From Desulfomonile tiedjei DSM 6799 (lineage in GTDB: Bacteria > Desulfobacterota > Desulfomonilia > Desulfomonilales > Desulfomonilaceae), in contig NC_018025.1 in NCBI RefSeq assembly GCF_000266945.1, positions 3,352,001-3,416,000 on the forward strand: 64,000 nucleotides of DNA, written 5' to 3'. The notes beneath the pieces are model-generated. The model made no database searches, was not told the DNA's origin, and saw nothing but the letters and a program-made list of their open reading frames with translations. Of this stretch, positions 1-64,000 are shown in pieces. Position 1 is the stretch's first letter. Every line of letters begins with the position of its first letter. Position numbers and translations under genes: made by a program.

Positions 1-489
1 AGCCAGATACCTTCCGAAAAGCCGTACCATACTACGCTGTTCTTCCGGTTCCCAATTTTCGGAGATTCTTTTGAGAATATAACGATCCAACTCCAGACCG
101 TGGGGGATGAACTCCATGATAACCCATTCCGATTTCACCAAACCGAATGTGGTGTCACGCATGAGAGCCATTGGCCGAGCAGCGAGGAATCCCGCGCGGA
201 TGAGGAGTTCTCCGTTTCGGAAAGTACGTAATCCCTGGGTCGCTCGGAAGAGTCCTTTGGCCGCATGGAGCGCCCCTCGCCATCGGAACTCTTTGACACA
301 CACAGGCGGACGGTCAGGAAGTTCAACCACCGTTACGGCAGTCTCGAGGGAGTTCTTCTTGACGGCATCTCCGCCTGCCGAGAGAATTCGGCGGTGCTCG
401 TCGAACACATCTCGAGCAAACTGTCTCAATTCTTCTTCAGATCCAATCAAGCGAACAGCTTCCGGATTCAGAGATATGGAAAGGTTCAC
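1..489 (-). CDS. Lipopolysaccharide core (Kdo/heptose) kinase family protein, 3' part missing
   Basis: The translation begins at a GTG overlapping the stop of the upstream glycosyltransferase (GTGA) and runs off the window edge after 163 codons. It resembles the N-lobe of the small protein-kinase-like enzymes that phosphorylate LPS core sugars (Kdo kinase/WaaP/InaA type). A VCVKEF segment would hold the ATP-binding lysine, and a VIMEF segment looks like the hinge between lobes. The catalytic loop and metal-binding aspartate would lie beyond the window. The overlap with a glycosyltransferase and a heptosyltransferase supports a role in LPS inner-core assembly at the cytoplasmic face of the inner membrane. 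The substrate sugar cannot be told from this part. Confidence 0.7.
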   Translation of the reverse strand, partial: MNLSISLNPEAVRLIGSEEELRQFARDVFDEHRRILSAGGDAVKKNSLETAVTVVELPDRPPVCVKEFRWRGALHAAKGLFRATQGLRTFRNGELLIRAGFLAARPMALMRDTTFGLVKSEWVIMEFIPHGLELDRYILKRISENWEPEEQRSMVRLFGRYLA

Positions 490-1427
490 TTCTTCACATC
501 CGGTAGATTTTTATTTCCACGTCTCCTCAATACCCTCATCACAAGAAATTTAAGAAAATATCGCCAACTCCTCAATCTCCACGGAGTTCTCTCTACGGAA
601 GATCTAAACCAATAAAGAGCGTTTTCAAAGTCACCGTTGTTCAGATACGCTCGTCCGAAAGATATATCATGATCTGAAAGAGTTCTCAGAAAAACTTGCA
701 CTGGGATTCTCTCCGGATCGTAGTTTTGCAGGAGGATATCGTACGTATCCGACCGCACCCCTACCCTGTTGTGGCTCGTATTCGCCTCATAGAACCTGAT
801 GAAGACGAGAGGTTGGTTACAATAGGCTATGGGATAGCGTGCAGCGATTTTCAGCCAGACATCAAATTCGTCAGCGAATCGATACCGAGAAGGAAAGCCT
901 CCGACGTCGGCAAGAACATCCCGCCGAATCATGACGGAAGAGGTGTGAATGAAACTCTCCCCATATTCCTTTTCCAGCAGATCGCCGTATATCCAGAGCG
1001 ATTTTCGCGGGGTACGATACGAACTTCCCAATCGAACATGTTTGATGGCAATCAAGCCTATTTCGGGATGCTCTCGGGCAAACCGGACCTGAACTTCCAG
1101 CTTCTCGGGCGCCCACAGATCGTCATGATCCAGAAAAGCAAACCACGCACCGCGAGCCTTCGCAGCACCGTTATTTCTGGATCTGGCTATTCCCTGGTTT
1201 TTCTGGTGGACTGTTCGGATGTCCGACTGAGAATCGAGCCATTCCTTTGTTCCATCTGACGATCCGTCATTCACCACAATAATTTCAAAATCTTTGAATG
1301 TCTGATTTCGCACAGATTGGACGGTCTCTTTCAACAGCTCCACTCTGTTAAAAGTGGGAACGATCACACTGACGAAAGGGTCCGGTGTTCTTGTCTTCCA
1401 CAGCGGTGCATCAGGAGTAGCGATCAT
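486..1427 (-). CDS. Glycosyltransferase family 2
   Basis: This 313-aa protein has a GT-A fold: VSVIVPTFNR near the N-terminus, a VVNDGSSDGT nucleotide-binding loop, and FLDHDDLW carrying the metal-binding acidic pair. The start is the ATG that overlaps the upstream heptosyltransferase stop (ATGA). A longer reading frame to 1529 exists but would run 100 bases into waaF and adds residues with no family character. Translational coupling at both ends (ATGA, then GTGA into the kinase) indicates one operon for LPS core or O-chain synthesis. The sugar donor and acceptor are not predictable from sequence. Confidence 0.85.
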   Translation of the reverse strand: MIATPDAPLWKTRTPDPFVSVIVPTFNRVELLKETVQSVRNQTFKDFEIIVVNDGSSDGTKEWLDSQSDIRTVHQKNQGIARSRNNGAAKARGAWFAFLDHDDLWAPEKLEVQVRFAREHPEIGLIAIKHVRLGSSYRTPRKSLWIYGDLLEKEYGESFIHTSSVMIRRDVLADVGGFPSRYRFADEFDVWLKIAARYPIAYCNQPLVFIRFYEANTSHNRVGVRSDTYDILLQNYDPERIPVQVFLRTLSDHDISFGRAYLNNGDFENALYWFRSSVERTPWRLRSWRYFLKFLVMRVLRRRGNKNLPDVKK

Positions 1428-2476
1428 CCGATGAGGCGTTCCAGTTCCCGGAGAACATTTTCCGGTGTAATGCTGTTCATACAAGGATGGTTCTGGTGAG
1501 GACAAGTGAAATGCCGGCACGGTGCACACTGAGCGGAGCCCTGCACAATGTGAGCCTTTTCGCCGTAAGGAGCGGTAGCGCCCGGAATAGTAGGCCCGAA
1601 AATGGTCAATACACGTGCAGACGATGCCACGGCAAGATGTGCGCTCCCCGTATCATTGGAGATCACGAAACGGGATAAGTTCATGATTGCCATGGAATGC
1701 AGAATATCCGATCTTCCCGCAAGATTGACAGCAGGAGAGTGCATTTCCCTGATAATGTCGTCGACGATGTCTCGCTCGCCGGGAGCCCCCAGAAAAACCA
1801 CCTGCCCTCGTGCTTGAAGCCGATCCGCCAGATTTGCGAAATTCTGTCGCGGCCATCTCTTCGCCTCCGAGTTAACCGAACCGGGACACAGACAGAAGAA
1901 ATCCGCTGACTGAGAGATTCCGTGAGATGATAGCAATGCCATAGCCTCTTCGGTGGCTTGGGCAGGGATGCGGACCGAGCAATCGGGATTCCGCGGGGCG
2001 GAGGGATTGCCAACCAGGTTCGCCAGATATTCGGTAATCGCGAGATAGTAGAACACCTGATGCTGCTTCCGGATTTTCTCTGTCAGGGGGACCTTCACGT
2101 TGAGCAGAGGTCCTCGCAGGTCCGTAGGAAATCCGATCCTTAACGGGATTCGCGCCAAAGCCGAAGTAAATGCACTCTCGAATGCATTCTGGAACAGTAC
2201 CATCATTCCAAATTGCCCGCGTGCCAGCTCTCGCCTCATGCGAAAAGGCCGGACAAGCGCCCCTCCGTGCGATGCGTCAAAACAGATGAGATCGTCCGGG
2301 ACTTCCGTCGCTTTGATGAGAGGAGCAAGACCCGATGTGGCCCACACCGTTATGTGCATCTCGGGAAAGAGTCTTCTCAGGTTGCGCAGGGCCGGGATAC
2401 TCATGACCGTATCGCCCACCCAATTTGTACCTCTGACTACAATACGCGATATCTTGGATAGGTCGAATTCGGGCAT
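1424..2476 (-). CDS. waaF: Lipopolysaccharide heptosyltransferase II (GT9)
   Basis: This 350-aa GT-B enzyme of family GT9 adds heptose from ADP-heptose to the LPS inner core. Visible marks are the N-terminal GTNWVGDTVMSIPAL segment, an internal CLCPGSVNSEAKRWP stretch, the C-terminal donor-binding VISNDTGSAHLA motif, IFGPT, and a cysteine-rich tail (CAPC...CPH...CM) typical of the WaaF branch. Length is normal. It heads the visible LPS cluster, is followed with a 4-bp overlap by a glycosyltransferase, and is preceded 13 bp upstream by a Trm112-like protein. Heptosyltransferase I (WaaC) is a less likely alternative. Confidence 0.88.
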   Translation of the reverse strand: MPEFDLSKISRIVVRGTNWVGDTVMSIPALRNLRRLFPEMHITVWATSGLAPLIKATEVPDDLICFDASHGGALVRPFRMRRELARGQFGMMVLFQNAFESAFTSALARIPLRIGFPTDLRGPLLNVKVPLTEKIRKQHQVFYYLAITEYLANLVGNPSAPRNPDCSVRIPAQATEEAMALLSSHGISQSADFFCLCPGSVNSEAKRWPRQNFANLADRLQARGQVVFLGAPGERDIVDDIIREMHSPAVNLAGRSDILHSMAIMNLSRFVISNDTGSAHLAVASSARVLTIFGPTIPGATAPYGEKAHIVQGSAQCAPCRHFTCPHQNHPCMNSITPENVLRELERLIG

Positions 2477-2489
2477 GGTACCAGTCGGT

Positions 2490-2675
2490 TCAAGCCAGAC
2501 TTTCTTCCGTCAGAGGAATGGCTTCATCGATGAGCATAATGGGAATATCGTCCTTGATAGGATACTTGACCTGACAGGACCTGCAAATGAGACCATCTTG
2601 ATTGGACGTCGGAATCAAATCGCCCTTACACTTCGGACACACGAGAATTTCCAATAACTTGGGGTTAACCGCCAT
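2490..2675 (-). CDS. Trm112-family small zinc-ribbon protein
   Basis: A 61-aa protein with the Trm112/YcaR pattern: LLEILVCPKCKGDL near the N-terminus and LICRSC further on, giving a four-cysteine zinc ribbon, then KYPIKDDIPIML. The start is chosen because AGGTGA lies six bases upstream of this ATG; a longer frame to 2753 adds 26 residues without family match. Bacterial YcaR proteins often sit beside lpxK or other LPS genes, as here. Trm112 in eukaryotes activates methyltransferases; the bacterial role is unproven. Confidence 0.88.
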   Translation of the reverse strand: MAVNPKLLEILVCPKCKGDLIPTSNQDGLICRSCQVKYPIKDDIPIMLIDEAIPLTEESLA

Positions 2676-2778
2676 GATTTCACCTGTATTTTCGCCGACA
2701 GCTTGTTTTCTTGAGTTATGTACGAGGCTCCAACAATATCGGAATAATGTCAAGACTTCTCAAAAAAGGCCCTGCTCT

Positions 2779-3495
2779 TTAACGGTTGTTCGTCAGTTCC
2801 TGTTTCCAGAAGAAATTTGCGGCCTCCGCGTACGCCCGTTTCGGCGCGATTTCCGCACTCACTGCCTTCATCGATTCTTCGGAAATTACACCGTTCTTCA
2901 CAATTTCGGAACCGGCATTTTCTGCTGCTTTCAGAACACCGGCGATCTCTTTCGGCATCATTTCCGGGTAGCGAAGCACAGGTCCGTGCGGTCTCAAAAG
3001 ATGTCCGGCATAATCCGCATTCAGATTGAGAGACAGTTTCCTGCAATGCATCACCAAAGCATCGAAATTGTCAGATTCGTGGAACCCGCAGTTGCTGATA
3101 AGGGCAAGCTTCGAGGCTTTCAACTCCCGTCGTGGATGTCTGCAATGTTCGTCTCGGAAAACGATTTCAGGTTGAAGAACCGGTATCATACGATCCAGGA
3201 AAACTTTGGATTGACCGGACATTCCATCCGCGTACAAGGGAGTGGCGAGTACGAGCACATCTGCCATGAGGAATTTTTGCAGTATCTCGGCCTGGTCGTC
3301 ATTTATGGCGCAGACACCCGGTGTCTTGGTCCAGCAACTGAAACATCCCAGACAATAGTGTATCTTCTTCTTATTGAGAAAAACCTCTTCCACATTGGCA
3401 CCCGCCTCCTGTGCCCCTTTCACGAACTCCTTTTGTATGATGTATGTATTACCCTTCTTCCCTGAAGGGCTACCGTTGACTACGAATATATTCAC
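2779..3495 (-). CDS. Flavodoxin-fold NAD(P)H-dependent FMN oxidoreductase
   Basis: This 238-aa protein starts with the FMN-phosphate loop NGSPSGKKGNT and contains a CLGCFSCW cysteine pair and ATPLYADGMSG, the isoalloxazine-side loop. It fits the NADPH-dependent FMN reductase / multimeric flavodoxin (WrbA-like, iron-sulfur-flavoprotein-like) group common in anaerobes. The CLGCFSC cysteines with a later C (GVC) could hold a small Fe-S cluster, as in archaeal iron-sulfur flavoproteins, but the full cluster motif is not certain. The gene stands alone between two short intergenic gaps. The electron donor and acceptor are unknown. Confidence 0.78.
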   Translation of the reverse strand: MNIFVVNGSPSGKKGNTYIIQKEFVKGAQEAGANVEEVFLNKKKIHYCLGCFSCWTKTPGVCAINDDQAEILQKFLMADVLVLATPLYADGMSGQSKVFLDRMIPVLQPEIVFRDEHCRHPRRELKASKLALISNCGFHESDNFDALVMHCRKLSLNLNADYAGHLLRPHGPVLRYPEMMPKEIAGVLKAAENAGSEIVKNGVISEESMKAVSAEIAPKRAYAEAANFFWKQELTNNR

Positions 3496-3523
3496 ACTAC
3501 CTACACCTCCGTCCTGAATACTA

Positions 3524-3973
3524 TCAGTGACATACCTCAGTGTCCCAGTCCGGGATAATGATCATTTGTCCGGGAACCTCGGCGTCCTCACCTTCTTTTA
3601 TCTCTCCAAAGCGTACGATTCCGGAACTATCTTTTGAAAACTGTTGGACCACTATGTACGGCCGACCTCCCTGTATTGCCGTTGCTGCCACGAGACAGTG
3701 GCGCTCTTTCCCGGTTCGCGAATCAACTATTTTGGCGGATGTTACCGTCGTAACTGCGTACGCTCCCAGGAGAACAGCCTGTTCTTTTACGTGCGCGATC
3801 AGCGCGGTCCTTTGAGCTTGATCTTTAAACGGCAGCACCATAGGAATCATTCGTTCGATGGTATGGAGTATTGCTGTAGGCAAATGGGTCCCTTGCTCCT
3901 GAAGAGTGAACCGCGCAATTCCGAGTATTTCTCGAACAGTCTCAACGATAGATTCTTGTAGATCTACAATCAC
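3524..3973 (-). CDS. Hypothetical protein, 149 aa
   Basis: No family was recognised. The protein has an N-terminal amphipathic helical stretch (ESIVETVREILGIA) and then alternating beta-like segments (AVTTVTSAKIVDS, RHCLVAATAIQGGRPYIVVQQF), with an acidic C-terminus. No signal peptide or membrane segment is seen. Two GTG starts are possible; the inner one (3973) is preferred because GAAAGAG lies five bases upstream, whereas the outer GTG touches that site. Downstream is the flavodoxin-like gene, 28 bp away, so the two may be co-transcribed. Confidence 0.6.
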   Translation of the reverse strand: MIVDLQESIVETVREILGIARFTLQEQGTHLPTAILHTIERMIPMVLPFKDQAQRTALIAHVKEQAVLLGAYAVTTVTSAKIVDSRTGKERHCLVAATAIQGGRPYIVVQQFSKDSSGIVRFGEIKEGEDAEVPGQMIIIPDWDTEVCH

Positions 3974-4210
3974 GAGCACTCTTTCAGCGGTGATTTTAAT
4001 CTGATGAAATAATGGAAAAAGACAATCTTGACTATTTCCCGGGTCCTCTCATGGGTCCGCAGTCATGACCGCACGCCGAAATGCGTCTCAGTTATCCGCT
4101 AGTACTATTGTTACATGATTCCTCCGCAGCGCGGAAGGAAAATGTCCGGGCTTATGCAAGGCTTCAGTTTCGGACGGTGGTTTGAGAGGCATTTTCGTTT
4201 GAGTACGTAG

Positions 4211-4300
4211 GATGTCGGCGAGCGAAGCGAAGCAATCCCCTGAAGGTGCAGGCACGTATCAGGAGATTGCCACGTCGCTCCGCTCCTCGCAATGACATGT
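4211..4300. repeat. Imperfect inverted repeat of the GCGAGGAGCGAAGCGACG class
   Basis: The left arm reads GGCGAGCGAAGCGAAGCAATC. The right arm, read on the minus strand, is GCGAGGAGCGGAGCGACGTGGCAATC, preceded by CATGTCATT. The arms are separated by about 25 bases. Closely similar repeats are scattered in many deltaproteobacterial and other genomes. Only this copy was found in the window. Confidence 0.6.
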
Positions 4301-4364
4301 CCCCGAGCGGCTCATCTCCGTGGATAACTGAAGGAATACAGGCTTACCGCTTGCCTCATGACAA

Positions 4365-4414
4365 GTCGAGGACATCATACCATTCAGCAGTTATGCCTAT
4401 AAAATAGCAAAGGC
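4365..4414. repeat. Degenerate 50-bp repeat, copy 1
   Basis: This shares about 70-75% identity by eye with 5291-5340. Common words are GTCGA, TCATACCATT, TATGC, TATAA and AGGC. The two copies flank the TonB-C gene in the same orientation. Function is unknown; they may be decayed mobile-element ends. Confidence 0.4.
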
Positions 4415-4510
4415 TGGGGTGTCCTGAGCGGAGTGATTGGACGGCCTTGCGTCGTCCGGAACGAAGGATACCTCCAGCCTCCACATTATAAAAAGAAAAG
4501 CGAATCGGTA

Positions 4511-5104
4511 TTAATTATTGTCCAGTCCCCATTTGTACTTTCGCGCAGGTCCGGGGTCAGGCTTTTCTGCTTTTGCATCGACATCCTGCACATTGGACGA
4601 TCCTGCCGGAACCCCCCAGATGTATTTTTTGGGGGATTTATCGGGTTCGGTTTCAATGGGAATGGGACGGTCTCTCACTTCGTGATTTGCCGTTACGACA
4701 GGAACAGTGGGGACGTCTGCGACGATGAAATTCGCTCGAATCAGCACATTGTCTGCCCGCAAATCGTCAGGAAAAGGCGGAAACGGTGCTGCAGATCGAA
4801 TAGCTGCTATGAGAGAACGATCGAGTTTCTTGTTTCCGGAACTCTGGATCATCTCCACAGACTGGAGCGATCCGTCTCTGTCGACCGAGTATGTGATGCG
4901 CATACGGCCTTTCAATGCCGTGGGGATCTCGAGATTCAGCGGTGCGGTCCACGCCCTCTGAATGGCATCTCTCGTCAAGAGAGTGTAATCATTAAGCGTC
5001 TTATTACGAGTGGAACGATCTACGACAATCTGGTCCGCCCAAGCAGAGCCACAGTGGACGGCAAGCAATCCTGAAATAAAGAGTACAATAGCAAGTTTTT
5101 TCAA
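4511..5104 (-). CDS. Exported protein with TonB C-terminal-like domain
   Basis: This 197-aa protein has a cleavable signal peptide (KKLAIVLFISGLLAVH, cleavage likely after SAWA). A TonB-C fold follows at about residues 40-115: RMRITYSVDRDGSLQSVEMIQSSG, then DRSLIAAIRSAAPFPPFP. No N-terminal anchor or proline-rich spacer is present, so it is not a classical TonB; it belongs with the periplasmic TonB-family proteins. The C-terminus carries two copies of a short KYxWG motif (KYIWGVPAG and KYKWGLDNN) separated by an acidic linker. A similar RKYQWLF segment occurs in the CHAT-like protein at 31160-33112. Partner unknown. Confidence 0.75.
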   Translation of the reverse strand: MKKLAIVLFISGLLAVHCGSAWADQIVVDRSTRNKTLNDYTLLTRDAIQRAWTAPLNLEIPTALKGRMRITYSVDRDGSLQSVEMIQSSGNKKLDRSLIAAIRSAAPFPPFPDDLRADNVLIRANFIVADVPTVPVVTANHEVRDRPIPIETEPDKSPKKYIWGVPAGSSNVQDVDAKAEKPDPGPARKYKWGLDNN

Positions 5105-5500
5105 TGTAATCCTCCTTGGTACTCGGGACTCCGGCGTAAATGATGCTGAAAGAAGCTGATGATGACCTTTTCCTGAAGTCAGTTAAGAAGTAACTGCAGG
5201 TTCAAGTTGAGGTTCTCGTAGCAACTCCTTGATCACAGGTCAAGAAAATAATCGCTTCTTTTCTTGCATTCGGTTGAGACAGGCCGGGAGGTCGATGACT
5301 CATACCATTTCGCAAGTATGCATATAAGGTGGCGCAGGCCGATACGCACGTTGCGTATGACCCGACAAATATCGATTGTTGAGAGAATTGTTTTGCAGTA
5401 ATATGCCGGACCAATATTCCTATGTCCCTTACAAATAGATCCGTTTTCAGCGTGCATCCCTACAAGGGGTATGTTCGCGATTAGATTGAGGAGGTCGTTC
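5105..5500. other. 396-bp intergenic region
   Basis: It lies between divergent genes and so should hold both promoters, but none with convincing -35/-10 elements was singled out. It contains copy 2 of the degenerate 50-bp repeat (5291-5340). Open frames here are short and lack ribosome-binding sites. Confidence 0.5.
5291..5340. repeat. Degenerate 50-bp repeat, copy 2
   Basis: The counterpart of 4365-4414, in the same orientation on the other side of the TonB-C gene. See that entry for shared words. Identity is imperfect, so common origin is likely but not proven. Confidence 0.4.
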
Positions 5501-6415
5501 GTGAGAGGCTGCTGCATTCTCTTATCGGTCGTAATCGCATTGGGATTGGTTTCCACAGATTCATATTCTCAAAACTCTGCTGTAACCGATTTTGTCTCTG
5601 CCGTGGCCGGCCCTTCATTCTTCAGCGCGGGCACGCAGACTCCAGGCTGCCGGAAAAGCGAAATGTTCGGTTCTCCGAATCTCTATGTTGGCTGGTTAGA
5701 GCATCATAAGGGAGCTACCTGGGTTACCAACCGTCAAGGCGGTTCGACCGGCACTGCAGAATGGCCTCTGAGGGGTTTTTGGCTCAGTCTGAGCGAGAGT
5801 ATTATGCCGCAGGACCGGTTCGGCCTCTTGCTCTCAGGTTCCGTTTTCTTTCCTCATCGGGGAGCAGGGTCCTGGTATACAACCGGTGGAATCGGTGCAA
5901 TCGATTTTGAGGTTCCTTCGTATTACTGGTGGGCTGTTGATGGCTTCGTCAGAGGAGGTGTGTCCGATAATTTCGACATTCTGGCAGGTTTTCGCTGGGA
6001 CCACACGAGCACGAGACTAAAGTACAGCGACAACACGGACGACGACTACGTTTTGAATCTGTATTTGCCGCTTATCGGCGCGCAATTGCACCAGCAGTTT
6101 GCAGGCGGTGAATTGCTGTTTCGCATCATAGGGACTCCTTTGGTTCCGGGTCGCGTTAGGTACAATTTCTGGACCAGCACCAATTTCAGTGAATTCGGTG
6201 ACTTTGATGTCGCACGCGGGTCTTTTGTCGAAACGTTGCTTGACTACCGCTTCCGGATGGCTTCGAATCTGAATCTGGGCGGTTTCGTAAGATGGAACAT
6301 GATGCATGTGAACACCCGCGAGAATTCCCTCTCAGGTTCGACCACAGAGTCGATTTCCTGGACCGTGGACATCAGGTCGTGGACTGTCGGCGGAAGCTTG
6401 TCTCTGGGATTTTGA
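5501..6415 (+). CDS. Outer-membrane beta-barrel protein
   Basis: This 304-aa protein has a signal peptide (CCILLSVVIALGLVSTDSYS-Q). Alternating aromatic/hydrophobic strands follow throughout and it ends in GGSLSLGF, a terminal-phenylalanine outer-membrane barrel signature. The GTG at 5501 is preferred over an upstream ATG at 5471 because GAGGAGG sits six bases before it. The paired Tyr/Trp girdles (SYYWWAVDGF, GGFVRWNM) fit a porin-like barrel of perhaps 12 strands. No specific family was recognised. It is 340 bp upstream of an ABC importer on the same strand, so an outer-membrane role in uptake of that substrate is possible but unproven. Confidence 0.75.
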   Translation: MRGCCILLSVVIALGLVSTDSYSQNSAVTDFVSAVAGPSFFSAGTQTPGCRKSEMFGSPNLYVGWLEHHKGATWVTNRQGGSTGTAEWPLRGFWLSLSESIMPQDRFGLLLSGSVFFPHRGAGSWYTTGGIGAIDFEVPSYYWWAVDGFVRGGVSDNFDILAGFRWDHTSTRLKYSDNTDDDYVLNLYLPLIGAQLHQQFAGGELLFRIIGTPLVPGRVRYNFWTSTNFSEFGDFDVARGSFVETLLDYRFRMASNLNLGGFVRWNMMHVNTRENSLSGSTTESISWTVDIRSWTVGGSLSLGF

Positions 6416-6755
6416 ATCGCAACACTTTTGTACTGAATCGCTTTCTTTGAGCATTTTGAGCGCCAGGTACCGCTGCTTGGATGGATGCGATCTATGTCCT
6501 TTTGCTAAATGCATTGGGTCAGGAAACGATCGATAACAAGAGAGACCCTTCCCCCGTGCCCGAAAACCGCCGATGTATGGGCCTTCCCAACTTTTCCTAT
6601 GACTTTTTTTGTTTTCATACTCAAGCTAATGATGATATGGTTGGAACTGACTTTTTGAACCATTCAGACATTCTGATTCCATGATCGTCCGCTTTTAGAC
6701 TAGGATTCCGAAGATCCAGTCGATCCTTGCGGCTGTTTTCTTGAGGATGGCGAGT
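6416..6755 (+). other. 340-bp intergenic region, no gene supported
   Basis: It lies between the outer-membrane protein and the ABC operon. A 67-codon open frame inside it lacks a ribosome-binding site and family features. A promoter for the ABC operon is expected here, but no strong elements stood out. Confidence 0.4.
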
Positions 6756-7520
6756 ATGAGCAGAGATCGCGTGAGAGGCCTTTTGCTGCCGCTTCTCGCT
6801 TTTTTGGTGTTCGGCGGGTTGTGGGAGATCGTATCGTCACTTGGGATTTGGCCGCCATCAGCATTCCCTTCCCCCAGACGTGCAGCAATTGGAATGTGGG
6901 AATTAACTGTGAACGGAACGCTCCTTAAGCATTCCGTGGCAAGTCTGTTCCGTGTCACCGCGGGTTTCTATTTGGCCGTGGTTTTGGGCGTCCCTTTAGG
7001 GATGATGCTGGGCTGGTGGAAAACCGGCCAACTGATGTTCAATTCTATTATTCAGTTCTTACGGCCTATATCTCCCCTCGCGTGGATACCGCTCGCGATG
7101 CTCTGGTTCGGGATTGGGGACAAGCCCGCAATTTTCCTAATTTTCTTATCGAGCTTCTTCCCGTTGTTGGTCAACACCGTCAGCGCGGTGAACCGCATTA
7201 ATTCCTTATATTTTCAAGTTGCTGCAAATTTCAATTTTAACCGGTTCGAGACTTTTTCGCTCGTCATTTTCCCTGCTATTTTGCCAGCGGTCATGCCTGC
7301 TTTGAGAATATCTTTGGGAATTGCCTGGCTTGTCGTGGTTGCAGCGGAGATGATTGCAGTCAAATCGGGACTGGGATACCTGATTCTCGATTCCCGCAAT
7401 GCGCTCCGCATGGATTATGTCGTGGACGCGATGATTGCCATTGGAATAATAGGAATTTGTTTGGACCGAATTATAGTGAAACTGACCAGGATTAAATCAG
7501 TATCGTGGGGTTCGGTTTAA
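6756..7520 (+). CDS. ABC transporter permease, nitrate/sulfonate/taurine type
   Basis: A 254-aa inner-membrane protein with about six hydrophobic helices. It has the EAA-type cytoplasmic loop that contacts the ATPase (AANFNFNRFETFSLVIFPAI...PALRISLGIAW), typical of the SsuC/TauC/NrtB group. Starts at 6741, 6747 and 6756 are in frame; 6756 is preferred because GAGG then stands nine bases upstream. It is followed by the ATPase with a one-base overlap (TAATG) and then by the binding protein, forming a complete importer. The substrate is not evident; the neighbouring metY suggests a sulfur compound, but thiamine precursors or nitrate are possible. Confidence 0.85.
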   Translation: MSRDRVRGLLLPLLAFLVFGGLWEIVSSLGIWPPSAFPSPRRAAIGMWELTVNGTLLKHSVASLFRVTAGFYLAVVLGVPLGMMLGWWKTGQLMFNSIIQFLRPISPLAWIPLAMLWFGIGDKPAIFLIFLSSFFPLLVNTVSAVNRINSLYFQVAANFNFNRFETFSLVIFPAILPAVMPALRISLGIAWLVVVAAEMIAVKSGLGYLILDSRNALRMDYVVDAMIAIGIIGICLDRIIVKLTRIKSVSWGSV

Positions 7521-8320
7521 TGGGGCATATTCAAGTCTGTGGATTATCAAAGCAATACATGGAGCGCCGGACGGCGCCCAGGACAGTCAACTGTTCGCCT
7601 AACGTGGAACAGGGCACGTATTTGGAGGTCCTGAACGACATAAATCTCCACTTTGAGGATGGAGAGCTTGTATGTTTGCTCGGACCTTCAGGTTGTGGCA
7701 AGACCACGCTCGTACGCATCATTGCCGGATTTGAGCAACCGACTTCAGGGTCTGTAACGATTGACGGGAAGCAGGTCAAGGGCCCGAGTTCCAATCATAT
7801 CTTTGTCTTTCAGCACAATGGTTTACTGCCGTGGATGACTGTTTGGGATAACGTCCGGCTGGGGTTGCGGCACATGAGCGACAAAGAACAGATGGGCGAC
7901 CGGATTCGGGAATATCTCGATATTGTGAACCTGACCGGTTTCGAGCACCATTATCCTCACCAGCTTTCAGGAGGGATGCAGAGACGTGCAGAATTGGCGC
8001 GGGCTCTCGTCGTAAATCCGGACGTATTGTTAATGGACGAGCCTTTCGCAGGACTGGATTTTTTGACTCGCCTCAAAATGCGGGAAGAAATTATCAACAT
8101 GCATGAATACTTTCGCAAGACCATCCTGTTCATTACTCACGATATTGAAGAGGCTCTGGTCATGGCAGATCGCATGGTGGTTTTCAGCGATCGGCCTGCT
8201 CAAGTACGCATGAATCTTAAACTTAGCTGTTCTCACCCGCGTGATTTTACGAAGGAATCTGCCCTCGAAGATTTGAGACGATCCGTCTACATGGAGCTTG
8301 GAGTTCATTATGCTCTCTAG
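7520..8320 (+). CDS. ABC transporter ATP-binding protein, nitrate/sulfonate type
   Basis: This 266-aa ATPase shows the full nucleotide-binding set: Walker A GPSGCGKTT, Q-loop FQHNGLLPW, signature LSGGMQRR, Walker B VLLMDEP and H-loop THDIEEA. The start ATG overlaps the permease stop by one base. The N-terminus carries a small insertion (MERRTAPRTVNCSPNVEQG) before the first strand, compared with typical SsuB/TauB proteins. It powers the importer made with its two neighbours. Its 3' end overlaps the binding-protein start by 11 bases. Confidence 0.9.
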   Translation: MGHIQVCGLSKQYMERRTAPRTVNCSPNVEQGTYLEVLNDINLHFEDGELVCLLGPSGCGKTTLVRIIAGFEQPTSGSVTIDGKQVKGPSSNHIFVFQHNGLLPWMTVWDNVRLGLRHMSDKEQMGDRIREYLDIVNLTGFEHHYPHQLSGGMQRRAELARALVVNPDVLLMDEPFAGLDFLTRLKMREEIINMHEYFRKTILFITHDIEEALVMADRMVVFSDRPAQVRMNLKLSCSHPRDFTKESALEDLRRSVYMELGVHYAL

Positions 8321-9350
8321 GCTTTACAATAGAATTTCAACAGGCTTGTGGATTGGCATGCTCGCGATCCTGTGGCTCGCAATTATTTCAGGTCTGCACT
8401 TTTGGCTGAATTTCGACCATGACACCAGAAAACTGGTACGCATGGGTTACATGCCGGTGGTCACCAATCTGGCTGCTCCTCTGCTGGACCGTGCTTGCGA
8501 AGCGAACCGCCCGGTGCGTTACGAAGCATTGAAGTTTTCTTCGTTCGCAGAGATGGGCGAAGCCCTGCGCAACGGCCAGATCCAGGCAGCGTTTATAATA
8601 GCGCCATTATCTATCGTCCTACACCAACAGGGTGCGGGTGTGAAAATAGTGTACATCGGGAACCGTCATGAGAGCACCCTAGTTTGCAGGAAAGACTTGC
8701 AGGCGAAAACATTTCGGGATCTTGCCCGGAAATCTATTGCCGTGCCCATGCGATATTCCGGTCACAACATTGCAACGAGACTGCTTGCGGAGCAATTCGG
8801 TCTTCAAGGGCCGGACCTCAACGTTGTGGAGATGAATCCTCCTGATATGCCGTCGGCATTGGCTACCGGAGCACTCGACGCATACTTTGTTGGCGAGCCG
8901 TTTGCTGCAAAGACAGTGCGAGCAAACGAATCGAACGTGCTCTGCTACGTTGAACAGGTTTGGCCCGGTTTCATCTGCAACCTGATGATCGTGAGAGACG
9001 AACTCATACAGAACGATCGCGAGACAGTCCGGGACCTTGTTCATACAGCGGCCCGATCTGGAATATGGGCCAAACGGAATACGAAATCTGCCTCGGAAAT
9101 CGCTTCAAAATACTGGAATCAGCCAATTGAGCTGGTTGAATATGCTATGGACACGCCGCCCGGAAGAATCGTTTTCGATCAGTTTATTCCCAAGAAAGAG
9201 GAGATTCAGAATCTTGCCGATCTGATGGTCAAGTTCAAGCTCCTGGAAAGCAACGACATTACGGGTCTCGTGGATGACAGCTTCGCCAGAAGCGTTAATC
9301 TTGAAGGAATAACCGACCTTCGGAGCATTTTTTCCGAGCAGAGGAAGTGA
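8310..9350 (+). CDS. Membrane-anchored ABC substrate-binding protein (NMT1/SsuA-like)
   Basis: A 346-aa protein whose N-terminus is one hydrophobic helix (WIGMLAILWLAIISGLHFWL) without a clear cleavage site or lipobox, so it is probably anchored in the inner membrane. The following domain has the NMT1/SsuA order: VRMGYMPVVTNLAAP, QAAFIIAPLSIV, AVPMRYSGHN and GALDAYFVGEPFA. The ATG at 8310 has GGAG six bases upstream. It is the last gene of the importer operon. The family binds sulfonates, nitrate/bicarbonate, or pyrimidine thiamine precursors; the ligand cannot be read here. Confidence 0.85.
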   Translation: MLSRLYNRISTGLWIGMLAILWLAIISGLHFWLNFDHDTRKLVRMGYMPVVTNLAAPLLDRACEANRPVRYEALKFSSFAEMGEALRNGQIQAAFIIAPLSIVLHQQGAGVKIVYIGNRHESTLVCRKDLQAKTFRDLARKSIAVPMRYSGHNIATRLLAEQFGLQGPDLNVVEMNPPDMPSALATGALDAYFVGEPFAAKTVRANESNVLCYVEQVWPGFICNLMIVRDELIQNDRETVRDLVHTAARSGIWAKRNTKSASEIASKYWNQPIELVEYAMDTPPGRIVFDQFIPKKEEIQNLADLMVKFKLLESNDITGLVDDSFARSVNLEGITDLRSIFSEQRK

Positions 9351-9374
9351 CGGAAAAACAGAGAAGGAATTGCT

Positions 9375-9563
9375 TATAGGAATTGCTAAAACTAATGTCC
9401 GATTGAGGACAGGGGTACTGGTGGGTGCCGTGCCTCCGTGCCGGTACATCTTCAATATGATCAATGATATCGATAGAATGGACCGGCAGAGACATCGGTC
9501 CCTACCAATATCCTGTAATTCCACACGCGGGATAAACGACAGAATTCTTGGCACTGACTATAG
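9375..9563. repeat. Family-1 palindromic repeat, copy A
   Basis: About 189 bp. The ends are inverted repeats: TATAG-AATTGCTAAAACTAATGTCCG at the left, and CTATAGTCAGTGCCAAGAATTCTG when the right end is read on the minus strand. Inside is a long interrupted hairpin: TGGTGGGTGCCGTGCCTCCG on one side and CGGTCCCTACCA on the other, around ATATGATCAATGATATCGATAG. It closely matches copies at 35718, 56269 and 57019. It has no coding capacity and fits a MITE-like or REP-like element. Confidence 0.8.
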
Positions 9564-9660
9564 AATTCTGCAAACTTTCTTCTCGGAAAACTCATTGCGC
9601 GACGCGTTGATTTGAGGTACTTCTTTAGGGAACAATGGTGATATTCAAGGAGAGTCTTCT

Positions 9661-10953
9661 TTGAGATCAGAAAAACCGCAATACCGATTCAATACGTTGG
9701 CCGTGCATGGCGGTCAGGAACCGGATCTGGGCACACTCGCCCGGGGAGTACCCGTTCATCGCACATCTTCCTTCATATTCAAAGATGCCAAACACGCCTC
9801 AGATTTGTTCTCATTGAAAGAATTGGGATTCATCTATACGAGGTTGACCAATCCCACATCCGATGTTCTCGAAAAGCGTATGGCCGCGTTAGACAACGGA
9901 GTAGCGGCACTCTCGCTTGCCTCCGGTACTTCCGCAATATTCTACACCTTGATAAATGTGATGGAATCCGGTGACGAGTTTGTGTCCACATCGAACTTGT
10001 ATGGTGGAACGTACACCATGTTCAATGACATCTTGCCCCAGTTCGGCATGAAAGTACGATTTGTCGATTACCGGGATCTCAAAGCAATGCGGGACTCGAT
10101 TCATGACAAGACTCGTGCGATCTTCCTTGAAACCATAGGTAACCCTGAGCTGGGCGTGCCCGATTTTGAAGAAATCTCCAAGATAGCCAAGGACGCACAT
10201 ATTCCGTTCATCGTGGATTCGACATTTACCACCCCTTATCTCTTCAGACCGTTAGAACATGGAGCGGACATTGTCATACATTCTTTGACTAAATGGATCG
10301 GCGGACACGGAACAGGAATCGGCGGAATTGTGGTCGACGGCGGGAAATTCGACTGGTCCGATCCGAAATTCACGTTGTACAATCGTCCTGAGACGTCCTA
10401 CTCGGGTATTCGCTTCGGCAGTGACTTGGGAGATCTTCAGTCTTTGGCCTTTATTCTGCGTATGAGACTTGTTCCCCTTCGGAATCTTGGGGCCTGTATT
10501 AGTCCGGACAATTCATGGATGTTTCTCCAGGGAATCGAGACACTGTTCTTGAGGATGGAGCGTCATTGCTCCAATGCACTGGCTGTTGCCGAGTTCCTGA
10601 GTAACGATCCGAGAGTCCAATGGGTACGGTATCCGGGACTAAAGGCTGACCCGAGCTATGCTAACGCTCAGAAATATTTCTTCAAGGGACTTGCGGGCGG
10701 CGTCGTAGTGTTCGGTCCAAAAGGCGGACCGGCGAAAGCCGAAGCATTCATAGATCGCCTCAAATTGTTTTCACATCTCGCGAATGTGGGCGACGCAAAG
10801 AGTCTTGCCATACACCCGGCGAGCACAACGCACTCGCAGTTGTCCCCGGAGCAACAGATGGAAGCGGGATTCGCTTCCGATCTGGTCAGGCTTTCGGTAG
10901 GCATCGAAGACATCGACGATATTATTGGGGATCTCGATCAGGCCCTAGGTTAG
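9661..10953 (+). CDS. metY: O-acetylhomoserine (thiol)-lyase
   Basis: A 430-aa PLP enzyme of the Cys/Met-metabolism family that makes homocysteine from O-acetylhomoserine and sulfide. Visible features are AVHGGQEPD, the YTRLTNPT phosphate-binding turn, SLASGTSAI, the PLP-lysine loop [11 protein letters not shown], and the conserved C-terminal [11 protein letters not shown]-like segment ([14 protein letters not shown]). Length matches MetY (about 425-430) rather than the shorter MetB/MetC. The start is TTG at 9661, supported by AAGGAGAG six bases upstream; no ATG is nearby. It is a single gene separated from the ABC operon by a repeat element. Direct sulfhydrylation is expected in a sulfide-rich anaerobe. 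Confidence 0.92.
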
Positions 10954-10965
10954 GAGGGATGAATC

Positions 10966-10999
10966 ACGCCGAGGCTGTTCTGGAACAGCGATTCGGCGT
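10966..10999. terminator. Hairpin between convergent genes
   Basis: Stem ACGCCGA/TTCGGCGT with an inner CTGTTC/GAACAG stem, immediately after metY and before the convergent His-rich gene. There is no clear U-run, so it may act as a bidirectional terminator or an RNA-stabilising hairpin. Confidence 0.5.
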
Positions 11000-11025
11000 A
11001 TCTTCGTAGAGCAGTATTCCTCGGT

Positions 11026-11343
11026 CTATTTCTTCGACTTCACATCGGCATCATGTGAATGCGGGCTGTGGTGGTGATGGCCATGATCGTGGGAATGCCC
11101 ATGCCCGCCATGCGCGTGATCGTGACCGTGCTCGGAGACTGACCCACCAAGTATTGTCAGTGCCCGTTCGAATTCATGGTTGGCTGCCTTTACCAGACTT
11201 ATGGCGCGGCGCACATCCTCTGCAGCTTCGTTCAGGCCCATCCCCTCAAGGTTCCCGGCCATCTCGACATAGCCCGTCAAATGCTCGTTATTGTGGTTGA
11301 TCCAATGAGTCAGACGCACTCTGTTCTTCTGAATATCATCCAT
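11026..11343 (-). CDS. Small protein with histidine-rich C-terminal tail
   Basis: A 105-aa protein. Residues 1-70 are helical (NRVRLTHWINHNNEHLTGY..., then EAAEDVRRAISLVKAANHEFERAL). The rest is a run of about 17 histidines mixed with Gly, Asp and Ser (EHGHDHAHGGHGHSHDH). The tail resembles Ni/Co/Zn-binding tails of chaperones such as HypB or of CDF transporters, so metal storage or delivery is plausible. GAGGG lies upstream of the ATG. No neighbour is a metal enzyme; a NikR regulator is encoded 13 kb away. Function is inference only. Confidence 0.7.
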   Translation of the reverse strand: MDDIQKNRVRLTHWINHNNEHLTGYVEMAGNLEGMGLNEAAEDVRRAISLVKAANHEFERALTILGGSVSEHGHDHAHGGHGHSHDHGHHHHSPHSHDADVKSKK

Positions 11344-11590
11344 CGTTTTCCCTCATACAAAAGTATTTCCAAACCAATCTCTGATGGCTCGTAATAGTGC
11401 ACGCTAAACGAGTGAAATCGGGGAATCCCTTCTGGTAAGAAGTGTTTTTCCGAACCTATCCGACGAACTTCTAAAATCTGCGCATAAGTGTTAATTTCAT
11501 ACTTAAAAATATGTACTTACACGCGACATCGAAATTGTTGATGGTTTGGGGAACCTTCTTCCACAGGGAACTCCCCAAATCTTACTGCTT
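11344..11590. other. 247-bp intergenic region
   Basis: No gene is supported. It lies upstream of the His-rich gene and downstream of the amidotransferase gene. It is AT-rich near 11490-11520. No clear promoter or hairpin was identified. Confidence 0.4.
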
Positions 11591-12430
11591 TTAGCGCGTA
11601 TTGTTAAGAGCCACCATCTTGAGGAAATTGGCCAGGAGGATTTTTCCATCGGTGCAGGTATTTTGAGGCAAATTGCCGGTACGTTCGGGATGGAATGCCA
11701 TTCCATACACGAGTTTGCCGGGTATTCGGATCAATTGCACTTCGGACAGATTGCTTCTGGCCAGGTTCACAAAAGGTTCAGGAATGCTCTTCACTTCTTC
11801 GTAATGGCTTTCCATGACTTGAAAAGACCCCGGTATCGCTAATCCTGAGAATATGGGATCCGGTCTCAGCATCTCAAGTTGGGCAATACCTTTTTCGGAT
11901 ACAGCCTCTTTCGGATAACGTTCTGGAAAGAGGACCGAAAACCGCGTGTCTATGAAGTCTACTTTAGCCCCGAAGGTCAGAGCCAGGAACTGGTGTCCAC
12001 CGCATATGCCTAGGATCGGCATGCCACGGTCTGCAACAAGGGATTTCAGCACCTGTTTCGCATATTCAAGCTGTTCGCCGGCCCGGCCGCGGTACATGTG
12101 CCAGGGAGTGCTTTGAGGGCTGAGCACCAGGAAATCAGGTCGTATACGGTCAAGTGCACTGCTGGAGAATTCGGAATAATGCAGGTAACTCAAATCGGCT
12201 TTCAGGTTTCTTGCAGCCGGTACACTTTGACTCACGCCGTGAGTCAAGACGTGCACAAGCTCCCGGTAACGGTCCTGTTCGGGACCGGAAAGCTCAAGGT
12301 CAATCAGGAGACCACGCAGAATGTGTTCACTGGGAGTCAAATACCACATCAGAGAAACTATCAGGATGCAGGCCACTATGACAGAGATAAGCACCCGATT
12401 CAAAGAGATCTTCGGCGAAACGCCTGCCAT
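11591..12430 (-). CDS. Membrane-anchored class I glutamine amidotransferase-like protein
   Basis: This 279-aa protein begins with a single hydrophobic helix (about residues 13-31) and continues into a GATase1 domain. The nucleophile elbow GICGGHQF holds Cys143, and AFHPER holds His247 and Glu249, giving a complete triad. Most class I amidotransferases are cytosolic partners of a synthetase; here there is no synthetase domain or neighbour. With a normal N-in signal anchor the domain would face the periplasm. It could be a gamma-glutamyl hydrolase or a degenerate relative of PuuD; the substrate is unknown. Confidence 0.7.
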   Translation of the reverse strand: MAGVSPKISLNRVLISVIVACILIVSLMWYLTPSEHILRGLLIDLELSGPEQDRYRELVHVLTHGVSQSVPAARNLKADLSYLHYSEFSSSALDRIRPDFLVLSPQSTPWHMYRGRAGEQLEYAKQVLKSLVADRGMPILGICGGHQFLALTFGAKVDFIDTRFSVLFPERYPKEAVSEKGIAQLEMLRPDPIFSGLAIPGSFQVMESHYEEVKSIPEPFVNLARSNLSEVQLIRIPGKLVYGMAFHPERTGNLPQNTCTDGKILLANFLKMVALNNTR

Positions 12431-12451
12431 TGTTCAGGACCTTGAGTAATA

Positions 12452-12607
12452 CTTGAGGAACCTTTTTTGTAAAAAAAGGTTCCTCAAGCTCCTCCAAAAA
12501 ACTTCTAACACTTGTTCAAGACATGGTTTTTTCGATAGAAAAAACCATGTCTTGAACCAAATGCTAAAAGTTCTTGGGAAGAGGCTTGGGCCCCGCCAGA
12601 CGCGGGG
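12452..12607. repeat. Three consecutive hairpins, first is terminator-like
   Basis: Hairpin 1 (12452-12488) pairs CTTGAGGAACCTTTTTT with its near-perfect complement. Hairpin 2 (12515-12556) pairs TTCAAGACATGGTTTTTTC with GAAAAAACCATGTCTTGAA. Hairpin 3 (12591-12607) is CCCCGC/GCGGGG. Read in either direction, the first two end in A/T-rich stems as in bidirectional intrinsic terminators. They lie downstream of the lipoprotein-like gene and upstream of the amidotransferase, so they probably end the pspA-to-lipoprotein transcript. Confidence 0.6.
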
Positions 12608-12662
12608 TTACAAGAAGGGTTTCCCCAGTATTTACTGCTTCAACGCAAATAGGTATCAGGTA

Positions 12663-13091
12663 TTATTGCATTCCCGTTTGGGGAGGCCCGTAACCGGGCG
12701 CGTACCCGTATGGTACACCCCAGGGGTTCGGCGGTCTCCGCAAGAAAACCTTGTACGTGTCTCCGGTAATATCTCGGAAAAGGCCTCTTATGGTTCCATC
12801 GGCATAGAGATTTCCCTGGAACGTATTTCCCTCTTTCTCTCCGAAGATGGTATTTCCTCGAATTTTGCCGTTGATTTTGAACCGAGCTTTTCCCAGGAAG
12901 TTGCTGCCTTCGACGATTCCTTCGATATCTTCGCCTTTTTGATAGTGGATGGTCACGCTGCCTTCAGCGCCGAAAATCGGACCCTTGGCATTTCCCACCC
13001 ATTGGCCCCGGATATCATATCCCGATGCACAAGAAAAGGACGCGATTCCAACCAATCCCACAACGCACATAATACAGAAGTACTTTTTCAT
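12663..13091 (-). CDS. Exported small protein, possible lipoprotein
   Basis: A 142-aa protein with an N-terminal signal (KKYFCIMCVVGLVGIASFSC). The FSC could be a weak lipobox; otherwise cleavage would fall after ASG. The mature part is beta-rich with repeated glycine turns (GQWVGNAKGPIFGAEGSVTIHY, GKIRGNTIFGEKEGNTFQGNLY) and ends in a Pro/Gly/Tyr-rich tail (YGYAPGYGPP). No family was recognised. The inner ATG at 13091 is chosen over a frame start at 13133 because it begins a proper signal peptide and has AAGAG upstream. It is the last gene in the run below pspA. Confidence 0.65.
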   Translation of the reverse strand: MKKYFCIMCVVGLVGIASFSCASGYDIRGQWVGNAKGPIFGAEGSVTIHYQKGEDIEGIVEGSNFLGKARFKINGKIRGNTIFGEKEGNTFQGNLYADGTIRGLFRDITGDTYKVFLRRPPNPWGVPYGYAPGYGPPQTGMQ

Positions 13092-13140
13092 AAGAGTATC
13101 TCTTAACACATGAAGGACATGAAATAAAGTCAAATATCAG

Positions 13141-14214
13141 CTATGTTCCGGAAGTATTCAAACTTCTTGCAGAAGTTTTTGAGTTTCCCGAAGCTTCTTT
13201 TTCCAGGATTGCCAGATTCTCCTTTTCTCCCATGGAGATGAGTGTATCACCCGCTTCTATAACCGTTTGAGGACCGGGGTTGAACACCATCTGACCGTTT
13301 CGCTTCTTAACAGCAATGATAATCAGATTCAACTCCCGGCGGATCTCCGTTTCTATGAGCTTTTTTCCGCAGTAGGGGGAATGCTCTAAAAGTTTTACTT
13401 CTTCAATCTCGATGTCATATTTTCTGTGGTCCATTGCGACTTCCAGAAAACTCATGACTTCGGGTTTCAAGATTCCCATGACCAGCCGCATGCCGCCTAT
13501 TTTGTACGGGCTTATCACACGAGTCGCTCCAGCCCGGAGCAGTTTCTTGGCTGCGGATTCTTCACCGGCCCTTGCGATGATCTCAAGCTCTTCATTCAGC
13601 TCCCGCGCTGTAAGGACAACGTACACATTCGACGCATCGGAATCGAGTACAGACACAAGACCTCTCGCGTTCTTTATACCAGCCTTCAGCAATACATCCT
13701 CTTCCGTGGCATCTCCCGGCGAAAGGAAGTAACCTGACTGCACGATTCGGTCCTGAATTTCGCTCCTGTTTTCAACGATTACGAAAGAAATTCCCCTCGC
13801 GTGCAATTCTTCACATATGAAAGAGCCCATGCGGCCGAATCCGCAAATGATGAAATGGTTCCTGAGTTTTTCTATGGCCTTCATGGAGCGACGCCTCGTC
13901 AGAATCTTGTTGATCTCTCCCTCAATCAGCATTTTAGTGCCGGTAACGAGGGTGTATGCAACGACCCCAAACCCGGAAAGAATAATGAAGAGAGTGAATA
14001 TTTTCCCTTCATTCCCGAGGTCATGAACCTCTTTGAATCCTATACCGGTGATGGTAATTACGGTCATGTAAAAGCCATCCAATAACGGCCATTCGAACAA
14101 TAGGTGATATCCCGAGGTACCAATCACCAGAACGATAGTCAGTCCCACCAGCGCCCGCACAAGTGCGTGCTGAAAGCTAAAGAATCCGATTTTCCGGGGC
14201 TTCTGTGTCGGCAT
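13141..14214 (-). CDS. Two-helix potassium channel with RCK (TrkA-N/TrkA-C) domains
   Basis: A 357-aa ion channel. It has a first transmembrane helix (about 19-39), pore loop and filter (about 50-62), a second helix (about 72-92), a Rossmann RCK domain starting IICGFGRMGS (about 120), and a TrkA-C domain (about 260-345, EHSPYCGKKLIETEIRRE). The filter reads TITGIGFKEV instead of the usual TTVGYGD, so the second glycine is replaced by lysine and Tyr by Phe. The K+ selectivity is therefore uncertain. It lies 32 bp downstream of hpt and is probably co-transcribed. Confidence 0.85.
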   Translation of the reverse strand: MPTQKPRKIGFFSFQHALVRALVGLTIVLVIGTSGYHLLFEWPLLDGFYMTVITITGIGFKEVHDLGNEGKIFTLFIILSGFGVVAYTLVTGTKMLIEGEINKILTRRRSMKAIEKLRNHFIICGFGRMGSFICEELHARGISFVIVENRSEIQDRIVQSGYFLSPGDATEEDVLLKAGIKNARGLVSVLDSDASNVYVVLTARELNEELEIIARAGEESAAKKLLRAGATRVISPYKIGGMRLVMGILKPEVMSFLEVAMDHRKYDIEIEEVKLLEHSPYCGKKLIETEIRRELNLIIIAVKKRNGQMVFNPGPQTVIEAGDTLISMGEKENLAILEKEASGNSKTSARSLNTSGT

Positions 14215-14246
14215 TCTCTCAGATTTCCATTCGTCGAAACACCTGG

Positions 14247-14789
14247 TTATCCATTGGTTGAATCGTCATCTTCCAGAACGTACAGACTACCGTGACATCT
14301 GTCCTGCTCGTCACAGTCCAGACCGTATCCGACGATAAATCCTTCTTCGATTTTGAAGCCGCAATAATCGAGGTCTACGTGTTTTTCGCGTCTTCCGGTC
14401 TTATTTACCAGCGCAGCCAATTCGAGAGTTCTGGGTTTTCTTTCGAGAAGCTTTTTCTTGTACTCGCTCAGGGTGAGGCCGGAATCCACGATATCGTCCA
14501 CAAGAATCACATTTCTATTTTCCACTGACATTCCCACATCCAGAAGGATGTCCAATTTTCCACTGGAGACCGTCGCATCTTTGTAGGATGAGATTCTCAC
14601 AAAATCCACCTGACAACTGACACTGATGCTTCTCACGAGATCGGCCATGAACATGAAAGCACCTTTCAGTATCCCGATCAGCAACACATTTCCTTCGGGG
14701 TATTTGGTCGATATCTCCCGGCCGATCTCTGCAACCCGAGCAGCAATAGCGCGCTCATCAAAAAGTACTTTCTTGGTCAGGTGCCCCAT
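14247..14789 (-). CDS. hpt: Hypoxanthine phosphoribosyltransferase
   Basis: A 180-aa purine-salvage enzyme that transfers phosphoribose from PRPP to hypoxanthine/guanine in the cytosol. The PRPP loop is NVILVDDIVDSGLTLSEY; the flexible-loop region has RISSYKDATVSSG; the base-binding part reads DYCGFKIEEGFIVGYGLD. Length is normal for bacterial Hpt. It lies between tsaD (68 bp upstream) and the K+ channel gene in a minus-strand gene run. Confidence 0.93.
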   Translation of the reverse strand: MGHLTKKVLFDERAIAARVAEIGREISTKYPEGNVLLIGILKGAFMFMADLVRSISVSCQVDFVRISSYKDATVSSGKLDILLDVGMSVENRNVILVDDIVDSGLTLSEYKKKLLERKPRTLELAALVNKTGRREKHVDLDYCGFKIEEGFIVGYGLDCDEQDRCHGSLYVLEDDDSTNG

Positions 14790-14857
14790 ACTGATTTCCT
14801 ACCTCTCTCTATCAGAATCGAATCCCATCGCGGGGACTATTACCGCATAAGATTGTA

Positions 14858-15913
14858 TTACCAGCGGCTCTTTGCACCGAAATCCAGGTTATCCACCATC
14901 CCCAAGGAAAGCAGGCTGGCCGCCCGCGCGGCAATCATGGCCCCATTGTCGGTACAAAGCCTTGGCGAGGGAAACACGGTTTCTATTCCTCGTCGGATTC
15001 CCTCGGAATTCATTTTTCGCCTCAGCTCGCGGTTTGCGGCTACTCCTCCACAAATTACCAACTTATCAGCCTGATACATTTCAGCGGCTCTGAGTCCCTT
15101 TGCGGTGAGGACGTCAGTTACTGCATCCTGGAACGCGGCAGCAATGAGCTTGACCCCGGAGTCCACCCCGCTTCCTTTATGGGGAACAGGAAGGGGATGA
15201 AAACTCCCGGGAAGATTCTTATATCCTGCCTGGCCGTACAATTCCTCCGCTTGCCTGAGGACTGCGGTCTTCAGTCCTGAAAAAGAAAAATCGAGATTAT
15301 CATTTTCCATCAATGCCCTGGGAAATCGCAGCTTCCCCGGATCCGTGCCATTGGACAGACCATCAATGACTACTCCTCCAGGGTATCCGAGGCCCAATAG
15401 TTTTGCCACCTTGTCATAGGCTTCTCCAGCCGCGTCGTCTCGGGTTCGTCCCAGAAGTTGGATTTCCAGAGGTCCTTTCACATGATACAGACTGGTGTGT
15501 CCTCCAGAGACAACCAATCCGATAAACGGAAACTGTATGTCGTTTCGTTCCAGGAAGACAGCGAACAGATGCCCATGCAGGTGGTTGACGCCTATCAAAG
15601 GTTTGTTCAAGGCAAAAGCAATGCTCTTTGCCGCACTGATCCCCACCAGCAACGCCCCGATGAGACCGGGCCCGCGTGTCACGCCTATACCGTCCAGCTC
15701 TTCGGGATTCACTCCCGCTCGTTCCAGTGCTTCCTGAATCACCATCGAGATTACCTCGACGTGCTTCCGTGAAGCCAGCTCAGGAACAACCCCGCCGTAT
15801 TCTTTATGAATATCGACCTGTGAAAGAACGACATCCGACAATATGGTCCTGCCGTCACGTACTACCGCAGCAGCGGTTTCATCGCAGGAAGTTTCGATTC
15901 CGAGAACCAGCAT
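14858..15913 (-). CDS. tsaD: tRNA N6-threonylcarbamoyladenosine transferase
   Basis: A 351-aa TsaD/Kae1/YgjD protein that transfers the threonylcarbamoyl group to A37 of ANN-reading tRNAs. The ASKHA ATPase motifs are seen: GIETSCDETAAA, PELASRKHVE, GPGLIGALLVG, and the metal-binding HLHGH and FPFIGLVVSGGHT segments. Length is normal. The ATG overlaps the stop of the AAA+ gene by one base (TGATG), indicating translational coupling. Confidence 0.95.
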   Translation of the reverse strand: MLVLGIETSCDETAAAVVRDGRTILSDVVLSQVDIHKEYGGVVPELASRKHVEVISMVIQEALERAGVNPEELDGIGVTRGPGLIGALLVGISAAKSIAFALNKPLIGVNHLHGHLFAVFLERNDIQFPFIGLVVSGGHTSLYHVKGPLEIQLLGRTRDDAAGEAYDKVAKLLGLGYPGGVVIDGLSNGTDPGKLRFPRALMENDNLDFSFSGLKTAVLRQAEELYGQAGYKNLPGSFHPLPVPHKGSGVDSGVKLIAAAFQDAVTDVLTAKGLRAAEMYQADKLVICGGVAANRELRRKMNSEGIRRGIETVFPSPRLCTDNGAMIAARAASLLSLGMVDNLDFGAKSRW

Positions 15914-17655
15914 CAGTTTTGGCCTATGAGCATTCTAATTGTTTGAAGTCGATCCTGAATGAGTTCCTTGGAAACCGTGGCATACCGATCCGGCAGGATT
16001 TCTCTGGAGGTACACTCGAGGACTGCGAGAAGCTCCTGATATTCGCGCTGTCGCGCAATGTCGGACGGGATGAAATCTTTAGCTTCTTCGAGCACCATTT
16101 CCGGTGATAAAGAGCCCTCGATGACACGGCGACGTTTCAACTCAGTAACCAGTTGATCGAAATCCGCGGGAAAATATTCGTGGGTCAAACGAAGGAATTC
16201 TTCCTTATACGCAGAGGAAAAGTCCACAAGATCCACCCCGGCCTGGGAAAGAACGTGCTTGACGAAGGCCTCTTTTTCTTCTCCTTCGCTCGCGAATACG
16301 GGCAAATGCTCCCCTGCCCTGCCCGAGCGCTTTATATCCGGCTCCAACCTGTCGGGTCTGGCGGTGATGATGATCCACACTATTCGGCCGCGATTCTCAT
16401 CCGCGGACATCATCTTGAGAATATTCCCGAAAAGGCGTCTGTCAACATCGTGGGTCTGGGCGCTGCGACCTCCGATTTCAGTGTCGGCCTCGTCATAGAT
16501 GACCATGACATTGCCCATGGCTTCGAGAACGGAACGTATACGCTCCCAGTTTTTCTCAGTCTGTCCCACATAAGGTCCGCGGATATTCTTGAGGACAACG
16601 GCAATCCAGCCGCATTCTTTGGCGAACGCTTTGTATATGAACGTCTTGCCCACTCCGTTTGCACCCGGAACAAGTATTCCCACAGGCATTATGTCCGGAT
16701 CGCTCCCTCGAAGGCATGCTTTCAGCTCATTAAGCTTCTTGAGTAACCTGGACGCTCCGATGACCTTTTCAAAACCGTACGCAAGATTCGGGAACTCTAT
16801 GTGTCCTTCCAATTCTTTTTCGATAATTTCTTTTGATTTTTCAAAGATCAGATCGGGAGTCAGCGTGTTTCCCTTGTATGCAGCCTGTCGGAATATCTGG
16901 CGTATAGAAAGCAGCGTAAGACCGGCACTGCTGTAAGCAAGATGAGCCGATGAGACATCCGAGGAAACGTTCTCTTCTTTCAACAGGTATTCGATATAGC
17001 GTTTTCGCTCTTCTTCCTTGGGTCGATCTATTTTGATAGCCGAACAGTAGGGGAGATCGACAATGCGTTCGTTAATGCCGTTCAAGGTTTCGGCGGTCAT
17101 AAATACGATATCCGGAGAGGCAATGAACCCGCTGTCAGACAGCCAATTTTCCAGCGTGATGATCTTCAACCGATCGGAATCCAGCGCGACGTCACCGCGA
17201 AACGGCGGAGCAACAGCTTCCGCGTACCGGATAATAATTGCGAAGTCTTTGCGAATCGTCCTCCCGGGAGAATCTTCCTTCGGGACCATCACATTGAAGC
17301 GGGTCAGTTCCCTCATGACTGCGCATGCAACGATAACGTCCCCTCTTGATGATTCCAATACCGTCCGAAGTCTGGTCTCTCCCATGATGTTCGCGAGCAA
17401 CTGACGGTCGAGAGGATTGAGGAACGAGATGCCGGTTGCCGGATCGTAGAGCAGAACAATTCGCGGAGCAGTCGCCTTATCCGGTTTTATGAGGGCTTCA
17501 ACCAGGAAATCCACCAAGTTGACGTATCTGTCTTCCGACACCGGGTAGATATCTTTGGTATTCCCGTAAATAATAAACGCGTTCGATTGAGACGAAACGT
17601 ACTTTTCTTTTATTTTCCGAGCAAATTCTGGTGGTTCAGGACCATTCTCATTCAT
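15913..17655 (-). CDS. AAA+ ATPase encoded next to PspA
   Basis: A 580-aa protein. The C-terminal half (about 300-480) is a classical AAA domain: Walker A GANGVGKT (331-338), a pore-loop-like GPYVGQTEKN, Walker B VMVIYDEAD (about 383-391), a sensor-1 region IIITARPDRLEP and a second-region-of-homology arginine segment KRSGRAG. The N-terminal half (about 20-280) looks like an inactive ATPase fold without a Walker A (FIIYGNTKD... DIVFMTAETLNGINERIV). No membrane segments. It starts 59 bp downstream of pspA and overlaps tsaD by one base. By analogy with Vps4 acting on ESCRT-III, to which PspA is related, it might remodel PspA polymers; this is inference. Confidence 0.8.
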   Translation of the reverse strand: MNENGPEPPEFARKIKEKYVSSQSNAFIIYGNTKDIYPVSEDRYVNLVDFLVEALIKPDKATAPRIVLLYDPATGISFLNPLDRQLLANIMGETRLRTVLESSRGDVIVACAVMRELTRFNVMVPKEDSPGRTIRKDFAIIIRYAEAVAPPFRGDVALDSDRLKIITLENWLSDSGFIASPDIVFMTAETLNGINERIVDLPYCSAIKIDRPKEEERKRYIEYLLKEENVSSDVSSAHLAYSSAGLTLLSIRQIFRQAAYKGNTLTPDLIFEKSKEIIEKELEGHIEFPNLAYGFEKVIGASRLLKKLNELKACLRGSDPDIMPVGILVPGANGVGKTFIYKAFAKECGWIAVVLKNIRGPYVGQTEKNWERIRSVLEAMGNVMVIYDEADTEIGGRSAQTHDVDRRLFGNILKMMSADENRGRIVWIIITARPDRLEPDIKRSGRAGEHLPVFASEGEEKEAFVKHVLSQAGVDLVDFSSAYKEEFLRLTHEYFPADFDQLVTELKRRRVIEGSLSPEMVLEEAKDFIPSDIARQREYQELLAVLECTSREILPDRYATVSKELIQDRLQTIRMLIGQN

Positions 17656-17714
17656 AGTCTTGCTTGTAGATCGAGGATGCCGAGCCGGATTTTTACTCTG
17701 GAAGTATAGTGATT

Positions 17715-18461
17715 TCAGCCGAGTTCTCTCTCTCGATCGGGTGTTCCGGCTTTAACCCCGGTTCTTGCTTTGAGCAGCTCGTCAAATTTTGATGCAGCTT
17801 CTCGTTCCGCCCCCACTTGTTCGTACGTGCGGTCCTGAGTGGCCAGAGTCGCACTGCTCATCTCAGTGGCAATTTTGGCCCGGGAACGCATTGTGGCAAC
17901 TTTTTCTCGGATCGCGACAATAGATTCGTCAACGGCCGTTTCGCCCAGACCTCTCAGCCTGTCTTCAAGATGAAGGACCTGCTGGGTGGAGACAAACTCT
18001 GCGATCATCTCTCCTTGTTCTCTTTGGAGTCGCGTGATCTCTTCAGTAAACGAGCGCAACCGCATTTTGTATTCTTCGACTTTGGTCCGTTGGGATTCGA
18101 ACTCCGTTACCAACGTTGCCTGTTTTTCGTCAATCTCCTTGATACGGGCCAGATAACGTGTTCCTGCCTCACGGTGCGCAGGATTATTGGGATCTGATTC
18201 TGCGGAAGCCAAAGCTCCGTCGAGCTTCTTTTGCAGCTCCACTTCTTCCCTTTCAAGATCTCTCAGGGTTGTCTCGGTGCGATCGCGTTCCCGTGCCAGA
18301 AGTGCAACTGCGTTCTCCATTTCTTTGTAGCGCTTCTTTGCTTGATCGATTGCTGTGGCATAGGTCGCACGTATAGCTTCCGGGCTCGAGGACACCACAT
18401 CATCGCCGGCAGTGATAAATATTCCGCGTATTCTGGCCCACAGTTTTCCAAAGAAACCCAT
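17715..18461 (-). CDS. pspA: PspA/IM30 (Vipp1) family membrane-maintenance protein
   Basis: A 248-aa, almost wholly helical protein. The N-terminus MGFFGKLWARIRGIF is a possible membrane-binding amphipathic helix, followed by long coiled-coil stretches (about 30-190) with YKEMENAVALLARERDRTETTL and heptad-rich segments, and a C-terminal helix. Length is a little above E. coli PspA (222). AAGGAG stands eight bases before the ATG. PspA-family proteins polymerise on stressed inner membranes and share the ESCRT-III fold. No pspF, pspB or pspC is nearby; an AAA+ gene follows instead. Confidence 0.85.
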   Translation of the reverse strand: MGFFGKLWARIRGIFITAGDDVVSSSPEAIRATYATAIDQAKKRYKEMENAVALLARERDRTETTLRDLEREEVELQKKLDGALASAESDPNNPAHREAGTRYLARIKEIDEKQATLVTEFESQRTKVEEYKMRLRSFTEEITRLQREQGEMIAEFVSTQQVLHLEDRLRGLGETAVDESIVAIREKVATMRSRAKIATEMSSATLATQDRTYEQVGAEREAASKFDELLKARTGVKAGTPDRERELG

Positions 18462-18515
18462 TTTCGATTCTCCTTTGTCAGGGGGAACACCAGGAATGGA
18501 GATTGTTACGCCGCC

Positions 18516-18543
18516 ATTTTATCGAGGATCGCCCCGGTGTCAA
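18516..18543 (-). promoter_or_regulatory. Sigma-70-type promoter upstream of pspA
   Basis: On the minus strand a TTGACA (18543-18538) is followed after 16 bases by TAAAAT (18521-18516), about 55 bases before the pspA start codon. No sigma-54 type GG-N10-GC element was seen, unlike the enterobacterial psp operon. The downstream run pspA-AAA-tsaD-hpt-channel could be read from here. Confidence 0.6.
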
Positions 18544-18611
18544 GCACGATAGGCCTTGTGCACAGGCCGTTCCGATTCAAATTTGTGAGGTTGCCTCGTG
18601 GTCGGGAAAGA

Positions 18612-19178
18612 CTACTCGATGGTCGCATTCGATTCGATAAGCCAGCTTTCGAGTTCGGACCAGTTATGAAATCTTTTCGTGACAGGTATTTTGGTCTCAC
18701 GATTCCACGGCTGAACCATAAGCCCCACCCCGATCCCCATATCGAGATAATCCTGTAGATGAGCGGGATCGTCCTCGACAATGAAATCCACCGCGTGGTC
18801 CGCCAGGAAGGAGCGCTTGTCCCTGTTCCCGCCGATCACGATCATTTCAGGAACGGTGGGATTCCAGGGAAGAGCTTCGAGCTGTCTCAAGGCTGTTTCC
18901 GGTGCGTGACGTCCTGTTATAAAAAGCAGAGGAGAATTTAACTGCTTATACAATCTGCTCAATGTCAACACTGCGCCCGCATAAGGTTCGATCTTCTTCC
19001 GGGCAAACATGTAGGTCACTGCATCGTTCAATACGTTAAAATCAAGTCCCAGAGGTTCCAATTCCCATGATTTCAGATCGCTCGGCTGCAAATTTCGGCC
19101 GGTCAAAGCGTTCACACGCTCAAGAATTACCTCAATCGACCTGAGAACCACTCCGTCTACATCGAATGCAATTCTCAT
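18612..19178 (-). CDS. HAD-superfamily phosphatase (5'-nucleotidase-like)
   Basis: A 188-aa protein with the four HAD motifs: AFDVDGVV (nucleophile and acid aspartates), FITGRH (Ser/Thr motif), the lysine in GGNRDKRSF, and the acidic FIVEDDP. A small helical cap sits between motifs I and II. The pattern fits the 5'(3')-deoxyribonucleotidase/NT5C-like C1 subclass. It stands between pspA and the ABC-2 exporter in the same direction; co-transcription with pspA is unlikely because of the promoter in the 150-bp gap. Confidence 0.75.
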   Translation of the reverse strand: MRIAFDVDGVVLRSIEVILERVNALTGRNLQPSDLKSWELEPLGLDFNVLNDAVTYMFARKKIEPYAGAVLTLSRLYKQLNSPLLFITGRHAPETALRQLEALPWNPTVPEMIVIGGNRDKRSFLADHAVDFIVEDDPAHLQDYLDMGIGVGLMVQPWNRETKIPVTKRFHNWSELESWLIESNATIE

Positions 19179-19208
19179 ATATGAGAGCTCCCTCTCTTAT
19201 GTCCGTCA

Positions 19209-19958
19209 TTACGCGGGCATTCTCTCGAAGAGAAAAGCCCCTGCTAACGTTGCCACGACAGAGAATACCACAAGTACGGCAAGATCGAGCAAAGGAGAAA
19301 ATTCATAAGGACCGCCCAACGCGAATCGCATCCCATCAATGCCATAGGTGAGAGGATTGATTTTCGTCAGGATCGAAAGCCATTCGGGAATTCCTTCCAA
19401 AGGAAATAGAGCGCCGGAAAGAAAGAACACCGGCATAATAAGAAAATTCATGATCAACTGGAATCCGTGAGGATCGCTCATCAAGGCCGCAGCAGCTATG
19501 CCGAGCGCTACGAAAGCCGCAGAGATCACAAACATGAATACCAGTGCAGCCAACATACCGAAAATATCGACCCGCACAAGCCCCGCTATGGCCAGTGCGG
19601 CCAATAGCAGGCACCCTTTGATCATAGAAGTCGTTACCGTACCAATCGTTTTTCCGGCCATGATCGATACACGGCTGACCGGCGCAACAAGTATTTCCTT
19701 GAGGAATCCGAACTGCCTGTCCCAGAGGACACTCAGTCCGCCGAACATGGAGGAAAACAGCAAAGTCATGCCGATAATTCCCGGTCCGATGAACTGGACG
19801 TACGAGACACCGCCCCTGTACTGGAAGAAACCGCTGAATCCGGTTCCCAGGACAACGAGGAACAGCACCGGGAACGCCATGGACCCCACCAGCCTGCTCT
19901 TGTTCCTGACGAACTTCTTCATCTCCCGGAGCCACAAGGTGTATATCGTAGAGATCAT
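19209..19958 (-). CDS. ABC-2 type transporter permease (DrrB-like)
   Basis: A 249-aa inner-membrane protein with six hydrophobic helices and the ABC-2 membrane-domain pattern: LWLREMKKFVRNKSRLVGS at the cytoplasmic N-terminus, then FIGPGIIGMTLLFSSMFGGLSVLWDRQFGFLKE and the late SGALFPLEGIPEW loop. It exports a substrate with the ATPase encoded just upstream (ATGA overlap). DrrAB/NodIJ-type pairs export lipids, drugs or glycolipids; the substrate is unknown. Confidence 0.87.
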   Translation of the reverse strand: MISTIYTLWLREMKKFVRNKSRLVGSMAFPVLFLVVLGTGFSGFFQYRGGVSYVQFIGPGIIGMTLLFSSMFGGLSVLWDRQFGFLKEILVAPVSRVSIMAGKTIGTVTTSMIKGCLLLAALAIAGLVRVDIFGMLAALVFMFVISAAFVALGIAAAALMSDPHGFQLIMNFLIMPVFFLSGALFPLEGIPEWLSILTKINPLTYGIDGMRFALGGPYEFSPLLDLAVLVVFSVVATLAGAFLFERMPA

Positions 19959-20986
19959 CGTCTCCGTCTCAACATGAGAATACGCATCCTCTCCGTCGGT
20001 TCGGCTACTTCCGATTCGCGTATTTCCCTGCCCGTCAACTCAATGAACACATCTTCAAGGTTCGGTTTTCTCATTGAAACCGAGGTAATGGCCACTCCGA
20101 ACGTCTGCGCGGTTTGAAATACTCTCGGAATAATCGCCTCTCCCTGATTTACGGTCAGAAGAATCCGACCGTTTTCCAATGCAACATCCTGTACGCCTTC
20201 CATTGCCACCAACTCGTCCGCGAATCTCTCTTGGGGGGGCGAGACTTCCAATTCAAGGAGTTCCCCTCCCAAACGGGCTTTCAGGTTTTGAGGCGTATCC
20301 AGAGCCACAATTCTTCCGCTGTCGATAATGGCTATCCTGGAACACAACTGATCGGCCTCATCCATATAATGAGTCGTGAGGATGATCGTCGTTCCGAAGA
20401 CCTCCTTGAGATTCTCTATGTACGCCCAGATTTTTCTTCTCGTCTGAGGGTCCAGGCCGAGAGTCGGTTCATCCAGAAAGAGCACCTGCGGCATATGCAT
20501 GAGACCCCGGGCAATTTCAAGTCTTCTCCGCATTCCCCCAGAATAGGTTTTGACCAGATAATTCTTTCGGTCTTTCAGATCGACGAGTTCCAGCACTTCA
20601 TCAATTCGCCTCCGGCGCAGTGCTGCTGCAAGTCCGTACAATCTGCCATGGAAATCAAGGTTCTCCTCACCCGTGAGATCTTCATCAAGACTAGGATCTT
20701 GAAACACTATACCAATGCATTTTCGGACTTTGGCCTGTTCACGCTCGATGTTCCTCTCGCAAACCATCGCGGTTCCGGATGTCTGCTTGAGTATTGTGGC
20801 CAGAATGGAAATGAGCGTGGTCTTGCCTGCCCCGTTGGGACCGAGCAAGCCGAAAAGTTCGCCCTGTTCGATCTCCAGGCTTATTTCATTCAGTGCGGTG
20901 ACGCCTCCGAACTTCTTGACGAGTGCGTCTATGGTTATTACTGCGGAAACGGGGCATCCTCCAATGAGAAGAAGGGAACAGCACAA
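19955..20986 (-). CDS. ABC exporter ATP-binding protein (DrrA-like)
   Basis: An ATPase of about 340 aa with Walker A GPNGAGKTT, Q-loop FQDPSLDEDLTG, signature YSGGMRRRLE, Walker B VLFLDEPTLGLDP and H-loop TTHYMDEA. A C-terminal DrrA-like domain ends in an arginine cluster that overlaps the permease start. The start is unresolved: the domain begins at AVITIDALVKKFGG near 20940, but no ATG, GTG or TTG lies in frame within 40 bases upstream. TTG at 20986 is the nearest, without a ribosome-binding site. A GGAGGATGCCCCG stretch at about 20951-20965 would supply an ATG if one C were absent. Confidence 0.85.
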   Translation of the reverse strand: MCCSLLLIGGCPVSAVITIDALVKKFGGVTALNEISLEIEQGELFGLLGPNGAGKTTLISILATILKQTSGTAMVCERNIEREQAKVRKCIGIVFQDPSLDEDLTGEENLDFHGRLYGLAAALRRRRIDEVLELVDLKDRKNYLVKTYSGGMRRRLEIARGLMHMPQVLFLDEPTLGLDPQTRRKIWAYIENLKEVFGTTIILTTHYMDEADQLCSRIAIIDSGRIVALDTPQNLKARLGGELLELEVSPPQERFADELVAMEGVQDVALENGRILLTVNQGEAIIPRVFQTAQTFGVAITSVSMRKPNLEDVFIELTGREIRESEVAEPTERMRILMLRRRR

Positions 20987-21044
20987 AGCCGCTGACTTAT
21001 CGGCGATGACGTCGGGCCCAGACAGATTTCCTTGCTCAGGCTGT

Positions 21045-22505
21045 TCATTGTTTGAGCTTGTCTTTGAGCAGTTGTCCCAGCGTGCCAAAAGAGGACTCAC
21101 GATTCCTGCCGCTCACGAATTCCTTGAACTGTTCATCTTCAGCATTTTTCTTCAGAGTTTTCGTGCTCAAAGAAATCTTGCCCGAATCGGGCTCGATGGA
21201 TAGGACCTGCACCTGGAGTCTGGAGTCCAAAGGAAATCTCCCCCGAAGATCGCCGCTCCGGCCGTCGCCAATTTCCGAAACATGCAGAAGCCCTGTTTTG
21301 TTCCCGGGAAGGCTGACGAATACACCATAATCCTTCACGGACTCTACCGTTCCTTCTACCACGTCCCCGGACTGCAGTGCTGCATGCCCTTCGGATTCTT
21401 CAGTCGTCACGGAGTGCTTGAGCTCCAAACCTATGCGACGAGCGCCCTGATCGACAGACAAAACGCGAGCTTCCACGGAATCCCCTTCCGAGAGCACCTC
21501 TTTCGGATGATTGATCCGACGCCCCATGCCCAGATTGGAAATATGGATCAATCCTTCGATTCCCGGCTCCAATTCTACGAATGCACCGAAATTCATCAAT
21601 TTCTTGACTGTCCCGCGAATTACGGATTGCTCCGGAAAGCGCTGTGCAACAGTATCCCAGGGGTCTTCGAGAACCTGTTTCATGCTCAGGGATATACGCC
21701 TGTTCGCCCAATCCAAATCCATGACTTTGACAGAAACCGATTCCCCTGTCTTGAGTACGTCCGATACATCCGCAACCCGATACCACGCGAGTTCGGACAT
21801 CGGGATAAGACCTTCGACTCCCCCGATATCGACGAAAGCTCCAAAGGGGGCGAGTTTTTGGACCGTTCCCTGAATAATGTCACCGGGCTTGAGGGTCTTC
21901 TTCAGTTCTTCGGCCTGTCGCATGCGTTCCTCTTCCATTATGGCTCTTCGGGACACCACAATGTTCCTTCCACGATCGGAATATTCCGCTATGCGGAATG
22001 AGAAACGCTTTCCGATGTAATCATCCGGCATGCCACCAGACTGAATATCTATCTGCGAAAACGGACAGAAGGCCTGCTTGCCGAAAATGGTTACGGTATA
22101 ACCGCCCTTTCTTTCTCCGGTAACAACCCCTTCGACGGGCACTCCGCTCTTTTGGGCTCCTCTGATTGCATCCTCACCGGCAGCAGCAGTCATCTTAATG
22201 CTTAGCAATACTTCGCCGGCCCGGGTGCTGACCACATATGCGGAAATCGTATCTCCAACTCGGACCTTTAGCTCACCATCATCATCCAACAGCTCTTCAC
22301 GAGATATCGCCCCCTCGGTTTTGGCCCCGATATCGACAAAAATCCATTCAGAACCGATGGAGACGACAGTTCCTTCTATCTTGGTGTCGCGCTGGACGCG
22401 AGTATCCTGTTGCTTTGAGCTGGCTTCAAAAAGCGATGTAAAATCCTCTTGTTCCTCTTCCTCGACCGGAGAGAAAGGTACATCTCCCGGCTGGTTCTCT
22501 GTCAT
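21045..22505 (-). CDS. S1 RNA-binding-domain protein, ribosomal protein S1-like
   Basis: A 486-aa protein with about five S1 (OB-fold) repeats. Clear repeats read GTVVSIGSEWIFVDIGAKTEG, then GTVQKLAPFGAFVDIGGVEG, GTVKKLMNFGAFVELEPGIEG and GTVESVKDYGVFVSLPGNKTG; one near residues 125-200 is more diverged. An acidic N-terminal tail is present. Canonical S1 has six repeats and is longer, so this may be a second S1-like protein or the cell's only short form. ATG at 22505 is chosen (AAGGG nine bases upstream) over a GTG at 22511. It could bind mRNA leaders for translation or RNA turnover. Confidence 0.82.
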   Translation of the reverse strand: MTENQPGDVPFSPVEEEEQEDFTSLFEASSKQQDTRVQRDTKIEGTVVSIGSEWIFVDIGAKTEGAISREELLDDDGELKVRVGDTISAYVVSTRAGEVLLSIKMTAAAGEDAIRGAQKSGVPVEGVVTGERKGGYTVTIFGKQAFCPFSQIDIQSGGMPDDYIGKRFSFRIAEYSDRGRNIVVSRRAIMEEERMRQAEELKKTLKPGDIIQGTVQKLAPFGAFVDIGGVEGLIPMSELAWYRVADVSDVLKTGESVSVKVMDLDWANRRISLSMKQVLEDPWDTVAQRFPEQSVIRGTVKKLMNFGAFVELEPGIEGLIHISNLGMGRRINHPKEVLSEGDSVEARVLSVDQGARRIGLELKHSVTTEESEGHAALQSGDVVEGTVESVKDYGVFVSLPGNKTGLLHVSEIGDGRSGDLRGRFPLDSRLQVQVLSIEPDSGKISLSTKTLKKNAEDEQFKEFVSGRNRESSFGTLGQLLKDKLKQ

Positions 22506-22541
22506 GGCCACAATCCCTTCTTCATGTATTCGGAATTCTTG

Positions 22542-22694
22542 TTACCTTTTTTTGCCGCGGGTTGCAAGAGGCCCCAGTTTCTGGTAATAGGATAGAATAG
22601 GCTGCAATTCGACAGTTTTTTCATATGGACATTCGTCCAGGCTTGACGAGTTGTTGCCCCATGAGGCATTCACCCCCAGTTTATAGCAATACAT
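22542..22694 (-). CDS. Candidate small protein, 50 aa
   Basis: This short frame sits 36 bp before the S1-like gene on the same strand and has protein-like composition (WGNNSSSLDECPYEKTVE, then LQPILSYYQKLGPLA, ending RGKKR). The same frame is open upstream to about 22810 with a hydrophilic, Ser/Pro/Glu-rich sequence, so the true start may be earlier; ATG 22694 has no good ribosome-binding site. Two cysteines are present. No family was recognised. It may be coupled to the S1-like gene. Confidence 0.4.
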   Translation of the reverse strand: MYCYKLGVNASWGNNSSSLDECPYEKTVELQPILSYYQKLGPLATRGKKR

Positions 22695-22814
22695 CTCTAC
22701 GGGTACAGGATAGCTGCCGCTTGAATCGGGCTCGGATTCTTCATTGCTGGTAGGGGTTGATCCGCTTTTTTGTCTGGGCTCCAGTTTTCCTGAGGTAGAG
22801 GAGGCTTTTTATCC

Positions 22815-23873
22815 ATGCCAGCATTGCGACGGAGTGAAATAGGATGGAACGAGAGATTCCGTCGATGTTTGTATTTCTTCTTGAGAGATGAATTGGACAG
22901 CGTTCTGATTACGCAAAGCCTTATCGAATCCTATAAAGCTTTCAAAGAAAAGGGACAAGAATATCCATTCGTCGAAATGAGAGAGTTAAAACCGAGAGCA
23001 AAGATCCACGGTCGCGAGTATCCGGAACACAAACAATTTATCGTAATCTTTAATGAAGAGATGCTCCCGTCCGATGCAAAGCTCTTTATAAGATTCTTTG
23101 ATTCAAATAAAGTTACAAAAGAGAATTTAATGCTGCTTTCGGTATTCGATCTTCAAGATGTGTTTCATCAAAGGATGCGCTATTTTGAAGATACGGAATT
23201 TGTAAGTCTGCTGAAGAAATTATTGGGAGCAGATTACGCACTGCTGATTCAACGGGATCCCAGTGTCAAAGCCAGATATAGGTTCGGTCTCAGTCATTTT
23301 CACGTTCGCATCGATTGGCCTGTTGCGGCTGCTGCCCAGGACCTCGGGCGGTATCTGCGATACGTGTCGAAAGATCTGTACGAGAAAGGTGAAAAAACAG
23401 GGGAACTGCTACAGCAGAAACTCTATGAGTATTACGGATTCTACCATACTGCAGGAGGCCGCAGGACGGCCGGCATTGTGGCAGCCCGCTTTCTGGCACG
23501 TTACGATTTTATCTCTACTGTGTATATTGCATCGTCAGAGGCACGCACTCTTATTCGGACATCCGAGCAAGGAGTCTCCAAATATGTGCTCATAAGAGTG
23601 CCAAATTCGGACATCGAAGATTTGGCAAAGATAGCCAAAATGAAAGAAAGCGATTTTTCTTCAGCGTACTTGATCGATAGAGCCCCTGATTACGGCGTGG
23701 GGATTTTTCAGGTCAAGTACGCTCACAATGAATATTCCACGCCTCCCGCGGACGGAAAACTGCGTGAGTTAAATCCTGAATACCACTGGCTGAACGTCGA
23801 TCTACAGCTTCTGATCCCCCCTCCGACGAGCGGAGATGCCAGACCTCTCATCTATTCGCGGGTGTATGGCTGA
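22815..23873 (+). CDS. Hypothetical protein, 352 aa
   Basis: No family was recognised. The protein is soluble, without a signal peptide or membrane segment, rich in Tyr, Phe, Arg and Lys. Segments of note are FLRDELDSVLITQSLIESYKAF, HKQFIVIFNEEMLPSDAKLFIRF, and a repeated motif style (YVLIRVPNSDIEDLAKIAKMKESD). GAGGAGG lies about ten bases before the ATG. It is divergent from the S1-like gene and stands alone before a 142-bp gap. Codon use is more AT-rich than its neighbours by eye, which may suggest transfer. Confidence 0.65.
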   Translation: MPALRRSEIGWNERFRRCLYFFLRDELDSVLITQSLIESYKAFKEKGQEYPFVEMRELKPRAKIHGREYPEHKQFIVIFNEEMLPSDAKLFIRFFDSNKVTKENLMLLSVFDLQDVFHQRMRYFEDTEFVSLLKKLLGADYALLIQRDPSVKARYRFGLSHFHVRIDWPVAAAAQDLGRYLRYVSKDLYEKGEKTGELLQQKLYEYYGFYHTAGGRRTAGIVAARFLARYDFISTVYIASSEARTLIRTSEQGVSKYVLIRVPNSDIEDLAKIAKMKESDFSSAYLIDRAPDYGVGIFQVKYAHNEYSTPPADGKLRELNPEYHWLNVDLQLLIPPPTSGDARPLIYSRVYG

Positions 23874-24015
23874 GCTGTTTCGTTTCCTGCACCGAACAGG
23901 TCAGAGGATTGCTGCCAGGCAGCGCTCCTTGCACTGACAATCGCTCAGTCTCTTAAACACAGACATATCGCGCAAGACCGAAATGACGAAGCATCAGGGG
24001 AACTACCGCATTGGC

Positions 24016-24435
24016 TCAGTCCAATTCTTTGCCCGTGGTGGTCATCGTAATCTTGCCGTGCTTGACTCCCCGTGTGGAAATCAACTGTTCCCCGGCTTTG
24101 CGCACCTCTTCGGAACCACCGCGCATGATAAGGACCTCAAGACAATTGTGCTGGTCGAGATGGACGTGCACCGCCGAAACGATAAGATCGTGTTTGGTGT
24201 GCTGAATTTCCGTCAATTTCTGAGCTAGATCGCTTTGCTCGTGATTGTAAACTACCGTTACCGTCCCTACCACGTCGTGCGTAGATTGGCTCCATTCGTG
24301 ATCCACCAGGCGATCCCGTATGAGATCGCGAATAGCTTCAGACCGGTTTGTATACCCCTTGTTCGAAATAAGTTCGTCAAACCTTTCCAACAGATCGTCA
24401 GGAATGGAAACCCCGAATCTCACCAGATCCGCCAT
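24016..24435 (-). CDS. nikR: Nickel-responsive transcriptional regulator
   Basis: A 139-aa NikR. It has an N-terminal ribbon-helix-helix (VRFGVSIPDDLLERFDELI, then YTNRSEAIRDLIRDRLVD) and a C-terminal ACT-like metal-sensing domain. Expected Ni ligands are visible as a histidine in HTKHD, the VHVHLDQHNCLEV cluster (two His and one Cys) and neighbours. GGGAGG lies seven bases before the ATG. It represses nickel uptake genes when Ni(II) is bound. No nik transporter is in the window; nickel enzymes (hydrogenase, CODH) would be expected elsewhere. Confidence 0.93.
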   Translation of the reverse strand: MADLVRFGVSIPDDLLERFDELISNKGYTNRSEAIRDLIRDRLVDHEWSQSTHDVVGTVTVVYNHEQSDLAQKLTEIQHTKHDLIVSAVHVHLDQHNCLEVLIMRGGSEEVRKAGEQLISTRGVKHGKITMTTTGKELD

Positions 24436-24478
24436 GAATCGACCTCCCGCTCAGGATGCATTGTGTGTGCGATAGAGT

Positions 24479-24489
24479 ATATCAGATAT
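24479..24489. promoter_or_regulatory. 11-bp palindrome upstream of nikR
   Basis: ATATCAGATAT is a perfect odd palindrome 44 bases upstream of the nikR start codon. It shares TCAGATAT with the palindrome in the thioredoxin promoter at 25892-25905. It could be an operator, but it does not match the known NikR GTATGA-N16-TCATAC site. Confidence 0.35.
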
Positions 24490-24535
24490 GAACGTTCAAT
24501 GTACAAAAGAAGCGCGTCTATTCGGAGGAGGCAGA

Positions 24536-24565
24536 GGAAACGCCGGGCGCTAACCCGGCATTTCC
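24536..24565 (-). terminator. Hairpin downstream of the arsR-like gene
   Basis: Stem GGAAATGCCGGG/CCCGGCGTTTCC around TTAGCG, nine bases after the ArsR-family stop. No U-run follows, so it may be a weak or factor-assisted terminator or an mRNA-protecting hairpin. Confidence 0.5.
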
Positions 24566-24574
24566 GGAATTCTC

Positions 24575-24940
24575 TTAAGACTGAGATTCTTTGAGTTTCT
24601 TTTCAATATTATCCACTATACATTTTGCCCAGACATCAGTGACCGAGTAGATCATCTCGAGCCCCTGCCGTGTGGACGTTATGATGCCCCTGCTCTTTAA
24701 GTGAATGAGATGCTGAGATACCGTAGCCTGATGAAGTCCCAGGCACTCTTGCATATTCTTCACGTTACAGCCCCCGACTTTCAGCAGACCGTATACGATT
24801 TTCAAACGAACCGGGTGCCCCAGCGCCTTAAAGATTTCGGCCTCTCTGGAAAATTCCAGTTTCTTTATCTCGTTAAACAGTTCTGTCAGATCCTCGGTCT
24901 CTTCGCCTGTTTCATACTGAGTTCTTGTGGGCTCATTCAT
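24575..24940 (-). CDS. ArsR-family transcriptional regulator
   Basis: A 121-aa winged-helix protein. The ArsR fold is seen as AEIFKALGHPVRLKIVYGLL, a GGCNVKNMQECLGLHQATVSQHLIHLKSRGII recognition region (two Cys at about 59 and 66) and RQGLEMIYSV wing. The metal-site ELCVCDL motif of classical ArsR is absent; the cysteine pair could instead sense thiols, sulfide or redox, as in SqrR/BigR. It is the last gene of an operon with a thioredoxin-like protein and a possible selenopeptide, and may autoregulate through the palindrome at 25892. Confidence 0.85.
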   Translation of the reverse strand: MNEPTRTQYETGEETEDLTELFNEIKKLEFSREAEIFKALGHPVRLKIVYGLLKVGGCNVKNMQECLGLHQATVSQHLIHLKSRGIITSTRQGLEMIYSVTDVWAKCIVDNIEKKLKESQS

Positions 24941-24970
24941 GCTAACTGCCCTCGCTTAATCGATGTTTCG

Positions 24971-25120
24971 TCAGTCTTTTCCTTTGGCGCATCCGTTCTG
25001 TTTCGTCCGATCCGCGGACTTGGCGGGAGCCATTCACGTGGCAACACCTGCGCGCGGCAACAACCACATGTTAACAACAAACCAGCCAATGACTAATCCG
25101 ATAATTAAAAGCAATTCCAT
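24971..25120 (-). CDS. Candidate 49-aa membrane selenoprotein with in-frame TGA (Sec29)
   Basis: ATG at 25120 has GGAGA about five bases upstream. The first 24 residues are a membrane helix (ELLLIIGLVIGWFVVNMWLLP) followed by RAGVAT and then TGA (25036-25034). Read through as selenocysteine, the frame continues 20 more residues, Met-Ala-Pro-Ala-Lys..., to a cysteine (Cys44) and a lysine-rich end before a second TGA at 24973-24971. A five-base-pair hairpin lies 14 bases after the TGA, within the range of a bacterial SECIS. It sits between a thioredoxin-like gene (17 bp) and an ArsR gene (30 bp), as expected for a redox peptide. If TGA is a plain stop, a 28-aa peptide remains. Confidence 0.55.
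25005..25019 (-). promoter_or_regulatory. Candidate SECIS hairpin
   Basis: On the minus strand GTCCG-CGGAT-CGGAC forms a perfect five-pair stem with a five-base loop whose second base is G. The loop starts 19 bases after the in-frame TGA at 25034. Bacterial SECIS elements generally lie just after the UGA with a small apical loop having an early G. The stem is short, so this is only suggestive. Confidence 0.35.
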
Positions 25121-25137
25121 ATATTTCTCCATTCAGC

Positions 25138-25860
25138 TCATCTGCGCTGAAAAGCAAGAGCTGCAGATCCATTGAACGCGTGTTCCTCAGATCCACTGAG
25201 AATCCGATCCAGCCATTCGGGAAGTCCGGGTGCAGTTTCTCGCAATTTTTCGCTCAGAAGTCCGGTCACCCACTTCGTAACGGACGGATTGCTCCAGGGT
25301 ACCAGCCCCATGTGAGTAGCCACGACTTTTCCCTCTTTATTGATCACGTACGTGGACGGAAAGCCCTTCACTTCGTAAATTGCCTCATTCGAGCCATTCA
25401 AAACGAAGTACCCCAAAAGCTTTCCTCGCACCATATTCTCCATCACGGCCTGGCGATTGCCGACTCTCGTCACAATGGTGAAGGGTCCTTTTGCGTAGTG
25501 GGTTTTCGACCGCACCCAGGATGGGTCGTCCCAAAGATTTACACATAATACGGCCAGGTCACTGTTCTGAAGAGAGTGCATCATGGAGGTTAAATGGGTC
25601 TTCTCAATGTCGCAGTAAGGGCAGTTCTTTCTCCAGAAATTGAGCAAGACCACCTTTCCTCTGTAACTGGCGAGATTCACGATTTTTCCATCGAGCGTAC
25701 CCATCTGAAAATCGTTTGCGTCCGCGGGATTGCTGAAGATCTGAAACTCGGCCCCTTTAGGTCCTGTTGTCGAGGTTGCTGCGCCCGCCCCCAGACAAAT
25801 CGTAAAGATCAGTATCACTGCGAGAGTTCCTGATGAACACCATTTTGCCACGAACACCAT
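25138..25860 (-). CDS. Exported thioredoxin-fold protein (TlpA/ResA-like)
   Basis: A 240-aa protein with a signal peptide (LAVILIFTICLGAGAA). Its TlpA-like domain has GKVVLLNFWRKNCPYCDIEKTHL with the redox CPYC active site and a cis-proline region GFPSTYVINKEG. About 30 extra residues (near RNRQAVMENMVRGKLLGYF) lie between the central strands, as in TlpA. It would act in the periplasm as a thiol-disulfide oxidoreductase. The next two genes are a possible selenopeptide and an ArsR regulator, suggesting a stress-controlled redox unit. Confidence 0.85.
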   Translation of the reverse strand: MVFVAKWCSSGTLAVILIFTICLGAGAATSTTGPKGAEFQIFSNPADANDFQMGTLDGKIVNLASYRGKVVLLNFWRKNCPYCDIEKTHLTSMMHSLQNSDLAVLCVNLWDDPSWVRSKTHYAKGPFTIVTRVGNRQAVMENMVRGKLLGYFVLNGSNEAIYEVKGFPSTYVINKEGKVVATHMGLVPWSNPSVTKWVTGLLSEKLRETAPGLPEWLDRILSGSEEHAFNGSAALAFQRR

Positions 25861-25889
25861 GCCCTCCTCGGGACAGGATTTTGGATATA

Positions 25890-25918
25890 TAAATATCTGA
25901 ATATTGTTTTTTTGTCAA
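25890..25918 (-). promoter_or_regulatory. Promoter with overlapping palindrome before the thioredoxin operon
   Basis: On the minus strand TTGACA (25918-25913), 17 bases, then TATTTA (25895-25890). A 14-bp inverted repeat AATATTCAGATATT (25905-25892) overlaps the -10 element and would block polymerase if bound. ArsR-family operators are often AT-rich dyads of this kind, so the ArsR encoded in the operon is the likely ligand. Confidence 0.6.
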
Positions 25919-26050
25919 CACACTTTTCGACGGAGCGCGCGATCTAGAGAAATTGTTTGATTAAAATCTTTATTTTTAATAAGATGAGACAACTACTTCA
26001 GGTAATGAAGTATATTTTTTGTATATCGTCTAAATATGCCACTATCTTTC

Positions 26051-26893
26051 ATGAATCGCATCCGCGCTGTTCTCGTCCTCCTTGCCTGTGTGCTCTTCTA
26101 TACAGGCTCGTCTGCTAACGCGCAGGTATCGACCGGAATTAGCAGTCCCCTGGGATATGTCTCTTCGTACATGCCGTTCATGGGGCCAAACGCCTCAAAG
26201 TCCTCAGATTCCATCTTCCCTTTTTCGGCTTTCGGGTTCAGCCCCAATTTTCGGGGTGAACTGAGAGGGACTGTCTTTCTCGAAAACCTTCAAAACGGCA
26301 CATTTCGGAATTCAACAACCGGCACTTCTTTCGATTTTGTGAAGGATCTGGGATTCCAGAAAGATGGAATATTGTTGGAATCCATGGCACGAACCCAATT
26401 GAGCAGATACGCATTGAGAGCATATTATCGCACATATTTGAGAGACCCCAATGGTAAACAGGCCAAACTGAACTGGCCGGAGTGGCGGGTGGGAGCGGAT
26501 TTCGATCTTATCGATTATTGCGGATTGCGATTGGGGCTCGATGTGGATACGACCTGGAAACAGCCCACATTCGGGTATTCTCCCGCTTCCGGAACGGCTG
26601 AATTCATTGCTCTGCCCCGTCCCGTCACCATGGGAGCACATCTGTCGTACAATCCGTCGGATTTTGAGAACATCACTCCTGTCGTGGATCTCCGCTATCG
26701 TATGCCTGCCATTCAGGGGAGTTCTGTGACCGAATTCGAAGCAGCCGCGGGATTGAAGACTCCGCGGAGTTCCCGGGGCACTTCAGGACTTATGGTGGGC
26801 TGGCGGTATACGACTTTTGAACACGACACCGGAAATCGTCGGCTTGATTTCTCCTGGTCTGCATTCTACCTGCAATACGTCGGTTTCTACTGA
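26051..26893 (+). CDS. Exported, probably outer-membrane protein
   Basis: A 280-aa protein with a signal peptide (RIRAVLVLLACVLFYTGSSANA-Q). The mature part has alternating beta strands (SRYALRAYYRTYLR, CGLRLGLDVDTTW, VTMGAHLSYNPSD, GLMVGWRYTTFEHD) and ends LQYVGFY, consistent with an outer-membrane barrel. The frame is open from an ATG at 26036, but 26051 gives a standard signal peptide; neither has a clear ribosome-binding site. No family recognised. It is divergent from the thioredoxin operon across an AT-rich 190-bp gap. Confidence 0.65.
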   Translation: MNRIRAVLVLLACVLFYTGSSANAQVSTGISSPLGYVSSYMPFMGPNASKSSDSIFPFSAFGFSPNFRGELRGTVFLENLQNGTFRNSTTGTSFDFVKDLGFQKDGILLESMARTQLSRYALRAYYRTYLRDPNGKQAKLNWPEWRVGADFDLIDYCGLRLGLDVDTTWKQPTFGYSPASGTAEFIALPRPVTMGAHLSYNPSDFENITPVVDLRYRMPAIQGSSVTEFEAAAGLKTPRSSRGTSGLMVGWRYTTFEHDTGNRRLDFSWSAFYLQYVGFY

Positions 26894-26927
26894 TCCGCTC
26901 AATCTGCGCACAGACAATTTACCAGGA

Positions 26928-27707
26928 TTACGACAGAAATTGCCACCACTTGCGGCGTTTCACTACGGGTTCCAGGACGGGAAACGGCGTTCCATATACG
27001 ATGGCGGCAGGAACATCTCGCACCATCTGATTTGTCCGAGCGCTTCCTACCAGGTCCGATGCGATTTCAACGGCTTTTGAGAGAATTGGAGGCCGATATT
27101 CCGCAGCATGGGCATCCGATGCTATCACATGCACGCACGATCTGTTCAGTAAAAGACGGGCCGCATTGTATGCCTGTTTTCCGGCCTCGCCGGTGAGGCT
27201 ATCCGCGGAAATCTGAACAAGCAGATCCCATGTTTCGTCGGTCTCCAGCCAGCTTATCAATTGTTGTATGTTATCCTGGATTTGCAGGTTCTTTTCGGGA
27301 TGTGCAAGCACCACGCCGTGCCCGCGAGCTCGCATGAACTTCAGGAGTCGATCGAAACCGGCCGGGACGTGAGCAGGATGAAACTCCAGGAGAAAGTACT
27401 TTCCCTGATTTAACGAAAGCAGGCGTCCTGCAGAAAGAAGTTCGACGAACTCGGGAACAATACGAATTTCCATTCCCGGCAAAATCTTTAGAGGCAATTT
27501 TTCGGATTGTAACCTGAGATTAAGGTCGGCCACGCGAGCCAGAATAGTGTCGGGATCAGTCACATGATCCCCGTTAAACGAGTGGGGAGTGGCAACCACG
27601 CAGCGAATGCCGTCACCGACCGCCATACGGCACATGCGGAGACTCTCATCGGTTCTTGAAGGTCCATCGTCAACTCCTGCAAGAATATGGCTATGAAGAT
27701 CGATCAT
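26928..27707 (-). CDS. CpsB/YwqE-type PHP-domain tyrosine phosphatase
   Basis: A 259-aa PHP metal-dependent phosphatase of the CpsB/CapC family. Metal ligands are in IDLHSHILAGVDDGP at the N-terminus, VATPHSF, the LPGMEI glutamate, VLAHPEKN and IASDAHAAEYRPP near the C-terminus. In other bacteria it dephosphorylates a tyrosine autokinase controlling capsule or exopolysaccharide synthesis. No kinase or polymer genes adjoin. It converges with the outer-membrane gene, with only 34 bp between. Confidence 0.88.
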   Translation of the reverse strand: MIDLHSHILAGVDDGPSRTDESLRMCRMAVGDGIRCVVATPHSFNGDHVTDPDTILARVADLNLRLQSEKLPLKILPGMEIRIVPEFVELLSAGRLLSLNQGKYFLLEFHPAHVPAGFDRLLKFMRARGHGVVLAHPEKNLQIQDNIQQLISWLETDETWDLLVQISADSLTGEAGKQAYNAARLLLNRSCVHVIASDAHAAEYRPPILSKAVEIASDLVGSARTNQMVRDVPAAIVYGTPFPVLEPVVKRRKWWQFLS

Positions 27708-27844
27708 AGGAAGCCTCAGTCGGTATAAGCTCGTTCCTTATTACTGGAGACTCCCCGGAAGAGAAATTCGAGAGCTGAGCACAAGTCATATTCCTTTCCA
27801 AGAATTTTGAGCACAAAGATCGTTTGAGTACAAATTTAACGACT

Positions 27845-27888
27845 CGGGAGGAAATCGGCGAAGCTCTCTCCGCACTGAGTTCCTCCCG
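27845..27888. terminator. Hairpin in the 238-bp gap downstream of the DUF362 gene
   Basis: CGGGAGGAA and TTCCTCCCG pair perfectly around a 26-base loop region. No U-run follows on either strand. It probably marks the end of the DUF362 transcript; the rest of the gap (27708-27945) shows nothing else. Confidence 0.4.
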
Positions 27889-27945
27889 TCCTTCACCTTT
27901 CTCATGTGAGAACCGGAGCGGAATCGTTTTCCCGGGTAGAGAGAA

Positions 27946-29040
27946 TCATTGTGAAATATGTGATTTCAAGTAATTACGCAGATCCTCCGGCATGCTTCCG
28001 CCGACTTCTTCAATTTCCAGATCCGGCATTCCGTCCCAGATGGCAGCGGCTCTGCGGATGATCGGGTCCTTGAATGGGGTGCTGATATCCACTCTTGAAT
28101 AGTTTTCCGATTTCAGCAGTTCTCCAAAACCCCATACGTAACTCACCAGCCAGCGGTTCACCAGGCCGGGGCACAGATCGTACCAATCGAAAATCGGAGC
28201 CTTATAAAACGCAGGGGTGAAATTCTCTCGATTCCAGTGCATCCAACTGAGGGAGATCATGTCGTGTGCAATTAACGAATCCGAGGCAAAAATCAGGCCG
28301 GGGTCGGGTTCGGTCTTGTATCCCCAGTCAGGTCCGAAGGTAGTCAGTACCTTTGTGGCAACGGAAAGAGTAAGCCGCAGCTTTTGATTCAAAATAGCCG
28401 CATCGTTGATCTCGGCAATCTTATCGTAAAAAGTCCAGGCATCCCGGTGCAATTCCAGGCGGCTGTCGTCCCGGAGCCAGCCCACAGCAACCTTGAGTCC
28501 CAGTGTCGATCCGGCGAGGCAATGGCGGCTCACCCGCGGCAACATAATGATATGATCTGTTTCGTTCAAGATGTTCGGGAGAATCAACTCCCCTTTCCAA
28601 TGATTCGCATGTTCAGGTCGAACAGCAAAATATGCGTCGAATCCAGCCTCGTCAAAGTAATGCGGTTCTGCTCCGGATTCCACCGCAGCAGCATGCAGAC
28701 CGTTTTTCGTCATCACTTTCCGACTGGAGCTCTTCGTTTTATCCTTGAGTTGGATCACCCACTCCACTCCAGGTTTATCTGCTACAATAACCTTTCCTGC
28801 ACCACGTTCTTTGAGCAATGCCACCATGGCCCGGACTGCGAGTGGAGAGGTGGTGGAGGGATATTTTTTCGGAGAATTCGCCGCAACCTTGAGGATGACC
28901 GTATCACCTCGAGATAGCCAGGAAAAATCCGTTGCAGCCTCAGCAACACGCTTTGTCGCTTCAATAACGATTTCATCGTCTGCCCCTCTCGGCAGGGACT
29001 GAATAGCCACTCGATCCGTTCCCTTGAGAGAATACCCCAT
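27946..29040 (-). CDS. DUF362 domain protein
   Basis: A 364-aa soluble protein of the DUF362 type: GDTVILKVAANSPKKYPSTTSP near the N-terminus, LLKERGAGKVIVADKPG, and a central DHIIMLPRVSRHCLAGSTLGLKVAVGWL segment. DUF362 proteins are common in anaerobes, often with ferredoxin domains, but no CxxC cluster motif is present here. Function is unknown. It is followed upstream by murJ in the same direction (58 bp), so the two may share a transcript. Confidence 0.8.
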   Translation of the reverse strand: MGYSLKGTDRVAIQSLPRGADDEIVIEATKRVAEAATDFSWLSRGDTVILKVAANSPKKYPSTTSPLAVRAMVALLKERGAGKVIVADKPGVEWVIQLKDKTKSSSRKVMTKNGLHAAAVESGAEPHYFDEAGFDAYFAVRPEHANHWKGELILPNILNETDHIIMLPRVSRHCLAGSTLGLKVAVGWLRDDSRLELHRDAWTFYDKIAEINDAAILNQKLRLTLSVATKVLTTFGPDWGYKTEPDPGLIFASDSLIAHDMISLSWMHWNRENFTPAFYKAPIFDWYDLCPGLVNRWLVSYVWGFGELLKSENYSRVDISTPFKDPIIRRAAAIWDGMPDLEIEEVGGSMPEDLRNYLKSHISQ

Positions 29041-29098
29041 AGAGAATTACCTCCACATAATGTGCGCGATCGGCAACGTGATCGTCACGATGTCCGCA

Positions 29099-30736
29099 TT
29101 AATCGGCATTTCCGGATTTTTGACGTTTTATACCGGCGATGGCCAGTAACGAATCCAGCTCCTGGCAACGAAGACCAAATGCTGAAACAGCGAATATTGC
29201 TAACCCGCCTAGTACGCATCCGCTAAGGACGAGACCGTTGGTTGCCGTTAACCCCGCCGGCCACGTTCCGAAAGTTCGGCCGTACAGAAGAGCCCCCCCC
29301 ATAATAGCTGAAGCCGCACTAACTCTTAAGAGAGATTTTATGAATTGCTCCGTGGGAAATCTTCCAAGTCGTTTCACAAGAATCGCAAAAAGGACCAGCA
29401 CGTTCAATGCAGCGGCAAGAGAAGTGGCCAGGGCAAGGCCGCCTTGAGCCATGGGGCCCATGAGCAGCAATCCCCCAACAAGATTCACCGCGACGGCGCC
29501 CATGGAAACCCACAAGGGTGTGCGCGTATCTTTTAGAGAGAAAAATGCCTGGACCACAACTTTCAGCCCGGAGAATGCCCAAAGTCCCAGCGTGTAGTAG
29601 AACAATGCGTACGCCGTTTGGGTGGTATCTGTTGAGGTAAATGCTCCTCTTTGAAAGAGCACGGCAATGATGGGTTCCGCAAGGACGATTAAAGCCACGG
29701 AAGCAGGAATGGTGAAGAATGCTATTAACCTGAGACCGAAGGACACTGAACGGGTCAGACCCGCAAAATCGCCATTACTTGCCTGCCGCGACATGGAGGG
29801 CAGAATCGCAGTCCCCAGGGCGATCGCAAAAATCCCCAGAGGCAATTCCACAATTCGGTCAGCATAGTATAGCCAGGAAACACCGCCCACCGGAAGCATG
29901 GATGCGAGAATGGTTCCCACCAGCACGTTCAACTGGTATACGGCTCCTCCGAAGGCTGCCGGAAGGAAGAGAAGGCCCATCCTCTTGAGCGCGGGATGCC
30001 TGAGATGAAAATCCGGATACAGCTTTACTCCTAGCGCCCACAAGAAAGGAATCTGCAAAGCCAATTGCAGGACCCCGGCGACGACCACTCCCCAGGCCAA
30101 CGCGTAAAATGGCGGCACCTTAAGCCATGTTGCACAGATCGCAACACTCGTGATCATAGAAAGGTTGAGCAGCACAGGAGCTGCCGCGGGTGCGGAAAAG
30201 TGCCCGAGCGAATTGAGAATTCCCGATGCCAGTGCGACCAGAGAGATGAAGAAAATGTAAGGGAACATGGTCCGGGTTAATTCGACGGTGAGCCCGAACT
30301 TCGATGGGTCATCAAAAAAACCCGGAGCCGTCAAGCGAACAATTAATGGACTGAAAGCAATTCCCGTAAGGGTGACCGCAGCCAGTGCAATCGTGGTGAA
30401 CGTGAAGGCAATACGCGCGAGCCGAGCAGCCTCAGTTTTCCCGAGCTGCTGGAGAGTGTCGACGTACGTAGGGATGAAAGCCGCAGATAAAGCGCCTTCG
30501 GCAAATAATCTCCTCAACAGATTGGGAATCCGAAACGCCACGAAAAAAGCATCCGCGCCCGGCCCGGCCCCAAGAAATAATGCGATCACCATGTCCCTGA
30601 CGAAACCGAGAACACGGCTCAGAGTTGTCCAGAAGCCCACCACCCCGGCGGCGCGAGCTACCAATTTCTGTTCCGAAACTGCAGGTTTTTTCGGCGTTGA
30701 GGAAAAGGCTTGACTTGAAATAGGGTTTTCTGCCAT
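29099..30736 (-). CDS. murJ: Lipid II flippase
   Basis: A 545-aa polytopic membrane protein with about 14 helices that flips undecaprenyl-PP-linked peptidoglycan precursor. MurJ/MviN signatures are seen: GFWTTLSRVLGFVRDMVIALFLGAG, DAFFVAFRIPNLLRRLFAEGALSAAFIPTY and SRQAS after the central helices. The ATG at 30736 is preferred to a frame start at 30808, as it gives the usual N-terminus with a short polar lead. It is divergent from rpsT, as in many bacteria. Confidence 0.93.
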   Translation of the reverse strand: MAENPISSQAFSSTPKKPAVSEQKLVARAAGVVGFWTTLSRVLGFVRDMVIALFLGAGPGADAFFVAFRIPNLLRRLFAEGALSAAFIPTYVDTLQQLGKTEAARLARIAFTFTTIALAAVTLTGIAFSPLIVRLTAPGFFDDPSKFGLTVELTRTMFPYIFFISLVALASGILNSLGHFSAPAAAPVLLNLSMITSVAICATWLKVPPFYALAWGVVVAGVLQLALQIPFLWALGVKLYPDFHLRHPALKRMGLLFLPAAFGGAVYQLNVLVGTILASMLPVGGVSWLYYADRIVELPLGIFAIALGTAILPSMSRQASNGDFAGLTRSVSFGLRLIAFFTIPASVALIVLAEPIIAVLFQRGAFTSTDTTQTAYALFYYTLGLWAFSGLKVVVQAFFSLKDTRTPLWVSMGAVAVNLVGGLLLMGPMAQGGLALATSLAAALNVLVLFAILVKRLGRFPTEQFIKSLLRVSAASAIMGGALLYGRTFGTWPAGLTATNGLVLSGCVLGGLAIFAVSAFGLRCQELDSLLAIAGIKRQKSGNAD

Positions 30737-30843
30737 AAAAAGTGTTTCCGTTAACGGATTGTTCGTCGACCGTGGAACTTCCGGACCGCGGAGGAGACAT
30801 TTTCCCATAGAAGAGAAAAAGAATCGCCCAGTAGGAGCTTCGA

Positions 30844-31098
30844 ATGGCTAATCATGCTTCAGCACTGAAGAGAATGCGTCAGAGTGAGAAACGGCGCGTA
30901 AGAAACATGTCGTACAGATCCAAAGTGAAGACTGCCATCAAAAAGTATCTCCGTTCCATTGAAGAAAAGGACGGTCAGGCCGCCGGCCTCTTGAGCGAAG
31001 CGACCTCCCTGCTTCATAAGGGTGTAACAAAAGGCATTTTTCACAAGAATACCGCTTCTCGTACAGTGGCAAGGCTCAGTAGCAAATTGGCCGTCTGA
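30844..31098 (+). CDS. rpsT: 30S ribosomal protein S20
   Basis: An 84-aa basic helical protein that binds 16S rRNA. The typical sequence runs ANHASALKRMRQSEKRR, NMSYRSKVKTAIKKYL, then LLHKGVTKGIFHKNTASRTVARLS. AGGAG lies seven bases before the ATG. Length and sequence are canonical. It is divergent from murJ and ends in a small hairpin. Confidence 0.98.
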   Translation: MANHASALKRMRQSEKRRVRNMSYRSKVKTAIKKYLRSIEEKDGQAAGLLSEATSLLHKGVTKGIFHKNTASRTVARLSSKLAV

Positions 31099-31105
31099 TC
31101 GGTGA

Positions 31106-31122
31106 CGGGACCGTGAGTCCCG
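31106..31122 (+). terminator. Short hairpin after rpsT
   Basis: CGGGAC-CGTGA-GTCCCG begins eight bases after the rpsT stop. Only a weak T-rich tail follows. It lies between convergent genes. Confidence 0.45.
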
Positions 31123-31159
31123 CTGTTCAAAATTCCGCTCCTTGCGCCTGCCTTGAATT

Positions 31160-33112
31160 TCACAAACCTGGATCTCCCATGAGAATCCAACCCGTCCAGG
31201 CTGGAGGTTTTCCGCTGAAGGAAGCGTCCAGTCCTGCCGGTATTTCCCGCGTATAACTCCCGAAGACTTGAGTCACTGGAACCTTCTGGGCCGCATTCTT
31301 AAGGATTGAGGACAGAAACGGCTCGTCTGAACCCCAGTTTGGATCCGAGTAGTTGATCATCCCCATGCGTATCCCCGCATAATGGATTGCCGTGGCAAAC
31401 AGGAGAGGCCCCTCTCCCAACGCGGATTCTTTATCAGGAACATCGAACCAGGACACGGGCACAATGAGCAGCCTTGAGCCGAGGGGAAGATTGAAGAGTT
31501 CCTTGGCAGCGAATTGCCTCCGGCCTTTACTGTCAGGAGAAAAGAAGAAACAGGGTTGACGGTCCGGCACAACGCCGTCGGTCATTGCCGCAGGCACTGC
31601 AAGAATGGCAACATCATCCCCCCGGTCCTTGTATTCGCGGAATCTGTCCATTGTTGCCGTGGGTCCTACCCACACATCGAATTTGGCGAACATCCTCTGG
31701 ATCAGAATTACGATTTCCGATGCTTTCGGGTACACCGGGTTACTGAGAACAAGGTGCTCGATCCTTTGCTCTTCCGACATTTTCTGAACAGCAGGCTTCT
31801 TCCTCCCCGAAGCTCCGACAGGTTCTTTCACTTCTTCTTCAGCTATCCAGGGAATGGACTCGAACAGGAGAAGTTCTCCATTGAATCCGGCTGGCTGTGC
31901 ACCGGGAGAAGTTCTCGTGAGTTTCAGCACATCTGCGGACGCCAGAAGCGAAATCAAACGGTCGCTGCCAAACGGCCTGTCTTCTGAATCCAGCATGACC
32001 GAGAACGGCAAATACCAGAGGGACCGATCGGGAATCACGAAGACCGTGGTTTTATCAGAAGGCAGACGAGGTATTCGCCCTAGCAGGTTTCTGTAAATTC
32101 TGCGGCCCGCTTCTTTCCAGGCATGTCCCATAAAAGTGGCACGGGAGCCGAGATTGAACTCTTTCAGCTTCTCCTGAAGATGGAAGACCCCTTTGTCTAT
32201 TTCCGCTCTGTTTGCAGCAACCTGATAGTAGATTGCGCGATCCGTCGTGATTACTCCCACAACGATACGATCCGAAAACAAGCTGAAATCGAGAATCATC
32301 TCGTGTTTTCGGAGAATATCTTTACAGAGCTCGGCGAGGGAGACGTGATTGCCGGTTCGTAATGCCGAATAATGAGGCGTACCCTTGAGCAGCTTTTTGC
32401 GAGTATCTGCAAGAGCGGTCCTGAGAGCGGCTTCCGCCTGGCGGTTCGCATGCGAGGGACCTTCTGCTTTCAACTGAATGATTTTCCTGAGAATATCAGC
32501 CTCGTCAGTCAACAGACTGTTTGCAGCGTCGAAATAACGAATAGGCCCGGCTTTCTTTAAAGTGAGATTTCGTCGACAGGTCCTTCTGCGTTCCAGGACA
32601 TGAAAGATGCCGCCGGACAATTCTTCCTTCGGGTCTACATGAACCGGACCGAGCACTTTGGTGGCCAACTCGTCAAATATCACGAACCGCTGCTCCATTT
32701 CAGCGAGCAATCCGTGTCCCGGCGGGATATCTTCCAGGATTGACTCGAACTGGTCCACTGCATTTCGATATTTCAGGATCGCATTCTCTGTCTCACCGGA
32801 AAGGTACAACTTCCTGGCGAGCTTTATTTCGCGATCTAGAGGCTCCAACAGGGTAGAAGTTTCCGGCTCCGCGGCAGGAAGTTCCGGAGTCTTCTGACGG
32901 AACAGCCATTGATATTTGCGGGAAGAATCGGATTGACCATCCGGAGTCGGTTCGGACTGGGATACGCTGTCTTCTGTTTGGCCAGCTTCGTCTTCGGCCA
33001 GAGAGGTCACAGTTGAAGCACTCAGAAGTAAAGCCAAACAGCATAACCCCATGAGAGTGAACCGAACGACCGAGTCAAAACTATTTCTCGCTTTTGTCTT
33101 CTCTACCTGCAT
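31160..33112 (-). CDS. Exported CHAT-like (caspase-fold) protein, catalytic residues apparently lost
   Basis: A 650-aa protein with a signal peptide or anchor (VVRFTLMGLCCLALLLSASTVTSLA). A helical middle part follows and then a CHAT-type domain (about 240-650): FSDRIVVGVITTDRAIYYQ, VFVIPDRSLWYLPFSVML, and the end MGDPGL. Where CHAT peptidases have the catalytic His (ilHlatHG), this protein has DDVAILAVPAAMTDG. Where they have the Cys (LsaCeTg), it reads LIVPVSWFDVPDKES. It is therefore probably a non-catalytic relative. The start at 33112 overlaps the HD-hydrolase gene by 32 bases. An N-terminal RKYQWLF motif resembles the KYxWG motifs of the TonB-C protein at 4511-5104. Confidence 0.7.
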   Translation of the reverse strand: MQVEKTKARNSFDSVVRFTLMGLCCLALLLSASTVTSLAEDEAGQTEDSVSQSEPTPDGQSDSSRKYQWLFRQKTPELPAAEPETSTLLEPLDREIKLARKLYLSGETENAILKYRNAVDQFESILEDIPPGHGLLAEMEQRFVIFDELATKVLGPVHVDPKEELSGGIFHVLERRRTCRRNLTLKKAGPIRYFDAANSLLTDEADILRKIIQLKAEGPSHANRQAEAALRTALADTRKKLLKGTPHYSALRTGNHVSLAELCKDILRKHEMILDFSLFSDRIVVGVITTDRAIYYQVAANRAEIDKGVFHLQEKLKEFNLGSRATFMGHAWKEAGRRIYRNLLGRIPRLPSDKTTVFVIPDRSLWYLPFSVMLDSEDRPFGSDRLISLLASADVLKLTRTSPGAQPAGFNGELLLFESIPWIAEEEVKEPVGASGRKKPAVQKMSEEQRIEHLVLSNPVYPKASEIVILIQRMFAKFDVWVGPTATMDRFREYKDRGDDVAILAVPAAMTDGVVPDRQPCFFFSPDSKGRRQFAAKELFNLPLGSRLLIVPVSWFDVPDKESALGEGPLLFATAIHYAGIRMGMINYSDPNWGSDEPFLSSILKNAAQKVPVTQVFGSYTREIPAGLDASFSGKPPAWTGWILMGDPGL

Positions 33113-33680
33113 GGACCCACCATTCGTCTCCTTTTTCCTTGAACCACCATGCGGCAAAATTCGTGTTCAGTATGCTGCGTGCAAGTCTTTTCCCGTCATC
33201 GGTGCGGAGCCTTTTTATGGCAGTGGTTATCCAATCTGCCGCATACCTGTTTCCCAGATCCCCTAGTTCCTTCAATTGCAGTATTATCTCAAGCTGGTCG
33301 GCATCGTTCGCTATTTGGGCCTCTGTCGAGGAGCACGAATCGAATTCTTCCGTCAAAACCCGTATTTCTTCCCCAAAGGGCAGATTTGCCGTCATATCTC
33401 TGACCGCAGCCCTTTCATCTGCTTTTACGTACAGTTTATTAACGTAATTCAGATCTCCTGTTCGAGCCTCTACGAGATCGTGAAACAGGCACATGAGCAC
33501 TACTCTTTCCGTGGATATATTTCCGGACATTTGCGAAAGAACATATCCTATCACGGCCGTTCGCAGACTGTGTTCCGCAACGGTTTCTTTTCCGGTTCCC
33601 AGGAATTGGAAGCCCGATCGAGGCGTTCGCTTGAGCATGCCGACTTCAAACAGGAAATCAGCAATTGATTTTAGATCCAA
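33081..33680 (-). CDS. HD-domain phosphohydrolase (YfbR/HDDC2-like)
   Basis: A 199-aa protein with HD metal ligands: a histidine in TVAEHSLRTA, the CLFHDLVEARTGD HD pair and an aspartate in NDADQLEIILQ. This is the pattern of YfbR/HDDC2-type 5'-deoxynucleotidases. TTG at 33680 is chosen because GAGG lies seven bases upstream. It overlaps the CHAT-like gene, so the two are likely coupled. Whether the substrate is a dNMP is inference from the family. Confidence 0.82.
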   Translation of the reverse strand: MDLKSIADFLFEVGMLKRTPRSGFQFLGTGKETVAEHSLRTAVIGYVLSQMSGNISTERVVLMCLFHDLVEARTGDLNYVNKLYVKADERAAVRDMTANLPFGEEIRVLTEEFDSCSSTEAQIANDADQLEIILQLKELGDLGNRYAADWITTAIKRLRTDDGKRLARSILNTNFAAWWFKEKGDEWWVHAGREDKSEK

Positions 33681-33845
33681 TGTCAAACCTCACTTACTCT
33701 TCGATCCCGGCTTGAGTATCATGAATTCCGCTCGGTATCAAGAGGATCGTTCCGTTCGGTAGAGTTCCGCAGCCGAGGAAAGCGAAGTCTTGCAGAGTTG
33801 GCCGAGTGAACTATAATCGCGGTTTATCCAATTAGCGGAGCTATG

Positions 33846-34688
33846 ATGGAAACCGATTACGCCAGAGAATCCGTATTCTGCGATATATGCAATTCCGGGA
33901 ATCACGAGTTGCTCTTCGAAAAGGAAGGCTTCCGTCACGTACGGTGCAACGTATGCGGCCTGGTATTCGTGAATCCCAGGCTGAAAGAACATCTCACCTT
34001 TCAGCAAGTGTCCGGTACCGGCAGCATGGGTGAACATGAGCTTACCCCTGCCCAAGTCCGGCGTCTGGATGCCGAACTGGACCGGTTCGAACCCTATCGC
34101 CTGCTCAACCGTATTCTTGAACTGGGGGCCGGTCGAGGCTGGTTCCTGGATCGGGCTGCCAGGTCAGGCTGGGAAACATGGGCGGTTGAAGTCAACCAGG
34201 ACGCAATCCGACAGCTTCGCACCAAACGCGTGACTGAAATAATCGCACAGCCGGCTGAGGAATTCGAGGCGCCTGCCGATTACTTCGATGCAGTAAGGAT
34301 GTGGGATGTAATCGAGCATTTGAAATCGCCGCGTAAGGCAATAACGAACGTTCATAAAGTCCTCAGAACAGGCGGATTTCTCAAACTGGCCACCACGAAT
34401 TTCGCTTCTCTGTCCAGGAAAGTGAACGGACCCGAATGGGTGTACCTCAATGGAGCGGACCACATCGTGCTGTTCGAACCTGCAACTATTACTCGGCTGC
34501 TCGGTGAAATCGGCTTTTCGAATATTACGATCCGTACAAAATCTTTCAATCTGAGGCGTAAACTCTATTTCCCCGAACGGGAACTCCCACCTCCATCGAC
34601 AATTCTCCGTCCGTTCCGAAAACTGATCGATGAAGCAATTCGTTTCACTCTCTCCGGACACCAAATGCTCGTAACCGCAATTAAATAA
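33846..34688 (+). CDS. SAM-dependent methyltransferase with N-terminal zinc-ribbon
   Basis: A 280-aa protein. The N-terminus has CDICNS and CNVCGLVFVNPR, a four-cysteine zinc ribbon. The class I methyltransferase core follows: ILELGAGRGWFLDRAA (SAM loop), AVEVNQDAI, and DAVRMWDVIEHLKSPRKAI, as in sugar and LPS methyltransferases. The second of two ATGs (33846) is preferred (GGAG five bases upstream). It is alone, divergent from the HD gene, followed by a 195-bp gap with degenerate repeat hairpins. The acceptor is probably a sugar or small molecule. Confidence 0.8.
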   Translation: METDYARESVFCDICNSGNHELLFEKEGFRHVRCNVCGLVFVNPRLKEHLTFQQVSGTGSMGEHELTPAQVRRLDAELDRFEPYRLLNRILELGAGRGWFLDRAARSGWETWAVEVNQDAIRQLRTKRVTEIIAQPAEEFEAPADYFDAVRMWDVIEHLKSPRKAITNVHKVLRTGGFLKLATTNFASLSRKVNGPEWVYLNGADHIVLFEPATITRLLGEIGFSNITIRTKSFNLRRKLYFPERELPPPSTILRPFRKLIDEAIRFTLSGHQMLVTAIK

Positions 34689-34770
34689 TAAATCTAGGAA
34701 CTTTGTTGCAGACTCGTGTTATGCGATTCACGAAAGTCCTAAAGTGGTCCAAACCAATACAAAATATCAC

Positions 34771-34853
34771 TAGTGCCCGGCGTCTCTGCCGGGCCAATTT
34801 GATTGATTTGTTTGCGTCTTATCCATCGGCACGGAGGCCGGTGGATACCGTGT
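34771..34853. repeat. Degenerate family-1-type hairpin pair
   Basis: GCCCGGCGTCTCTGCCGGGC and a second TCCATCGGCACGGAGGCCGGTGGA lie 30 bases apart. They resemble the inner hairpin halves of the family-1 repeat, but without its terminal inverted repeats. Confidence 0.45.
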
Positions 34854-34883
34854 TCAAGAAATCGCTTTTGATAATAGTTACTT

Positions 34884-35543
34884 TCAAAATCTACTCCATC
34901 CAGCATAGAAGTCTTCTCTACGCTCTAAGCTGAGCTTAAAATTCTGCCAAAGAAGCCATCGTTCTTTGGATTCTTTGCCACTATCGAGCCTGAATCTCAT
35001 ATTTCTGGATGCCCGATTCATAGCTGATACGCATTCCTGGATAGGGTATCCCTTAAAAAGCAAGTGATAGAAAGTAATGTATGCAACTGCGGCATCCGCC
35101 CAATCAACCGAATCTTCATTTCCGACGAGAAATCCGAAGGGCTCGCTGGTGTGCCAAGCCATTCTGCACCCCGAGCTTCCGAAACATGTTGACATACAAA
35201 TCAGCAACCCACTATTAAGACCTTCAATTAAGAGAGAAAGCTCTTGACGAAGCTCTTCCCACGATAATCGCTCGCCACACGTGAGTCCTATTCCGGAATC
35301 ATCGCCATGCATACTCAGATGGAGTATCGGAATTGCTTCTGCTTTCTCATAGTATTGTAAAGCAGCGGTCATCCGTTCCAAAAGAGCTCTTCTGAAAGTA
35401 GCCCTGTCTGTAACCAGGCTGTAATATCTCGGAATCGCAGCTAAATCCAGTGCTTTGACTAAGGCCTCTCCTTCAAGATGGTTTTCCAACAAATCCATGC
35501 TGGAAGGTGATTCTATTACATAAACAAATCTCTTGAGAGCCAT
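34884..35543 (-). CDS. Caspase-like cysteine-peptidase-fold protein
   Basis: A 219-aa protein with a caspase/CHAT-type His-Cys arrangement. A hydrophobic strand ends in PILHLSMHGDDSG (His79 candidate), and a later strand ends LLICMSTCFGSSGC (Cys120 candidate), in the order and spacing of the clan CD fold. The N-terminus KRFVYVIESPSS is the first strand and AEAIPILHL the next. ATG 35543 is chosen because GGAGG lies eight bases upstream. No effector or sensor domain is attached and no clear partner adjoins. It could be a stress- or defence-related protease, but no substrate is evident. Confidence 0.7.
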   Translation of the reverse strand: MALKRFVYVIESPSSMDLLENHLEGEALVKALDLAAIPRYYSLVTDRATFRRALLERMTAALQYYEKAEAIPILHLSMHGDDSGIGLTCGERLSWEELRQELSLLIEGLNSGLLICMSTCFGSSGCRMAWHTSEPFGFLVGNEDSVDWADAAVAYITFYHLLFKGYPIQECVSAMNRASRNMRFRLDSGKESKERWLLWQNFKLSLERREDFYAGWSRF

Positions 35544-35635
35544 TGCGCTTGCCTCCGAATTCGACATCACAGGACATGCCTCTAACATGCCGGTCTGACA
35601 ATAATTTCAGATAATATCCTGGAGTTTGCCATGGG

Positions 35636-35664
35636 ACTTTATCCTCAAGACAATCAACGGTCAA
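35636..35664 (-). promoter_or_regulatory. Possible promoter of the caspase-like gene
   Basis: On the minus strand TTGACC (35664-35659), 17 bases, then TAAAGT (35641-35636), about 95 bases upstream of the start. Match to sigma-70 consensus is moderate. Confidence 0.4.
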
Positions 35665-35717
35665 GGCAAAAACATAAAATTCATAATCGTATAAGGGGAG
35701 TTCCGATTTAATTCGAT

Positions 35718-35905
35718 TATAGTAATTGCCAAAATTAACGTCCGATTGAGGATAGGAGTATTGGTGGGTGCCGGCCTCCGTGCCGGCACATATTCAATAT
35801 AATCAATGATATCCATAGAATGGACCGGCAGGGACGCCGGCCCCTACCAATATCCTGCAATTCACAGGCGGGGATAAACGACAGAATTTTTGGCACTGAC
35901 TATAA
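35718..35905. repeat. Family-1 palindromic repeat, copy B
   Basis: 188 bp, the cleanest copy. Left end TTATAGTAATTGCCAAAA; right end read on the minus strand TTATAGTCAGTGCCAAAAAT, giving terminal inverted repeats of about 25 bp. The inner hairpin has GGGTGCCGGCCTCCGTGCCG and CGGCAGGGACGCCGGCCCCT. The right end lies four bases from the stop codon of the next gene. Confidence 0.85.
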
Positions 35906-35909
35906 CGCT

Positions 35910-36473
35910 CTATTTCACACTATTTAACAATTTCGAACGTATCGCTGCGGACTGTTGTGAATCCGCCGGTGCTTTTTCCACTTTTCCTTGATCGGTTTTC
36001 ATTACCAGGTCTTTTCCGAGGACATGGAGTGCATAGGCGTCGTAGGTTTCTTTGGCACTGACTGCGTCCCAGTGAGGTTCCACCTGCAGAATGACGTCCT
36101 TCTCCACAGTGAGTCCATGATCGTCTTGATAGGGACCTCTCACCGGCCCGACCGAGTAGTATCTCCCGTAGCTCGAATAGAAATTTTCTTGCGTGGTTAT
36201 GGCATTCTGGACAGCCTGAACAGCTTCCGCGTCTTTTTCAGCCGTTTTGTAGGTCAGGAAATAATTGAAAGTCAGATGGAAGAGAAACAGTGCAACGATA
36301 AGGTTCAATGCCAGAGTCGTGATTGCGACCCTGAGCACTCCACGCTGCTTCACCTTCGTGTACCGACTCATGACATAGAGCCAGCCGGCATAGAGAGATG
36401 GAGAGAAAAGCAGAATAAATATACAAAGATAAATAATGACGATAATCGACGTGGTCAGCAGTTCTTTGACCAT
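35910..36473 (-). CDS. Membrane protein with pilin-like C-terminal domain
   Basis: A 187-aa protein with two N-terminal membrane helices (SIIVIIYLCIFILLFSPSLYAGW and VAITTLALNLIVALFLFHLTF). A soluble domain follows whose AVQAVQNAITTQENFYSSYGRYY and later DAYALHVLG resemble the globular part of type IV pilins/pseudopilins. No prepilin-peptidase site is seen, and the two helices are unlike a pilin. Function is unknown. It is followed by a repeat at its 3' end. The helical-repeat gene lies 61 bp upstream in the same direction. Confidence 0.65.
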   Translation of the reverse strand: MVKELLTTSIIVIIYLCIFILLFSPSLYAGWLYVMSRYTKVKQRGVLRVAITTLALNLIVALFLFHLTFNYFLTYKTAEKDAEAVQAVQNAITTQENFYSSYGRYYSVGPVRGPYQDDHGLTVEKDVILQVEPHWDAVSAKETYDAYALHVLGKDLVMKTDQGKVEKAPADSQQSAAIRSKLLNSVK

Positions 36474-36534
36474 TTCAACATCTCCACTTCAGTACAACCA
36501 TTCGGGTTCCCCTTGCCTCTAAATTCGGCAGAAT

Positions 36535-37350
36535 TCAATCATACTCCAAGATTTCTTCGGTCTCGGTGGGTCTTGGGTCCAACCGATATTCGCACAGGTT
36601 CGCGTTCTTTTTCCCGAGAATCCGTATTGCCTCCCGAACCAGCACGGAAGGGAGATTGGGGGACTCAACGATCTCCTGCAGATCCTGCAGATTCATGTAC
36701 GTAAGTAATCTCATGCTCATGGCAAGAGGTGAAGAGGGATTCATCACAATGACTTTTTTTATGGAATAGCGATTTATCCAACGAGGATGATTATAGATTG
36801 TCTCGATGACCTTGGGCGATGTCGGGCGAGTGGATCCGATTTGCACGACATCCATTTCCGTGAGTCGCGGGTTATCGAGCAAATGCCTTATCACTCTGTG
36901 GTCCTGGTCCCGTGCAATTCGCTTGATCAGCTTGAAATCCGGTTTTCTGGCGAGCGATTTCCGCATGCCCAGGGGAACTTCGCGCAACCGGACATCGAGA
37001 TAGGGCTGAAACGGGCTCTCATCCTGACCTTCGGGTGGAACATCCATGAGAATCGCCACAAGCTCATATTCCTGACTGCTTTGAAGCGACTCTACAATCG
37101 CAGAAAGCCTGACCTGGTCGAAGACTTCGGAAAAGGTTCCGGAAACCATGAGGCTATTGTACAGGAGCTGACAATCGGGTTCGCCCATGAGACTTCGTTC
37201 TCTTATGGTCCGCAAACAATAGACGATAAGATCGTCTTCAAACCGCCGCAATCGATCGGCCAAGGAAAAACTTCGCTGACGCGCATCCGATATTCTAGAG
37301 AGTGTGACGATCATGTCACGGAATATGAGATCGTAATGCGACGAATCCAT
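36535..37350 (-). CDS. Helical (HEAT/LRV-like) repeat protein
   Basis: A 271-aa soluble protein. The C-terminal part (about 130-260) has repeated helix pairs of about 30 residues: HRVIRHLLDNPRLTEMDVV, KVIETIYNHPRWI, SIKKVIVMNPSSPLA, each with a conserved N-P or H-P turn. Related repeat proteins occur in deltaproteobacteria with unknown function. ATG 37350 is chosen over the TTG at 37380 because GAGAG lies eight bases upstream. It follows the ChaN-like gene closely and is probably in one operon. Confidence 0.7.
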   Translation of the reverse strand: MDSSHYDLIFRDMIVTLSRISDARQRSFSLADRLRRFEDDLIVYCLRTIRERSLMGEPDCQLLYNSLMVSGTFSEVFDQVRLSAIVESLQSSQEYELVAILMDVPPEGQDESPFQPYLDVRLREVPLGMRKSLARKPDFKLIKRIARDQDHRVIRHLLDNPRLTEMDVVQIGSTRPTSPKVIETIYNHPRWINRYSIKKVIVMNPSSPLAMSMRLLTYMNLQDLQEIVESPNLPSVLVREAIRILGKKNANLCEYRLDPRPTETEEILEYD

Positions 37351-37384
37351 AAGCAAGTCTCTCAGCACGTATTCCAACAATACT

Positions 37385-38395
37385 TCATTGCAGAGTTTTT
37401 GTATTTTGCAGAAGAAATGCTTCCTGTGATGTTTCTTCTGCTTCGGGTTCGGGCGTCTCTGTTCTCAGCGGAATTATATGCAGATAATCCGCTATGGGCC
37501 GTTGAATGAATTTGAGATCTTCATGGGTGATCTCAACGGGCATAGCCTGTTTCTTTTCCTCTTCGGAAAGCTTGAGTTCACCGCTTTCAGAAGCCAATAC
37601 AATGCGTTCATTATATCGCAGATGTTCCTGGACTCTTTCAGGTATCCCAAAACCGTAGTTGATGTGACCGCTTCCGGCTATCACAACCATTCCGGCATCT
37701 TTTCCGCGTTCGGATTCGAAAAACGAGATCACTCGCTGAGCCATGATCGCGTCTCTGATTGCCTGTGCGAGGACCACATTGTCCAGGCTCTTTTCATGAA
37801 ATGCTCGATGTACTTTGAGTCTGATGCGCATCAATTTGTCGTACGCGGGGTCGATCTTATCGAAACCCTTTGGGAGAATGCGTCTCTGTTCGTCAGTCAG
37901 TCCGGACAATCCCTCACGGGCTACTTTTCTGACAAAATCATCGGGTGCATTGAGTCCGATTATGGGAATCTTCGCATTCCGAGCAAAATACAGCACTGCT
38001 GCGTAATCTTGCAGGTTGGTCCAGTGTTTTCGGCCGAGTTTCCGAATGAGCGCTGCAACATCTTCAGTACCGGATTGCCACCAATCAAGGATCTCTTGCT
38101 GATCCGCGGAAAACATCTCCATCCCGAGGGCGATATTTGGTTTTCGGTCTGCAATTCCTGTCAGAGTATCCAACTGCAGTTTGTGATGGCGTTTTATAGT
38201 GTGGTATTCACCGAGATAAACGATCCGAACGGACGCGAGGTCGTCGAGCATCATTTCCTGCGGAACAGGTTCACCTGCCAACATATCAATAATGATGCTA
38301 TCGTTCTGTTCGGCACCGGCCAGAGAGACTGACATTGACACAATGACACCCAGAAAAAATACCAAAGGACAAATTTTGCAAGCCTGCTTTACCAC
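37385..38395 (-). CDS. ChaN-like (DUF399) exported protein
   Basis: A 336-aa protein with a signal peptide (LVFFLGVIVSMSVSLAGA). The ChaN pattern is present: VYLGEYHTIKRHHKLQLD (conserved His residues), IALGMEMFSADQQ, and VVIAGSGHINYGFGIPERV near the C-terminus. Campylobacter ChaN is an iron-regulated haem-binding lipoprotein; whether this one binds haem is unknown. There is no lipobox. GTG start with GGAGG upstream; it overlaps the acylphosphatase stop by seven bases. Confidence 0.82.
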   Translation of the reverse strand: MVKQACKICPLVFFLGVIVSMSVSLAGAEQNDSIIIDMLAGEPVPQEMMLDDLASVRIVYLGEYHTIKRHHKLQLDTLTGIADRKPNIALGMEMFSADQQEILDWWQSGTEDVAALIRKLGRKHWTNLQDYAAVLYFARNAKIPIIGLNAPDDFVRKVAREGLSGLTDEQRRILPKGFDKIDPAYDKLMRIRLKVHRAFHEKSLDNVVLAQAIRDAIMAQRVISFFESERGKDAGMVVIAGSGHINYGFGIPERVQEHLRYNERIVLASESGELKLSEEEKKQAMPVEITHEDLKFIQRPIADYLHIIPLRTETPEPEAEETSQEAFLLQNTKTLQ

Positions 38396-38682
38396 AAGGT
38401 TCCTCCAGTGTGCCTGATCTCGAAATCACTGAATTCTCCTGTAGGGGATTCCTCATAGATCTTCAAGTCCTCCACCCGGCTGTGAGAAGGACCTCTTCTG
38501 CACCATTCGATCATCTTATAGACGTTCTGCTCTTCGCCCTCGAATGTCGCCTCGACTCGCCCGTTCGCCAGATTTCTGACCCATCCGAGCAGTCCCAGTT
38601 CTCGTGCTTTGGATCTTGTATACCAGCGAAATGCCACTCCTTGCACCAGTCCGGAAATTACGACTCTCCGACGTATCACCAT
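38389..38682 (-). CDS. acyP: Acylphosphatase
   Basis: A 97-aa enzyme that hydrolyses acyl phosphates. The signature GLVQGVAFRWYTRSKA contains the catalytic arginine, and GWVRNLANGRVEATFEG contains the catalytic asparagine. AGGAG lies eight bases before the ATG. It lies 26 bp from ligA and overlaps the ChaN-like gene. Confidence 0.93.
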   Translation of the reverse strand: MVIRRRVVISGLVQGVAFRWYTRSKARELGLLGWVRNLANGRVEATFEGEEQNVYKMIEWCRRGPSHSRVEDLKIYEESPTGEFSDFEIRHTGGTLW

Positions 38683-38708
38683 GTGCAGGCTCCTGAACGA
38701 GACCGGTA

Positions 38709-40781
<2,073 letters not shown>

Positions 40782-40878
40782 TCAAGCCGACGGCTTTGGC
40801 AGCTCAATGATGCAGGAACAGGGCTTTTTTCGCAAGTCCGTTCCTGAAAAGATACGGCAAGATTACAAGATATTGAGC

Positions 40879-41031
40879 TATTGCGAAAAGCACTTCTCCG
40901 CAATTGGTGGGTGCCGTGCCTCCGTGCCGGCACCTCTTTCAAATAAAAATAACCAGTTCGGGACCGCTGGGACGCCGGGCTCTACGGTTTTTTAGAGAAC
41001 GATATGTTCAAAAGGTCAGAAATTATGTCAT
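40879..41031. repeat. Family-3 repeat, copy 1
   Basis: About 150 bp. Shares TTGCGAAAAGCACTTCTCC at the left, a GTGCCTCCGTGCCGGCACCTC hairpin half, AACCAGTTCGG, and TGTTCAAAAGGTCAGAAATTAT at the right with the copy at 53783-54118. It shares only the central G/C-rich hairpin with family 1. Confidence 0.65.
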
Positions 41032-41105
41032 GCCAATCTGCTTTCAAAGTTGGACGAAAATCCCCTCTACCCCCATATGCGGTAACTTTGCTGTCCAGTC
41101 TCCTT

Positions 41106-41190
41106 CGTCCCGACGGGACGAAAAGAAAATAGCCCGGCGATTCATCGCCGGGAAAGCCCATCAAACAAACGTCCTCGTCCCAGAGGGACG
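41106..41190. repeat. Family-4 triple-palindrome repeat, copy a
   Basis: Three palindromes: CGTCCCGACGGGACG, then CCCGGCGATTCATCGCCGGG, then CGTCCCAGAGGGACG, at spacings of 12 and 23 bases. Similar arrays occur at 42937, 56176 and 56462. REP-like elements of this type may be mobilised by RAYT transposases, none of which is in the window. Confidence 0.7.
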
Positions 41191-41269
41191 ATTGACTGAT
41201 TATACCGATTCTCGAAAGTAATCACGGATTGTCAAGAGCAGTTCCCAGCAATTGGTAGCGCCGGCCTCC

Positions 41270-42783
41270 CAATGCTGTTGAATTAAGGAAAGGGTTCTTG
41301 ATTTTTCACGTTTAACCTCCGAGAATTCAGAAGGAATTGTGTTGACATGCGGGTAGTTACGCGCGATAAATTCTTTCAAAACAAGCTGCTGAAAGGATTT
41401 TATTATGGCACGCATTATGCTTTGAAGAACCATGCCAACTTAGCGCGTACGCTGAAAAATTTCTTCACATTATTCCCGGACAAATCGACCCTTCCAAGAA
41501 ACGCTCGCCTCAGGACTTTACTCGAAACAGAAAACTCGCCTTTGGAAAGCTTATCACCTTCATCTTGTCCATTGCCGCCAGTGGAAAGGGTAAAGGAGTG
41601 GACATGAAATCCGGTGAATTCTTTCGACATGCCAGAATTCTTGGCCTTTGGCCTGACGCCGAGGCGATCCATCGAAGCGCGCTCACCAAGGCGCGCAAAA
41701 AGGTGGATTGGAGGATCTTTCGGCAAATACTCGATGATGCGGTTGGTCTGGCTTATGAGTGTTGGCCTAAGAGCCCGAAGGACGAGTGGCATGGTATGTC
41801 CACTCATGCGATAGATGGCTCCGACTATACGCTTCCAGCCGCCGATGAGCTCAGGGCCGAGTTTGATCCTGAGAGCGGACTTGGGCAAGCGGGCAAAGGA
41901 CATTATCCTCAGTGTCTTGTATGCACGCTCTATGACGTCTTCAGACGTCTGCCCATCGCAAGAACTGTGGTCCCGGTGAATTCTTCGGAGCGGGACCAAG
42001 CCAAACATCTCCTGCCCCTCGTGCCTGAGGGAAGTGTCTTGCTCCTGGATCGAGGTTACCCAGGATATGAATTTCTCAGCTACCTTTTGGACAAGTTCAA
42101 AGGCTATTTCGTGATACGTTGCCCCGCAACGTCCACCTTCGCCACAGTAAAGGAATTCATTCGGAGCGGGAAGAGCGAAGCCGAAATCGTGATTCCTCCG
42201 ACATCGAACTATCTCAGCCAGGTGACGGCTGAACAACGAAAGGCCGCCAAGCCCATCAGAGTGAGAGTCATCAGACTGTCCAATCCTGACGGAACCCTCT
42301 CGGTTCTCCTGACGAATCTTTACGACAAGGTGGAGTTTCCGAGACAGGAGATCACTGACCTCTATTTCAGGCGATGGGAAATCGAGAGCTATTTCCGGGA
42401 TGAAAAGATTGGGCTCGAAATCGAAAAATTTCATGGCAAAACCTGCAACAGCGTCCTGCAAGAACTCTTTGCAGCTGCGATCATGGCTGTGATCTCAAGA
42501 ACTCTCATGGCCATTTCCACCCAGTTACTCGGTGGAGAGCTCGGAGAACCTCAGTTCAAGAATGCGGTCATGACGCTCGCGTCTGAAGCCGCCGTGCTCG
42601 CCGCAGACGATCCTGAAAGAGCCATCGAAATCTTTCAGGATATTCTCAAAGAAATCTATCGTGTCAAATACTATCGACCAAACAGTCAGCGACCACCCCA
42701 ACCAAGGGTGAACAAGCAAAGCAAAAACAAATGGCTTTACCGCAGGTACAAAAATGTCCCCGCAGCTTAAGTCAACAGCATTG
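41270..42783 (+). mobile_element. IS4-type insertion sequence with 11-bp target duplication
   Basis: A 1514-bp element. Terminal inverted repeats are CAATGCTGTTGAATTAAG at the left and CAATGCTGTTGACTTAAG read inward from the right. The flanks carry an exact 11-bp direct repeat CGCCGGCCTCC (41259-41269 and 42784-42794), a size seen for IS4-family insertions. Rejoining the flanks restores a palindromic hairpin (GCGCCGGCCTCCGTGCCGGCG), so the target was one of the window's G/C-rich repeats. The one long gene is a DDE transposase. Confidence 0.9.
41405..42770 (+). pseudogene. IS4-family transposase, 5' end frameshifted
   Basis: The main frame (from a TTG at 41565, 401 codons) has the IS4 DDE pattern: HAIDGSDYTLP (first Asp), LLDRGYPGYEF (second Asp) and YFRRWEIESYFRDEK (YREK region with Glu). 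Upstream the homologous N-terminus is split between frames. NHANLARTLKNFFTLFPD reads in one frame from about 41429, and IDPSKKRSPQDFTRNRKLAFGKLITF continues in the main frame after about 41480, where there is no usable start. The catalytic core is intact, but the N-terminus appears broken, unless a programmed frameshift is used. Confidence 0.7.
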
Positions 42784-42794
42784 CGCCGGCCTCC

Positions 42795-42858
42795 GTGCCG
42801 GCGAACAATTCACCGAACAAATCAATAAGTTCTCGCCGGCAGGGACGCCGGCGCTACT
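42795..42858. repeat. Right part of the hairpin repeat split by the insertion sequence
   Basis: GTGCCGGCGAAC... and TCGCCGGCAGGGACGCCGGCG, ending GCTACT, pairs with GGTAGCGCCGGCC (41255-41267) on the other side of the insertion sequence. Together they form one long interrupted palindrome of the same style as the family-1 core. Confidence 0.6.
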
Positions 42859-42936
42859 GATTCTTCCCATAGCAGGCATTGGATTCCATCAAGACTTTCG
42901 ATAACCGCTATAGATTGTCCCATTTGCGGATCAGCC

Positions 42937-43020
42937 GTTCCTCTGGAACTCAAAAATCCTTAATTTGACCCATTTGCCGGCGATGAATCGCCGGCAAATT
43001 ATCTTCTGTTCCTCTGGAAC
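42937..43020. repeat. Family-4 triple-palindrome repeat, copy b
   Basis: GTTCCTCTGGAAC, then TTTGCCGGCGATGAATCGCCGGCAAA, then GTTCCTCTGGAAC, the same layout as copy a. The remainder of the gap 42859-43285 shows no gene. Confidence 0.7.
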
Positions 43021-43285
43021 AAACGGCCAAATGGAGCCTAAGTTAGCGCCTATGCCCTCTACCCCCTTTACCCCTTCTTTATTAGAGGGAGAAATGGAGG
43101 GATTTTGAATGCAAATTGCTGTCAACTGCTGTGCAGCAAAAAGCTGATAAAAAAAGACGGCCCATATGAGCCGCCTCTTTTCCAAACCTACACGAAACCG
43201 GGAACGTTCTTGATCGCCTTCCTTACCGGTACTCTTCTGGAGCGGAAGGGACTCCCGAGAACACCGTTACTGCGGTTTCTTCGGA

Positions 43286-43891
43286 CTACTTCTTTGGTTT
43301 TTCCGGATTTTCCCATTTCCCGGAAAAAGTTACCTGATGTTCTTTATCTTTTGCATCTTTGAAGAGTGCTGTTCCACCCGAGACAGTAATGGGGAAATCA
43401 AAGTCCCCGACGGTTTCCCACCATTTCTTGGCGAGTGCTCCGGCGGAGGTCTTCATTTCCTGGATTCTCGATACGTTTCCGGCTCCCACCATGAGACTGC
43501 TTATAGTCGGAAGCGCCTCGTTCGTCACCACGACTTTGAGTTGATTAGTCTTGCCGGCAGGAATCCAAGAATCCTCATATGCAAAAGCCGTATTCACGTC
43601 GAATCCGTCAAATGATACGGTGAAGGTCATTTCATCGAGCATGACGGGCTCTTTGTTCGGATTCTTGATGTTGAAGATGTAAGCCATATTCAGTATGGAA
43701 CCAACCGGGAGGTCCTTTCCTGTGTCTTTCTCATCCTTGTAACCGACCCGAGGTTTTGCAAAAAATGGCTGAATGCTTGCCACTTCAACGCGATCGAGCG
43801 TAATTTTAGGATTTTCAAAAGCAGTGGCAGGCAAAACGGCAAAACCGAAGAGAGCCACGAACAAACCGAAAACTGTCAAACACTTAATCAT
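43286..43891 (-). CDS. Exported LEA-type (LEA14-like) protein
   Basis: A 201-aa protein with a signal peptide (TVFGLFVALFGFAVLPATA). It has a beta-sandwich of the water-stress/LEA_2 type: KITLDRVEVASIQPF, MAYIFNIKNPNKEPVMLDEMTFTVSFDGFDV, and a late DFPITVSGGTALF strand. Such periplasmic proteins occur widely in deltaproteobacteria; function unknown. It lies 28 bp downstream of livF in the same direction and may be the operon's last gene. Confidence 0.75.
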   Translation of the reverse strand: MIKCLTVFGLFVALFGFAVLPATAFENPKITLDRVEVASIQPFFAKPRVGYKDEKDTGKDLPVGSILNMAYIFNIKNPNKEPVMLDEMTFTVSFDGFDVNTAFAYEDSWIPAGKTNQLKVVVTNEALPTISSLMVGAGNVSRIQEMKTSAGALAKKWWETVGDFDFPITVSGGTALFKDAKDKEHQVTFSGKWENPEKPKK

Positions 43892-43919
43892 TTTCCCTCC
43901 TACCCCTGAGCGGGGAGTC

Positions 43920-44726
43920 TTAGGCTAACCAGCGTTTTCGTCGTTTGTAGTGCTTGACCTCTCTGAAGCTCTTTCTTCCGCCAACATCCGTAAGGCCGAG
44001 GTAGAAATCCCGAATATCGGGGTTTTCTTTGAGCTTCTCGGAAGTGTCATCCATTACGATGCGGCCGTTTTCCATCACATAAGCATGAGGAGCTACTGTC
44101 AAAGCGAGTTTGACGTTCTGTTCCACAAGAAGAATAGGAATCTTTTCTTCCCGGTTAAGTCTCTGAATAATCTCGAAGATCTCTTTAATGAGAAGAGGAG
44201 CAAGCCCCATGGAAGGTTCGTCAAGCAGCATCAGTTTCGGCTGAGCCATCATCGCTCTTCCAATGACGCACATCTGCTGTTCACCGCCACTGACGAATCC
44301 GGCCATTATGTTCCGTCGTTCTTTCAGTCTCGGAAAATAGTGGTACACCATGTCCAGCCGCTCTTTTAGTCCTGAGGGTCTCAGGTGGCCTCCGACCATG
44401 AGGTTTTCTTCGACTGTGAGGTGCTCGAATACGCGTCTTCCCTCGATAATCTGGAAGATCCCGCGCCTGGAGATCTCCTCAGCCGGCAATTTATGGATGC
44501 GCTCACCCATAAACTCGATGCTGCCGTCTGTCACCTCACCATCTTCATGGTTGAGCAGTCCGGAAATTGCCTTCAGGGTTGTGCTCTTACCAGCGCCATT
44601 CGCCCCCAGGAGTGCCACAATTCCACCTTCCGGAATCTTTATGGAAACGCCTTTCAGGACGAGTATGACCTCGTGGTACCTGACTTCAATATTGTTGATC
44701 TTCAGGATTTCATTATTCTCGGACAC
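43920..44726 (-). CDS. livF: LIV-type ABC transporter ATP-binding protein
   Basis: A 268-aa ATPase with Walker A GANGAGKST, Q-loop FQIIEGRRVFEHLT, signature FVSGGEQQM (variant of LSGGQQQ), Walker B LMLLDEPSMGLAP and H-loop LLVEQNV, as in LivF. GTG 44726 is preferred (GGGAGAAGG upstream); ATG 44756 is also possible. With LivGHMK it forms a complete importer of the branched-chain amino acid type. Confidence 0.9.
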   Translation of the reverse strand: MSENNEILKINNIEVRYHEVILVLKGVSIKIPEGGIVALLGANGAGKSTTLKAISGLLNHEDGEVTDGSIEFMGERIHKLPAEEISRRGIFQIIEGRRVFEHLTVEENLMVGGHLRPSGLKERLDMVYHYFPRLKERRNIMAGFVSGGEQQMCVIGRAMMAQPKLMLLDEPSMGLAPLLIKEIFEIIQRLNREEKIPILLVEQNVKLALTVAPHAYVMENGRIVMDDTSEKLKENPDIRDFYLGLTDVGGRKSFREVKHYKRRKRWLA

Positions 44727-44812
44727 AAACCTTCTCCCTTTTCTCCTGACGCCCATATGAGTGATACGGCTTTTCTGCGGGTGGCAGAATGCCGCCCCAG
44801 CCATTCATCAAT

Positions 44813-46066
44813 CTACCATCCGAGCCAGCTCTGCCATTTGTCAGGAAATTTTTCCTTCATGTTGATCTTCGTGAAAAACGTTATTTTTCCGTCCTTAATG
44901 GTGTAGAGCAAAGAAACAGGGCTGGGCCTGTGGTCGGTGCTCGTGATCGTGGTGGGCGGACGACCGAGAGCGTTTTCTTTGTCGAAAGGATACCAATCCT
45001 TCAGCGATTCCAGGGCTCCCTTGATGCTAGGGCCGCTGAGCTTGCCCGCTTTGTCGGCTCGCTGTAGACCCGCGCATGCAAGAGAAACTTTCACCCATGC
45101 CTGGACGGTTCTGATGTCTCTTTTTTCGAGGGGAACGTCGGGATTCACTTTCTTGGTGTATTCGATCACCTTGTCCATGTAAGGAACGTCATCGCCGAGG
45201 AAAGCGCAGGCTGCACAACCGATCACGCCTTCACCGGCAGGACCGGTCATTCTGACGAGGTTTTTGTCGAAGCCCCAGTTATTCATGATATGATCTGCTT
45301 CCAATTGCAGAGCATATGCATCTTTGATAGCAGTGGCTACCGACATGGTGGTATTGCCGTGCCAAATGACGTTTGCTCCCTCACCCTTTGCTCCCAAGAC
45401 CTGGCTTTTGGCATCCAAAGCCGTCAATGACACGTCTTGGTCTTTCACGACTTCTATACCCAGAAGTGCGGCCTGATCTTTGATTGCCTTGATCGGTGCA
45501 CTCGAGTAAGGAGCGGCAAACATGTAGAAACATGCCAGTTTCGGTTTCTGTCCTGCTTCTCTGGCCTTTTTCCATTTGTCGCTTTTTTTCCAGACTTCCT
45601 CGTACCACGCCGTAAGGGCTGCTCTGGCATTAGTGGAATAGTCAGTGCTGTAAATGAAATTGTACGGGGTCTTAGCCGGATCGCACAAATGACCGGATAG
45701 GGAGTCCGAGATGGTGACCATTTGATCCTTATTGACTGTCGGAGAGAGAGCTTCCGTGTCTCCTGTACCCCACTGAAGCAGCATGTTGACTTTGTCTTGG
45801 CTTTTGAATCTCTTGTACAACGTGTGGGCTTCCGGAATTCTGTACCCGTAATCCTGCAGAATCAATTTAACTTTTTTGCCGTTAATGCCTCCGCTGTCAT
45901 TCACGTACGTAAAGGCTTCCCGTATACCAAGAGCGGCATCTTTTCCCACGTCTGAAGTTGCGCCGGTAAGGTCGTTTATGGACCCCACCTTGATCTCGTC
46001 TGCAGAAAAGGCATTCGAGCAAAAAATCAGCATTATTCCGAAACATACAAACAGGATTCGTTTCAT
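44813..46066 (-). CDS. livK: LIV-type ABC transporter periplasmic binding protein
   Basis: A 417-aa protein with a signal peptide (KRILFVCFGIMLIFCSNAFSA). The type I periplasmic binding fold follows: IKVGSINDLTGATSDVGKDAALG, INGKKVKLILQDYGY, and VNMLLQWGTGDTEALSP. It is longer than LivK of E. coli (about 345 mature). The gene context with an acyl-CoA ligase suggests the ligand may be a carboxylic or aromatic acid, rather than leucine. ATG 46066 begins the signal peptide; a frame to 46105 adds 13 residues. Confidence 0.87.
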   Translation of the reverse strand: MKRILFVCFGIMLIFCSNAFSADEIKVGSINDLTGATSDVGKDAALGIREAFTYVNDSGGINGKKVKLILQDYGYRIPEAHTLYKRFKSQDKVNMLLQWGTGDTEALSPTVNKDQMVTISDSLSGHLCDPAKTPYNFIYSTDYSTNARAALTAWYEEVWKKSDKWKKAREAGQKPKLACFYMFAAPYSSAPIKAIKDQAALLGIEVVKDQDVSLTALDAKSQVLGAKGEGANVIWHGNTTMSVATAIKDAYALQLEADHIMNNWGFDKNLVRMTGPAGEGVIGCAACAFLGDDVPYMDKVIEYTKKVNPDVPLEKRDIRTVQAWVKVSLACAGLQRADKAGKLSGPSIKGALESLKDWYPFDKENALGRPPTTITSTDHRPSPVSLLYTIKDGKITFFTKINMKEKFPDKWQSWLGW

Positions 46067-46163
46067 CTTGTCACTCCTCGCTCTTTTTGGTTGCACGTCC
46101 AACATGTTCCACTTCCGCCTCTAGGATAAAAGCCTGTCACCTCCTTCCGGTTGCTGTCTCAAA

Positions 46164-47318
46164 CTATTTCCCCGTATATGAGAACGGCCAAAGGTTGAAA
46201 TAATTTTTTAGTTGCCAATATCGATAGCTGAGCCCGTTGGGTTCGTATATGAGGAAAAAGATGATAGCGAGTCCAAAGGCGGATTCTTTAAAGAAAATGA
46301 ATTTCGTGGTCATCCAACCAAGACTGGGATACGATTCCATAAGCATGTCGCTTGCCCCCAAAACCGCCATCTCGAGGAACTTGAAAACCAACACAACGAA
46401 TGCCGAACCAAAAACCAGTCCCTGGATGCTGCCAACACCTCCAATGAGAATAATGCCGACCCAGAGCAGCGAATAAAACCATTCATAATGCTCGGGACTG
46501 ACGAAAGAAAGTGTGCTCACATAGAACGAACCGGCAATCCCGGCAAAAAAACCTGCAACAAAAAAGGCCAACAATTTGTAGCCTACAATGTTGACGCCCA
46601 TGGTTTCCGCCGCAATATCGTTGTCCCGAATTGCAATCCAGGCGCGACCGATCTTGGATCGAAGCAAATTGCCCGTTGCCACGAGACACAAAGCGACAAG
46701 CAACACTGAGAAATAGTAAAGCTTCATGTCCCCGGAGATTTCCCACGATCCGAGCATTGATGACTCATCAATTGCGATAGGGCCGATCTTAATCGTTCCC
46801 GGAGGAATGGAAAAAGCTTGGCCGCGACCTCCGATTTGGCTCACATATTGTGTGATCACGAGAGGAACGGTGATCCATTGTGCTGCCATGGTAGTCATGA
46901 TGAGATAGAATCCTTTGACGCGAGCCGAAGGAAGTCCAAAAAGAACAGACCACAATCCGGCAGCAAAACCTGCTGTTATCATGCTAATCGGATAAGCCAA
47001 TCCCGCGTCTACCATGAATTGAGGCCAGGGGATAAACAAGACCATCATGGCGCTGCAGTACGCACCGACTGCCACGAATGCTGCGTGCCCGAGGGTGATT
47101 TGCCCGCAGTACCCGATGAGAAGCTGAACGCCGAGGGCGGCCAGAATGTAGTAGTTGATGGTGTAAGCGACTGAGAGCCACTGAGAGTCGAAGAATGCCG
47201 GAAAACTCACCAGCACGAGCACCATAAAGATCATCTTGGCTTTGATGAACGGAGTGCGCCACCATTTCTGATCTTCACCATAGTTCTCGAAGTACTGACC
47301 GCAGGGAAGATAACTCAT
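46164..47318 (-). CDS. livM: LIV-type ABC transporter permease LivM
   Basis: A 384-aa inner-membrane permease with about ten helices and the LivM motifs GYCGQITLGHAAFVAVGAYCSA, LPSARVKGFYLIMTTMAAQWI and RSKIGRAWIAIRDNDIAAE, the loop contacting the ATPase. It lies three bases downstream of livH. Confidence 0.92.
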   Translation of the reverse strand: MSYLPCGQYFENYGEDQKWWRTPFIKAKMIFMVLVLVSFPAFFDSQWLSVAYTINYYILAALGVQLLIGYCGQITLGHAAFVAVGAYCSAMMVLFIPWPQFMVDAGLAYPISMITAGFAAGLWSVLFGLPSARVKGFYLIMTTMAAQWITVPLVITQYVSQIGGRGQAFSIPPGTIKIGPIAIDESSMLGSWEISGDMKLYYFSVLLVALCLVATGNLLRSKIGRAWIAIRDNDIAAETMGVNIVGYKLLAFFVAGFFAGIAGSFYVSTLSFVSPEHYEWFYSLLWVGIILIGGVGSIQGLVFGSAFVVLVFKFLEMAVLGASDMLMESYPSLGWMTTKFIFFKESAFGLAIIFFLIYEPNGLSYRYWQLKNYFNLWPFSYTGK

Positions 47319-47321
47319 GAA

Positions 47322-48227
47322 CTACACCCTTTCTATTCGTTCCCAACCCCACAGCCCATAGGGTTTGAACAACAAGAAGATGACCATGAAGATGAAAGGA
47401 GCGATTTCCTTAATGCCGCCCGGAAAATAGTAGTCCAGGTAACCGCCTGTAAGGTTTTGCAGCACCCCTATCGTAATCCCACCTACGATTGCGCCTGGTA
47501 CAGAGTTTAGCCCTCCGAAAACCACGACCGGGAGAACCAGAAGCCCCAGAGAGCTTACCGAATAGTTCAGACCGTTAATGTTGCCGAGGAGTGTGCCCCC
47601 GACTCCGGCAGCCATAAAGGCAATACCCCATGCCAGAGCGTAAACGAATTTTGCGCTCACCCCTAAAGAGAGAGCTGCCATTTCGTCATCCGCGCAGGCC
47701 TGCATGGATAAGCCCCAGCGGGTGTACTTGAAAAAGCATATGAACATTACCATGAGTACCAGCGCCGCAACAAAACTCCACAAATAGACGCGGCCGATGG
47801 CAATTCCGAATATCACCAATGGTTCGATCGGAAACACCTGGGGAAGAAACACCTGGGTATCCGTATCCCAGATGATGAACACCATGCCTTTGAAAAAGAA
47901 CGACAGCCCCACGGTCACCATGATGACCGCCAGAATGGGCTCTCCGATCATTTTTCTCAGAAAAACGCGTTCCGTAAGCAACCCAAGGATAAGCCCGATG
48001 AACAGTGTGCCTATGAGCGCAAGAATAAAGGCATAGGTTACCGGCATAGCAGTCACGAATCGCTGATAGAATGCAAGACAGACATAACCGCCTATCAGCG
48101 TCAGCTCTCCCATGGCAAGATTCAGCACGCCGGAACATTTGTAAATGAGCACCCAACCGAGCGCCAGGACCGCAAAGATAGAGCCCAGCATAACTCCCGT
48201 AATTGCCAGTTGCAGAAAGAGGTCCAT
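47322..48227 (-). CDS. livH: LIV-type ABC transporter permease LivH
   Basis: A 301-aa inner-membrane permease with eight helices and the LivH motifs GVMLGSIFAVLALGWVLIYK, LNLAMGELTLIGGY, ACADDEMAALSLGVS (EAA-like coupling loop) and GGLNSVPGAIVGG. The start codon directly abuts the stop of the acyl-CoA synthetase gene. Confidence 0.92.
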   Translation of the reverse strand: MDLFLQLAITGVMLGSIFAVLALGWVLIYKCSGVLNLAMGELTLIGGYVCLAFYQRFVTAMPVTYAFILALIGTLFIGLILGLLTERVFLRKMIGEPILAVIMVTVGLSFFFKGMVFIIWDTDTQVFLPQVFPIEPLVIFGIAIGRVYLWSFVAALVLMVMFICFFKYTRWGLSMQACADDEMAALSLGVSAKFVYALAWGIAFMAAGVGGTLLGNINGLNYSVSSLGLLVLPVVVFGGLNSVPGAIVGGITIGVLQNLTGGYLDYYFPGGIKEIAPFIFMVIFLLFKPYGLWGWERIERV

Positions 48228-50186
48228 CTACTTCTTTCCTCCTCCCTCGCCAACATCCTGAAGCCTTATGTCAGCCTTTATTTCAACTACTCGGCCATCT
48301 TCGTACGTGATATTGGTCTCCATGTGGAGTATTTCGTCATTGGAATACAGTGCTCCAATGATATCTTTGTAACGATTCTCGACGAACGCCCGACGAATCT
48401 TTCTTGTTCTCGTCAACTCATCGTCGTCGGCATCGAATTCTTTGTAGAGATTTGCAAAGCGACGGATCTTGGCTGAATCCGGGAGAGTTCGGTTCACTTC
48501 TCGTATGGATTTTTCCACGAGATTGTAGACCTGGGGTATCTGCGATAATTCGGTGTAGCTGGTGTAGTTAATGCCGTTATCTTCAGCCCATTTTCCCACC
48601 GTTGCGTAATCGATACACAAAATGGCAGTGACATACGGTCTCTGATGCCCAACGATGAGTGCATCCTTCAGATACGGGCTGAATTTCAAGCGTGCTTCCA
48701 GGAATTGCGGTGAAAACTTCCGGGCATCGTTCAAAATCATAATATCTTTGGAGCGGTCAAAGACCACCAGGTGACCGTCCTCGTCGATGAATCCGGTGTC
48801 TCCCGAGTACAACCATCCATCTTTCAACGTCTTCTCGGTTTCTTCGGGCATTTTGTAGTAACCGATGAACACGGATGGACTCTTGGAGACGATCTCGTCA
48901 GTCTCGGTGATCTTCACCTCGGTTTCCGGTATGGGAGTGCCCACAGTATCGAACTTGATGTCGCCGTCCCTGTGAACTACCGAAATACCCGCGATTTCCG
49001 TCTGGCCGTAAATCTGTTTCAGGTTGACGCCTATTGCATGAAAGAATCTGAAGTGGTCAGGCCCCATTGCTGCACCGCCCGTATATGCGTGACGAATATG
49101 GCTTAACCCGAGGTGATCCCTGATCTTCTTGTAACAAGCCAGATCCGCTAACTTACGAAGCGCTTGCCAATATACGGGCACCGGTTTCTTCTCGAATTTG
49201 AACTCCGCAGTGACATAGCCTATCTGCATGGACCAATCAAAAATCTTGCGCTTCAGCCATGAAGCGTCAAGGTGTTTTACCTGTATGCTTCTGGTGTACT
49301 GTTCGTACAGCCGAGGCGGCGCAAACATCACATGAGGCCCGATCTCTCTTACGTTATGTTGGGCAGTCTCGGGCTCTTCAGGGAAATTGATCGTGAATCC
49401 TATCTGGAGACCGCATGAAATAGACATCATCTGTTCGCCGATCCACGCGAATGGGAGATAGGAGACAAAGTCATCACTCGGGGTGCACGGGTCCACCCTC
49501 ATGAGGTTCCGCCCCATGGTAAGCATGTTGTAATGCGTAAGTAATGCACCCTTTGGAACAGAGGTGGTTCCCGAGGTATAGAACAGGAGACATACGTCTT
49601 GACCTTTTCCCCTGCTCACCAACTTTTCGAATAATCCGGGATCCTCCTTGTCCTTTTTTCTCCCCAGTTCCCGGACCTCATCGAGGCTGATGAGCATGGG
49701 ATCGTCGTAATGGCGCATTCCCTTGGGATCGTCCCAGATGATCTTCTTGAGTTTTGGGCATTGGTCCCGGATGGCCAGGGCTTTGTCCACCTCTTCCTGG
49801 CCTTCTGCCACATAGAATTTCGAGTCCGAGTGGTCGACAATGTATTGCACTTCATCCATGAGGCAGTCCTGAAAGAGCCATACGCCGATACCGCCTCCAC
49901 ACATTGCCGCCATTTCCGTCCATAGAGCTTCCGGTCTGTTGTCCCCGATCATGATGACTTTGTCTCCTGATTCGAGGCCCAGCTCTATCAGACCGAGAGT
50001 TATTTCTTTCACATTTTCAAGGTACTGACGCCAAGTCACGGGGCGCCAGATGCCATATTCCTTCTCGCGCATGGCAACCTTGCCATCCCCGAATTTGGTC
50101 GCCTGTCGGACGAGGAGTTTGGGTAAAGTCAAATCATCGGTAATATCAATCTCACCTGGATAGCGCTCTTTACCTGCGGCTGACAT
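48228..50186 (-). CDS. AMP-dependent long-chain-type acyl-CoA synthetase
   Basis: A 652-aa adenylate-forming enzyme. ATP loop LLFYTSGTTSVPKGALLTH, the A5 motif QIYGQTEIAG, A7 GWLYSGDTGFIDEDG, and A8 FDRSKDIMILNDARKFSP; the usual catalytic lysine of A10 (often in a KIRR-type segment) appears near TRTRKIRRAFV. The long-chain/bubblegum type is likely. It starts 16 bases inside livG (GGAGG six bases upstream) and abuts livH, so it is co-translated with the importer. The substrate acid is likely that taken up by the transporter. Confidence 0.88.
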   Translation of the reverse strand: MSAAGKERYPGEIDITDDLTLPKLLVRQATKFGDGKVAMREKEYGIWRPVTWRQYLENVKEITLGLIELGLESGDKVIMIGDNRPEALWTEMAAMCGGGIGVWLFQDCLMDEVQYIVDHSDSKFYVAEGQEEVDKALAIRDQCPKLKKIIWDDPKGMRHYDDPMLISLDEVRELGRKKDKEDPGLFEKLVSRGKGQDVCLLFYTSGTTSVPKGALLTHYNMLTMGRNLMRVDPCTPSDDFVSYLPFAWIGEQMMSISCGLQIGFTINFPEEPETAQHNVREIGPHVMFAPPRLYEQYTRSIQVKHLDASWLKRKIFDWSMQIGYVTAEFKFEKKPVPVYWQALRKLADLACYKKIRDHLGLSHIRHAYTGGAAMGPDHFRFFHAIGVNLKQIYGQTEIAGISVVHRDGDIKFDTVGTPIPETEVKITETDEIVSKSPSVFIGYYKMPEETEKTLKDGWLYSGDTGFIDEDGHLVVFDRSKDIMILNDARKFSPQFLEARLKFSPYLKDALIVGHQRPYVTAILCIDYATVGKWAEDNGINYTSYTELSQIPQVYNLVEKSIREVNRTLPDSAKIRRFANLYKEFDADDDELTRTRKIRRAFVENRYKDIIGALYSNDEILHMETNITYEDGRVVEIKADIRLQDVGEGGGKK

Positions 50187-50970
50187 AGAGATCCTCCACC
50201 TCACCCAAATAGGCCTTGATGACTTCCGGGTTTTCCTGTACTTCCGCAGGGGTTCCGTCAGCTATTTTCACACCGAAATTGAGAACCATCACTCGGTCGG
50301 ACAGGTCCATAACGACCCCCATATCGTGTTCCACAAGGACACAGGTGGTTTTCCACCGTTCGTCCTCATTGATATCCACAATGAATCGCGCCATGTCTTC
50401 GACTTCTTCCAGGTTTAACCCTGCTAAAGGCTCGTCCAGAAGGATGATTTCGGGTTGGACGGCCAGAGCCCTGGCGAGCTCGATTCGTTTCTGCATGCCG
50501 TACGGGAGCATGCCTGTGACCTCGTTGCGGACGGACTCAATCTCGAGCAGATCTATTATTTCTTCTTCGATAAATTTCCGTGCTCTTATTTCTTCGTGAC
50601 GGGTGCCACCCCAGTAAAACACCGATCCCAGCAATCCGGATCTCAGGTGCAGATGCCGCCCGAGACGAATATTGTCAAGGACGGTCATTCCTCCGAAAAG
50701 CTCTATTTTTTGGAAGGTCCTGGATAACCCCAGCGCAGCCCGTCGATGGGGAGAGTAGCCGGTGATATCGAGGCCTTTTAAGAAGAGTTGGCCCTTCTTG
50801 GGCTGGTAAAGACCGTTGATACAGTTCATCATACATGTCTTACCGGCTCCGTTCGGCCCGATGATGGAGAAGATCTCACCTTTCCTGACCTGAAAGCTCA
50901 CATTGGTTAACGCGGCTACACCATGGAAGGACAGGAAGACGTTTTTCGCCTCTAGCATGACTTCCGACAT
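50170..50970 (-). CDS. livG: LIV-type ABC transporter ATP-binding protein LivG
   Basis: A 266-aa ATPase with Walker A GPNGAGKTC, Q-loop RTFQKIELFGGMT, a signature MLPYGMQKRIELARAL (variant of LSGGQ, as LivG often has LxYGQQR), Walker B IILLDEPLAGLN and H-loop LVEHDMG. First gene of the liv-acs operon, with a promoter about 145 bases upstream. Confidence 0.9.
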   Translation of the reverse strand: MSEVMLEAKNVFLSFHGVAALTNVSFQVRKGEIFSIIGPNGAGKTCMMNCINGLYQPKKGQLFLKGLDITGYSPHRRAALGLSRTFQKIELFGGMTVLDNIRLGRHLHLRSGLLGSVFYWGGTRHEEIRARKFIEEEIIDLLEIESVRNEVTGMLPYGMQKRIELARALAVQPEIILLDEPLAGLNLEEVEDMARFIVDINEDERWKTTCVLVEHDMGVVMDLSDRVMVLNFGVKIADGTPAEVQENPEVIKAYLGEVEDLYVSRR

Positions 50971-51727
50971 TCAGAATCCCCTTTGCGAAATCCGCAATAA
51001 AACTGGAACTATTGCGCATCTATGGCCACACTGATCTGGGGTGAATAGCTGGGGGCTCCTTTCAGAGCTCTAAATCGTTGAATTTTTTGCCGACCGCATG
51101 AGATGAGGCATTCGACAATAACAAAAGCTGTCACTTCGGTCAAGCTGAACCTCGCAAAAACAATCCGAATCGATGAATAGCTTCTTAGTGAGGGTAAGCC
51201 TCTCGATAGCATGCCGAATCTGATCGGAGCGTCTTGCCCCCAGATGAAAACCACATCGAAGGAGTGCAGTCTTCCCAATGATGAACACCTGCATTCCTTT
51301 AAGCTGCGCGGGTATGCCTCCCCCGCATAGGACATGGCGGGCGCACCTCTCCCTCAGAGAGTTTTGCGAGCACCATGTGGCACGTATAGATCGGATCAGT
51401 CACGTATATCCGCTAAGTGCGCTAGTTGTTTTGCTGTTGTTCAGTAAGGACGTTAGACGACAGCTTCACGAGGCATTGCCGGGGCCACGCGAAGCAGGGA
51501 GTCATTAAGCCTTCATCTGATCATCATGAATAAACTCATATTGAAAAGTCAAGACGAAAAGTGTATGAATGTTGTTGCATTCGGGTTAACCGCCATTCAG
51601 GCATCGTTCGATGTTCGCCGAGGTTAATGCGTCGTTCTTGCTTCAATAATTCGCGACAAATTTTACTGAACAATTCAGAGCCGGCCCGACAGCCCCTCAA
51701 CTTTCGGGCTTTGTGGAGGAAGTAGGG
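50971..51727. other. 757-bp divergent intergenic region
   Basis: It separates the liv operon from the hydratase-lyase genes. It holds the liv promoter (51115-51143). Near 51566-51583 is a GAATG-TTGTTG-CATTC dyad that might be an operator. Frames of up to 108 codons on the minus strand lack ribosome-binding sites or family features; I do not call a gene. Confidence 0.5.
51115..51143 (-). promoter_or_regulatory. Candidate promoter of the liv operon
   Basis: On the minus strand TTGACC (51143-51138), 17 bases, then TATTGT (51120-51115), about 145 bases upstream of the livG start. The leader has no clear attenuator. Confidence 0.5.
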
Positions 51728-52519
51728 ATGGGAGGACAGGACAGTCTCTTACGAGAACTTCACGACGGGATCATGGTGCTTACCATCAATCGGCCGGAAG
51801 CGTTGAACTGCTTTGACATGTCGCTTCTTGCCACCTTCGGCAAGGCAGTGGAGGAGATTGCTTTCGATCGTGACGTCAAAGTCGTGATCGTGACCGGTTC
51901 CACAGAGGGTAAGAATGCCTTCAGCACCGGAGCGGATCTGAAAGAGCGGGCCGGTATGACTCCGGATCAGGTGATGATTTATATCCGGACGATTCGCAAC
52001 CTTTTCACCGCTGTCGAGGAACTTCCGAAACCCGTCATAGCCGCGGTGAACGGATATGCCTTCGGCGGAGGTCTTGAGCTCGCGCTCGCGTGCGATATAC
52101 GCATTGCCGCATCCGGAGCAATTGTCGGGTTGACTGAAACCAGTCTAGCCATAATCCCCGGAGCCGGAGGTACTCAGAGACTTCCTCGGGTCGTAGGAAT
52201 TCCGAGGGCGAAAGAGATGATATTCAGGGCCAGAAGAATTTCCGCGCAGGAAGGACTGGAAATAGGCCTGTTCCTCGAAGTGGTGGAACCGGACCGCCTC
52301 TTGGATAGATCCCTCGAACTGGCGCGTGAAATCGCGGCAAACGGTCCTGTCGCTCTTGCCCAAGCAAAGTACGCGATCAACAAGGGTGCTGAAGTAAGCC
52401 TGCCAATGGGATTGGCTATCGAATCGAATGCTTACGCAGTTACAATCCCCACCAAAGATAGAACAGAAGGGCTGACTGCTTTTCGAGAGAAAAGAAAACC
52501 GGTTTATACCGGAGAATAG
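51728..52519 (+). CDS. Enoyl-CoA hydratase family, methylglutaconyl-CoA hydratase-like
   Basis: A 263-aa crotonase. Oxyanion loop NGYAFGGGLELAL with Glu117, and LTETSLAIIPGAGGTQ with Glu137, match both catalytic glutamates of enoyl-CoA hydratase. A GADLKERAGM segment (68-77) is characteristic of methylglutaconyl-CoA hydratases (AUH/LiuC), which act in leucine breakdown. The ATG at 51728 has GGAGGAAG upstream; a GTG frame start at 51713 is less likely. It is 18 bp ahead of an HMG-CoA-lyase-like gene, which would use its product. Confidence 0.85.
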   Translation: MGGQDSLLRELHDGIMVLTINRPEALNCFDMSLLATFGKAVEEIAFDRDVKVVIVTGSTEGKNAFSTGADLKERAGMTPDQVMIYIRTIRNLFTAVEELPKPVIAAVNGYAFGGGLELALACDIRIAASGAIVGLTETSLAIIPGAGGTQRLPRVVGIPRAKEMIFRARRISAQEGLEIGLFLEVVEPDRLLDRSLELAREIAANGPVALAQAKYAINKGAEVSLPMGLAIESNAYAVTIPTKDRTEGLTAFREKRKPVYTGE

Positions 52520-52537
52520 AGCAAGGAGGAGCGCTGT

Positions 52538-53668
52538 ATGCCGGCTTATGAGTTGAGCTATCCCAGGAAAGTTCAAGTTAATGACATCACCGTTCGCGAC
52601 GGATTTCAGCACGAAGAGATCTGGATTCCGACCGATGCCAAGTTGTTCTATCTGGAAGAGCTGATCCTCTGCGGGATAAAGCACCTGGAAGTCACCAATT
52701 TCGGCAACCCTGCCCTGATGCCTCAGTTCAAAGACTCGGACGAGCTGTTCAAACGGCTAAGAGATTCCAAGAAACTGTCCCGCGCAGGGGTGAACTGGAA
52801 TGACGTGACACTTACAGCCATAACGATCAGAGAAAAATCCGTGGACCGCGCCATTGTTGCGAAACAAGAGGGTTGGGGGCCAGATCGTGTTCTTATGATG
52901 GTTTCTACGGACGAGCAGCATCATTTCGCGAATTCTGGAACCACACTCCCCAATTACTGGGATGAGGCCAAGCGATGCATCGAAAAGACCCGCGCTGCGG
53001 GAATCAAAATGTGCGGCACGGTCTCCACCATCTGGGGATCCCCCATTTCAGGCCCGACGGAACTCTCCGAGGCGGTTGAATTCACCAAACGATGGCTCGA
53101 TATCGGAGCATCGGACATAGAGCACGCGGACCACGACGGAAGCGCTCCACCGGATCAGGTGTACAGATATTTCTCCATGATTCTGGATGAAATACCTGAC
53201 AAAAAGCTCCATATAGCGCATTTCCACGTAACTCGCGGATGGGGACTGGCGAACGTTTTGGCAGCGCTTCAGGCGGGCATTGAAATCTTTGAAGGAACTC
53301 TCGGCGGTCTGGGCGGACAGCCGGCCAACTTCCTGGACAGAGTACCCGTTGGAGGTACAGGTGCATATTACTATCGTGACCCGAACGTGGTAGGACTCCA
53401 ATCGATAGAGGACATGGCGGTCATGATGGATGAGATGAAAATTGATACGGGCATAGACGTGGACAGATTATTAGATCTGGGATCGATGATGGAAAAGACC
53501 ATAGGGCGTAGACTGAGATCGGAATCCATTCTGAACCGCCGTATTCCCAAAGCTCCTCGTGAAGAATTCAAACGGAAAGGATTGGAAGAAATCAAGAAGA
53601 AGCTGGGCGAGGCTCCCGGACAGAAATTTCCGGCAGATTGGCCTGAAAAATCACAGTACAAAGGTTGA
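52538..53668 (+). CDS. HMG-CoA lyase / DRE-TIM metallolyase family protein
   Basis: A 376-aa TIM-barrel protein. ITVRDGFQHE (20-26, the DRE/RDG site) and HIAHFHVTRG (metal-binding HxH) match the HMG-CoA lyase family. However, the family's catalytic-loop GGCP, with its essential cysteine, is GGLGGQP here (Gln261), and the usual HDT is HVT. It is longer than HMG-CoA lyase (about 300-325). The position after a methylglutaconyl-CoA hydratase-like gene suggests cleavage of HMG-CoA to acetoacetate, but the residue changes could mean a different acyl-CoA substrate. AAGGAGG precedes the ATG. Confidence 0.78.
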   Translation: MPAYELSYPRKVQVNDITVRDGFQHEEIWIPTDAKLFYLEELILCGIKHLEVTNFGNPALMPQFKDSDELFKRLRDSKKLSRAGVNWNDVTLTAITIREKSVDRAIVAKQEGWGPDRVLMMVSTDEQHHFANSGTTLPNYWDEAKRCIEKTRAAGIKMCGTVSTIWGSPISGPTELSEAVEFTKRWLDIGASDIEHADHDGSAPPDQVYRYFSMILDEIPDKKLHIAHFHVTRGWGLANVLAALQAGIEIFEGTLGGLGGQPANFLDRVPVGGTGAYYYRDPNVVGLQSIEDMAVMMDEMKIDTGIDVDRLLDLGSMMEKTIGRRLRSESILNRRIPKAPREEFKRKGLEEIKKKLGEAPGQKFPADWPEKSQYKG

Positions 53669-53782
53669 TCGTTCGGGCCGAAAGCATGTGCCCGAATAAA
53701 GGCCGAAGTGCGAACGTTCTACAGCGGGTACCAGGATTCGAAAATTCTTCCGTTCTATAAGCAAATGTCAGTACTTTTCTCC

Positions 53783-54118
53783 GATTGCGAACAACACTTC
53801 TCGAAGTTGATTCAGCCGGCCTCTGGAGGCTGTCTCAAAAGTCTCGAATTCAGGAGAAATCGTGCCACGATTCTCCATCGCAGTAGGGGCAGACCTGTGT
53901 GTCTGACCTCATTTGGGCGGACCCGCAGGTCCGCCCCTACACTCAGGCCGGATGAGAAATACGTGCCGCGATCTGAGGTAAATTTCGATTTTTTAGACTG
54001 TTTTTCGGTGCCGGCGCATTTTTTCAAAACCTTCGACCAGTTCGGCTCGGCAGAGATGCCGGGCCCTACCGTTTCCTTATAAAGGGTAGAGTGTTCAAAA
54101 GGTCAGAAATTATATCAA
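53783..54118. repeat. Family-3 repeat, copy 2, interrupted by a family-2 element
   Basis: Left part GATTGCGAACAACACTTCTCG; right part resumes at CGGTGCCGGCGCAT and ends TGTTCAAAAGGTCAGAAATTAT. Between these lies the family-2 element (53830-54005). The uninterrupted copy at 40879 defines the site. Confidence 0.6.
53830..54005. repeat. Family-2 element (TGTCTCAAAA inverted ends), copy 1
   Basis: About 176 bp. Left end CTGTCTCAAAAGTCTCGAATT; right end on the minus strand AACAGTCTAAAAAATCGAAATT. Inside, GTAGGGGCAGACCTG and CAGGTCCGCCCCTAC form a long hairpin. Inserted into a family-3 repeat. A related element at 57140 is inserted in a family-1 repeat. Confidence 0.65.
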
Positions 54119-54169
54119 CTGCCATACACTGACAAAGCATTTTCCTATGCCAACAAAGGAGATTCGAGC

Positions 54170-56116
54170 ATGCCCCCACTTTGGAAACCGTCTCAGGAGA
54201 GAATCGATAACGCGAATATCACACGATTCATAAAAATCGTAAATGATAAATACAAGTTAGATATCAAGCAGTATTCCGAACTTTACCAGTGGTCTGTCAC
54301 CAATCGAGCGGACTTCTGGGCGGAAGTATGGGAATTTGGAGGTGTCATAGCCTCTAAACCCTGGGAAAAAGTGCTTGAGGATTCTCCCTCTATGATCGGG
54401 GCTAAATGGTTTCTTGGGGCGCGGCTCAATTTTGCGGAAAACCTCTTGAGATTCCGTGACAATGAGATCGCGATTATTTTCAGGGGGGAAGGCCTTCCCT
54501 CCACCCGTATCACCTATGCCGAGTTGTACGACAACGTAGCGCGAATGGCCAAGTCGCTGAGAGACGCAGGCGTTAAGACGGGAGATCGGGTAGCCGGTTA
54601 CGTGCCCAATATGACCGAAACCATCATTGCTATGCTCGCTGCCACGAGTATAGGAGCTATTTGGTCGTCGTGTTCTCCTGATTTCGGTATCAAGGGGGTG
54701 CTCGACAGATTCGGCCAGATCGAACCGAAGATTCTTTTTACTGCCAACGGTTATTACTACAATGGCAAAGCCCATGATTCATTGGAAAGAATTTCCGGCA
54801 TTCTGAAAGAATTGCCCAGCATCGAAAAAGTAGTGGTCATACCGTATACGGAGGAACGAGCCGATATCAGTAAGGTTCCCAATTCCGTCCATTACCGGGA
54901 TTTCATCTCACCTGCGCAAGGTCTTGAGATCGAATTCGAGCAACTCCCCTTCGATCATCCGTTGTACATCATGTATTCCTCGGGTACCACCGGGTTGCCC
55001 AAATGTATGGTGCACGGAGCCGGTGGAACCTTAATGCAGCATCTCAAAGAGCATCTTTTGCACGTGGATCTCAAGAGAGAAGATAACATTTACTACTTCA
55101 CCACATGCGGCTGGATGATGTGGAACTGGTTGGCCAGTGCGCTTGCGGTTGGAGCCACAGTTCTTCTCTACGATGGATCTCCGTTTTATCCTGACAGCGG
55201 CGCCATTTTTCAACTGGCAGAAGATGAAAAGATGACGATTTTCGGCACCAGTGCCCGGTATATCGCCGGAGTGGAAAAATCGGGACTTAAACCGGGAGAG
55301 AAGTTCGATCTGAGCAATCTCAAGACCATGTGCTCCACCGGTTCACCATTGTCGGAAGAATCCTTTCAATTTGTGTATAGGGACGTGAAGCAGGACATTG
55401 ATCTGGCTTCCATATCCGGCGGGACTGACATTATTTCGTGTTTTGCTCTGGGTTGCCCGATTCTACCCGTGTACGAAGGTGAACTCCAATGCCGCGGACT
55501 GGGTATGAAAGTGGAGGCATACGACTTCAGAGGAAATTCCGTGATAGGTCAGCAAGGTGAACTCGTGTGCTCAGCGAGTTTTCCCTGTATGCCAATCTAT
55601 TTCTGGAACGATCCCGATTTTTCAAAATACAAGAAAGCCTATTTCGATGTGTATCCCAATGTATGGCATCACGGAGATTTCATAGAGATCACCGAGCACG
55701 GTGGCGTAAAGATCTTCGGTCGCTCGGATGCGACGCTGAATCCATCCGGAGTCCGGATCGGCACGGCAGAAATCTACCGCGTTGTGGAAGCCATAGAGGA
55801 AATCTCCGACAGTATCGTTGTGGGACAGAACTGGGAAAATGATGTTCGAGTTATTTTGTTTGTTAAAACGGCAGCAAACGCGGTTCTTGACGATAATCTG
55901 AAGAATAAGATCAAGAAACTGATTCGTGAAAATACGACTCCAAGACATGTGCCGGCTTTGATACTTCCGGTTTCGGATATTCCCTGCACCTTGAACGGAA
56001 AAAAAGTCGAGCTCGCTGTGCGCAATGTGCTGGAAGGGAAACCCGTAACAAATAAAGATGCCTTGGCAAATCCGGAGGCCCTGGATCAATTCGCGAATAT
56101 TCCGGAACTCTCGTGA
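54170..56116 (+). CDS. Acetoacetyl-CoA synthetase
   Basis: A 648-aa adenylate-forming enzyme of the acetoacetate-CoA ligase type: N-terminal WKPSQERIDNANITRF, WFLGARLNFAENLL, the ATP loop YSSGTTGLPKCMVHG, FTTCGWMMWNW, WHHGDFIEITEHGG, FGRSDATLNPSGVRIGTAEIY (with A8) and the A10 lysine region LNGKKVELAV. Length fits. It would recharge acetoacetate, the lyase product, to acetoacetyl-CoA. It follows the lyase gene at 501 bp with repeats in between, so it may have its own promoter. Confidence 0.92.
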   Translation: MPPLWKPSQERIDNANITRFIKIVNDKYKLDIKQYSELYQWSVTNRADFWAEVWEFGGVIASKPWEKVLEDSPSMIGAKWFLGARLNFAENLLRFRDNEIAIIFRGEGLPSTRITYAELYDNVARMAKSLRDAGVKTGDRVAGYVPNMTETIIAMLAATSIGAIWSSCSPDFGIKGVLDRFGQIEPKILFTANGYYYNGKAHDSLERISGILKELPSIEKVVVIPYTEERADISKVPNSVHYRDFISPAQGLEIEFEQLPFDHPLYIMYSSGTTGLPKCMVHGAGGTLMQHLKEHLLHVDLKREDNIYYFTTCGWMMWNWLASALAVGATVLLYDGSPFYPDSGAIFQLAEDEKMTIFGTSARYIAGVEKSGLKPGEKFDLSNLKTMCSTGSPLSEESFQFVYRDVKQDIDLASISGGTDIISCFALGCPILPVYEGELQCRGLGMKVEAYDFRGNSVIGQQGELVCSASFPCMPIYFWNDPDFSKYKKAYFDVYPNVWHHGDFIEITEHGGVKIFGRSDATLNPSGVRIGTAEIYRVVEAIEEISDSIVVGQNWENDVRVILFVKTAANAVLDDNLKNKIKKLIRENTTPRHVPALILPVSDIPCTLNGKKVELAVRNVLEGKPVTNKDALANPEALDQFANIPELS

Positions 56117-56175
56117 GGCCAATCAAAAGCAGTAAGATTTGGGGCATATGAGCTAACTTAACGTATTTTGGGTCG

Positions 56176-56260
56176 GTTGTTCCGGAGGAACAACTGAAAT
56201 AGGTCGGCGATTCATCGCCGGTTAAGGAAAAACCTAATGATTTTCGAGTCCCGGAGGGAC
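56176..56260. repeat. Family-4 triple-palindrome repeat, copy c
   Basis: GTTGTTCCGGAGGAACAAC, then CGGCGATTCATCGCCG, then GTCCCGGAGGGAC. Same layout as copies a and b. Directly precedes a family-1 repeat. Confidence 0.7.
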
Positions 56261-56268
56261 GGCTGACA

Positions 56269-56457
56269 CTATATCAGTTGCCAAAATTAGTGACCGATTG
56301 AAGATTAGGAAGATTGGTAGGTGCCGTGCCCCCGTGCCGGCACATCTTAAATATGATCAATGATATCGATAGAATGGACCGGCAGGGACGCCGGTCCCTA
56401 CCAATATCCAGTAGTTCACACGAGAGATAAACGACAGAATTTTTGGCACTGACTATA
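56269..56457. repeat. Family-1 palindromic repeat, copy C
   Basis: 189 bp. Left end CTATATCAGTTGCCAAAATT, right end on the minus strand TTATAGTCAGTGCCAAAAAT. Inner hairpin GGTGCCGTGCCCCCGTGCCGG and CGGCAGGGACGCCGGTCCCT. Confidence 0.85.
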
Positions 56458-56461
56458 AATT

Positions 56462-56506
56462 CCCGGCAATGAATTACCGGGCTATTTTCTCTAGTCCCTG
56501 CGGGAC
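56462..56506. repeat. Family-4 repeat, copy d, partial
   Basis: CCCGGCAATGAATTACCGGG, then GTCCCTGCGGGAC; the left outer palindrome is missing, replaced by the family-1 copy C. Confidence 0.6.
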
Positions 56507-56541
56507 AAAGAATTATAGCAAAGTTAGGACGAATGAAGGTT

Positions 56542-56575
56542 CGGGGAAAAACTTCTTACAAGAAGGGTTTCCCCG
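56542..56575 (-). terminator. Terminator-like hairpin after the 97-aa gene
   Basis: CGGGGAAA...TTCTT-AC-AAGAA...TTTCCCCG, an interrupted stem lying 27 bases after the stop of the 97-aa gene. A piece of the same sequence (ACAAGAAGGGTTTCCCC) occurs at 12610-12626, so it may be part of a wider repeat. Confidence 0.5.
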
Positions 56576-56601
56576 ATCTTCTCCTCTAACTGAGCAATGG
56601 T

Positions 56602-56895
56602 TCATGGTTCAAAATAGAGGGGCTCGCCGAGTTCTTTCAGGCTGAAGTTGGCCAGGATGTGATGTCCGTCATAATCGAGGATGCGCAGATCGTCCTGCTG
56701 ATGCAAGTCCCCCATAATGATGTTGTAGTGTTTCCCGTACTTCTGCTTGACCGTGTCCACCGGAACTTCGAATGCCACGAACTTCTTGATTCCCTTGGTC
56801 GCAAGCTTGCTCACCAGGGTCTCGTTCATAAGGGAATCGTACGAGGTCAAGAGCAGAATGGGACCGGAACCGGTGACGAAGATTCCCGCTTTCAT
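56602..56895 (-). CDS. Small conserved-looking hypothetical protein, 97 aa
   Basis: Soluble protein of mixed alpha/beta type: KAGIFVTGSGPILLLTSYDSL at the N-terminus, KLATKGIKKFVAFEVPVDTVKQKYG in the middle, and a FSLKELGEPLYFEP end. AGGAGGG lies six bases before the ATG. No family name was recognised. It stands alone between repeats; the gap 56896-57465 to the PLD gene is filled mainly by repeat copy D. Confidence 0.7.
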   Translation of the reverse strand: MKAGIFVTGSGPILLLTSYDSLMNETLVSKLATKGIKKFVAFEVPVDTVKQKYGKHYNIIMGDLHQQDDLRILDYDGHHILANFSLKELGEPLYFEP

Positions 56896-57018
56896 ATGAC
56901 TCCCTCCTTGTGCTGAGGACGAATTACTTCGTCATGGGAAAAGGGTTAGCGAGAACTCCACTTACAATTACATTATACCACTTTGAACCTGAAACAATGA
57001 TCTTTTGGAAGAATTCAC

Positions 57019-57438
57019 TTATTAGCAGTTGCCAAAATTAGTGTCCGACTGAAGATTAGGAACGTTGGTGGGTGCCGTGCCTCCGTGCCGGCACATCATA
57101 AATATAATCAATGATATCAACAGAATGAACCAGGAGAGAGACTGTCTCAAAATTCTCGAATGCACAAAAAGCGTGCCACGATTCATCATCCTTGTAGGGG
57201 TCCCGCGAACACGCGGGATGCCTGCCCTCCCACAATGACCGGCACGGAGGCCGGTCACTACTGGGCACCCACGAGGGGCGCCCCTACAATCAGGCCGTGA
57301 AGATGATCAGGACTTCGTGCCACGATCTAGGAGAAATTTCGATTTTTGAGACACTTTCGGGACGCGGGACGCCGTCCCCCACTAGTATCTTGTATTGGAG
57401 CATGGCATAAACGTCAGAATTTTTGTCAATCGCTATAA
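57019..57438. repeat. Family-1 palindromic repeat, copy D, interrupted
   Basis: Left end TTATTAGCAGTTGCCAAAATT, right end on the minus strand TTATAGCGATTGACAAAAAT. The inner hairpin is broken after GAATGAACCAGGAGAG by the family-2 element and resumes at GGGACGCCGTCCCCCAC. Without the insert it would be about 200 bp, like the other copies. Confidence 0.75.
57140..57356. repeat. Family-2 element, copy 2, inside a family-1 repeat
   Basis: 217 bp. Left end GACTGTCTCAAAATTCTCGAA, right end on the minus strand AAAGTGTCTCAAAAATCGAA. Inside are TTGTAGGGGTCCCGCGAACA and a further CCGGCACGGAGGCCGG hairpin. Slightly longer than copy 1. Confidence 0.7.
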
Positions 57439-57465
57439 GCACGATTCTGTTAAAGGAGTCTTTGC

Positions 57466-57987
57466 TCAAGCAGCAGGGGCGGGGCATAAATCGCGGAGGC
57501 CGCACTTGGGGCAGTGCCCTCCCATCCAGATGAAATCGAAGTACTCGAGAAACTGAGCGGTCTCCTGCGCGGTTTCATAGAGGAACCCGATCTCGAAGTT
57601 TCGTTTCACTGCCGACTTGGCACCAATACCGGCACCGGTAAGATTGGGACTCCCCACAAAGGCAACTCTGCCGTCGACGATGTAGATCTTGGCATGCATG
57701 CGAATACAATGAAGAAATTCCACGCCTGCACTCAGAGTTCCTTTCTTGTCAATGTGATCGTATCGTTCACGAAACGGCTTGGAAGGAAGCTCCGCGTGTA
57801 TGATGCGAAACCCCACCCCCCGGTTCACCAGCAGAGCCATAAGATCCGGAAAGGAGATGAATTTTCTTTGATAGAGAAGACCGGTCGCTTTCACGTTCGC
57901 AGTTGCTATCCAGACGAATTCCCGTGCGGACGCAAGGTACTTTTGCGTGAACTGTTCGTAAATCTGTCGCTCGGTCAGTAATTTCAT
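57466..57987 (-). CDS. Phospholipase D-like protein with a single HKD motif
   Basis: A 173-aa protein of the PLD/Nuc superfamily: one HxK(x4)D motif (MHAKIYIVDGRVAFVGSPNLTGAG), then a C-terminal CPKCGLRDLC cysteine group that may bind zinc. Single-HKD members act as dimers (Nuc-type nuclease) or as phosphodiesterases. No signal peptide. GAAGGG lies upstream of the ATG. It is 24 bp downstream of a 100-aa gene; the two form a probable operon. The substrate is unknown. Confidence 0.8.
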   Translation of the reverse strand: MKLLTERQIYEQFTQKYLASAREFVWIATANVKATGLLYQRKFISFPDLMALLVNRGVGFRIIHAELPSKPFRERYDHIDKKGTLSAGVEFLHCIRMHAKIYIVDGRVAFVGSPNLTGAGIGAKSAVKRNFEIGFLYETAQETAQFLEYFDFIWMGGHCPKCGLRDLCPAPAA

Positions 57988-58011
57988 GAGCCCTTCAGGT
58001 TAAGGCTGCAT

Positions 58012-58314
58012 CTATTCGTATGGTTCGGCACGAGCCCAGGCCCCGCGCTCTTCGAGATCCTTATCCAGCTCGAGATCGAGTCGCGCTGCAGCCATCATTT
58101 TGGAGCCATCGTGCTCGACGGTTAATCGCCAGAGTCTCACGAGTCCGCGTTTCGCAAGATTCCGCATGGCCTGCTCCGCTTCTTCTATTTCGGATGCTTC
58201 GGCCGATCGCGGATCTTTTACCACACCCCGGGTTGCCACCCAGCCCGGGCCGTTTACTCTGTCGAGAATTATGTCTTCGAGGCTGCTTTGTAGAGGTTGT
58301 TGACCTTTTTCCAT
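58012..58314 (-). CDS. Hypothetical protein, 100 aa
   Basis: Soluble, charged, probably helical: SLEDIILDRVNGPGWVATRGVV, then EIEEAEQAMRNLAKRGLVRLWRLTVE. The middle resembles a small winged-helix (helix, then AKRGLVRLWRL with a following beta turn), but no DNA-binding family is assigned. AGGGG precedes the ATG. It is followed at 24 bp by the PLD gene and may regulate or partner it. Confidence 0.6.
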   Translation of the reverse strand: MEKGQQPLQSSLEDIILDRVNGPGWVATRGVVKDPRSAEASEIEEAEQAMRNLAKRGLVRLWRLTVEHDGSKMMAAARLDLELDKDLEERGAWARAEPYE

Positions 58315-58744
58315 AATTTACCCCTGTTGAATCGCGTTATTGAGCTGCGAAATGTTTCCGATCGAGAGGAAATTGAATCTCGCTGCTTTTTCAGTAAGAA
58401 CCATTTCTTGTGCAAAAGCAAGAACCCGAAAGACGCTTACAGTAACTCTTTGGCATCAGAAACTAATGAGACAACAGAAGGTGAGTGTCGTTAACCGAGG
58501 CTCCTCATTCAGGAGCGCTCGGCGTCGGGAATTACTTCTTGACAGGTTAGGAATACCCGACTATTCTATAAGGCCGTATCATGGCTCACGAACATGGGAA
58601 AAAGCAGCCCACGGCACGAGGGCTAAACATAATCCACCACAGTCGATCCTGCAGGTAGTACGAAATTCGGCGTCAGAAAACTCGTGTGTGTACCGGAGCG
58701 CACGGATTTTTCGCGATCTGCATGATTAATCACGAAGAGGAAAC
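58315..58744 (+). other. 430-bp upstream region of the rnf genes
   Basis: No gene is supported. It contains a strong candidate promoter at 58539-58567 and an untranslated leader of about 170 bases before rnfC. No riboswitch structure was recognised. Confidence 0.5.
58539..58567 (+). promoter_or_regulatory. Sigma-70-type promoter for rnfC
   Basis: TTGACA (58539-58544), 17 bases, TATTCT (58562-58567). Both hexamers are close to consensus. The start codon of rnfC lies 178 bases further, leaving a long leader. Confidence 0.65.
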
Positions 58745-60055
58745 ATGGCCGGAAATACTTTCCCAAAGGGCGGAATTCACCCTGAAGAACATAAGGAACT
58801 GACCGAACATCTCTCCATCGAAGAGATGCCTGCTCCCGCTCAGGTTGTTCTCCCGTTGTCCATGCACTTCGGGGCTCCTGCAAAACCTGTCGTGAAGAAA
58901 AAACAGGAAGTGGCCGAAGGCGAGGTAATTGCCACAGTTGAAAAGGCATTGGGCGCAACAATCCACTCCAGTGTCACAGGGACGGTAAGAGCGATCGAAT
59001 CCCGGCCTCATCCCACCATGGTGAGGTGCGATGCCGTCATAATCGATAGGGATCCCTCTGCAGCGCCTCGTCGGTATGAGCCGGAAGACTGGGAAAAACT
59101 GACCAGAGAGCAGCTCCTCGCACGAGTGAAAGATGCAGGAATCGTGGGTCTTGGCGGCGCAGGATTTCCCACTCACGTGAAGCTTTCCCCTCCCCCCACC
59201 GCAAAAGTGGACACCCTGGTGCTCAATGGTGCGGAATGTGAACCCTATCTGACCACAGATCATCGGCTCATGTTAGAGCATCCTGAAAAGGTTGTGGAAG
59301 GGACCAAGGTTCTGCTGAAAATCCTGGGCATCAAAAAGGCTGTTATCGGAATAGAGTTGAACAAAGCCGATGCCATTAACGTCATGACCAAGGCGGCACA
59401 GAAGGCCTCGAAGGAGATTGCCGTCCAAGGTATGCAGGTGAAGTATCCGCAGGGCTCTGAAAAACAGTTGATCTATTCGTTGACTCACCGCTCCGTGCCG
59501 GGAGGAGGACTTCCCTTCGACGTGGGTGTCATAGTGCAGAATATTTCTACCACGCTCGCGGTGTTTGAGGCTGCGAGCATGCAAAAGCCGCTTTATGAAA
59601 AAGTGGTCACTTTTTCAGGCCGCGCACTCAATCGTCAGGCGAACCTGAAGGTAAAAGTCGGAACCGTTTTGTCCGATGTCGTGGATTATCTCGGAGGCAC
59701 ACAAGATCTCCTGAAAATCGTTTCGGGCGGCCCGATGATGGGATTCGCCATATCCAGCATGGAAGTGCCTGTCACCAAGACTACGTCGGGAGTGCTCTTC
59801 CTGAACAGTAAAGAAACCAGCATCGATCCTCACGGGCCCTGTATTCACTGCGGCTGGTGCATGCAAGCCTGTCCGATGGGCCTGTCTCCGAAAGAAGTCG
59901 GTATATATGTCGAGGCCGGAAAAGGCCACTTGACTGAGAAATTTGGTGTATTTGATTGCTTCGAATGCGGGTGCTGTGCCTACGTGTGTCCGGCGAAACG
60001 CCCGCTTGTCCAGTTCGCCAGGCTGGCCAAAATAGCCATCAAGAAACATGGATAA
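58745..60055 (+). CDS. rnfC: Electron transport complex subunit RnfC
   Basis: A 436-aa peripheral subunit that takes electrons at the membrane face of the Rnf complex. N-terminal biotin-like/SLBB region (GGIHPEEHKEL...), GIVGLGGAGFPTHVKL (NADH/FMN-binding loop), LNGAECEPYLTTDHRLM, and two [4Fe-4S] motifs near the C-terminus (CIHCGWCMQACP and CFECGCCAYVCP). Length is normal for the short RnfC form. GAGGAAAC precedes the ATG. A hairpin terminator follows, unlike most rnf operons. Confidence 0.95.
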   Translation: MAGNTFPKGGIHPEEHKELTEHLSIEEMPAPAQVVLPLSMHFGAPAKPVVKKKQEVAEGEVIATVEKALGATIHSSVTGTVRAIESRPHPTMVRCDAVIIDRDPSAAPRRYEPEDWEKLTREQLLARVKDAGIVGLGGAGFPTHVKLSPPPTAKVDTLVLNGAECEPYLTTDHRLMLEHPEKVVEGTKVLLKILGIKKAVIGIELNKADAINVMTKAAQKASKEIAVQGMQVKYPQGSEKQLIYSLTHRSVPGGGLPFDVGVIVQNISTTLAVFEAASMQKPLYEKVVTFSGRALNRQANLKVKVGTVLSDVVDYLGGTQDLLKIVSGGPMMGFAISSMEVPVTKTTSGVLFLNSKETSIDPHGPCIHCGWCMQACPMGLSPKEVGIYVEAGKGHLTEKFGVFDCFECGCCAYVCPAKRPLVQFARLAKIAIKKHG

Positions 60056-60067
60056 ACAATTCCAATT

Positions 60068-60113
60068 CCTTCGCTCTATGTGACAGATGGAGCGAAGGGA
60101 AAGGGATTTTTTT
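60068..60113 (+). terminator. Intrinsic terminator between rnfC and rnfD
   Basis: Stem CCTTCGCTC/GAGCGAAGG around a 13-base loop, then GAAAGGGA and seven Ts. It begins 13 bases after the rnfC stop. It may attenuate, rather than fully stop, transcription into rnfD. Confidence 0.65.
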
Positions 60114-60335
60114 GCGTTGCGGGCGTGGGCTTTGCCTGGTGCACGCACGTTTGGATATGTCATAGCGATTTCATAATTCCGGCGTAACGTTTCTCGGGGC
60201 GCCCAATCTTTTGAGTGTCCCGGAAGATTCCTTGTGAATCGTCTCTTATGGATATGGCGATTCCACCGGCTGCTTGAGCGATTACGTCCGGGGGAGGATA
60301 GGACAATCGAAACGCAAGATCCAAAGAATCCGCAA

Positions 60336-61367
60336 ATGGAACCCCATTGGGCCGTTTCGGTATCTCCTCACATTAGAATGGGGAAAACCACTGCCGGCAT
60401 CATGTGGACCGTACTCGCATCGCTTATACCTGCGATGCTGCTCTCCGTGTATGTGTTCGGCCTGAGGGGATTGTTGGTCACGCTTGTGAGCGTGATCTCA
60501 TGTATGGCTGTAGAAGCGATTTCTCAAAAAGCGCTGGGCAGACCGGTCTCAGTCAGCGATGGAAGCGCCGCCTTAACCGGAGTGCTCATGGCTTTCGTGA
60601 TCCCGCCCGGTGTGCCGTATTGGATGCCGATCATCGGTGCTGTTGCCGCGATTTTCATCAACAAAGAGTTGATGGGCGGAATCGGGTTCAACATCTGGAA
60701 CCCGGCACTCGTCGGTCGAGCTATTCTCACTGCGGCCTTCCCGGTGTACATGACAACCGCCTGGATTGCTCCTATTGACTGGTCGAAATCCGGTCTGGGG
60801 GCTTATGTGAGCGGTTTGGATGCCGTATCCACCGCAACGCCGCTGCAAGTACTCAAGCAGTACGGCTTTTCCGCTCTCACGCAACAATTCGGCGATCTGA
60901 CCACCATTTACCAGAATTTCTTTCTGGGAATTCGACCCGGTTGTATCGGTGAAACCTCCGCATTGCTGATTCTGCTTGGCGGTCTGTTTCTCATGATCCG
61001 GGGCATCATCACTTGGCACATACCTGTTTCCACCATTGCAACCGTTGCAATTCTCTCCTGGACTTTCGGCGGAGAAACATGGTTTTCAGGTCAGCCGCTG
61101 GTGCACGTGCTCTCCGGTGGACTCATGCTGGGTGCTTTCTATATGGCCACCGATTACGTGACATCCCCGGCGGTTAAATCTGCTCAGATTGTGTTCGGTA
61201 TCGGCGTCGGCGCATTGACGGTACTCATACGTTTGAAAGGCGGTTACCCTGAGGGAGTGGCGTATTCGATCCTGCTCATGAACTGCCTTACACCGAGTCT
61301 GGATGAGTGGTTTAAACCCCAGAGATTTGCACCGCCTAAACAGGCTCCCGTCGCGGCCGTGAAGTAG
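60336..61367 (+). CDS. rnfD: Electron transport complex subunit RnfD
   Basis: A 343-aa integral membrane subunit with about nine helices. Motifs seen are VSPHIRMGKTT, GIGFNIWNPALVGRAIL, the covalent-FMN segment DAVSTATPLQ (Thr in ATPL), and MATDYVTSPAV near the C-terminus. The start is uncertain: an ATG at 60336 fits the usual RnfD N-terminus, but has a weak ribosome-binding site. The frame stays open from GTG 60234 with a strong GGGGGAGG at about 60290 inside that extension. Confidence 0.9.
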   Translation: MEPHWAVSVSPHIRMGKTTAGIMWTVLASLIPAMLLSVYVFGLRGLLVTLVSVISCMAVEAISQKALGRPVSVSDGSAALTGVLMAFVIPPGVPYWMPIIGAVAAIFINKELMGGIGFNIWNPALVGRAILTAAFPVYMTTAWIAPIDWSKSGLGAYVSGLDAVSTATPLQVLKQYGFSALTQQFGDLTTIYQNFFLGIRPGCIGETSALLILLGGLFLMIRGIITWHIPVSTIATVAILSWTFGGETWFSGQPLVHVLSGGLMLGAFYMATDYVTSPAVKSAQIVFGIGVGALTVLIRLKGGYPEGVAYSILLMNCLTPSLDEWFKPQRFAPPKQAPVAAVK

Positions 61368-61392
61368 GTGTTACGGTGGAAAAGAGGCTTCT

Positions 61393-62310
61393 ATGAAAGA
61401 AATCATAAAGATTACAACGAGCTTGACTGCCATTTGTGTCGCTGCTGCACTCATACTTGGGGCTGTATTTGCGAAGACCGAACACGCTCGTAAAGAGATT
61501 GAAGAGAAGATGCAACAGGAGACCATCCAATCGCTCCTGGGGTTCGGCCCCGGCAAGAAGATTCCTGAGTCTCTCAAGATCTATGCAGTGTACCGATACG
61601 TCGTCAATAGTCCTAAAGGAACTGTCCTTGGCTACGTTATTCCTCTAAAGGACAAAGGATTCTCTCTGATTCTCGTCGATCTCGAGGGAAAACCGGTGCG
61701 AGTCTTACCCATCAAAGCGGATGCTACCGCCATTGCCGACAGAGGCCAGCGGGACGCTGTTGTGAGTGAATTGGTGGGGAAAGACTCTAATGCAACATAT
61801 GCGGACACCTTTTACGTTGCGGAAGAAGGCGGCAAGAGGTTGGGATATGTTGTGCCCGGTGTCACTCAGGGATTCAAGACGTTTATCAATCTGATGGTCT
61901 CACTTAATCCCGATTTCACGCTGACCGGTATCGAAATCGTACGGTCTGAAGAAGACCCGGGTCTCGGCGATGAGATCAAGAAAGATTTTTTCAAAAACCA
62001 GTTCGACGGAAAATCGCTGGAATCGGTAAAGACGTTGAAAGTGGTGAAAGAGCCGATACCTTCGGACTATTTCCCCGTACTTGAACCGGAAAAGGCCAAA
62101 AAGCAGGGTATCAAACCTGAAGAATTGGCACAGATAAAAGAAAAACATTTGAAGGACGACATCTATGCGTTGACTGGAGCCACCATTTCGAGTCGAGCCG
62201 TGACCGAGGGTGTCAAAAACACGGTGAGAAAATTCGTGTACCGCCTCGGAATCCTCACGGATGCGCTGAAGCAGGAAAAGGTTCCGGCAGCTTTTTTAGG
62301 GGAGGTTTAA
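61393..62310 (+). CDS. rnfG: Electron transport complex subunit RnfG
   Basis: A 305-aa protein with an N-terminal membrane helix (TAICVAAALILGAVFA). Its periplasmic FMN-binding domain has the covalent-flavin motif ALTGATISSRAV, where the Thr is flavinylated by ApbE. It is longer than typical RnfG (about 200) through an insertion near LEPEKAKKQGIKPEELAQ. GAGGC precedes the ATG; two bases separate it from rnfE. Confidence 0.93.
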   Translation: MKEIIKITTSLTAICVAAALILGAVFAKTEHARKEIEEKMQQETIQSLLGFGPGKKIPESLKIYAVYRYVVNSPKGTVLGYVIPLKDKGFSLILVDLEGKPVRVLPIKADATAIADRGQRDAVVSELVGKDSNATYADTFYVAEEGGKRLGYVVPGVTQGFKTFINLMVSLNPDFTLTGIEIVRSEEDPGLGDEIKKDFFKNQFDGKSLESVKTLKVVKEPIPSDYFPVLEPEKAKKQGIKPEELAQIKEKHLKDDIYALTGATISSRAVTEGVKNTVRKFVYRLGILTDALKQEKVPAAFLGEV

Positions 62311-62311
62311 G

Positions 62312-62932
62312 GTGAACAGAAATCTGACGCTCTTATGGAATGGGCTCATCCCTGAGAATCCGATTTTTCGTTTGGCCTTGAGCCTGTGTCCCGCAGTCGC
62401 TGTTACGACTTCCATAGAAAACGGGCTCCTTCTCGGCATCGCGGTTATTTTCGTTCAGGTGCTCTCAAGCTGCACAGTCGCGATATTCCGCCCGTTCATT
62501 CATCCTCGTATCAGGATCCCGGCATACGTCATCGTCATTGCTTTGTGGGTGAGTGTTATCGATATGATCCTGCCGGTGTTTTCTCCTGAAGCGTATAAGA
62601 AAGTCGAACTTTTCGTAAAGCTTATCGTGGTCTTCGCGATCATCATTTCTCGATTGGAGCTGTTCGCATCCAAGGAGCCTCTGGTTCCGTCCTTCTTTGA
62701 CGGTCTCGGGATGGGTATCGGATTCACCTTCGGACTGTGTCTGACCGGCGCAATTCGGGAATTCTTCGGAGCAGGACAGCTTCTCGGCTATGATATCCTC
62801 GGATTCAAGCCATTGCTGGTCATGATATTGCCTGCTGGTGGATTTTTCGTCATTGGCTTCATTATGGCGGCATTCAACTGGATAGAGTACAAGCTCACGG
62901 GTAAAATCCCGGCTTCAGGAGGAGGCCACTAA
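62312..62932 (+). CDS. rnfE: Electron transport complex subunit RnfE
   Basis: A 206-aa membrane subunit with six helices. NRNLTLLWNGLIPENPIFRLALSLCPAVAVT is the canonical N-terminus, and SRLELFASKEPLVPSFFDGLGMGIGF is the conserved middle. GTG start with GGGGAGG upstream, overlapping the end of rnfG. RnfE pairs with RnfA in inverted topology. Confidence 0.95.
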   Translation: MNRNLTLLWNGLIPENPIFRLALSLCPAVAVTTSIENGLLLGIAVIFVQVLSSCTVAIFRPFIHPRIRIPAYVIVIALWVSVIDMILPVFSPEAYKKVELFVKLIVVFAIIISRLELFASKEPLVPSFFDGLGMGIGFTFGLCLTGAIREFFGAGQLLGYDILGFKPLLVMILPAGGFFVIGFIMAAFNWIEYKLTGKIPASGGGH

Positions 62933-62933
62933 T

Positions 62934-63887
62934 ATGAACTTTTCGCGAAATTTTGTCAGAGCCGCTTTGGTTGCCATAGCCGTATTGATGATGGCCGCCC
63001 CTGTTTTAGCTGAAACCGCTGGATCAGGATCCTTCAAAAGCGATACGGAGATCGAGCTCAATTTCGGTGTGCCCGTCGACGAAAGTTGGGCCAAAAACAC
63101 CAGCAATTACACAGTGTTCGAGAAACAAGATCCTGACATTCGAATCAATGTCGACAGCGTTGTACTCGGACCTCAAAAGGTCACTGCAATTCTGAAGTTC
63201 AAAGACCCCCTGAACCTCTCCAGCCAATTCGTTATCGAAGCGAAAGCTGTGACCGCCGGTGGAAAGGTTATGGGCGATAAGGATTTCTTGATCAAGAAGA
63301 GCCAGATGCAGCTTCTCTTCGGAATCTTTCTCGGCGCAATGCTGATCAATAACTTCGTTTTCACGAAGTATCTCGGACTCTGCATATTTTTCGGCGTTTC
63401 CCAGAAGAAGGAAACAGCCATCGGCATGGGTGTTACGTTCACCGTGGTTATGGTGTTGAGCGCAATTATCAGTTGGTTCTTGTATGCATATGTTTTGCAG
63501 GTCCTTCACTTGAGCTTTCTAAAAATCATCGTGTTCATCGGCACGGTGGCCATTTTTGTTCAGGCGATGGATACCATATTGAGAAAGATCAATCCATACC
63601 TGTTCAAGAAGCTGGGCGTCTATCTCGTGTTGATCACCACGAACTGCATCATCCTTGCAGTACCGTTGATCAATGCGGATAGCCATTACAACGCGTTTGA
63701 GAGCCTTACTCTGGGATTGGGAGCAGGCATTGGATTTGCCTTGGCACTGTTCCTTATGGCATCGGTGAGGGAAAAACTGGAAGTCGCGAGGGTCCCTCCG
63801 ACATACAAGGGACTCCCGATTGCGTTCATAGTGACCGGATTATTTGCTTTGGCATTTCTCGGTTTTTCCGGTCTGTCGATTTTCTAG
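62934..63887 (+). CDS. rnfA: RnfA with an extra N-terminal exported domain
   Basis: A 317-aa protein. Residues about 124-317 are RnfA (LFGIFLGAMLINNFVFTKYLGLC, GMGVTFTVVMVLSAI, NCIILAVPLINAD), six helices with the cysteine of KYLGLC that holds the membrane [2Fe-2S] cluster. Canonical RnfA has about 190 residues and starts at this point. Here it is preceded by a signal peptide (ALVAIAVLMMAAPVLA) and a beta-rich domain of about 95 residues (SDTEIELNFGVPVDE, SNYTVFEKQ, VVLGPQKVTAILKF, SSQFVIEAKAV) that resembles an Ig-like SbsA/Big_5 domain. AGGAGG precedes the ATG. The domain would sit outside the inner membrane, matching RnfA's N-out topology. Confidence 0.9.
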   Translation: MNFSRNFVRAALVAIAVLMMAAPVLAETAGSGSFKSDTEIELNFGVPVDESWAKNTSNYTVFEKQDPDIRINVDSVVLGPQKVTAILKFKDPLNLSSQFVIEAKAVTAGGKVMGDKDFLIKKSQMQLLFGIFLGAMLINNFVFTKYLGLCIFFGVSQKKETAIGMGVTFTVVMVLSAIISWFLYAYVLQVLHLSFLKIIVFIGTVAIFVQAMDTILRKINPYLFKKLGVYLVLITTNCIILAVPLINADSHYNAFESLTLGLGAGIGFALALFLMASVREKLEVARVPPTYKGLPIAFIVTGLFALAFLGFSGLSIF

Positions 63888-64000
63888 CAGCCGATCTCCA
63901 TGCGATTGATTTCTTGAGATCGACGCGTTATGATTGGTTGTTCACAAATAACCTAATCTACAAACAAACATAATTGCAGACCCGTTTCTGCGATATGTGA
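63888..64000 (+). other. 113-bp end region without rnfB
   Basis: No gene start with a ribosome-binding site is seen after rnfA. In many rnf operons rnfB follows directly. Here it is either further downstream or elsewhere. Confidence 0.4.

Follow-up and report, generated by a model that had tools for sequence, protein, structure and literature searches.

The latest published inventory of prokaryotic selenoproteins, from May 2026, catalogs 119 families, among them rhodanese-like, DsrE-like, Tso, SAO, OS_HP, and GOS proteins (PMC13188914). The bacterial selenoproteins in this catalog resemble the peptide described here in having a UGA-encoded selenocysteine (Sec), a downstream bacterial SECIS, and a redox-type motif. 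However, none of them is a single-helix micropeptide with LPxxGVxTU, and we found that no family in the inventory has the motif or the build of the peptide and that the word "transmembrane" is never used there. No Pfam or NCBIfam model scored above noise for any of 27 members of the peptide family, and no description of the peptide was found in the main text of the papers on deep-Sep and GOS. The original prediction called it possibly undescribed. This agrees with what we found in Pfam, NCBIfam, and the 2026 inventory, and an earlier naming in literature beyond that covered is possible. The family escapes gene callers, as the stretch ahead of the TGA is just 28 residues long.

Eukaryotic SELENOK and SELENOS are small single-pass proteins with a short noncytosolic N terminus and Sec in a basic cytosolic tail. 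The bacterial peptide is similarly small and is predicted to be single-pass with Sec in a basic tail; its orientation is predicted from charge, and we claim no sequence kinship. It differs in its length of about 50 residues, in a SECIS that lies inside the coding region, in the position of Sec near the helix, and in a Cys five residues on.

Two regulatory systems are also close. The bigR sulfide detoxification operon consists of BigR, Blh, and TauE (PMC5823870). Planctomycete and SAR324 loci of the peptide likewise pair ArsR/BigR-like regulators with a metallo-beta-lactamase (MBL)-type dioxygenase, rhodanese, or TauE, but they add the selenopeptide and, in planctomycetes, a sulfide:quinone oxidoreductase (SQR)-like flavoprotein. 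In contrast, the locus described here has no dioxygenase beside its ArsR gene, and the ArsR protein scores 42 bits against a BigR cutoff of 155. In deltaproteobacteria, the three-selenoprotein operon Tso also has a selenoprotein next to an ArsR-type regulator. However, our ArsR protein scores 27.8 bits against a TsoR cutoff of 115, and no Tso model matches the peptide.

A short membrane peptide gene with an in-frame TGA

The window is a 64,000-nucleotide stretch of the Desulfomonile tiedjei DSM 6799 genome, whose two contigs total 6,527,027 bases, with 6,500,104 in the larger. Direct translation of the minus strand from 25120 to 24971 gave MELLLIIGLVIGWFVVNMWLLPRAGVAT-TGA-MAPAKSADRTKQNGCAKGKD-TGA, and nothing comparable was found when the same coordinates were read on the plus strand. 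The original prediction of a GGAGA site, an ATG, and a single membrane helix was correct, though for the minus strand. The 49-codon gene occupies positions 24974 to 25120 (stop TGA, 24973 to 24971), with a Shine-Dalgarno-like GGAGA just 5′ of the ATG at positions 25126 to 25130. Codon 29 is the in-frame TGA (25036 to 25034), after which 20 codons stay open to the second TGA, as had been predicted.

The predicted stem-loop 14 nucleotides (nt) past the TGA, with a G early in the loop, was found as a 5-bp SECIS-type hairpin, GUCCG-CGGAU-CGGAC (25005 to 25019, minus strand). Its loop starts 19 nt past the UGA, and G is the second loop base. This hairpin fits the bacterial SECIS criteria (a G as the first or second base of the apical loop, which lies 16 to 37 nt past the UGA, and a stem of 4 to 16 bp). 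It is short, at −5.1 kcal/mol alone, and the 44-nt segment reaches −11.4 kcal/mol, which is no better than shuffled sequence (SECIS energy criterion, −7.5 or lower).

We found that the helix spans residues 2 to 23 in an AlphaFold2 model (pLDDT of about 90), followed by an unstructured tail, and the helix is also clear by hydropathy. The peptide is very likely anchored in the membrane. The first six residues have a mean net charge of −0.5, and about six Lys or Arg residues follow the helix. By the positive-inside rule, the Sec-bearing tail is predicted to lie on the cytoplasmic face.

The peptide gene had been placed between a CxxC thioredoxin-like gene and a cysteine-containing ArsR gene in an operon with one promoter. 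The gene arrangement stands. A TlpA/ResA-like (AhpC-TSA) thioredoxin-fold gene with a CxxC motif and an N-terminal hydrophobic segment (25138 to 25860, minus strand; PF00578, 1.2e-15) ends 17 nt upstream of the peptide open reading frame (ORF). The gene for an ArsR/SmtB-family regulator with Cys58, Cys66, and Cys107 lies downstream on the same strand (24575 to 24940; NF033788, 8.6e-21, above the cutoff). The single promoter did not find support, as a sigma-70 scan of the locus gave no signal beyond that of shuffled sequence. We also found a gene for the nickel-responsive regulator NikR behind the ArsR gene (24016 to 24435, minus strand; NF003381, 5.5e-66), which the original prediction did not describe.

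Relatives of the peptide and coding beyond the TGA

In a search of relatives, 48 of 60 had a match at an E value of ≤1, and every match down to about 1e-2 has TGA at the site. A profile of 27 members matched 171 of 395 genomes sampled over the phylum; two of the weakest of these matches (G052 and G094) are probably false. Weak matches that appeared to be stop-free simply end short of the TGA, which is present once the frame is extended. We saw no Cys forms of the peptide among these 395 genomes, and because the profile carries Cys at the Sec column, such forms would have scored at least equally.

We then scanned GTDB genomes with an 8-row alignment; 21 diverse rows were too variable for a pattern scan. 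The scan gave 212 confirmed relatives, of which the best 80 were retrieved. By their record names, these 80 come from Desulfobacterota/Desulfuromonadales, Planctomycetota, Acidobacteriota, Spirochaetota, Myxococcota, SAR324, and Calditrichota. The reading allowed TGA or a Cys codon, and TGA was found in all 79 readable loci among the best 80 of 212. The genomes counted here represent sampled species; many are metagenome bins, and some of these may be contaminated. Judged by sequence comparison, the helix-TGA-tail arrangement is beyond chance and recurs in hundreds of genomes. The family would add to the bacterial selenoproteome and, being found in 43% of the sampled genomes of the phylum, would rank among the more widespread selenoproteins there.

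The relatives share the helix, followed by [ILV]-L-P-[RK]-x-G-[VI]-x-T-U-[ML]-S-x-x-C. The original prediction had pointed to a GV-x-T turn in similar peptides, which the family motif bears out, and had looked to homologs that extend past the TGA, which we found with [ML]-S-x-x-C conserved after the site. Over the five codons past the TGA, codon differences of a single base between members are synonymous 54% of the time when read in frame 0; the other two frames give 15% and 28%. For the Ser two residues past the site, 54 of 125 members use TCN and 39 use AGY. A Cys codon (TGC or TGT) stands five residues past the site in 98 of the 125; the remaining 27 include the window peptide, whose Cys lies further along. 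The codons compared lie ahead of most of the hairpin, and RNA structure is therefore not the explanation for their conservation.

We next compared the hairpin across the family, requiring a G at loop position 1 or 2 and a loop 14 to 29 nt past the TGA. Such a hairpin with a stem of at least four pairs occurs in 120 of 125 members; shuffled controls have one in 52% of cases and genomic controls in 65%. The mean energy is −7.8 kcal/mol in members versus −1.4 to −1.9 kcal/mol in controls. In a set of 30 members that share a single TGA-to-loop distance, each of the seven stem pairs shows changes on both sides, and 95.7% of cells pair. Double-change cells number 51, against 14.4 ± 2.8 in shuffles, and the covariation score was reached in none of 500 shuffles. 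The 30 members were picked partly by pairing of the inner three pairs; the outer four, which lay outside that choice, covary most. Covariation was lost when the partner was slid by one to three columns.

Ordinary termination is the default reading of a TGA. It would leave a 28-residue membrane peptide, with the downstream sequence untranslated or part of a separate ORF, and an ATG directly after the TGA in many members could serve as a restart. We found, however, that residues past the TGA are conserved in frame, that the hairpin covaries, that no clear homolog seen has TAA or TAG at the site, and that Cys takes the place of the TGA in genomes without Sec machinery (see below). The next codon is often one for Leu, Gly, Val, or Ile, which is not a start. 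Stop and restart was rejected on this last point and on the frame 0 selection, and termination at this codon is almost certainly the wrong reading. Codon 29 is, as far as sequence can tell, nearly certain to be read as Sec.

Three variants of the family were seen along the way. Two family matches each in the f19 genomes G058, G095, G130, G158, and G185 suggest paralogs. The f35 members L195, L197, and L201 carry TULxPxNRQxAV with no Cys soon after Sec, a subtype without the U-x4-C pair. In one genus (L199, L204, L206, and L210; genomes G340, G240, G302, and G321), there are two in-frame TGAs, in ...PSUGAP...PTUDGxSC, and these genes possibly encode a double-selenocysteine micropeptide.

Sec machinery and Cys forms

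The original prediction made the selA, selB, and selC genes a test of the Sec reading, and we found SelA, SelB, and tRNASec-UCA in the genome. SelB (E ≤ 1e-65) is present in 353 of the 395 phylum genomes, so its co-occurrence alone discriminates little; we used SelA and the Sec/Cys contrast instead. SelA was found in 11 of the 12 Sec-form genomes in which SelB had been missed or fell below the cutoff. Outside the phylum, 24 of 29 genomes have SelB above the cutoff; the four without any SelB match have a SelA match, which in one of these falls below the cutoff.

Cys-codon orthologs at the Sec position, also proposed as a test, were found in three cases, all planctomycete. Convincing members occur in 24 of 246 planctomycete genomes, 21 with TGA and three with Cys (TGT, TGT, and TGC). 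SelB and SelA are both absent from the three Cys-form genomes. In contrast, SelB was found in the 13 Sec-form planctomycetes searched with them, apart from one in which SelA was found. The loci of the two forms are of shared types. Two Cys forms are flanked by an MBL-fold/rhodanese gene and an SQR-like flavoprotein gene; a flavoprotein gene of this type also follows the Sec forms of L123 and L128, and those of L167 and L178 come just after a lactamase-fold gene of the same type. For the third Cys form, the setting is a zinc finger/YgaP-TM/bd-oxidase-like locus type, which it shares with the Sec forms in L133 and L142. An exchange of Sec and Cys that tracks the Sec machinery in this way is the classical signature of a selenoprotein. 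Since Sec is kept almost everywhere and Cys was seen only where the machinery is absent, the family offers a clean natural Sec/Cys test.

The genome also has a tRNASec-like gene with the Cys anticodon GCA directly before a second, divergent selB (L032, 1501 to 1592, and L040; C1:3562734-3564838). These two genes fit the selC*/selB* pair of Mukai 2017 (as cited in PMC7609411) and stand beside the full canonical Sec system. Such pairs are known in Syntrophobacterales and Desulfobacterales (PMC7609411). A selC* tRNACys, a tRNASec-like molecule, could decode the UGA as cysteine together with its own SelB* in lineages where its anticodon is UCA, and the presence of the pair in the genome speaks for this. 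However, the anticodon here is GCA, which reads UGC and UGU and not UGA, and on this ground we rejected selC* decoding for this genome. The canonical tRNASec-UCA, selA, and selB are present as well, and members of the family in other phyla occur along with SelA and SelB. We regard decoding as Cys as extremely unlikely.

We propose instead that UGA codon 29 is decoded as Sec through SelB and tRNASec-UCA, as directed by the hairpin that follows it. Taking these data together, we put a probability of about 0.6 on the whole chain of argument short of an exact substrate, namely, that the window peptide represents a new and widespread family, made up of single-pass membrane selenopeptides of about 45 to 70 residues that act as redox relays.

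Gene neighborhoods and proposed function

According to our model, the single helix would anchor the peptide and hold Sec a few residues past its end. Sec and the Cys five residues on probably form a reversible selenenylsulfide, for which the U-x4-C spacing appears suitable; the Cys is displaced further along in the window's genome. The peptide would then act as a selenol relay at the membrane surface, a redox role that we consider reasonably likely. The relay may move or reduce reactive sulfur (persulfide or polysulfide) between the membrane and soluble partners. These partners would be thioredoxin-fold proteins in Desulfomonile, SAR324, and others and a persulfide dioxygenase/rhodanese and sulfide:quinone oxidoreductase in planctomycetes.

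We found that the TlpA-like gene adjoins the peptide in many Desulfomonilaceae genomes and that the order ArsR and then NikR is kept downstream through much of that family. This thioredoxin-ArsR-NikR setting is conserved only in Desulfomonilaceae, and the neighbors differ elsewhere. Among 133 peptide-adjacent genes, there are 8 redoxin and 3 thioredoxin matches, and the top families listed for 133 far genes include none of this kind; about seven of the thioredoxin-fold neighbors represent one inherited TlpA linkage in Desulfomonilaceae. Linkages independent of this one involve thioredoxins (L061, L148, and L176) and, at a greater distance, a peroxiredoxin (L144). Planctomycete loci have MBL-dioxygenase/rhodanese, TauE, and SQR-like genes near the peptide. 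A bd-type-oxidase-like gene is close to it in L133, L137, L142, and L232; in L133 and L232, a YgaP-like TM gene lies behind the peptide and a zinc finger (zf-HC2)-type gene lies before it. Many members of the family have no obvious functional neighbor.

The resemblance of the planctomycete and SAR324 loci to the bigR operon led us to favor a membrane-surface selenol relay for reactive sulfur. This substrate assignment, drawn from gene context, is tentative, with odds somewhat short of even. The TlpA-like partner looks periplasmic and the predicted Sec side is cytoplasmic, which counts against our overall reading, as do the short hairpin of the window peptide gene, the one inherited linkage behind most redoxin matches, the members that lack an obvious functional neighbor, and the 27 with no Cys five residues past Sec. 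A broader version, which we hold to be rather doubtful, is that the peptides are membrane-tethered selenol carriers in several phyla, passing sulfane sulfur (or electrons) from quinone-linked enzymes at the membrane surface to soluble partners (thioredoxin, rhodanese, or dioxygenase). They would in effect provide a protein-bound selenol as a substitute for glutathione-type thiols.

The main rival to a reactive sulfur relay is a general antioxidant role. Sec would act near the quinone pool to reduce hydroperoxides, of lipids or of other kinds, with thioredoxin-like partners recycling it, and the sulfur genes would be incidental. Thioredoxin neighbors, the peroxiredoxin in L144, and terminal oxidases (COX1 in L161 and the bd type in L133 and L142) are consistent with this. 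However, the planctomycete and SAR324 operons center on enzymes of the sulfide/persulfide type. Furthermore, the groups carrying the family include strict anaerobes, in which the peptide is common, and we therefore consider this role unlikely.

The ArsR and NikR genes that follow the peptide through Desulfomonilaceae, together with a CDF cation efflux gene adjoining it in L118/L119, would suit the handling of metals or metalloids (arsenic, nickel, mercury, or selenite) at the membrane under ArsR/NikR control. This is quite unlikely, since the NikR and CDF links are limited to single lineages and no conserved metal transporter was found at other loci. A short ORF ahead of a regulator gene, as in the window, could also be a selenium-sensing leader peptide, in which the Sec supply sets read-through and hence downstream expression. 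The helix and tail are conserved, however, Cys forms exist in genomes without Sec machinery, and many members have no same-strand gene close behind. All three points make a leader peptide very unlikely.

The operons of the family suggest a so far unstudied step at the membrane in sulfide/persulfide or thiol redox chemistry. Separately, the conserved position of NikR behind the peptide and ArsR hints at nickel or shared regulation.
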